IMG/VR virus record: IMGVR_UViG_3300027759_000307
Location: 1-29,805 of that record
DNA from: a virus
Direction: 5' to 3' (one strand)
Length of the DNA stretch: 29,805 bases
Shown: one piece after another, positions 1-29,805 of the stretch
Numbering within the stretch: the stretch's first letter is position 1
How the letters are laid out: each line of letters begins with the position of its first letter
Position numbers and translations under genes: made by a program
Notes under the pieces: model-generated
Database searches by the model: none
The model's input: the letters and a program-made list of their open reading frames with translations, nothing else
What the model was told of the DNA's origin: nothing

Positions 1-98
1 GCTGCGTTTGTTACGATATTTCCACTCGTTGCACCTAATGTAGCAACGTTGGTGTTGCCTCTAATTGTTGCAACGTTTACGATGTTTGGAGATGCCAT
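1..98 (-). CDS. Virion structural protein, N-terminal fragment (runs off window)
   Basis: Only the first 32 codons are inside the window; the reading frame continues past position 1. The start (ATG at 98) is supported by an AAGGAAAA ribosome binding site 6-8 bases upstream. The peptide begins MASPNIVNVATI and is rich in Asn, Val, Thr and Ala. Similar openings occur on small structural proteins of marine T4-like phages, but that is recalled from family knowledge and the visible part is too short to prove it. It is the last gene of the minus-strand structural block and lies 14 bases after the preceding fibre gene. Confidence 0.6.
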   Translation of the reverse strand, partial: MASPNIVNVATIRGNTNVATLGATSGNIVTNA

Positions 99-112
99 TT
101 AATTTTCCTTTT

Positions 113-790
113 TTAACCGAATACGATAGCCATGGCAATCGCTTTGCCAGTGGATGCTGCCGTGTTTGCTTTTGCAAATCCTGAATTAGCATACAAAGCA
201 CCAGAGTTAGCTACTGCGAATCCTGAATTAGCATACAATGATGCTGAGTTGGCTACAGCAAAACCAGAGTTAGCGTAACTAGCGGCTGAATTGGCTACCG
301 CAAATCCTGAATTAGCATAACCGCTTGCGGAGTTTGCTGCTGTAAATCCAGAGTTAGCATATAGTGCGGCCGAATTAGCCACATTACTTGGAGTATTGGC
401 TGCTAAGAAAGCAGAGTTAGCATAGATTGCTGCTGAGTTTGCTTTTGCATCAGGTAAAACTCCAGAAGCTAATTTGCTTGCAGTAATTGTGCCATCAGGA
501 ATCTGTGAATTTTGAATATTGTTATATGTAATTACCGTTGTTGCACGATAGGTAACAATAATATTATTTGCTGCTGAAGGAGGAGCTTCAGTAAATGTGA
601 TTACGCCATTAGCAACAGAATATGAATTGATTGGGTCCTGTTGAATACTGCTTACAAGAACTTCAATTGCATTGGCATCTTGGATACCAGTTTGTGTTAA
701 GGTAAATTGTGTGCAAGAACCTGTACCGCTGAACCTTTCGGTCGCAACAATAAAAGAACCTACACCAGGCTCGTTGCCAATGTATGCCAT
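113..790 (-). CDS. Short ANS-repeat tail fibre protein
   Basis: 225 aa. Residues about 15-95 look like the beta module common in phage fibres (a 'FTLTQTG...VLVSSIQQDP...ITFTEAPP...IIVTYRA' pattern), followed by an IPDGTITASKLASG linker typical of fibre proteins. From about residue 115 to 215 the protein is a tandem repeat of seven residues with an A-N-S/T core, mostly in 14-residue pairs (YANSGFAVANSAAS-like). This regular small-residue pattern suggests a trimeric stalk; that is inference. The short C-terminal end AIAMAIVFG is hydrophobic. A GGAGAT ribosome binding site lies about 10 bases before the start, inside the end of the preceding gene. It shares its repeat with the longer fibre at 9288-10670, so the two are partial paralogues. 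Attachment site on the virion is unknown. Confidence 0.75.
   Translation of the reverse strand: MAYIGNEPGVGSFIVATERFSGTGSCTQFTLTQTGIQDANAIEVLVSSIQQDPINSYSVANGVITFTEAPPSAANNIIVTYRATTVITYNNIQNSQIPDGTITASKLASGVLPDAKANSAAIYANSAFLAANTPSNVANSAALYANSGFTAANSASGYANSGFAVANSAASYANSGFAVANSASLYANSGFAVANSGALYANSGFAKANTAASTGKAIAMAIVFG
158..450 (-). repeat. 42-bp tandem repeats coding ANS heptads
   Basis: The DNA repeats with a 42-base period (14 codons), each unit coding two seven-residue ANS motifs. About seven imperfect units are visible; phrases such as gaattagcata recur. The same repeat family occupies most of the fibre gene at 9288-10670, giving dispersed homology about 9 kb apart. Confidence 0.85.
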
Positions 791-791
791 T

Positions 792-1118
792 TTAGGTTAT
801 CTCCAAAACCGATAAAATACAGTCTGCTGAGTTATTTGTAGAAGTTTGCACCTGCAAATAATCTCCAAATTCTAGCACTAACTTTTGGTCTCCACCAATT
901 GGAACCAAGGCACCACCATTTGAAATGGTTGCTTGTTGTACCATGAAGTGTGTTGTTCCGCCAGAAACTACGGTCACATTTGCAGTAATTGGAGAAGCGG
1001 TTGTGTTTCCAATTGTTAAACCAATCACCGTAGCTTGTGTGGCTGCTGCTGGAGCATACACATTAGCTGCAGTTGTTCCTGCATTTTTTAAAAAATAATT
1101 CTTAAATGTATTTGGCAT
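792..1118 (-). CDS. Small virion structural (adaptor-like) protein
   Basis: 108 aa, probably all beta. The segment from VIGLTIGNTT through HFMVQQATISNGGALVPIGG to GDYLQVQTS and SVLEIT reads like a small beta-sandwich of the type found among minor structural proteins of aquatic T4-like phages. The start is supported by AGGAA seven bases upstream. The gene ends one base before the ATG of the fibre gene at 113-790 (TAAAATG junction), so the pair is likely co-translated. A NATAAATA late-promoter-like octamer sits 29 bases upstream of the ATG. The exact location in the particle cannot be told from sequence. Confidence 0.65.
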   Translation of the reverse strand: MPNTFKNYFLKNAGTTAANVYAPAAATQATVIGLTIGNTTASPITANVTVVSGGTTHFMVQQATISNGGALVPIGGDQKLVLEFGDYLQVQTSTNNSADCILSVLEIT

Positions 1119-1147
1119 GAAAAAATTCCTATTCTTTGTTATCTATC

Positions 1148-1155
1148 TATTTATC
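1148..1155 (-). promoter_or_regulatory. T4-type late promoter octamer (GATAAATA)
   Basis: GATAAATA on the minus strand matches the NATAAATA form of the late promoter used by marine T4-like phages. It includes the TAA stop codon of the upstream gene (1151-1153) and would give a leader of about 24 bases for the gene at 792-1118. Confidence 0.5.
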
Positions 1156-1477
1156 CAAGTGCAATTGAGAACGCTAAAGAAGAAGCTTCAACAGCTGCAA
1201 TTCTATCATAAATTGCGGTATTTGCAGTTCCAACTAAACTTCCAACATTGGCAGTCAATAAATTTGCGGTGTTACTATAAAAAGTTTCAATGAAACCAGA
1301 GGTGTTGACATTTAAACGAGCGCCAGTTCCAGAAACCTCTAGTATTGTATTTGCATAAAATGTTTGACCATTGCCATTTGTAATTAAATTGGCAGTGGCA
1401 ATCAATGAAGAAGTGGCTGTCAACCACTGCTGGAATGTATTCGCTGTGGTTATTTGATTTATTGTATTGGCTGCCAT
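1151..1477 (-). CDS. Hypothetical structural protein, 108 aa
   Basis: Low-complexity Ala/Asn/Thr/Ser-rich protein (MAANTINQITTANTFQQW start) with recurring 'TAN' and 'NT' motifs (TATANLIT, SNTANLLTANVGSLVGTANTAIYD). It contains the phrase ILEVSGTGARL; a similar ILEVTNSGTSAYRF phrase occurs before the cupredoxin-like domain of the fibre at 9288-10670, suggesting shared fibre modules. GAGGTAAATA just before the ATG is a good ribosome binding site, and the start overlaps the upstream stop (TAATG). Function is not recognised; the setting among fibre genes suggests a virion component, possibly a short fibre or collar piece. Confidence 0.6.
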   Translation of the reverse strand: MAANTINQITTANTFQQWLTATSSLIATANLITNGNGQTFYANTILEVSGTGARLNVNTSGFIETFYSNTANLLTANVGSLVGTANTAIYDRIAAVEASSLAFSIALG

Positions 1478-1701
1478 TATTTACCTCTGCCAATCAGTTC
1501 ACGCAACAAGTCTTTTATCTCTGACATTTCGTTTTCTATTTTATCTAGGCGTTGTTTTGATTCTGTTTTTTCAGACAGTTCTTTTTTTGCCAATTCTCTT
1601 TTCTGATAGTAGTCTTGTAAAGCTAATTTATCTGTATTTAGAATCGCTTTGGAGTTCATATCTCTTACTAAGTTTTCGTGGTCTTTTACTTTAGCAAACA
1701 T
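1477..1701 (-). CDS. Small coiled-coil protein
   Basis: 74 aa, highly charged and predicted alpha-helical. Residues about 28-70 form one long heptad-like helix (ELAKKELSEKTESKQRLD, then KIENEMSEIKDLLRELI) ending GRGK. The N-terminus MFAKVKDHENLVRDMNSKA, followed by ILNTD, resembles a small protein seen in the same place in cyanophage-like genomes, from memory. The start is supported by CAGGTAG seven to twelve bases upstream. It begins two bases after the stop of the 1993-aa structural gene and is likely co-translated with it. A role as assembly factor or trimerising adaptor is possible but not shown. Confidence 0.65.
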   Translation of the reverse strand: MFAKVKDHENLVRDMNSKAILNTDKLALQDYYQKRELAKKELSEKTESKQRLDKIENEMSEIKDLLRELIGRGK

Positions 1702-1703
1702 AA

Positions 1704-4700
1704 TTAACTACCTGCAGGTAAAGCAATTGCACGGAAATCACGCACCTTAGGAACATCTGTTGTTGATGTGCCAGACAATACAATCTTAATTGCAAATGTT
1801 CTGAAGTTGCTAAATGAAGTGGAACCTGAAGTGTAACTTACAGAATTATTTGCTGTGCCACCAACACCCGGTGCAAATTTAAGTTCACGATAATCGTTGT
1901 AGCTAGTTGACACAAAATTAGCGTTATCCAATTGTGTCATCAGCTGATAGTTCTTATCTTCAAATGCATCAGGGTCAGAGATAGACAATAGCTTATAGTA
2001 AACACGAATGTTTGAACTTGATGGTTTGTATGCAGTTAGATAAACACGCAAATCACCTGAATCAAATCCATCTGCTAAATTAACCTTGCGAGTAATGTAT
2101 CGAACATTAGAGTTACCACCAGACTTCTTATCTTCACCGTTATAGGTAATTGTTACACCGGTACCTGGTGTTGTATTTGCATCTACAAGCGTAATCGTTG
2201 GTGATGTTTCGTAACCAGAACCAGCAGCTGTTAGATATACAGATGTAACCACATTATTGGTCACAACAGCAGCTGCAGTTGCACCTGAACCGCCACCACC
2301 AGTAATTGTTACAATTGCATTTGCATTAGTAGAGTATCCTGTACCACCACTTGACAACACAATTCCAGAATTACTTAATGGCAAATCATTAATAATGTTT
2401 TCAACCGCAATCATGCTCATGCGTGAGGTATCAATGAATGGTGCAATATCAGGATTGCTGGTTGCCATTGTAGCTTTAACTGACAATGTTGTGTTACCGG
2501 TTGTTGCATTTAATACACGGCGGCCGTAACCATCAGTCATTGGGTAATCAGTCAACGGAGTAAATGGTAAGAAGCCTGTTTTACCACCAGTCACAGCTTT
2601 CTCAGAATTGAATTGATATGTGATTGAAGTATTTTCAATAGATATGCCAGTTGCAATCAAATGCATTAAGTCATATACTGTGTTAGCGGATGGATATACA
2701 TCAGTTGGATAATTAACATTAAATTGTGCTTGTGTTGTACCAGTATTGAATGTATAACGGAACAATCTAAACATCAAATCTGAGTTTTGCTCGGCAGTCC
2801 ATGTAGAACCGTTTTGTGATAAGAACAATGAACCTTGATATGGTTGTTCTGAAATCTGCCTTCCCGATACGGTATCTAATGTACCAATTTCAGCTGCATA
2901 AGTTTCATATTTGTTAGAGTTAGACAACAATACAAAACAATGTTCACCTGGTTGTAAGAACAATGGAGAATCAAATACAAATTCTGTGTATTTGGTTGCA
3001 TCATCTAAATCAGGTGAAGTTGTTGTTTTAACTTTATCTGGTGTCAATGTAACTGTTGAATATGGATAAACCAAAGATGTTGATGGATATCCATTCACAA
3101 CAGAACGAACTTGTAGTGTAACAGGTACAGTTGAATCTTTTGACTTAAAGCAGAAACGAGCCTTAGACAAGAAAATACCTTGTGGGTAATTTGTTGGAGA
3201 TACTAAGAATGTTTGTGCTAATGGATCATACCAACCAAATATTGCAGTATTTACAACTGATGTTGTAATGATACGTTCATCTTTAACAGCAGCACGCTGA
3301 ATTGTTGGAACTGTTGTAGAAATAATTGTATTTTCTGTTTGTTGTAAAATACCTTGTGCAAAGAATGTGGCATCTCCGTTTGTAGAAGAAGAACCAATAT
3401 CACCACTTGAAGTATCAATCAATCGAAAGTTTTTCTCACCAACACGGAATACTCCATTTGGAATATTAAACACGCCAGCAACATCACCTGCGGCTGTTGT
3501 TGTTAAATTACCAATTGAATATATTGAGTAGTATGTATTTGGAGTTGTTGTCCATGTACCAGTAATTGTTGCAGTTCTTGTGGCGGAGCTATATGAACTA
3601 ATTGTTGCAGATTGTCCAGCGCCTGGGCCAGATACAATATAAATTGTTGAACCTGCATAATCTCCAGTATTGTTTGCACTTGTAGCATCTACCGCTAATA
3701 CAACAGTATTAGCTGTTGCGGATGATACTCGGCCAGAATAATGGTCATATCCATTAATTTTAACAGATGTTCCACTAGTTAGGCCAACCAAATTCATTGT
3801 GGCGCCATTAAATGATGAATTTGCACGCTCTAAATTGACTAAGAAGGCTTCTTTATTTGATGTGCGAACAATTGTTCCTCTTGCATTTGTTGTGCTAGTT
3901 GCAGTATTACTAATAGTAATGTTTTCATAATTACCGGACTGTGTAATATAACCTAAGTTGTTAGAATCCAATGTAATTTTATTTGCACGAGCAATGTATT
4001 TGTTTACACTAATGTTGTCAAAGAAACCAAAAAGTTCTGTGGTTGGTTTGAAATCAGAGCAAGTAAACAATATGCTACGGTTACGCATATAAGGAATAAT
4101 TGACACATCAACAACACGGTCACCTAATGATTGAGTGATTGTGGATGGAACAACTTGTGAGAATACGCCAGAACGAGTTTGAGATTCTTTTGTTGTTGTG
4201 GTTAAAGTACCAACTTGGCCATATCTGCTTGTACCACCAAATACAGTTCGACCACCCGTTGTTTCAGTTCCTGTAAAATAAGTTTCCCAATTGCCCCACT
4301 CATAACTATAAGCATTTTCTGTAATTAAAGCCCATGCGTCTTTATCACCTTCAAGGTTTACAAGAACATCTGGTTGTTTGTCTGTATCAATCCAAACATC
4401 TGATGGTGGATCTAACTGAATTTTACCAATGTAGTTTACAATATTAAATGGGTTAATATTATATACTTTTGAAGATTTATTTTGGTCAACAAAAACAGTA
4501 TGTGTTGCTGTAGGCATCACAATTGGACCAGCCTTCAAATAATTAGATGAATTGGCTGAATCAAATGTTAATAGGTGTGATGTAATATTGAATGTTGGCC
4601 TAATTTCTTTTTCTCTAGGATCAACAGCAATAGAATAATCTGAATTTGTTACATCAGCAACAGAAGTGCCATCAAATGAATCCACAACAATACCATTCTT

Positions 4701-7685
4701 AAATCGTGGTAAATTTGTAGAGTCCAAAATGGTCAAATCTTGTTTGTTCAATGCACTCTGTTCAAGCAGAGAAAGCGAAGTATAATATTCAAGATTTCCA
4801 ATACGCTTATCTAATGCACCAATATCACGCATTGTGTAGCGCTTGTTATCAATGTATTGAACTTCAATATCAGATGTATTGGCAACATAAGCAGGCTCAC
4901 GAAGAATATACAATGTCATTGCACCATCTTTGTCATTTGGCATAACTGGTGTTAAAGATGGGTTGCCTTGGAGAACTTCAAATGTGCGGTCTTTGTTCAA
5001 TATTACCTTGTCCGTTCTTGGTAGATAATATTGATAATCTAAAAGTATGTCGGAACCATTCTCTGGAATCTTAGGACCAGTCGTGGTTGAATCAACATCA
5101 AAGCTGACGGTGTTTGCTGTCGCTGGTGTTGTGGGTATCGACCTAACAGGTCTATAATCAAGGCAATCCCTTAGTTCGTAAACTTGCCCTGTTGCCTGAG
5201 AAGTGTAAGCAGGAATACTTCCGTAATCATACCCAACATATGAATCTACGGTAAATAGTCCTGCACCAGATGAATTGAAACGATTAAATCTAACAACCAA
5301 TGGGCCGGTAGGTGCAGCTGAACCAGCTTTTAATCTAATAGATGAATGGTCATAGAATGAATCTCTTTGACCGGTATCTAATGTGTACCGTGTTGTAACA
5401 TTGGTTGCAGTTGCTGAGTTAGCAACAGTAATTTGATTGCCATTAAAATCCAAAACAGAAACCAATTCAACAACATCAGAAACGAACAAAGATTGAACTG
5501 TACCTGGAGTTTTATAAACTGTATTGGCCATAATGTGAACTTGACCATTTGCACTATAAAGAATTACTCCATTGTTTGCAAAAATACTTGTGCCACCAGA
5601 TGTTTGTAGAGTAGAATTGGCAGCAACATATGTTTTACCTTTTGAACCAGGATTACTTGCATCAATTGTTGCAGTAATATTTGCAACCATATTGTCGCCA
5701 TTCGTAACAGTAATCTTACGAGTGCCTGTATCAACAGTATATAAGTTAGCAGGAATAATTTGGCCAACAGTATATGGTGATGTGCCTGCAGTTGTTACAA
5801 CAATTTGATAATTCTCAGCCTTAGCAGAAGAACTTGTAGCAGCAGAAATTGTTTCACCAGTACCAACAGTTAATGCTGGAGAATCTGAAGATGAGAATGA
5901 CTGAGATGCATACAGACGCTTATACGAGTATGAAAAATCAGCAATTGTATTTTGTGCAATATAGTTTTGGCCAAGATTAAACAATAATGGCTCAAGATTA
6001 CTATCTGAAATAAATGTGTCGTTGTATGTTGAAGCTGGATCTTTAGATGAAGTGTCAATATCAGCTGCGGCAAGACGAGTTGTGCCGCTAACTACTGATA
6101 ATGACTTAACATCATTAACTTCAAAGTCAATAGACCAATTAGATAATGAATTTGGTGTAGTAATGAAAGGCTCAGAAAGTTGAATTGTCTGAGTTGCACC
6201 ATTATAATTTGTAATTGTTTTTGGTGTTTCACCAGCACCAGGACCAGCAATAACTCTAAACTTGGCACCAACATAAGCGGTATTAGCAGTAGAATATAGT
6301 TGTGAACCAGTTATACTATTTGCAATCTGAACATAACCTGTATTTGTTCCTAAAACAACTACATTACCACCTGTAATAGAGCCAACATTCACATCAAACA
6401 AGTATGTGCGATAAGTGTATGTTGCAGAATTTTGTGTATTAGATGCTGAATCAAATGCAATAGATTTAATGCGAGCTGTACCAATCTTAGTATTAGCAAT
6501 TGTACCAACAGTTGCACCAGCAGTTGGAGAAGCATTAATTGAAGAATTTGCTACACAATGTAAATCTACTGTTTGTAAACTGTTAATTGGTAAAGAACCA
6601 AAATGTGTATTTGAATACACATAATAACCATAATCAGCAGTTAATCGTTTATTGTTTATTGAATCGGTTGTGCGTGGTTTATCAAATGTAATTGTTGTTG
6701 GTGCAATACTTTCATATTCGTAACCATAAACATATGCTTTACCTGGTGATATGATGACATTAGCTTTTGCACTATTAGCTGCACTTGTTTCTAGTGCAAT
6801 TTTGAATGGTCGAACAGTATAGTTACCAGATTCATCATATGTTCTGCGTGCTAAAGTATCTTCAAGCACAGCATATTGTGGATAAAGTAATGCATAAGAT
6901 AAAGTTCCATTTTGAACTCTAGCTAATTCAATAAATTGTGTATCGTCAGCAGAATCAAGTGCTCTGCTGAAAAGAATTAAATCAATCTTAAATCGGTCTG
7001 CGCCTGGAGCTTGAAAGTTGGATGCGTCTTGTGCTGGATCCAATAATGAAGTATCTTGTGTATATTCAACAATAGATTCTGTAATTTCAAAACCAATTCT
7101 TGCATTGGAAGATGTTTCATATTTACTAATTGCAATCGTTTGTGCTGAATTTTTAATAAAGAAACCATCATAGAAAAACACACCATCATTTACAGAAAAC
7201 AGTTGACCTGTTCCTGCACCACCTGTTGAAACATTGGCAAAAGCTGGAGCAGCTTCAACTGTGGTGATTGTATCACCAGCAGCAAAAGCACTACCTGAAA
7301 TTTGTTTTACATAGACTGTCTTTGGGTCACCAGTACCAGCATCAGCATCATAAACAACAACTACCTGACCAGTTTTTGTTCCTGCCAAATTGGTAATTGT
7401 TTTGCCATTAAAATCATTTATATTGACCGCTGTGCCAGCATAATCAGTAGCTACATTTAGATATGTTGAATTATGGATGAACAGTTCACCACCAGAAACT
7501 ACTGAACCATTTTTGAAAACATGGCTACCAAAGCGCTCAACTTGTTTTTGTAAAATAGTTTGAGATTGTGTTAATTCACGAGCTTGAACAGCAAAACCAG
7601 GCTTAAATAATATCCGAAGAAACTTTTTATCTTCGTCAAAATCATCATAATATGGATTGACATTAAAATTGGTATTTAACGACAT
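1704..7685 (-). CDS. Giant DUF4815-type baseplate/tail structural protein
   Basis: 1993 aa, the largest gene here. The N-terminus (NPYYDDFDEDKKFLRILFKP, then GFAVQARELTQSQTILQKQ) and the later DESGNYTVRPF (about residue 283) are hallmarks of the DUF4815 family. Near residue 778 are RDSFYDHSSIRLK and then LRDCLDYRPVR; near 1485 comes DPLAQTFLVSP, followed by a beta domain with QPGEHCFVLLSNS and DLMFRLFRYTF. A GxGY beta-module pair lies at about 1773-1851 (positions 2130-2370). No catalytic motif is seen. AAGGAAAATAGTTA before the ATG is a good ribosome binding site. It follows gp8 by 12 bases, where T4 has genes 9-12, so it probably contributes to the outer baseplate or fibre attachment. No alignment to T4 gp10 could be made by eye. 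Confidence 0.85.
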   Translation of the reverse strand: MSLNTNFNVNPYYDDFDEDKKFLRILFKPGFAVQARELTQSQTILQKQVERFGSHVFKNGSVVSGGELFIHNSTYLNVATDYAGTAVNINDFNGKTITNLAGTKTGQVVVVYDADAGTGDPKTVYVKQISGSAFAAGDTITTVEAAPAFANVSTGGAGTGQLFSVNDGVFFYDGFFIKNSAQTIAISKYETSSNARIGFEITESIVEYTQDTSLLDPAQDASNFQAPGADRFKIDLILFSRALDSADDTQFIELARVQNGTLSYALLYPQYAVLEDTLARRTYDESGNYTVRPFKIALETSAANSAKANVIISPGKAYVYGYEYESIAPTTITFDKPRTTDSINNKRLTADYGYYVYSNTHFGSLPINSLQTVDLHCVANSSINASPTAGATVGTIANTKIGTARIKSIAFDSASNTQNSATYTYRTYLFDVNVGSITGGNVVVLGTNTGYVQIANSITGSQLYSTANTAYVGAKFRVIAGPGAGETPKTITNYNGATQTIQLSEPFITTPNSLSNWSIDFEVNDVKSLSVVSGTTRLAAADIDTSSKDPASTYNDTFISDSNLEPLLFNLGQNYIAQNTIADFSYSYKRLYASQSFSSSDSPALTVGTGETISAATSSSAKAENYQIVVTTAGTSPYTVGQIIPANLYTVDTGTRKITVTNGDNMVANITATIDASNPGSKGKTYVAANSTLQTSGGTSIFANNGVILYSANGQVHIMANTVYKTPGTVQSLFVSDVVELVSVLDFNGNQITVANSATATNVTTRYTLDTGQRDSFYDHSSIRLKAGSAAPTGPLVVRFNRFNSSGAGLFTVDSYVGYDYGSIPAYTSQATGQVYELRDCLDYRPVRSIPTTPATANTVSFDVDSTTTGPKIPENGSDILLDYQYYLPRTDKVILNKDRTFEVLQGNPSLTPVMPNDKDGAMTLYILREPAYVANTSDIEVQYIDNKRYTMRDIGALDKRIGNLEYYTSLSLLEQSALNKQDLTILDSTNLPRFKNGIVVDSFDGTSVADVTNSDYSIAVDPREKEIRPTFNITSHLLTFDSANSSNYLKAGPIVMPTATHTVFVDQNKSSKVYNINPFNIVNYIGKIQLDPPSDVWIDTDKQPDVLVNLEGDKDAWALITENAYSYEWGNWETYFTGTETTGGRTVFGGTSRYGQVGTLTTTTKESQTRSGVFSQVVPSTITQSLGDRVVDVSIIPYMRNRSILFTCSDFKPTTELFGFFDNISVNKYIARANKITLDSNNLGYITQSGNYENITISNTATSTTNARGTIVRTSNKEAFLVNLERANSSFNGATMNLVGLTSGTSVKINGYDHYSGRVSSATANTVVLAVDATSANNTGDYAGSTIYIVSGPGAGQSATISSYSSATRTATITGTWTTTPNTYYSIYSIGNLTTTAAGDVAGVFNIPNGVFRVGEKNFRLIDTSSGDIGSSSTNGDATFFAQGILQQTENTIISTTVPTIQRAAVKDERIITTSVVNTAIFGWYDPLAQTFLVSPTNYPQGIFLSKARFCFKSKDSTVPVTLQVRSVVNGYPSTSLVYPYSTVTLTPDKVKTTTSPDLDDATKYTEFVFDSPLFLQPGEHCFVLLSNSNKYETYAAEIGTLDTVSGRQISEQPYQGSLFLSQNGSTWTAEQNSDLMFRLFRYTFNTGTTQAQFNVNYPTDVYPSANTVYDLMHLIATGISIENTSITYQFNSEKAVTGGKTGFLPFTPLTDYPMTDGYGRRVLNATTGNTTLSVKATMATSNPDIAPFIDTSRMSMIAVENIINDLPLSNSGIVLSSGGTGYSTNANAIVTITGGGGSGATAAAVVTNNVVTSVYLTAAGSGYETSPTITLVDANTTPGTGVTITYNGEDKKSGGNSNVRYITRKVNLADGFDSGDLRVYLTAYKPSSSNIRVYYKLLSISDPDAFEDKNYQLMTQLDNANFVSTSYNDYRELKFAPGVGGTANNSVSYTSGSTSFSNFRTFAIKIVLSGTSTTDVPKVRDFRAIALPAGS

Positions 7686-7697
7686 TAACTATTTTCC

Positions 7698-9269
7698 TTA
7701 GAATCTAATAACAAACTTGACATTTTCAGCTTGTCCATTTGCTCGTGTAACTTGTTGAATATTTTCAGCATACAATATATCACCGGTATATGGTTGAAAT
7801 TCAGGATTGGTCAATTTTACAACAGTCCTGTTTATACCAGAATTTGCACCAATTAATGTGCCACCAACTGATACTGTTCCTTTCACTTTGGTCAATCTAA
7901 CTTCATTTGCTGATTGAGCATTTACAAACCCATAAAAATAGGCACTATTAGAAGAAGCTCCCTGATAAACAAACTCGTTTAACTCAAAGTTTGTACCAGC
8001 AATTAAAGTTATATTTGTGGTTTGCGAAATAACTGTATTTGCATTTGAACTAATCACAGGTGAAGTATTACCGTATTTATACGGATCTCTTAAAAGTCCA
8101 TACTGTCTAAATGAGGTGGATGTTGAAATTAGACCATTTTCTGTAGCATCAACTGACCCAATTCTTTCGACAACCATTACATTTATTGCATCTAACTCTT
8201 TTGCAGGATTGAAACCGTGGCCAAATTTAGGAGTAATAACCACTCTAGCATTTGCCGTGTTTGCACCAGCAGTTGCTGAACCATAAATTGTTGCATTGGC
8301 ATATGAATATCCAGTTCCAGAGATATCTACTGTAATTTTTGATATGGCACTATTTGTAATATTGGCAGTAGCTACTGCTCCTGTTCCATCACCATCAATA
8401 TAAACTCTTGTTTTAAACGTAAGGTTATTCGCTGTTGTTCCGCCACCGTTTGCGGTTGTGGCAGTTGAAATAATAATTGAACTTGTGTTTGGATTTACGG
8501 TCGTTACAGTTGTTCCAGAAGCAATGCCTGTTCCGGTTACTGCCATATTTGCAACCACATTTGTAGTATTTGCAAGAGCAATTGTAGTTACTCCTGATAC
8601 AAACGCCGTTGCGGTAATTGAAGGTTCAGCATATCCCTTGCCTCCGCCAGTAACTATAATTGTCGTTAATTCGCCATCAATTAAGTTTGTTGAGCTTACA
8701 TTATAGTCCAACTTTGAGGTAGAAATTGGAGCTGGAATCCAATCTGTTGTCAAAAACCGATTAGAAGGTTTGACATTATACATATATTTCCAAATAAAAC
8801 CATCGGCTGTAAAGATTGTTCCATTAGCCGTAGAATAATCTCCAGTAGGTTCTACTGTGGAAATAGAGTTTGCGTTGTTAGATAAACACTTATATACATT
8901 TCTGGCGGTAGTCAAAATATACATTGGTTGACTATTGCCACCAGCACCAGAATCGGCTGTCAATAATGTGTCAATTGATATTTTGTCATCAAACTGTTTG
9001 TATCTTTTTCCTGTTGTCCAATTAACACGAGGAATAACTAATTCTACATCGTTTCCAGTAATTTTTTTGGCCGCAAACATATTGTCCCATGCAGATTTCT
9101 CATCAAAAGAGGAATCAACTATGGAGTTTGGAGAAGATTCGTTTGCATACGGAACATGATTTCCAATGAACACATAACCAACTGTAGCTGGTTCCGGTTC
9201 ATAGAACGATTCTTTGAACTGCTCTGCGTTATTAAACGAGAGTTTTTTGGAAGTATAAAAAGTTGCCAT
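7698..9269 (-). CDS. 8: Baseplate wedge protein gp8
   Basis: 523 aa; T4 gp8 is 334. Conserved landmarks appear in order: WDNMFAAKKI...LVIPRVNW (T4: DMWTHMMGTV...DAVIPRRDW), VYKCL (T4 VYRCL), ANGTIFTADGFIWKYMYNV (T4 AEGTIEPGDGYVWEYLFEI), WIPAP, and at the C-terminus GDILYAENIQQVTR...VKFVIRF (T4 GEMIYMENRPPI...ILFTF). The extra length is mostly an insertion at residues about 198-347, between the WIPAP and C-terminal parts. In T4, gp8 dimers sit in each wedge and bind gp7 and gp10. No Shine-Dalgarno sequence precedes the ATG; an AATAAATA octamer lies 12 bases upstream, so initiation may be from a very short leader or by read-through. Confidence 0.88.
   Translation of the reverse strand: MATFYTSKKLSFNNAEQFKESFYEPEPATVGYVFIGNHVPYANESSPNSIVDSSFDEKSAWDNMFAAKKITGNDVELVIPRVNWTTGKRYKQFDDKISIDTLLTADSGAGGNSQPMYILTTARNVYKCLSNNANSISTVEPTGDYSTANGTIFTADGFIWKYMYNVKPSNRFLTTDWIPAPISTSKLDYNVSSTNLIDGELTTIIVTGGGKGYAEPSITATAFVSGVTTIALANTTNVVANMAVTGTGIASGTTVTTVNPNTSSIIISTATTANGGGTTANNLTFKTRVYIDGDGTGAVATANITNSAISKITVDISGTGYSYANATIYGSATAGANTANARVVITPKFGHGFNPAKELDAINVMVVERIGSVDATENGLISTSTSFRQYGLLRDPYKYGNTSPVISSNANTVISQTTNITLIAGTNFELNEFVYQGASSNSAYFYGFVNAQSANEVRLTKVKGTVSVGGTLIGANSGINRTVVKLTNPEFQPYTGDILYAENIQQVTRANGQAENVKFVIRF
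8229..8678 (-). other. Inserted GxGY beta-modules within gp8
   Basis: Residues about 198-347 of gp8 have no counterpart in T4 gp8. The insert has a GGGKGYAEPSITA half-module, a central VTTIALANTT...MAVTGTGIASGTTV unit common in phage surface proteins, and a second module with DGDGTGAVATANITNSAISK and DISGTGYSYANATIYG. Related GxGY units occur in gp6, gp7 and the 1993-aa protein. Confidence 0.7.
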
Positions 9270-9281
9270 GGTTTAATGTTC

Positions 9282-9289
9282 TATTTATT
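9282..9289 (-). promoter_or_regulatory. T4-type late promoter-like octamer (AATAAATA)
   Basis: AATAAATA on the minus strand, overlapping the stop codon of the fibre gene (9288-9290). With normal T4 late spacing, transcription would start about seven bases before the gp8 ATG. Confidence 0.4.
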
Positions 9290-10670
9290 ATGTATTATAA
9301 GCAAGATAGATGCCTGCTGTGTTAGCAATGTTTATTTCACCAATCATTGCACCTGGATGAGCAGAACAACGATACTTATAATTTCCAACAGAGGTGTGTG
9401 GAATTCTCCAAAATAATGTTCCACTCACTTTACCTTGTGCATCTAAATCATAAGATAATGTTCCTGTGGTTGAAACATGAACTAAACCTGTATTATAGTC
9501 TGCGGTATTATCGCCAGTTCTAATATGAAATGGATGACCAGTAATGTTTAATTTAAATCCTAAAGTTGTGGCACTAAATGTTGATACATTAGGATTATCT
9601 AATACTCCATATTGAGAGAACCTATAAGCTGAAGTGCCACTATTTGTTACCTCTAGTATAGTTGTAGAACCAAATGATAACGCAAGATTTGCGGCAGTAT
9701 TTGCGAATTGAAAACCAGAGTTAGCATGGCCAAAAGCACTATTAGCATAAGAACTGGCAGAAGCACTTGAAGCACTATTGGCGGTAGAAAAAGCAGAGTT
9801 TGCGTAAGAAGATGCTGAATTTGCTACTTCAAATCCAGAGTTAGCATAAGAAGAAGCAGAAGCTGCGCCACCAGCACTATTAGCCGTTGAGAAAGCGGCA
9901 TTAGCGTAACTAGCAGCTGAATTTGCTACATGACTTGGAGTGTTAGCGGATAAGAAAGCGGAATTAGCATATGAACCAACATTTACTGTGGTGTTTGCAA
10001 CGGCAAATCCACTATTAGCGTAACTAGCAGCTGAATTAGCTACATGGCTTGGTGTATTAGCTGCCAAGAAAGCAGAATTGGCATATGACCCCGCAGCTGC
10101 ACTTGATGCTGAATTGGCGGTAGCAAAAGCTGAATTAGCATATGAACCAGCGCTATTGGCTGAACGGTCTGTAAGAACAGACAATGACATTTTTTTAGTT
10201 GTCGGTGTTCCACTTTCTAAATCAACAACTAAGAATATTGTATTTTGCGTGTTAGCTGATGGAGCAGATAGAAAATTTAAAGCATTAATTTTTACCTTAC
10301 TATTAATTGCTGTATTAGCCGTATTAGCTGTGGCAAATCCAGCATTAGCATAAATGGCTGCCGAATTAGCCACATGACTTGGAGTGTTTGCTCGTAAAAA
10401 TGATGAATTAGCATATGAACTGGCACTATTAGAGGCAGAAAAAGCCGAATTAGCATACGAACCTGTTGCTATTGCCGTATTAGCAATAGCGAAACCAGAG
10501 TTGGCATACAAACCAGCGGAAATGGCGTTAACACCTGCCGTATTGGCGGCAGAAAAGGCACCATTTGCATATGATGAAGCTGAATTAGCTACATAACTTG
10601 GCGTGTTAGCTTGTAAAAATGCTGAGTTAGCATGGCCAAAAGCTGAATTAGCATAGGTTTCGACTGACAT
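9288..10670 (-). CDS. Tail fibre: ANS-heptad stalk with cupredoxin-like tip
   Basis: 460 aa in two parts. Residues 1 to about 325 are ANS/ANT heptads (SYANSAF, FLAANTPSHVANSAASYANS), interrupted at about 122-168 by a non-repetitive segment (KVKINALNFLSAP...IFLVVDLESGTPTTKKMSL) resembling a tail-fibre beta module. The C-terminal part contains TTILEVTNSGTSAYRFSQYG and a cupredoxin-like domain with GHPFHI (H379, H382) and YRCSAHPGAMIG (C435, H438, M442). Related ANTPS-x-VANSA phrases occur in the fibre at 113-790. CAGGAAA about 12 bases before the ATG is the ribosome binding site. The gene is inserted between gp7 and gp8, adjacent in T4, which suggests a wedge-attached fibre. Similar cupredoxin-like tips are known to me in cyanophage fibre proteins; whether metal is bound is unknown. 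Confidence 0.8.
   Translation of the reverse strand: MSVETYANSAFGHANSAFLQANTPSYVANSASSYANGAFSAANTAGVNAISAGLYANSGFAIANTAIATGSYANSAFSASNSASSYANSSFLRANTPSHVANSAAIYANAGFATANTANTAINSKVKINALNFLSAPSANTQNTIFLVVDLESGTPTTKKMSLSVLTDRSANSAGSYANSAFATANSASSAAAGSYANSAFLAANTPSHVANSAASYANSGFAVANTTVNVGSYANSAFLSANTPSHVANSAASYANAAFSTANSAGGAASASSYANSGFEVANSASSYANSAFSTANSASSASASSYANSAFGHANSGFQFANTAANLALSFGSTTILEVTNSGTSAYRFSQYGVLDNPNVSTFSATTLGFKLNITGHPFHIRTGDNTADYNTGLVHVSTTGTLSYDLDAQGKVSGTLFWRIPHTSVGNYKYRCSAHPGAMIGEINIANTAGIYLAYNT
9327..9653 (-). other. Cupredoxin-like domain with type-1 copper ligand pattern
   Basis: Residues about 340-448 of the fibre at 9288-10670. The order His (GHPFHI) ... Cys-x2-His-x3-Met (CSAHPGAM) followed by IGEI is the ligand order of plastocyanin-like cupredoxins. 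The strand before the Cys (GNYKYRC) fits the usual penultimate beta strand. All four ligand positions are filled. Confidence 0.7.
9696..10670 (-). repeat. ANS-heptad coding repeats of the long fibre
   Basis: Imperfect tandem repeats of 21/42 bases coding A-N-S/T every seven residues, with an interruption around 10165-10310. The units are less uniform than those at 158-450 and include a recurring longer unit, FLxANTPSxVANSA. Confidence 0.85.
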
Positions 10671-10685
10671 TTTTTATATTTCCTG

Positions 10686-13268
10686 TTATAATGTTATAAG
10701 TTCATTACTTTCAGTAGTAATAGGTAAAGAATCTTCTGTAAATAATAGTAATGGTTCAACATCACTTAGAATAATCATTTCTTGTAAATTTGCTATTTGG
10801 CTAAATGGAGAACCAACAATTATACTGGTTGAACTAACAATTTCACTAATGTAACCAATTTCTGTATTGACCGCAACTTTTGTTCCAACAGAAATAATAC
10901 CCAAAGTTTGTGCTAGAACAAAATTGGTATTTATGCCAGTTATATAAATGCTGTTGTTTACATTGACTGTTCCAGCAATAGTATTTGCCACATTTAAAGC
11001 CGTCTTATCAATAGTGGTATCAATTGTTTCATTAATCTTATATTCTGCATAATCAATGAATCCAGCCGGGTGAATTAAATTTTTAAACACATCTTTAAAT
11101 TTACTAAATTCTACCGAAGATGAAAGTAAATATGAATAGTCAACATAGTATTCACGACCTTGAATTACTCTTTCTGAACTCGACAGTAAAGAATCAGATG
11201 TTGTCCAACGACCAGGGAAAGTAACATAACTTGGTTCAATTTCTGTATTTGCTGTAGCTGTTCCATCACCATATGCTGTCAAACTAATCTGTGGTGCAAA
11301 TTCATACCCTTCGCCAGCATCAACAATTCTTATCTTTAATATAGCACCAGGATTTTTGTCAGATTGTGCAAGCAGATTTTCACCATCACCCATTAAAGCT
11401 GATACAGTCAAATTAGCGTTGGATCCAGCTGTTGATGAAATCGTGATTGTTGGTAATTTTCTAGCATCATAATTTTGACCACCTATTGGGTAATCACCAA
11501 ATTTACCAATTCTTTTGTTAGTTGTAGCATAGTTAAAATTAACATTAACATTCAATGAGGTATTGGATGAAATGGAGTTAATATAACGAGGTTCATTGTT
11601 AACCATAATTCGGTCACCAACTCGCAAATCATCTTCAAATACAGTATTTGTTCCAATGACTGTTACATTGGTTGTTCCAAATGTGTTTGCAGTACCACGA
11701 ATTCTTGATGGTTGTAATTCAACCTTAGTAATTGCACCGATTGATGACACATTGGTTACAGCTGCAGCTCCACCAATACCAAAAGTCATAGATTTTTGTG
11801 TGAATAATAATTCATCTCCAATGGCATATCCACTGCCGCCACTATTAATTTCAATTCTACCTAGTGAATAGGTACTTAAAACTTGGTGCGTTGTGCCGTT
11901 TGCTTGAAACGGTGCAGAATCAGCATCTAATGTTGGAATAGAAGCAAATGCGGCATTGGCAAATAAAATTGCCACATTGGTAATTGCACCAATACTTGTA
12001 ACATTCTGAAAACTTAAAGCATCAATAATTTTTGAATTAACATTTTCAGTTACTATTGAAGCATTAAATCCATAGTCAGCAGCATTAATTGCAATACTTC
12101 CATAATCAGCAATTCTATCTGTATTTACAACAAAAACATTTGCTGTATTTTGGCCAGAAACATCAACACCATCAATAGCAAGTGTTAATGAAGCTGCGCC
12201 TGTTCCAACCACATAAACATTTGAACCAACTTTAAATCCGGCGCCGCCAGCTAAAGCTTGAATTTTATTAATAAATCCAGAAAATACTTCTGAAATAACA
12301 GCAGTTGCTGGATTTGTAGGGTTGCCTCCAGTAATTGTTACTGGATCTCCAACATTATAGCTTGCACCACCATTAATAATATTAATTGTTCTAAGTGAGG
12401 CTAAACCTAAAACTTCCATTTGAATTAATGAATTGTCATCAGGGTCCACAATATCTAATGTGGCGTTTTCACCTGTTATAAATTCACCAATTAAAGTTTT
12501 TCTATTAATGTATAATTCAAAAATTGGAACAGTATTAACTGTTTTTTGTGAAACTCGTTCTACTAAAGCCGTAGCAAAAGAAGATGATCCAGTTAACTTA
12601 CGGTTTGTTAAAATTTCAAAATCAAAATTATTATATAAAACCTTTATCTCTGAATTATTTGCCGGAGCAGAATTGAATATTAATTTTCTGGATTCTTTGC
12701 GAACATAATAATCTGTAGCTAAAGTTTTTAAAACTCCATTTACATAAACGGCAATTGTTTCTGGATCAGCAACTTGAATTAATTTAAATGTCGTTTTTGT
12801 TCCGTTGCCAGTATATTTACTGTAAACATTTTGTGAAATACGAAATGCATTTTCAATTAACCATTTACCATCAGAAGCACGCAAAATATTTTGGTTTGGT
12901 TGAACAACTTCAACTTCTTCATTAAATAAAAGTCTGAATAAAAGTTGAAATGATTTTTGATTGCCTTTTGCCAAATACAATGGCAAAATGTGTTTAATTA
13001 AAAAAGCTTTATCTACTTCAACATTACGAGGAATTAAATCAGCATAACTATTAAAAAAACTATTTTCAAATTCTGCAATAGAAGCATCAACATCAGAAAG
13101 ATGACGAAGGTCTTTTGATTTGCTTGTTAAATCATTTATTTGCGACCCTTGTTTTGTTTCAAGGTATTCATAGTATGCTTCTAAAAAACTAATGAATAGT
13201 GGATGTTCTTCCTGAACGAATTCAGGAACTTGATAGTTAACAAGTAATGATGTTTTTAAATTGGACAT
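10686..13268 (-). CDS. 7: Baseplate wedge protein gp7 (short form)
   Basis: 860 aa; T4 gp7 is 1032. The N-terminal 130 residues align with an internal region of T4 gp7: HPLFISFLEAYYEYLETKQG (T4 NFEAFCEAYIQYLSDGYG) and YLAKGNQKSFQLLFRLLFNE then EVEVV (T4 YSTKGIEASYKFLFKVLYNE then EVEIE). The C-terminal part retains KFKDVFKNLIHPAGF (T4 RWKSDVIRFVHPVGF). Thus the N-terminal ~600 residues of T4 gp7 are missing, and the middle is filled by beta modules including three GxGY-type units near residues 290-345, 469-500 and 641-675. In T4, gp7 links gp6, gp8, gp10 and gp53 in the wedge. The start overlaps the gp6 stop (TAATG) with no clear ribosome binding site, so translation is probably coupled. Confidence 0.85.
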   Translation of the reverse strand: MSNLKTSLLVNYQVPEFVQEEHPLFISFLEAYYEYLETKQGSQINDLTSKSKDLRHLSDVDASIAEFENSFFNSYADLIPRNVEVDKAFLIKHILPLYLAKGNQKSFQLLFRLLFNEEVEVVQPNQNILRASDGKWLIENAFRISQNVYSKYTGNGTKTTFKLIQVADPETIAVYVNGVLKTLATDYYVRKESRKLIFNSAPANNSEIKVLYNNFDFEILTNRKLTGSSSFATALVERVSQKTVNTVPIFELYINRKTLIGEFITGENATLDIVDPDDNSLIQMEVLGLASLRTINIINGGASYNVGDPVTITGGNPTNPATAVISEVFSGFINKIQALAGGAGFKVGSNVYVVGTGAASLTLAIDGVDVSGQNTANVFVVNTDRIADYGSIAINAADYGFNASIVTENVNSKIIDALSFQNVTSIGAITNVAILFANAAFASIPTLDADSAPFQANGTTHQVLSTYSLGRIEINSGGSGYAIGDELLFTQKSMTFGIGGAAAVTNVSSIGAITKVELQPSRIRGTANTFGTTNVTVIGTNTVFEDDLRVGDRIMVNNEPRYINSISSNTSLNVNVNFNYATTNKRIGKFGDYPIGGQNYDARKLPTITISSTAGSNANLTVSALMGDGENLLAQSDKNPGAILKIRIVDAGEGYEFAPQISLTAYGDGTATANTEIEPSYVTFPGRWTTSDSLLSSSERVIQGREYYVDYSYLLSSSVEFSKFKDVFKNLIHPAGFIDYAEYKINETIDTTIDKTALNVANTIAGTVNVNNSIYITGINTNFVLAQTLGIISVGTKVAVNTEIGYISEIVSSTSIIVGSPFSQIANLQEMIILSDVEPLLLFTEDSLPITTESNELITL

Positions 13269-15325
13269 TATAAAGCAGTAAGCGTGGTAGAAATAGCTAT
13301 TGGATCAGTTTCATCAATTGTTAAAATGGTGTTTCTTACTGATTGAATGATTCCTTTTTCCGCTTCAATAGTTACACGAATTAAACCATCAGCTGAATCA
13401 ACAGTCAGAAAACGAATATCATTAATTGTAATAATTCCATTATCATAATCAATTGTCCCCGCATTAGAATTAATAATCTGTCTTTGAGCTAAACTGTCAT
13501 AGTAAACTGTTCTAAGTGTTCCTGTTCTACCATCAATAACAGCAAGAGCTTCTGCACCATAACCATTACCACCAGTAATAGAAATTGTAGCACGAGTGTA
13601 ATCAGTTCCACGATTTGTAATATTAATTGTTTGAATTTTACCATTAACAATTACAGCTTCTGCTGTTGCGTTTGTGCCATCACCAGTAATTGTAACTGTT
13701 GGTGTGGTTGTGTATCCTGTTCCAGGATTGGTAATTTGAATTGAAGATATACCAGTAAAAGATTGTGGAACTTCTTCAAGTTGTGCTGTTCTTATTGTTC
13801 CTGTAATATCAAATACTGTAAATTGAGTTGAAACTAATTTATTAGTTAATGTTCCACGATGAAGTGGTACATTATATTTAATTGTATAACTTACAGATTG
13901 ATTTAATTGAGGTTGAAAACGGCGTTGAACACGAACCGTGGCTTCAGAACCAATAATTGAATTTGTATCAACATTATCAACATAATCTTGCATTTTTGAA
14001 AGAATAAAACGAGCATCAAATTTATTCAAAAATGTATTACGATACAATAGAATAGAATTTATAATTGCATTTTTAAGAGCAGCTTCTGTGCTAGTTGTTT
14101 TCTTTGGGTCATATTGAACAGATGTTTCAACAATTAAATACAAATATTCTGGATCCAAAATTTGTGTTTGAACAGCAACAATTGCTTTTGGTGAAATGAT
14201 TTCATCAATAATTCTTTGTTTTTCTGTTTCAGAAATATAATAATTTGATTTTGGTTTTAATGAAACAAAAACTTTACCATAAACAGGAGGCACATTGTTT
14301 TCTCCACCCCAAACAGAAATAGAATCAATATTTGGGTAATTATTTAAAATATATGATTCATAATCTTTAAATGTTACTAAACGATTTTGTGTTGAAAATT
14401 GTGCTCGAGCTGAAAATTTAATATTATCAACCGATTCACGAGTTGCACCACCAGCGGCTGCACTAACAGGATTAACAGTAAAATTTGTTTGTGAATTTCC
14501 TATAGAATCGGTTAATGTGGAAGTAGCTACAAAATTATTTGCTTTATTAGCAGCTGTTCCATTTGTAATTAAATATCTAATACCAATTGTTGCACCATCA
14601 GCTAAAGCTTTACCAACTATATCATTACCAAAATAAATTTGGTATTTTCCGTTACGATTTTCTTCTAAAAAATAAACTTCAGAAGTAGCTGAAACATTTA
14701 AAATATCGGTAACTTTATTGTAAACACTTGTTGCTGTATTTGCAACAGCCGGACTAACAGAAACTTGAATTGTGTTTGTATCAATGTTGTCATCAGGTAA
14801 AACGAATACTTGCTTTGGGTTAGAAGCCAAGTTGTAACTAAAATTGTAAGTAACTAACTGGCCTTCGTAGATTTGAAGATTGTCAAAATAAAAACTTGTA
14901 TTTGATTTTGTAACAATCGTATCTTCTAAGACAACAAAGTTATATGATTTGCTATCAATTTGATTTGATAGAAAAGAAAAACCAGAAGGAATAGTCAATG
15001 TTGCAGGTGTCGTTGTTCCTGAATTAACAACAAAATCAATATTAGCAACAGGTGCAGCTGAAGAATATGGAATATACCCTAAAGTTTTTGCGTGTGATAC
15101 GGCAGAATCACGCAACAAAGCTGTATCTAAAAATGATTCATTGGCAACCATATTAAGATAGTAAGCATTATAGTGTGTATTATATGCTAAAATGTCCAAC
15201 AATACAGAAAGGCCTGCACCTTCAAAATCATAGTCTTGAAACTCTGTTTGTTGATTTAAAAAAGTTTTTAGATTTGACTTGATTGTATCAAAATCAAGTT
15301 CTGTAACTCTTAAACGGTTTGCCAT
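13268..15325 (-). CDS. 6: Baseplate wedge protein gp6
   Basis: 685 aa, close to T4 gp6 (660). The N-terminus (LRVTELDFDTIKSNLKTFLN, FEGAGLSVLLDILAYNTHYN, LLRDSAVSHAKTLGYIPYSS) is the conserved baseplate-J/gp6 signature, followed by a VDNIKFSARAQFSTQNRLVT motif and the FKDYESYIL helix typical of the family. gp6 forms the continuous ring (iris) of the T4 baseplate and contacts gp25, gp53 and gp7. Residues about 525-604 carry two GxGY beta units (NPGTGYTTTPTVTITGDG and NRGTDYTRATISITGGNGYG) that I do not recall in T4 gp6. The gene starts one base after gp25 stops. Confidence 0.92.
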   Translation of the reverse strand: MANRLRVTELDFDTIKSNLKTFLNQQTEFQDYDFEGAGLSVLLDILAYNTHYNAYYLNMVANESFLDTALLRDSAVSHAKTLGYIPYSSAAPVANIDFVVNSGTTTPATLTIPSGFSFLSNQIDSKSYNFVVLEDTIVTKSNTSFYFDNLQIYEGQLVTYNFSYNLASNPKQVFVLPDDNIDTNTIQVSVSPAVANTATSVYNKVTDILNVSATSEVYFLEENRNGKYQIYFGNDIVGKALADGATIGIRYLITNGTAANKANNFVATSTLTDSIGNSQTNFTVNPVSAAAGGATRESVDNIKFSARAQFSTQNRLVTFKDYESYILNNYPNIDSISVWGGENNVPPVYGKVFVSLKPKSNYYISETEKQRIIDEIISPKAIVAVQTQILDPEYLYLIVETSVQYDPKKTTSTEAALKNAIINSILLYRNTFLNKFDARFILSKMQDYVDNVDTNSIIGSEATVRVQRRFQPQLNQSVSYTIKYNVPLHRGTLTNKLVSTQFTVFDITGTIRTAQLEEVPQSFTGISSIQITNPGTGYTTTPTVTITGDGTNATAEAVIVNGKIQTINITNRGTDYTRATISITGGNGYGAEALAVIDGRTGTLRTVYYDSLAQRQIINSNAGTIDYDNGIITINDIRFLTVDSADGLIRVTIEAEKGIIQSVRNTILTIDETDPIAISTTLTAL

Positions 15326-15326
15326 T

Positions 15327-15731
15327 TTATCTAATTCGCTCTAAAAAGAAATTAATTGAAATTGGATTTGGGTTATTAATTATAAAGAAAACAAGGTCAA
15401 TTTTATACCCATTTTCATCTGGTGATCCAACAGCTGTTACTTTAGAGATTTGAGCCCTAGGTTCAAAGTTATTAATTGTTTCTGCAATTTCTCTTTCAAT
15501 CTGTGCAGCTGTTACTGAATCTACTGGTTCAAACAAAAGACGGCGAATATTACTACCAATCTCTGGTTGAAAAGGACGCTCATAATGATTGGTTAGAATT
15601 AAATTCTTTATTGAATTAATTACTGCATACTCATTTTTATGAACGTTGATATCTTTACGAACAGGATGAATCGTAAAATTCAAATCCAAGTCCCTAAAGG
15701 TTCTTGTGTTTTCTATGTCTATCGTTGCCAT
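15327..15731 (-). CDS. 25: Baseplate wedge protein gp25
   Basis: 134 aa, matching the size of T4 gp25 (132) and the GPW/gp25/TssE family. The diagnostic EPR motif is at residues 90-92 (NNFEPRAQISKV), preceded by ERPFQPEIGSNIRRLLFEP. gp25 stabilises the gp6 ring and helps nucleate the sheath. The ATG lies 11 bases after the PAAR stop with no good ribosome binding site; an AATAAATA octamer ends four bases before the ATG, too close to give a transcript containing the start codon with normal T4 late spacing. Confidence 0.93.
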   Translation of the reverse strand: MATIDIENTRTFRDLDLNFTIHPVRKDINVHKNEYAVINSIKNLILTNHYERPFQPEIGSNIRRLLFEPVDSVTAAQIEREIAETINNFEPRAQISKVTAVGSPDENGYKIDLVFFIINNPNPISINFFLERIR

Positions 15732-15735
15732 CTGT

Positions 15736-15743
15736 TATTTATT
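15736..15743 (-). promoter_or_regulatory. Late promoter-like octamer (AATAAATA) abutting gp25 start
   Basis: AATAAATA directly follows, and shares one base with, the TGA stop of the PAAR gene and ends four bases before the gp25 ATG. A transcript initiated with standard spacing would begin inside the start codon, so this may be a chance AT-rich match. Confidence 0.25.
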
Positions 15744-16039
15744 CACCCTGTAAAAACATTTCCAGAACCAGCCGCAATTAAATCACCATCGGCAATTGCA
15801 TCTCCAATTCTGGCCGCTTTCTTTCCATCAAAAGAAACCGTTGAACTTCCAGCCACAACTTGGCGAGAAGAACCAGCATGAGTTACCCTTCCACAAGTAT
15901 GTGGTGCTAATTGTGAACCAATTACAGCGGCTGCAATCCCATTGACAAATACTGTGCTAGATACGCCAGAAATAATACTTGTTGGTGGAAAACAACCTTC
16001 TCCTGTTGATTTGTCACCAAGTCTTGCTTGTGCTGGCAT
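15743..16039 (-). CDS. 5.4: PAAR-type spike tip protein (gp5.4-like)
   Basis: 98 aa, the size of T4 gp5.4 (97). It has the PAAR layout: MPAQARLGDKSTGEGC...SSTVFVNGIAAAVIGSQLAPHTCG, then HAGSSRQVVAGSSTVSFDGKKAARIGD ending in GSGNVFTG. C16, H47, C49 and H54 are candidate metal ligands for the small cone at the very tip of the spike. Position three genes after the hub and just after the spike region fits. AAGGAATTACATTTA before the ATG supplies a ribosome binding site. The tip sharpens the gp5 beta-helix and is the first part to touch the outer membrane. Confidence 0.9.
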   Translation of the reverse strand: MPAQARLGDKSTGEGCFPPTSIISGVSSTVFVNGIAAAVIGSQLAPHTCGRVTHAGSSRQVVAGSSTVSFDGKKAARIGDAIADGDLIAAGSGNVFTG

Positions 16040-16524
16040 TAAATGTAATTCCTTAAAATATCTCTTGCTGAACTATAATTGTTAAATACTGTTTTTGTCA
16101 ATTCTATTGTTCCCAAATCAGTTAATATTGTAAAAACCACATCAATTTGATTTCTTGAATCCGCTGAATAATTATATACCTGAGATTTTACTGGATCTAT
16201 ATTAAGTAAACTGGTTGTCTGACTAGGTGTTTCTAATAAATCCGATTGTCCTCTTGTAAAATATTTTACTAAATTTCTGTCAAAAGTTTCTTGGCCATAA
16301 TACCCACTTATAATCATTGTATTGCTAGTGTTTGAATAAGCAACATTAACAGTTGGACTGTTTGTTGATATAGTAACATTCAAAACATTACCAGTATTTG
16401 CAGGTACAGGAGGATCTGGTGGTGGATCCTCAGGCGGAGTATCATCGCTAAAAACTACTGTTTCAGTAAACACTTCAAGTAGTTGAACCTCCGAAAGTTC
16501 TGATGGTGTAGCTATTAATGCCAT
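16039..16524 (-). CDS. Unrecognised baseplate-locus protein with proline linker
   Basis: 161 aa. An acidic N-terminus (MALIATPSELSEVQLLEVFT) leads to a proline-rich linker (DDTPPEDPPPDPPVP, residues about 27-41) and then a probable beta domain (VLNVTISTNSPTVNVAYSNT...MIISGYYG...VVFTILTDLGTIELTKTVFN). No T4 counterpart is recognised. It lies between gp5 and the PAAR tip, with overlapping stop/start codons on both sides (TAATG), so it is almost certainly made together with the spike. A chaperone, spike adaptor or tip-linked protein are all possible; the sequence does not decide. Confidence 0.6.
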   Translation of the reverse strand: MALIATPSELSEVQLLEVFTETVVFSDDTPPEDPPPDPPVPANTGNVLNVTISTNSPTVNVAYSNTSNTMIISGYYGQETFDRNLVKYFTRGQSDLLETPSQTTSLLNIDPVKSQVYNYSADSRNQIDVVFTILTDLGTIELTKTVFNNYSSARDILRNYI

Positions 16525-17444
16525 TAATTCAAATCAATCTTAGGAGCAGTAAACTTCATGTTACCACCAGAGTTAAATGTGCAACTACCTCCTATATCAG
16601 CATTAAAATTTCCACCAACACTCAAACTAGCATCGCCACCAACATCTGCGGTAACTCCACCACCAATTGTTGCCGATACATCACCTTGAATTTCTGCGGT
16701 AACATTGCCGTTAACATACAATTTAACGTCACCTTTAACATATACCGAATCGTTTCCAATTACTACTGTGAACTTATCCTTTTCAATGCGTTCCGCTCTG
16801 TCTCCAGTAGGTCCCCATTCAATGTAAGAGCCCGAGCGATGATACACATGAATCCTTTCGGCATCTTTCGTGTCATCAAACTCCAAAGCGTGCCCACTTT
16901 CCGACTCATAAACATTGTTATATGGGTAAGTTGCCGCATAATACGGCTCTGGTTCTACCTTGTCTGCTCTTTTTGCCTTTTTTAGAGAAACAATAGAATC
17001 ATCAATCTTTTCATTTCTAGCCAAGCGTGATGTGCTTGGTTCATCAATTCTTCTTGGATATCCTGTTGCACTTTCGTTTGGTTTAACTGGTGCAGAAGTT
17101 AATTGGTCTCCTGTGCGTGGGTCTGAAAATGCTTCTTGTGCATTTGCAGCCTTCAATGCGATACCAGGAAATACACCCATAATAACTGGTTCTTGTGCAG
17201 CTTCTCCGTCTGTAAAAAAACCCATAACCATATCACCTTCTTTTGGTGCATATGGGTTTGTATTGTTTACAGGTAACATAGGCATAGCCCATGGCAACTG
17301 CTCTGTTGGTAGTTGCATTTTGTTGTCAGCATTCCAACCAACTGCTCGCACACGCACACGACCCATCTTTAGTGGGTCTTGTCTATCTTCTACAACGCCA
17401 ACCCACCAAATAAATCCATTTTTACCAGCAAAATCTTTTTCCAT
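16524..17444 (-). CDS. 5: Central spike protein gp5 without lysozyme domain
   Basis: 306 aa; T4 gp5 is 575. The N-terminal OB-fold is clear: WWVGVVEDRQDPLKMGRVRV (T4 WFVGVVEDRMDPLKLGRVRV), PTEQLPWAMPM, GFFTDGEAAQEPVIMGVFPG, GFSDP-like AFSDPRTG and YPRR. After a linker, the C-terminus (about 195-306) is a triple-stranded beta-helix with eight-residue V-x-G repeats (VKGDVKLYVNGNVTAEIQGD, VSATIGGGVTADVGGDASLS). The T4 lysozyme domain, which lies between these parts, is absent. The protein should trimerise under the gp27-like ring and pierce the outer membrane. Start is coupled to the gp27-like gene (TAATATG). Confidence 0.92.
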   Translation of the reverse strand: MEKDFAGKNGFIWWVGVVEDRQDPLKMGRVRVRAVGWNADNKMQLPTEQLPWAMPMLPVNNTNPYAPKEGDMVMGFFTDGEAAQEPVIMGVFPGIALKAANAQEAFSDPRTGDQLTSAPVKPNESATGYPRRIDEPSTSRLARNEKIDDSIVSLKKAKRADKVEPEPYYAATYPYNNVYESESGHALEFDDTKDAERIHVYHRSGSYIEWGPTGDRAERIEKDKFTVVIGNDSVYVKGDVKLYVNGNVTAEIQGDVSATIGGGVTADVGGDASLSVGGNFNADIGGSCTFNSGGNMKFTAPKIDLN

Positions 17445-17445
17445 A

Positions 17446-18777
17446 TTAATATTCTAAAATCTCTGTTGTTTGAGTGATATCACTTGATTCAATAAATTCT
17501 TTATTTGTGGATGTAGTTGCAATTTCAATAATTGTTTCGTGTTTATTATAACCAATAATTTGGCGTGAAGCAATAATTAAATATTTACCACTTAAACTGG
17601 TATCTTCATTGCTATCACCATGTTCTATTTTGGCAGCAATAACGCCATCAACATTAACATTCAAACCGGATGTCAATTGAAAATTACCTGGCATAGCAAC
17701 CTTTATTCTTTTTTCCATAAGATTAGCTAAAATCGCTTTTCTTTGAAATAAGAATGATTCATAATTTTCTACTTTTGACAATGAAGTTGGGTCATTTTGT
17801 TTAATGTATGAACTTAATTGTTTAGCTGCACCAAAAATATTAACAGTTTTCTTTGAATCAAATGCCTGAGAATTACTTAACCCATCACGATTTTTAATTT
17901 CTGAAAACTTAGCCGTTTCATTGCCGTGTTTCATACTAGAGTAATGGTCGCCATAACTAATGTTCTTTTTTGCAATGGTTCTTGTCATTGGATCAAATCC
18001 AATAAATTGACCAGCGTTAACGCCTTCTCTTGTTTTTTTAATGCTATCTGTTTGACTTACAACTTCATATCCTCGTGCAGAACTAATTTCATCAATTGCA
18101 TTTTTATTTTGTAAATTTTTTGGTGAAAAATTAATATTTAAAACTTCATCTTGAGTTAGTAGTGTAGATAATGATGCAAAGTTATACCCTAGTAAATTTT
18201 GAAAAAACATAAAATTTGGAGATTGATTTATATCAACGGCTCTCTTAGCAATCCATTCAATTGCTTCTAATGGTCGCAAATTTGGTATTGTAATGTTACG
18301 AACACCATAAGAATTTTCATAAACTCCACCCAAATTATTAGCAGGCACTTTAAGATAATTATTTAATATCTTTTCAACAGCTTCTGAATAAGTTAAATTA
18401 AATGATTGGTTAACTCTTTGTTGGTCAGAATACATAAACTCATCGGCAACAAAATGAAGAACATATTTTTCATTTAACCCCTCAGTTTTTCTATCAGATT
18501 GTTTATAAATTCTAAATGCTTTTTTAAAGTTAGCAATATCCGAATTGGCATCTTTTGAAATGTCAATCAGTATAGATTCAGACCCATCAAATGACAACTT
18601 ATTGGATAAAGCAAGAGAATCACTTACTAAAATATTACCACTCATTACGGGCATCAATAATGAATCAAATATACTGATTTCTTCAAAAATTGGAGTAATA
18701 TCAATTGCTCCTCCTTTTGTTACCAATACCAGTTCATTTATTTTGAACTGTGTTGATTTTTGTATTTGAAAATCCAT
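17446..18777 (-). CDS. 27: Baseplate central hub protein, gp27-like
   Basis: 443 aa; T4 gp27 is 391. The N-terminal part (ITPIFEEISIFDSLLMPVMS, GNILVSDSLAL) and middle (LHFVADEFMYSDQQRVNQSF, TYSEAVEKILNNYL, PNLRPLEAIEWIAKRAV, NFMFFQNLLGYNFASL) are characteristic of gp27/VgrG-type hubs, and the C-terminal tube domain has IKVAMPGNFQLTSGLNVNV...SGKYLIIASRQIIGYNKHET. The hub trimer bridges the hexameric tube and trimeric spike. Placement directly before gp5 matches this role. It begins where gp53 ends (TAATG overlap). Identification rests on family features and synteny more than on residue identity to T4. Confidence 0.85.
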   Translation of the reverse strand: MDFQIQKSTQFKINELVLVTKGGAIDITPIFEEISIFDSLLMPVMSGNILVSDSLALSNKLSFDGSESILIDISKDANSDIANFKKAFRIYKQSDRKTEGLNEKYVLHFVADEFMYSDQQRVNQSFNLTYSEAVEKILNNYLKVPANNLGGVYENSYGVRNITIPNLRPLEAIEWIAKRAVDINQSPNFMFFQNLLGYNFASLSTLLTQDEVLNINFSPKNLQNKNAIDEISSARGYEVVSQTDSIKKTREGVNAGQFIGFDPMTRTIAKKNISYGDHYSSMKHGNETAKFSEIKNRDGLSNSQAFDSKKTVNIFGAAKQLSSYIKQNDPTSLSKVENYESFLFQRKAILANLMEKRIKVAMPGNFQLTSGLNVNVDGVIAAKIEHGDSNEDTSLSGKYLIIASRQIIGYNKHETIIEIATTSTNKEFIESSDITQTTEILEY

Positions 18778-19424
18778 TACTTAATCACTTTTTTAAATTC
18801 TTTTTCAATTGCAGGAACAAATTCTGGCTTAATTAATTTAATGGTTCTTTTTGCTTCATTTAAATCAACTTCATATTGATAATATGATTGTGTTTCTTTT
18901 GTAACTGTTTGAGTTATTGATGTGCCATCTTGTAATGTATATGAATTTAAAGATGGAGTAACATTCGCATATGTATTAGCATCAACGGAAAGCTTCTCAA
19001 TAGTTTTTGTTCCGTCAAACGATGTTCTTGTAATTATTTTAAAATATGATTGAACATTGTTGGTACTCATAGCCCACGCAATACCAGTTTGAACTGTCGT
19101 ATTGGCGGCACCATTAGCAGAATACTTTGAATCAATATAATCAATTAAAGTTTTTTCTTTTAAAGGCCAATCCCATTGTGGGTCAATAATATTGTTAAAC
19201 AATAAAACAATCCAATGCCTTTCTGAGTTATCATAAAATTTTCTAGCAATAATTTCAGGTGTATCCGACTCTTGGATGTTATATGGGTAAAATGCAGCTG
19301 AGTTTTCTTTTAAAGAATTCTCAAATGCAAACCTAGAAATAATATTGGTAACAGTATCAAGACCAGGTGAAGTATCATCACTGGTGTAAAAAGTTTTAGA
19401 AAAATAATTAAAATATTTTGCCAT
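18777..19424 (-). CDS. 53: Baseplate wedge protein gp53
   Basis: 215 aa from the ATG at 19424; T4 gp53 is 196. A longer frame reaches 19463, but the start at 19424 (MAKYFNYFSKTFY) is better: it follows the gp48 stop by one base and has AAGG six bases upstream. The conserved LysM-like region reads YNIQESDTPEIIARKFYDNS, ERHWIVLLFNNIIDPQWDWP, matching T4 YYIKGSPRPEELANAIYGNP, QLYWVLLMCNDNYDPYYGW. gp53 locks neighbouring wedges together around the hub in T4. The region after residue 120 diverges from T4. Confidence 0.88.
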   Translation of the reverse strand: MAKYFNYFSKTFYTSDDTSPGLDTVTNIISRFAFENSLKENSAAFYPYNIQESDTPEIIARKFYDNSERHWIVLLFNNIIDPQWDWPLKEKTLIDYIDSKYSANGAANTTVQTGIAWAMSTNNVQSYFKIITRTSFDGTKTIEKLSVDANTYANVTPSLNSYTLQDGTSITQTVTKETQSYYQYEVDLNEAKRTIKLIKPEFVPAIEKEFKKVIK

Positions 19425-19425
19425 T

Positions 19426-20769
19426 TTATACCTTAGCTTGTGTAACTTCCCTAGGTTCTTCAAAATCTTCTTTAGTAAGATATGTTGTTTCTTGGAATGC
19501 TAATTTTAATGTCATAGCAACCGGCATACCTGTGCGACCCAATGATGGTTGATTTTCATTAGGAACTTCATAAGCAGAAAACCCATTTGGTGCATAATCA
19601 ATATCAATAGTTTGTAAAACACAAGTTGAAATTGGAGGAATGTTTGGGTTCTGTGAACCGTTGTAATAAAATTTAATATCAAACTCAGAAGGAGGAACTA
19701 AAAAAGCGGAAGACTCTTTAACTAATTCTGGAGATTGATGATACCGTAATCTTTCAACAATTCTTTGGACTTCAAGAGCTTCTCTTTCATCTCTTGGATA
19801 AAATTTAAATTCAAAATTAAAAGTTCTAAAATTTGGAGATTTATATAACATCTCCAACATTGGATTTCTAACAGCACCAGTAGCTGCAGCTGTAGCCAAA
19901 CGGGCAGTATTTTTACCAATAACTCCACCAGCAGCTTCACCAACAGTTTGAACACCCTCTCTGTATGCAGCTTTACCTCCACTCGCAGTAGCACCAGCAG
20001 CGGATTTTAAAACTCCTCCTCCTGATGAAATACCTTGTATGTAAGAATCTAATGCAGACTTACCTGCACCTAATACTTTACCGCCAAGTTCATCACCAAT
20101 ATTTGGAGAATCGTATGATTGTGAATAAGTATATGTAAGAGTATCTGGCATATACAATGCAATTGAATCTGTGGTAATATATGATGTTAGTCCATTAAAT
20201 ATACTTCCGCCAGTTACATTTTTAATTGAATTTTTAATGACAGCTTGAGTTTGAGCCGAGTTGCCGCCAAAGATAACACTAGTTTGGCCAAATAAGTTGT
20301 TAACACCACCAACAACACCGCCAATAGCAGAATCTAAAGCACTTGAAAAATTATTAAACAAACCACTAGCACCACCTGTAACTCCACTTACACCATTGTT
20401 AACTTTGTTCAACAATTCTCCACCAACAGCATTTCCTACATGAACAAGTGTTTTGTTTGCTTTGGCTGCAGCATTTTGTATCTCACTTTGAAGAATACCT
20501 TTTGCTTTGTTTTGTATATTGTTTTGAAGGCCTTGAAACCCTTTATCACCACCTTCAAACTTAGATGCTTGAGACCTACTCAATCTTTGTTTTCGTATAT
20601 AAATCATTAAATAATGGCCTTTATCACTATTGCCTATATCTAACGGAAACCTATAAGTGTTTTTAGTGAATTCACTACCAGCAAGAGATCCTAAGGGACC
20701 GGTTGCAAGAGAACCCCTTGCATCCACATTTTTATTAAATGAAATATCGGAGAATCCAAAGAGAGCCAT
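19426..20769 (-). CDS. 48: Baseplate tail-tube cap/initiator gp48
   Basis: 447 aa from the ATG at 20769 (MALFGFSDISFNK); T4 gp48 is 364. The C-terminal half aligns with T4: FRTFNFEFKFYPRDEREALE (T4 RTKVFTWDLTPRSTEDLMAI), RLRYHQSPEL, and CVLQTIDIDYAPNGFSAYEV...AMTLKLAFQETTYLTKEDF (T4 CQIQSIRFDKTPNGNF...TFTLEITMREIITLNR). The middle (about residues 80-300) is a long Gly/Ala/Ser-rich region with amphipathic stretches (NAVGGELLNKVNNGVSGV), longer than in T4. gp48 caps the hub and, with gp54, starts the tube. A weak GGGAAAA lies before the ATG. It is the first gene of the minus-strand block, downstream of a perfect late promoter. Confidence 0.85.
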   Translation of the reverse strand: MALFGFSDISFNKNVDARGSLATGPLGSLAGSEFTKNTYRFPLDIGNSDKGHYLMIYIRKQRLSRSQASKFEGGDKGFQGLQNNIQNKAKGILQSEIQNAAAKANKTLVHVGNAVGGELLNKVNNGVSGVTGGASGLFNNFSSALDSAIGGVVGGVNNLFGQTSVIFGGNSAQTQAVIKNSIKNVTGGSIFNGLTSYITTDSIALYMPDTLTYTYSQSYDSPNIGDELGGKVLGAGKSALDSYIQGISSGGGVLKSAAGATASGGKAAYREGVQTVGEAAGGVIGKNTARLATAAATGAVRNPMLEMLYKSPNFRTFNFEFKFYPRDEREALEVQRIVERLRYHQSPELVKESSAFLVPPSEFDIKFYYNGSQNPNIPPISTCVLQTIDIDYAPNGFSAYEVPNENQPSLGRTGMPVAMTLKLAFQETTYLTKEDFEEPREVTQAKV

Positions 20770-20798
20770 ATATTTTCCCAAAAAGGTTGACTAGATAG

Positions 20799-20806
20799 TA
20801 TTTATA
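20799..20806 (-). promoter_or_regulatory. T4-type late promoter (TATAAATA) for the baseplate block
   Basis: A perfect TATAAATA on the minus strand, 29 bases before the gp48 ATG. Standard spacing puts the start near 20793 and gives a leader of about 24 bases. The octamer overlaps by one base the ATG of the divergent gp4 gene at 20806. Confidence 0.75.
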
Positions 20807-21252
20807 TGACATTCGGCAAAACTTACAAAGGATGGTTCAATCCAAGGCACCCCACCAAATATAAAGGTGATGCGGATAACATCGTCTATCGGTCAACATG
20901 GGAACGCAGGGTAATGAAATGGTTGGATGAACATCCGAATGTTCTCTGGTGGTCGTCAGAAGAATTGGCAGTACCATACAAGTCTCCAGTTGACAATAAA
21001 ATGCACCGCTACTTTCCAGATTTTATCGCCAAAATGAGGTTGAAAGACGGCAAGGTAATGACTTATATTATTGAGGTAAAGCCAATGGCACAGACAAAGA
21101 TGCCTACTCAGAAAAGGAAAACCAAGAGGTTTCTACAAGAGATGGCAACTTATGCGATTAATCAGGAGAAGTGGAGAGCTGCGGACATATTCTGTCAGGA
21201 ACATGGGTGGAAGTTCCTCGTGGTAACGGAACAGGAACTTGGATTGCTATAG
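20806..21252 (+). CDS. 4: Head completion protein gp4
   Basis: 148 aa, same size as T4 gp4 (150). Landmarks: WFNPRHPTKYKGDADNIVYR, STWERRVMKWLDEHPNVLWW (T4-like YRSSWE...NPNI..WASEE), PYKSPVDNKMHRYFPDFI, YIIEVKPMAQTKMP, WRAADIFCQEHGWKF and VVTEQELGLL. The spaced E of STWE, D of FPDF and E-V-K resemble a TnsA/restriction-like nuclease fold, as reported for the gp4 family. gp4 acts on filled heads before tail joining. No ribosome binding site at normal distance (AAGG is about 18 bases away) and no plus-strand late octamer is seen. Its base composition is less AT-rich (about 47% GC over 20881-20940) than the flanking baseplate genes. Confidence 0.88.
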   Translation: MTFGKTYKGWFNPRHPTKYKGDADNIVYRSTWERRVMKWLDEHPNVLWWSSEELAVPYKSPVDNKMHRYFPDFIAKMRLKDGKVMTYIIEVKPMAQTKMPTQKRKTKRFLQEMATYAINQEKWRAADIFCQEHGWKFLVVTEQELGLL

Positions 21253-21313
21253 CTTTATTTTCAAAGCGGAACACCGATACTTATAAGGTTTTGCTGCCAA
21301 AAATCAGGTAATA

Positions 21314-21340
21314 ATGGACTTTATTTTTGAGTATAAATAG
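21314..21340 (+). other. Possible 8-codon leader ORF (MDFIFEYK)
   Basis: A mini-ORF with a good AGGT four bases before its ATG. Its last codons TAT AAA TAG are part of the late promoter TATAAATA, and its stop lies three bases before the next ATG (TAG AGT ATG). It could couple translation of the downstream gene on read-through transcripts. Inference only. Confidence 0.3.
21332..21339 (+). promoter_or_regulatory. T4-type late promoter-like octamer (TATAAATA)
   Basis: Perfect TATAAATA on the plus strand in the 91-base gap after gp4. It ends only four bases before the ATG at 21344 (TATAAATAGAGTATG), so with standard late spacing the transcript would start within that codon. It may serve a leaderless start, a shorter protein, or the downstream genes. 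Confidence 0.55.
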
Positions 21341-21343
21341 AGT

Positions 21344-21922
21344 ATGGCTTATTTACTAGACAGAATCACTCAACAGCTATCGGAAGAAGGTTTAGAACCA
21401 AGAACCAATGCAGCTAGAGAATGGTTAAAAGCTAAGGTGAAAAATTTGTCACCTCAACGCACGGCGCTAATGAAAGACCGTGATAAACTAAAAAGTAAGT
21501 CAATGATGGGTCGTATGTATTTTTATTTTTATGACCCCAAGTTAAAGGATTCGTTGCCATATTACGATAGGTTCCCATTGGTTATACCAATTGAACGATA
21601 CCAAGACGGTTTTTTAGGACTGAATTTGCACTATATCAGCCCAAAGCAACGGATTATCCTTTTAGACAAATTGAGTGTATTTTTAAACAATGATGACTAC
21701 GATGAAACCACAAAGTTTCGTTTGAAGTATCTCACACTTAAAAATGCCTCCAGAATTTTTGAAGGTACTCCTTGTATTAAGAAGTACCTTTATAAGCACG
21801 TTGACAGTAGGTTCTTAGAGATACCTGCTGAAGAATGGGATATTGCCGCCTTAATTCCATATGAATATTTTATAGGCGCAACAAGAAACAAAGTTTGGAC
21901 AGATTCTAGGAAAAAATTCTAA
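21344..21922 (+). CDS. Conserved T4-like virion/assembly protein (DNA end protector-like annotation in relatives)
   Basis: 192 aa. MAYLLDRITQQLSEEGLEPR then NAAREWLKAKV, then the core MMGRMYFYFYDPKLKDSLPY, YDRFPLVIPIERYQDGFLGL, NLHYISPKQRIILLDKL, and CIKKYLYKHVDSRFLEIPAE, EWDIAALIPYE...ATRNKVWTDSRKKF. I recognise this as a strongly conserved family beside gp4 in aquatic T4-like phages, where relatives are often labelled as a DNA end protector or simply structural; T4 gene 2 is next to gene 4, which makes a gp2-like role possible but not proven. No ribosome binding site at normal distance. Its stop overlaps the start of the gp54 gene (TAATG). Confidence 0.7.
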   Translation: MAYLLDRITQQLSEEGLEPRTNAAREWLKAKVKNLSPQRTALMKDRDKLKSKSMMGRMYFYFYDPKLKDSLPYYDRFPLVIPIERYQDGFLGLNLHYISPKQRIILLDKLSVFLNNDDYDETTKFRLKYLTLKNASRIFEGTPCIKKYLYKHVDSRFLEIPAEEWDIAALIPYEYFIGATRNKVWTDSRKKF

Positions 21923-22686
21923 TGTCTTTTTCACCACAGTTATTTTTATCAAATATAAAAGCCAAAGATGGTCTTGCAAAACCATCTCGTTTTGAAGTTA
22001 TTCTTCCTATACCTCCATACATAAACAATTTTATTGGCAATTCAGTTATTAATAAAATATTGAATTTTCCTAATTCTATTTTTAGTGATGTAACAGATGC
22101 TCTTAATACCGCATTTGGTAAGCAAGGAATACAAGATGAATATTCTAAAACATCTAATCCATCCACATCTAGGTATCTAGCACTTCAATGTGAGAACGCT
22201 GAATTTCCTGGCAAAACATTACAGACGGCTGATGTTAAAATTTATGGTCCCATTTTTAAAGTGCCATATCAAACACAATATCCCGACACAGCATTAACAT
22301 TTTTATGTACCAATGATTTCTATGAAAGAAAGTTGTTTGACCGTTGGATGGAAGCTATTATGCCAACAGATACAAACAACATGAGATTTCCAAAAGGTAA
22401 TCTATCAAGGTACATGACTAACATTAAGATTATACAATATGATGATTTCATTAAACAGATTCATGCTATTGAATTGATTGATGCATTTCCTATTGGAATT
22501 GCTCCACAACAATTGAGTTGGTCAGAGGATGGTTTTCATCGTCTTACAATTCAGTTTGCTTATCAGAAGTATCGCACCATATATGATGGCAGTTATGATT
22601 TGGGTGCTGCTGCCACAGCACTATTTGGTACAGTTGGTTCAAGATTGTTACCATTTGGTAAAAGTGTCCCAAGGATTCCTTTTTAA
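21922..22686 (+). CDS. 54: Baseplate tail-tube initiator gp54
   Basis: 254 aa; T4 gp54 is 320. The tube-fold core aligns with T4: TALTFLCTNDFYERKLFDRW (T4 LVISFRMDSEACNYRAMQDW), ANIMP-like AIMPTDTNNMRFPKG, LSRYMTNIKIIQYDDFIKQI, ELIDAFPIGIAPQQLSWSED (T4 FTGCIPISVSAPELSYDGD) and HRLTIQFAYQKYRTI (T4 ITTFDVTFAYRVMQ). It should sit on the hub under gp48 and template the first tail-tube ring. It lies on the opposite strand from gp48, whereas T4 has 48 and 54 adjacent. Confidence 0.85.
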   Translation: MSFSPQLFLSNIKAKDGLAKPSRFEVILPIPPYINNFIGNSVINKILNFPNSIFSDVTDALNTAFGKQGIQDEYSKTSNPSTSRYLALQCENAEFPGKTLQTADVKIYGPIFKVPYQTQYPDTALTFLCTNDFYERKLFDRWMEAIMPTDTNNMRFPKGNLSRYMTNIKIIQYDDFIKQIHAIELIDAFPIGIAPQQLSWSEDGFHRLTIQFAYQKYRTIYDGSYDLGAAATALFGTVGSRLLPFGKSVPRIPF

Positions 22687-22704
22687 TTATTAAGCGAGGT
22701 TATT

Positions 22705-23436
22705 ATGTTACCGAAGTTAGATATACCGACTTATACAGTCAAATTGATTTCAACAGGAAAAACTGTTCGTTATCGTCCGTTTCTTGTGAAAGAACAAAAA
22801 TTGTTTTTAATGGCTTCAGAAGCAGATGATGCTAAAGAAACTATTAATACAATTCGTCAAGTGTTAAAAAATTGTGTATTGGATGAAATTGACATTGACA
22901 ATCTTCCAACATTTGATTTAGAGTACCTGTTCATGCACCTGCGGGCGAGGTCAGTAGAAGAAACGGTTGAATTAAAATACAAATGTAATAATACAGTAAA
23001 AGATGAAAAAGGTGAAGATGCCAAATGCAATGGTTCTGTTGCTTTTACATTGAATGTTCTTGAAGTTGAACCAACAATTAATCCAGAGCATAACAGTAAA
23101 ATTCAACTAAATGAAAACCTTGGTTTATCTTTAAAATACCCAACTTTTGAAATGATTCAAAAGTATGAAACCATGAATGAAGATGAAATTATGATGAAAG
23201 TTTTGGTTGATTGTATAGATTATGTTTATGATAAAGAACAAATCTATTATGCCAAAGATTCTACCAAAGAAGAGCTTGGTGAATTTGTTGATAATTTACA
23301 ACAAAAAGATTTGGAAAAGATTAAACAATTCTTTGATACAATGCCTGAAATTAAAAAAGATGTTCACTTCAAATGTCCAAAATGTGCATATGAAGAAGAT
23401 ATTGAGATTAAGGGCATCCAAAGTTTTTTCGTCTAA
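22705..23436 (+). CDS. 26: Baseplate hub assembly / tail chaperone protein, gp26-like, frame-0 product
   Basis: 243 aa. MLPKLDIPTYTVKLISTGKT, VRYRPFLVKEQKLFLMASEA and LKNCVLDEIDIDNLPTFDLE, YLFMHLRARSVEE match the T4_baseplate family that includes gp26. Cysteines C94 and C108 plus C224-x2-C227 form a probable split zinc ribbon (LKYKCNN...DAKCNGS and HFKCPKCAYEED). GAGG nine bases before the ATG is a good ribosome binding site. The last codons AGT TTT TTC GTC TAA contain an in-phase slippery heptamer; a -1 slip avoids the stop and adds 64 residues. In T4 these proteins help assemble the hub and tape measure; by layout this pair resembles the lambda G/GT chaperones. Confidence 0.85.
   Translation: MLPKLDIPTYTVKLISTGKTVRYRPFLVKEQKLFLMASEADDAKETINTIRQVLKNCVLDEIDIDNLPTFDLEYLFMHLRARSVEETVELKYKCNNTVKDEKGEDAKCNGSVAFTLNVLEVEPTINPEHNSKIQLNENLGLSLKYPTFEMIQKYETMNEDEIMMKVLVDCIDYVYDKEQIYYAKDSTKEELGEFVDNLQQKDLEKIKQFFDTMPEIKKDVHFKCPKCAYEEDIEIKGIQSFFV
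23424..23430 (+). promoter_or_regulatory. -1 programmed frameshift slippery heptamer (TTTTTTC)
   Basis: T TTT TTC lies exactly in the X XXY YYZ phase of the frame-0 gene, two codons before its stop. The -1 frame is open only from 23412, so the shift window is about 25 bases and this is the only slippery site in it. A possible weak downstream stem (TGATA 23447-23451 with TATCA about 14 bases later) was seen; no strong stimulator. Confidence 0.7.
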
Positions 23437-23624
23437 TTTTTCGTTATGATACATTGAGTAACTACTATCAGACAAACTTTGCTTTAATGCAACACCACAA
23501 GTATAGTTTGACTGAACTTGAAAATATGTTACCTTGGGAAAGAAATATCTACTTGGCACTTTTAATGAAGTACCTTGAAGAAGAAAGAGAACGCATTAAA
23601 TTACAAAAACAAGCTAAACGATAA
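23430..23624 (+). CDS. -1 frame extension (tail chaperone 'T' part) of the gp26-like gene
   Basis: Sixty-four codons read in the -1 frame after slippage, giving a 306-aa fusion (join 22705..23430, 23430..23624). The peptide RLIFRYDTLSNYYQTNFALM, QHHKYSLTELENMLPWERNI, YLALLMKYLEEERERIKLQK looks like real protein from the shift point onward. The first ATG is codon 20 and has no ribosome binding site, so independent translation would lose protein-like sequence. The pattern 'YSLTELENMLPWE...' followed by a charged helix resembles the T domain of siphophage chaperones. The stop overlaps the start of the next gene (TAATG), coupling it to tape-measure synthesis. If not frameshifted, a separate 45-aa protein from ATG 23487 is the alternative. 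Confidence 0.7.
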   Translation, partial: RLIFRYDTLSNYYQTNFALMQHHKYSLTELENMLPWERNIYLALLMKYLEEERERIKLQKQAKR

Positions 23625-25264
23625 TGGCAACATTAAAAGAACTAATTAAAAAAGACCCGGCTATAAAGTCAATAACATCCGCTTTTGATCCTAAAGAGAT
23701 GAAAAAGCGGGCGGTTGAAGGTGCTTTTAGTGGAGAAGGAATACTTTCCGCTTACATAAGAGGTCAGCTTGGTGTTAAAGGTAAAAAAGGAGCTACAGCT
23801 GAAAAAACTTCTTCTGGTGTAGCATCTCCTGAATTTACTAGTAATTTAAAATCTATCGCTGATAGTGCGATGTCTTTGCCTGTAATTGCAAGATATATGA
23901 AAGTTCTTGCTTTAAATATGATTAAACTTGCCGTGGCTGGCAAAGGCGGTAAAAAAGGCAGACAGTCTAAACAGAGAGAAGAAGGAACAGTCCAAGCCGA
24001 ATATAAAAAAGACATGGACTTCTTTAAAGCTCAAGATGCTGAAGAAGCTAAAATAGAAGCAGAAAGAGCTAAAAGTAAAACATCTCCTACTCAAGAGGGC
24101 ACTAAATCTGAAAAACCAAAAGAAGAAGGTGGCATATTAGATACGATTTTACAATTTTTTAAAGGTGGTATCTTAAATGCAATAAAAGAAATATTTAATC
24201 CAGCAAATCTGCTAAGTATCTTTAAAAAAGTTTTTATAATTGCAACCATATTTGCTTCTTTATTTGAAGGTATTACGGCTGCATTTAACAAATTTAAAGA
24301 AACCGGTTCTATTAAAGATGCCATTATTGCAGGTCTAGGTGCAATATTAGATTTCTTAACATTTGGTTTATTTGGTGAAGATAATGTTAAGAAAATGTTT
24401 AAAGCTGTTGAAGATTTTATTAATCCAATCATACAATCAATTTCAGAAACAATTACAGCAATTAAAGATTGGGTTGCAAACAATATTGGTATTCCTAAAA
24501 TTGGATTTAAAGTATTAGGCAAAGAAGTTGCTATTGGTCCATGGTACCCATTTAAAAATGACCCAACAAGTGAAGAACCACAGAAAACACAAACTCCTGT
24601 TGTAGCTGATGTTAAGGGTGATTCATCAACACCAGCGGCCGCTGGCACAGAATCTAAACCTGGTAGTATGTCAGACTATTCAGCTGGTGCTAAAGCATTA
24701 CAAGAAAAATATGGTAATGTATCAGCAAATGAATCATCACCAACATTTGAGTTGCCTAAAGATGCTGCTGAAGCACAAAAATTAATTGTTGAACAAGCAT
24801 CAAAAGTTCTTGGAATGCCTTTGCCTGATCCAGAAAAAATGGCAAAAGAAGGAACAACAGGAAGTCCTGAATTAGATAAAACAATTAAAGAACAAATTGA
24901 AGGTGTAATAAAAGAAAAGAAATTAGAACCACAACCAGCATCTGGCGGTGGAGGTGGTGAAGTTTCAGCTGGTGGCAGTAGTACCGGTGGTGGAGGTGGT
25001 GAAGTTTCAGCTGGTGGCAGTAGTAGTACCGGCCAAGATGTAAGTCCTTCTCCTTCTGGTGCTGAACCCGCTATGAGTGGTGAATCATTATCTAATGCCT
25101 CAGCTGACATAGCAGAACAACAAAGAATGGAATCTTCTGCTGATGTAGGCAATCAAATGAATAATTCTTCTGTTACAAACAATTCAAGTTCTGAAGGCAA
25201 AGAACCAAAACCACAAATTGCTGATGTTTATGATACTGAATTTGCAAAACTTTTAGCAGCATAA
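23624..25264 (+). CDS. Tape-measure-like tail protein, copy 1
   Basis: 546 aa. N-terminal helices (LKELIKKDPAIKSITSAFDP; ILSAYIRGQLGVKGK; MSLPVIARYMKVLALNMIKL), a charged helical stretch at about 110-168, then a hydrophobic block at about 170-275 (FIIATIFASLFEGITAAFNK, FKETGSIKDAIIAGLGAILD, FLTFGLFGEDNVKKMFKAVE). The rest is low-complexity, with a duplicated Gly-rich unit at 438-468 and a Ser/Asn-rich tail. The hydrophobic block matches that of the next protein, so the two are tandem paralogues. Size is near T4 gp29 (590), the tape measure, and position directly after a chaperone gene with a frameshift is where tape measures lie in other tails. No sequence match to gp29 could be made by eye, so the role is inferred. 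Confidence 0.6.
   Translation: MATLKELIKKDPAIKSITSAFDPKEMKKRAVEGAFSGEGILSAYIRGQLGVKGKKGATAEKTSSGVASPEFTSNLKSIADSAMSLPVIARYMKVLALNMIKLAVAGKGGKKGRQSKQREEGTVQAEYKKDMDFFKAQDAEEAKIEAERAKSKTSPTQEGTKSEKPKEEGGILDTILQFFKGGILNAIKEIFNPANLLSIFKKVFIIATIFASLFEGITAAFNKFKETGSIKDAIIAGLGAILDFLTFGLFGEDNVKKMFKAVEDFINPIIQSISETITAIKDWVANNIGIPKIGFKVLGKEVAIGPWYPFKNDPTSEEPQKTQTPVVADVKGDSSTPAAAGTESKPGSMSDYSAGAKALQEKYGNVSANESSPTFELPKDAAEAQKLIVEQASKVLGMPLPDPEKMAKEGTTGSPELDKTIKEQIEGVIKEKKLEPQPASGGGGGEVSAGGSSTGGGGGEVSAGGSSSTGQDVSPSPSGAEPAMSGESLSNASADIAEQQRMESSADVGNQMNNSSVTNNSSSEGKEPKPQIADVYDTEFAKLLAA
24947..25032 (+). repeat. 42-bp direct tandem duplication in copy 1
   Basis: Two nearly identical copies (24947-24988 and 24989-25032) coding GGGGEVSAGGSST. 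The second has one extra AGT codon; near-identity at the DNA level suggests a recent duplication in a flexible linker. Confidence 0.85.
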
Positions 25265-25265
25265 T

Positions 25266-26978
25266 ATGGCAAAAACATCTCCAACTCCAGAAAATTCTCC
25301 TGTAATTCAAGAAGATTCAGATACTCTTGTTAAGAGTATTGCTAAGAATTTTTTAAGACTCCCTGAGATTTCAAAAAATCTTCAGATAGCTAACATTCAT
25401 CTTTTAAAGATGGTGAAGAAAACTGGTGCTCGTCCTACCACATATGGTGATGTTGCATTAGAAGAAGATGAAGAAAAAATAAAAGCAGAAAAGGAGCTTA
25501 CAGCCAAAAAAGTAACACCTGTAAAAGAAGAAAAAGAAAGTGGAATATTTGGTAAAATAGGCAAAAAAATATTTGATAAATTTAAATCAACTAAAGTTGG
25601 TGGTAAATTAGTATCTATTGGTCAAAATTTATTAAAAGGATTCAAATCAATTTTTAGTCCTAAAAACTTTATGAAAATACTTGGTCGCCTTGCTTTACCA
25701 CTAGTAATATTATCATCATTATTTGAAGGGTTCACCTCTGCATTTGATATGTGGAAAGAAACAGGAAGTATTTTTGAAACTTTTAAAGCCTTTGTTGGCG
25801 GCATAACTGAATTTTTTACATTTGGTTTAATTGATAAACAAATGGTCTCAGATTTTTATGATTGGGGATTAGGTGCAATTGAAAAGATTCTTACCGCTGT
25901 TGCTAAATTCTTTGGATTTGGTGATTTATTTACAGAGAAGTTTGCTAAAGTAAAAGAGTTTTTAGGTGTTGGTATTAAACCAAAATCTAAAACTTTCACA
26001 ATAGAAGAACCTCCATCTGAAAAGAAAGAAGCTAAAAAAGAACCTGAAGTTAAGAAACCAGTAGAAAAAGCACCAGCGCCAGCAGCACCAGCAGCACCAG
26101 CGCCAGCAGCGCCAGCCCCAACGCCAGCACCAGCAGCACCAGTTGGAGCTGAACCGCAACCAACACCAACAAAAGCACCAACTGTAGCACCTGAAGCAAA
26201 ACCTTCAGAAGCCAAACCTGTTAAAATTGGAGAAAGTTCTGGTAAAGATGCTATGATTAAAGCAATGGACAGTAATAAGATTACTGACCCAACTGCTCGT
26301 GCAGCTATTATGGCACAAGTAGGACATGAATCTGGTAATTTTACCATGTTAAGTGAGAATCTTAATTATAAACCAGCAACACTTTTAAAAATATTTCCAA
26401 AATACTTTAAGTCACCAGAAGAAGCACAACAAACTTCCGCTCAAGGACCAGCCGCTATTGCAAATCGTGTATATGGCGGAAGAATGGGTAATACAGAACC
26501 AGGAGATGGTTTTAAATATCGTGGCCGAGGATTTATTCAATTAACAGGTAAATCAAACTATAAAAAGTTTGGTGTTGATGCAAATCCTGATTCTGTGGCA
26601 GATATTAATGTGGCTGCAGATACCGCTATTGGGTATATGAAGCAATACAAAGGTGATTGGGGTGATGTTAAAGCTGTAACCAAATTTGTAAACGGTGGTT
26701 ACATTGGACTTGAAGATAGAGCAAAACATTTTCAAGCATATCTAAATGATCCAAAAATAACTCAAGTAACTGGTGGTCAAACTGTTGCTAGTGGTGGTAG
26801 TGTTGCATCTGCTTCATCCGATGTTGCTGTTGGACAAAGGCAACAAGCAAAACCATCTACACCTATGATTGTTAATAATACTACTGTTAATAATAATACT
26901 TCAACAAAAACAACATTACCAGCTCAAGCAAGAGATAATAATTCAACTAACAATATGTTGATGGCTAGAGCCGCATAA
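25266..26978 (+). CDS. Tape-measure-like tail protein, copy 2, with GH19 muralytic domain
   Basis: 570 aa. Residues 131-212 repeat the hydrophobic block of the previous gene (ALPLVILSSLFEGFTSAFDM, WKETGSIFETFKAFVGGITE, FFTFGLIDKQMVSDF). A long Ala/Pro linker (about 269-318) leads to a glycoside hydrolase 19-like domain at about 320-495: ARAAIMAQVGHESGNFTMLS, ENLNYKP, FKYRGRGFIQLTGKSNY and FVNGGYIGLEDR. E355 (GHES) is the likely general acid, with E364 a candidate second acid. The C-terminus is Asn/Thr-rich (NNTTVNNNTS). The domain would cut cell-wall glycan at injection; since gp5 here has no lysozyme, this is probably the virion's wall-degrading enzyme. It could also be read as an endolysin, but fusion to the tail-type block argues against that. 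Starts one base after the preceding stop. Confidence 0.72.
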   Translation: MAKTSPTPENSPVIQEDSDTLVKSIAKNFLRLPEISKNLQIANIHLLKMVKKTGARPTTYGDVALEEDEEKIKAEKELTAKKVTPVKEEKESGIFGKIGKKIFDKFKSTKVGGKLVSIGQNLLKGFKSIFSPKNFMKILGRLALPLVILSSLFEGFTSAFDMWKETGSIFETFKAFVGGITEFFTFGLIDKQMVSDFYDWGLGAIEKILTAVAKFFGFGDLFTEKFAKVKEFLGVGIKPKSKTFTIEEPPSEKKEAKKEPEVKKPVEKAPAPAAPAAPAPAAPAPTPAPAAPVGAEPQPTPTKAPTVAPEAKPSEAKPVKIGESSGKDAMIKAMDSNKITDPTARAAIMAQVGHESGNFTMLSENLNYKPATLLKIFPKYFKSPEEAQQTSAQGPAAIANRVYGGRMGNTEPGDGFKYRGRGFIQLTGKSNYKKFGVDANPDSVADINVAADTAIGYMKQYKGDWGDVKAVTKFVNGGYIGLEDRAKHFQAYLNDPKITQVTGGQTVASGGSVASASSDVAVGQRQQAKPSTPMIVNNTTVNNNTSTKTTLPAQARDNNSTNNMLMARAA

Positions 26979-26983
26979 TAAAA

Positions 26984-27003
26984 AACCCCGCCGAAGCGGG
27001 GTT
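26984..27003 (-). terminator. Intrinsic terminator of gene 32 (UUCG tetraloop)
   Basis: Eight-base stem AACCCCGC/GCGGGGTT. On the minus strand the loop is TTCG closed by C-G and the stem runs into TTTTTT, a classic strong terminator 20 bases after the gene 32 stop. On the plus strand the loop is CGAA and only TT follows, so termination of the convergent tail genes is less certain. Confidence 0.9.
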
Positions 27004-27023
27004 GACTTGCATGGGATTTTGTG

Positions 27024-27911
27024 TTACTTTGTTTCAGCAAGTGATTTGAAGTAATCCAAATCTTCATCTTCAACACCAGACTTATCCAAAACAACTTCAT
27101 CGTCTTTGAAAGGACTGATATCAGCAGATTCAGCTTTGGTTCTTATCGCTTCACCATCAAAGCCTAGAACTTTATCCAAACGAGTTTTTAATTGCTCATA
27201 AGGTTTGAACTGCGACTTCAGAGTAAACTCTTTAAGAGAGAACTCTTTCTTCCACAATTCTTCTAGTTTAGCATCATCACCTTCAAATAATGGAGATGAA
27301 TCAGCAAACTCCGATTTATCATAATTACGATAACCTTCAACATTACGAATCTTCAATTTGAAGTTAGCACCTTCCCACATATCAAATGGGTTAACTGGTG
27401 TTTCATCAGCGAACTCAGGATTCATCGCCTCTGTAATCTTATCAAAGATTTTCTTACCAAACTTAAACAGTTTGATTTGACCTTCATTATCAGGATTACT
27501 TGGGTCAGACACAACTAGAACATTGGCAACATAAGACAGCTTGCGTTTTTGTTTGCGAGCAATCTCTTTGTTAGCTTCAATTCCAGAATTCCATAATGTA
27601 TTATTGTGTTCACAAACAGGACACTTTTCATTCAAGGTGGTCAAGCAGTTATCAATAAACCAACCGCCAGGTCCCTGAAATCCATGACTGAATGTGCGAA
27701 CCCACGGTAAGGCATCATCACCGTCAACTGCTGGCGCTGGCAGAAAGCGAATGACCGCCATGCCGTTACCAGATTTATCTACTGATGGTTGCCAAAAGCG
27801 AGTATCGTCTTTTGAACCGGCTTCTGTTGAACCGGATTGAGTAGCTTCAATCGCCTTAGTAAGTTTATCCAACGAACTACGATTGCGCTTAAGATTTGCA
27901 AATGAACTCAT
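27024..27911 (-). CDS. 32: Single-stranded DNA-binding protein gp32
   Basis: 295 aa; T4 gp32 is 301. The N-terminal basic KRNRSSLDKL element corresponds to the cooperativity (LAST) motif. The OB-fold core has the zinc ligands H76, C89, C97 and C100 (FSHGFQGPGGWFIDNCL, NEKCPVCEHN). The C-terminus is acidic (DISPFKDDEVVLDKSGVEDE), as expected for the tail that recruits gp59 and other replication proteins. GAGGTAATACAT before the ATG is a strong ribosome binding site. gp32 coats single-stranded DNA in replication, recombination and repair. An upstream late octamer and a strong downstream terminator make it a separately controlled unit. Confidence 0.96.
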   Translation of the reverse strand: MSSFANLKRNRSSLDKLTKAIEATQSGSTEAGSKDDTRFWQPSVDKSGNGMAVIRFLPAPAVDGDDALPWVRTFSHGFQGPGGWFIDNCLTTLNEKCPVCEHNNTLWNSGIEANKEIARKQKRKLSYVANVLVVSDPSNPDNEGQIKLFKFGKKIFDKITEAMNPEFADETPVNPFDMWEGANFKLKIRNVEGYRNYDKSEFADSSPLFEGDDAKLEELWKKEFSLKEFTLKSQFKPYEQLKTRLDKVLGFDGEAIRTKAESADISPFKDDEVVLDKSGVEDEDLDYFKSLAETK

Positions 27912-27944
27912 ATGTATTACCTCGTATTAAATGTATTAAAAAAT

Positions 27945-27963
27945 ATGTGCAACTTATCCACAT
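27945..27963 (-). promoter_or_regulatory. Hairpin in the gene 32 leader
   Basis: Arms ATGTG and CACAT around a nine-base loop, about 35 bases before the gp32 ATG, followed by an A/U-rich unstructured stretch up to the ribosome binding site. T4 gp32 represses its own translation through a leader pseudoknot and an A/U-rich tract, so this could be an equivalent; the short stem makes it uncertain. Confidence 0.3.
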
Positions 27964-27976
27964 TATGCATAGTATA

Positions 27977-28480
27977 TCATTTATTTATATGCTTTGCAAG
28001 TAGAATATCTAGCAACATAATAGTATTGCCAACATCTTTGTGATGAATACCTATACCTCCTGCTACATTAAAGGCTTGAATAACATCCAAGGTATCATCA
28101 ATCAGGATGCTATCAGGTGTAGCATACTCTGCCTTTAATTTTCTTCCTGCTACAACATTAACCTTCCATTTCTCAGAAAGGTTCATTCTTTTAACCCACA
28201 CCTTCTTTTGAATCTCCACTTCATCATGGTATTTGTTACCACCAGATGATGTAAGAATTTCAACATTCTCATGTGGAAAATTAGTTGAAACATATGTTAT
28301 TAACTCTGAAGCACCTGGCCACCATTCTAAAGTTTCAAAGTGTTTGCCTTCAATAAATTTAGTCCAGTTTTTACTAAACATTTTTCTATCTCGTGCTGAA
28401 CCAGGCGATTCATTAAACAACTCAATGTACCGCTTTTCAAAATTGGCAATTACGCCATCCATATCTAAGTATAATTTCAT
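27977..28480 (-). CDS. HAD-superfamily 5'(3')-deoxyribonucleotidase-like protein
   Basis: 167 aa. Motif I is LDMDGVIANF with D6 and D8, the nucleophile and acid/base of HAD phosphatases. Motif II is LTSSGG (T77/S78), a Lys near 114-116 (RKLKAEYA) is motif III, and ILIDDT (D128-D129) is motif IV. WWPGASELI and VNVVAGRKLKAEYATPDSIL, together with the size, fit the 5'(3')-deoxyribonucleotidase group (NT5C-like). Lying between genes 59 and 32, it may adjust nucleotide pools during phage DNA synthesis; substrate is inference. Start overlaps the gp59 stop (ATGA), and its last codons contain the late octamer TATAAATA. Confidence 0.82.
   Translation of the reverse strand: MKLYLDMDGVIANFEKRYIELFNESPGSARDRKMFSKNWTKFIEGKHFETLEWWPGASELITYVSTNFPHENVEILTSSGGNKYHDEVEIQKKVWVKRMNLSEKWKVNVVAGRKLKAEYATPDSILIDDTLDVIQAFNVAGGIGIHHKDVGNTIMLLDILLAKHINK
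27982..27989 (-). promoter_or_regulatory. T4-type late promoter octamer (TATAAATA) upstream of gene 32
   Basis: Perfect TATAAATA on the minus strand inside the last four codons of the nucleotidase gene (CAT ATA AAT AAA TGA). It would give gene 32 a leader of about 65 bases. Confidence 0.6.
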
Positions 28481-29064
28481 AATATAATTTTCTTTAATAA
28501 CAACTTGTATTTTACAGTATCAAAGGTAAGAAAAGAGGCATACTTTGTTAGTTTTCTTCGGTAATCTGGCCATCGTATCGTATCGGTAATCTTCCTATCC
28601 CACATCGGTAAGAATTGCAGGATTGCGTTTAGGACGATTAGTGTTTCTGGTGATATCTCTTTGCGTAAAGCCATCGTTAACAGTCTTGGATGGTCTCCAT
28701 TCGTTGACAATAATTCATTAGGGTCTTTACAATCTTCAAAAATAACTTTACAATCATTCTCAAAGGTATACGATAGTGATTGAACTACCTTCTGCCGTAA
28801 TAGGTAATTTACCTCAGCTTCAGGTTGTAATAGTGTGCCTGCCCATGCCTCACTATTCTCAAATAGGTTGGCAATTACAAAATTCTGAAATTGTTCTTTA
28901 TTTGGATACTTACGGGACAGTTTATAGAAATGGTATTTGTCCCTACGATTTTCAAATGTAGTGGGACTGATATTACACTTACCATTATACTTGAAATAAT
29001 CGTAATCGCTGGTGAAGTGTAATTTTAGAGTATGATATATTGAAAATGCTTCATAGCCTGTCAT
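28477..29064 (-). CDS. 59: Helicase loader gp59
   Basis: 195 aa; T4 gp59 is 217. Conserved pattern YDYFKYNGKCNISPTTFENR, RDKYHFYKLSRKYPNK (T4 YDVIKYNWCMRVSDAAYQKR, RDKYFFQKLSEKYKLK), FVIANLFENSEAWAGTL (T4 FISNLVANQDAWIGDI), then ISPETLIVLNAILQFLPMWD and TIRWPDYRRKLTKYASFL (T4 LVWNNYSIKLKAYRKIL). gp59 binds forked DNA and gp32 and loads the gp41 helicase. Order 33-59-32 is as in T4, with overlapping codons on both sides (ATGA). Confidence 0.92.
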   Translation of the reverse strand: MTGYEAFSIYHTLKLHFTSDYDYFKYNGKCNISPTTFENRRDKYHFYKLSRKYPNKEQFQNFVIANLFENSEAWAGTLLQPEAEVNYLLRQKVVQSLSYTFENDCKVIFEDCKDPNELLSTNGDHPRLLTMALRKEISPETLIVLNAILQFLPMWDRKITDTIRWPDYRRKLTKYASFLTFDTVKYKLLLKKIIL

Positions 29065-29285
29065 AGTGGCAATCTAGGGCTTTTATTCTTTAATAAATTG
29101 TTTTCCATTGCATCATTTTCAATTTTAGATTTGAGGTTGGCATTCACCAAAGTCGAGGCCACTTCAATTTCCAATCCTGTGCGCTTACAATGTTCCACAA
29201 TCGCTTCAATGTAGTTGTAGTCTGTTTCAGCAACCAATTTATCAATTGCTATTGCAAACTTCATCATTTCGTCTTTAGTTGGCAT
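29061..29285 (-). CDS. 33: Late transcription co-activator gp33
   Basis: 74 aa; T4 gp33 is 112. KDEMMKFAIAIDKLVAETDY, NYIEAIVEHCKRTGLEIEVA and STLVNANLKSKIENDAMENN, LLKNKSPRLPL match the short gp33 form of aquatic T4-like phages, and the position next to gp59 fits T4. gp33 binds the flap of host RNA polymerase and links it to the sliding clamp to activate late promoters, so it is the likely regulator of the NATAAATA sites in this window. Start and stop overlap neighbours by a few bases (TAATG and ATGA). Confidence 0.85.
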   Translation of the reverse strand: MPTKDEMMKFAIAIDKLVAETDYNYIEAIVEHCKRTGLEIEVASTLVNANLKSKIENDAMENNLLKNKSPRLPL

Positions 29286-29515
29286 TATCTATAATCAAAC
29301 TCTTGGTCTGCTCTCTTGTCCTGAACCCATTCATGTTCTTCTTGTACCAAATCTAAACGACCTTCAAAATTAAAGCCGCAACCTTTTAGAAACATTTCAA
29401 ATTCATTAACAATATCACTTATGGTTTCAGCCTTGAATTCAACCGTTCTTTTAGATGAAACGGCATCAGCAAACGGCATTGGTTCTTCTTCACAAATAAA
29501 TGTAAACTTACTCAT
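29285..29515 (-). CDS. Conserved hypothetical protein, 76 aa
   Basis: MSKFTFICEEEPMPFADAVS, SKRTVEFKAETISDIVNEFE, MFLKGCGFNFEGRLDLVQEE. A small acidic alpha/beta protein; similar sequences occur upstream of gp33 in cyanophage-like genomes, from memory, without a known function. AAAGGAAAATGAT before the ATG is a good ribosome binding site. It overlaps gp33 by one base and the gene upstream by four, so it is part of the replication operon. Confidence 0.72.
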   Translation of the reverse strand: MSKFTFICEEEPMPFADAVSSKRTVEFKAETISDIVNEFEMFLKGCGFNFEGRLDLVQEEHEWVQDKRADQEFDYR

Positions 29516-29694
29516 ATCATTTTCCTTTTCAATTTACGACATTCTTCTTTCACTTCAATTGGATAATCTACACTAATTTCAGAAATTGTGCAATCATAAA
29601 TCTTCACACGGCTATATTCATATGTAAACACCGTGTGAAGAACAATAGCAATCAAACATAATGCCATAGAACCTATAAAAATCACATTTTGCAT
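29512..29694 (-). CDS. Small single-pass membrane protein, 60 aa
   Basis: One hydrophobic N-terminal segment (FIGSMALCLIAIVLHTVFTY, residues about 5-24) followed by a soluble tail (YSRVKIYDCTISEISVDYPI, EVKEECRKLKRK) with two cysteines. Likely inserted in the host inner membrane with the tail in cytoplasm or periplasm; topology is not certain. GAAAGG six bases before the ATG is a good ribosome binding site. The stop overlaps the next start (ATGA). No function is known to me. Confidence 0.72.
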   Translation of the reverse strand: MQNVIFIGSMALCLIAIVLHTVFTYEYSRVKIYDCTISEISVDYPIEVKEECRKLKRKMI

Positions 29695-29707
29695 AATAAC
29701 CTTTCAA

Positions 29708-29805
29708 TTATTTTTTAGGTGATGGTGACCCCGTATGACCACCTTGTGCAGCTGCATATGCAACACAAATGGTATCTGTTTGTTGAACAAATGAACAACG
29801 CACCG
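29708..29805 (-). CDS. C-terminal fragment of a small protein (runs off window)
   Basis: Thirty-one codons and a TAA stop are visible; the start lies beyond 29805. The peptide reads VRCSFVQQTDTICVAYAAAQ then GGHTGSPSPKK. The other two frames give less protein-like sequence, and the 13-base gap to the next gene fits the operon spacing. Two cysteines near the visible start suggest a small secreted or lipoprotein-like product, but this is a guess. Confidence 0.45.
   Translation of the reverse strand, partial: VRCSFVQQTDTICVAYAAAQGGHTGSPSPKK

Follow-up and report, generated by a model that had tools for sequence, protein, structure and literature searches.

Gene content of the locus

The window, that is the whole 29.8-kb virus record analysed, carries a gp26-like gene that is surrounded by T4-like tail and head-completion genes according to profile scans. 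The 0-frame protein matches PF12322 (T4_baseplate / gp26) over residues 8-242 with 208.5 bits, against a curated cut-off of 24.5. The gene ends AGT TTT TTC GTC TAA; a single codon, GTC, lies between the in-phase heptamer and the stop, and the position agrees with that given by the first-pass annotation of this DNA. The -1 frame is open from 23412 to 23621 and its stop (23622-23624) has one base in common with the next ATG at 23624, again as that annotation had it, including the 64 codons and the terminal overlap. The -1 ORF matches the gp51 family profile PHROG_634 ("baseplate hub assembly catalyst") and, in addition, the last 50 positions of PHROG_150, the gp26 family profile, which hints that some gp26-family members carry both parts. 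The predicted products are a 243-aa protein from the 0 frame and a 306-aa fusion (Table 1).

Table 1. Features of the gp26/gp51-like locus, in window positions.
Feature	Position	Strand	Basis
Short form, gp26-like (TAC-N / G-type), 243 aa	22705..23436	+	PF12322 1.3e-61; PHROG_150 5e-70; residues 1-94 match solved tail-assembly chaperones
SD-like AAGGG, 9 nt upstream of slippery heptamer	23410..23414	+	conserved position, synonymous codon bias
Slippery heptamer T_TTT_TTC	23424..23430	+	in-phase X_XXY_YYZ with -1 extension in 172/178 related loci
0-frame stop TAA, one codon past heptamer	23434..23436	+	equal spacing in 168/172 loci
-1 frame extension (TAC-C / T-type, gp51-like), 64 codons + stop, predicted 306-aa fusion	23430..23624	+	PHROG_634 5.6e-27 over 64 residues; pN/pS 0.156 in -1
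Next gene, 546 aa, candidate tape measure	23624..25264	+	position only

Conservation of the slip site

TTTTTTC occurs in phase just once in the 9,644 codons of the window's genes, and it is the sole in-phase X_XXY_YYZ of any kind that lies 12 codons or less from a stop in these genes. A comparative set of 178 loci with both parts readable was assembled from IMG/VR and named phages. The first-pass annotation had looked to conservation among relatives as a check on its frameshift proposal; the extension is in the -1 frame in 177 of the 178 loci and is accompanied by an in-phase slippery heptamer in 172, most of the loci being related to one another and the counts therefore not independent events. 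With a cut at 85% identity across the final 300 nt, 109 distinct genes are left, and 104 of these have the heptamer. The site is TTTTTTC, one codon ahead of the stop, in 165 of the 172 heptamer loci. None of the 95 Phe-Phe pairs found at other places in these genes is written T_TTT_TTY. All 77 IMG/VR near relatives in which the junction is covered retain both the heptamer and the open -1 frame; in one of the near relatives (L061) the gp26 frame is broken early, through either an error or a real mutation, while the junction and the extension are retained.

Heptamer-bearing phages include cyanophages, a Pelagibacter phage, and phages of Vibrio, Aeromonas, Rhizobium, Stenotrophomonas, Pseudomonas and Acidovorax; among those with names are Kyanoviridae, HTVC008M, nt-1, phiAS5, Mendera, pf16, ACP17 and the Rhizobium phages. 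Five Ackermannviridae loci (L094, L096, L098, L099 and L100) have the extension in -1 but no canonical heptamer. Their sites read CTT TTT C, GTT TTC, ATT TTC or GCT TTC, and possibly support single-codon T_TTY slips or reinitiation. In S-SCSM1 (MK867354.2) the heptamer is intact and the extension is in the +1 frame, which suggests that the deposited sequence contains an indel or that the phage mutated recently.

Selection on the -1 frame and the question of its own start

Measured across 48 codons downstream of the stop, the -1 frame has a pN/pS of 0.156, as against 1.2 and 2.5 for the remaining two frames, and it is free of stops in the 77 relatives. These substitution patterns indicate purifying selection on the -1 frame. 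From the stop to the first ATG (15 codons) pN/pS is 0.104, against 0.171 in the remainder of the frame; constraint ahead of the ATG implies that translation enters upstream of any start codon. The earlier claim that the frame has no usable start before its 20th codon holds for ATG, the first of which is the 20th codon after the shift (23487), but passed over a TTG at the 9th (23454).

The alternative that deserves most weight, improbable as it is, is that gp51 is a small protein in its own right, with the second ORF translated either from a start of its own or by ribosomes that reinitiate after the gp26 stop. Many database records do annotate a separate gp51, and in HTVC008M and S-RSM4 it begins at an internal ATG ~50 nt past the gp26 stop; an annotation that starts there misses the conserved first part of the extension. 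An ATG overlaps the gp26 stop (TAATG/TGATG) in 7 of 20 named phages (L089, L090, L091, L092, L094, L096 and L103) and in 2 of 79 cyanophage-like loci. Against this, no such overlap occurs in the 77 near relatives, where the first ATG or GTG of the -1 ORF lies at least 50 nt past the stop with no SD ahead of it, and the codons preceding the first ATG are the most constrained of the frame. An independent start is rejected for the window and its near relatives on account of this pre-ATG constraint and the missing SD. Of the seven named phages whose ATG overlaps the stop, moreover, five retain the heptamer, the exceptions being the Ackermannviridae L094 and L096. Reinitiation could add a separate small protein wherever the ATG overlaps the stop, and loci that also have the heptamer could make both the fusion and the free small protein. 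The first-pass annotation had named two findings that would speak against frameshifting, a conserved start with a ribosome binding site for the second ORF and a disrupted heptamer beside two intact ORFs; neither was seen in the near relatives. The records of ACG-2014d, ACG-2014e and S-CAM1 have no gene at the extension.

An SD-like element upstream of the slip site

All 77 near relatives and 73/79 cyanophage-like loci have an SD-like core of the AAGGG, GAGGG or GGAGG type whose end lies 8-10 nt upstream of the heptamer. As background, such a core is found at 6-14 nt from 4-10% of the other in-phase positions in the same genes. Codon choice at the element is biased: outside the near group, the Glu before a conserved Gly is encoded GAG:GAA 60:7 at the site versus 11:49 elsewhere (P about 1e-16), and within the near group Lys leans to AAG (12:4 versus 1:5 elsewhere, a small background; P 0.02), both P values overstating independence through shared ancestry. 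The spacing is in keeping with a dnaX-type frameshift stimulator and not with an initiation signal for the -1 ORF, and the element would then act to stimulate slippage. A hairpin or pseudoknot downstream is unsupported (z -1.2, one pair with a compensatory change), and an Rfam scan gave a single match far below its cut-off.

The fixed spacing of the SD-like element also points to the ribosome, and not to RNA polymerase, as the agent of the shift. Transcriptional slippage on the T run could in principle yield the long form, and the six-T run sits at the right position; it is nonetheless very unlikely, given that the runs on which bacterial transcription is described as slipping are about 9 A or T long (PMC5009743) and that at 165 loci the run is fixed at six T followed by C, with the codon phase preserved. 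A fixed indel or a sequencing error in a once-continuous gene, as the continuous gp51 of T4 might suggest, is scarcely credible as the origin of the frame change when the -1 relation recurs in 177/178 loci from many separate assemblies, with a conserved slip site and biased synonymous codons.

Relation to gp26 and gp51 of T4

T4 gp26 ends where PF12322 ends and corresponds to the short form alone. T4 gp51 has PF12322 at residues 1-201 followed by the extension, all in one frame, and an extension profile built without T4 finds its residues 200-243 (4e-5). In T-even gp26 genes, whose genomes have a separate gp51, the heptamer is absent in 11/11, with Phe-Phe written TTC TTT in eight. Set beside the frameshifting genes, the slip site is thus present with a -1 extension and absent with a separate long-form gene, and the T-even gp26 genes appear to have lost it. 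In a tree of gp26, gp51 N-domains and the frameshifting genes, the gp26 and gp51 N-domain sequences of the T-evens form separate, fully supported groups apart from the frameshifting genes; the tree does not fix its root or, with it, the timing of the gp26/gp51 duplication.

Predicted fold

The model of the window's short form has a mean pLDDT of 88. Searched against solved structures, its N-terminal domain ranks 3fgx, the HK97 chaperone 2ob9 and YqbN (3klu) first to third, with Z scores of 7.8, 7.2 and 7.0 and the next at 4.8; 3fgx and 3klu are also members of the tail-assembly chaperone family. The match to the chaperone fold is a moderate one, all Z scores being below 8, and was seen with the window's own short-form model only. 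The N-terminal 84 residues superpose on 2OB9 with an rmsd of 3.4 over 83 residues, but sequence identity is 10% and the T4-like protein has an extra domain with paired cysteines. A family-profile sequence search of solved structures returned nothing relevant. In a model of a T4-like gp51 (pLDDT 95) the extension is a small helical domain; for this model Foldseek gave no match in the PDB at E up to 0.001, and the best Z from VIA-align was 3.6. The structure ranking just below the chaperones (Z 4.8, against 22705-23433) is 5ir0, ORF19 of a V. cholerae PICI-like element, a model-based resemblance that raises the idea that phage satellites carry chaperone look-alikes.

A probable two-form tail-assembly chaperone

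The locus is best read as a two-form tail-assembly chaperone, with a 243-aa short form and a 306-aa form reached by a -1 slip on T_TTT_TTC; a probability of about 0.92 is assigned to this reading. The G/GT-style pair that the first-pass annotation proposed is supported by the conservation of the slip site, selection on the -1 frame, the lack of a conserved start, the homology to gp51 and the fold match to HK97. In the proposed mechanism most ribosomes would terminate at 23434 and release the short form. A minority would slip back one base on the heptamer, aided by pairing of the AAGGG 9 nt upstream with 16S rRNA and perhaps also by the stop one codon further on, and would produce the long form with its 64-residue helical C-terminus. 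If the parallel with lambda gpG/gpGT holds, the part common to both forms would coat the tape measure, and the extension would recruit tail-tube subunits. Slippage itself, and its efficiency, we infer from sequence.

The locus resembles lambda in that the -1 slip comes shortly before the short-form gene ends and the rarer long form has a C-terminal extension; the difference is that Pfam and PHROGs scans give no family match to lambda G/T and no profile finds the tape measure in the window. The E. coli dnaX gene likewise has a homopolymeric heptamer, with an SD-like stimulator some 10 nt ahead of it and a stop soon after, but its shifted product is the short one, and the window locus is without a supported 3' stem-loop. 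The closest system is the TAC-N / TAC-NC pair of T4-like phages (T4 genes 26 and 51), which has the same protein family and two-form logic; T4 uses two genes whereas the window phage frameshifts.

The abstract of a 2022 study by Vladimirov et al. reportedly states that frameshifting is retained in several T4-like groups and that T4 uses genes 26 and 51. Two later papers (PMC10885494, PMC12846349) give that study (Vladimirov, Gautam, Davidson 2022, Virology 566:9-15) as their source on T4-like tail-assembly chaperones. The first, the PRFect paper, cites it for the use of a short gene and a fusion gene by T4-like phages (PMC10885494), and the second credits it with poly-T slip signals in their TAC-N genes (PMC12846349). 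A literature search under the gp26/gp51 names, which did not cover the 2022 paper, found no earlier report. The frameshifted chaperone thus represents a known mechanism, correctly found again in a new lineage, and not a new kind of system; likewise, the first-pass assignment of the gp26 family as a G-type chaperone was right but already published. The SD-like element with its synonymous codon bias is the part for which no precedent was traced, and may be in the 2022 paper.

The published identification is extended here to a large uncultivated lineage, and the short, truncated or missing "gp51" annotations of many marine T4-like genomes are explained. The results also favour viewing the two T4 proteins, gp26 and gp51, as the short and long members of a resolved pair and not as unrelated hub factors. 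The SD-like element together with the slip site could provide a testable rule for the balance of two chaperone forms. The odds are about even for a more general proposal: that in T4-like phages the ratio of forms is set, without RNA structure, by an internal SD that lies 8-10 nt ahead of the slip site and is kept there by selection on synonymous codons, and that the T-evens escaped this control by transferring the long form to a gene of its own and erasing the slip site.

Neighbouring genes

The next two genes (23624-25264 and 25266-26978) have no tape-measure profile match in Pfam or PHROGs, and the first has no family match of any kind in these collections. They are paralogous (29% over about 219 aa), and an endolysin-like domain (PHROG_181, 6e-52) is present in the second. 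Either gene, or both, may encode the tape measure, and the second would then have a cell-wall enzyme fused to it. Tape-measure profiles match a gene of HTVC008M that lies two positions beyond gp51. Residues 85-270 of the window's tail tube cap gene (19426-20781) also have weak tape-measure profile matches. The genes at 113-790 and 9288-10670 share numerous YANSGFAVANSA-type repeats, as a fibrous tail protein might. A TnsA-like endonuclease domain (PF08722, 1e-22) is present in the gp4-like head closure protein (20806-21252).
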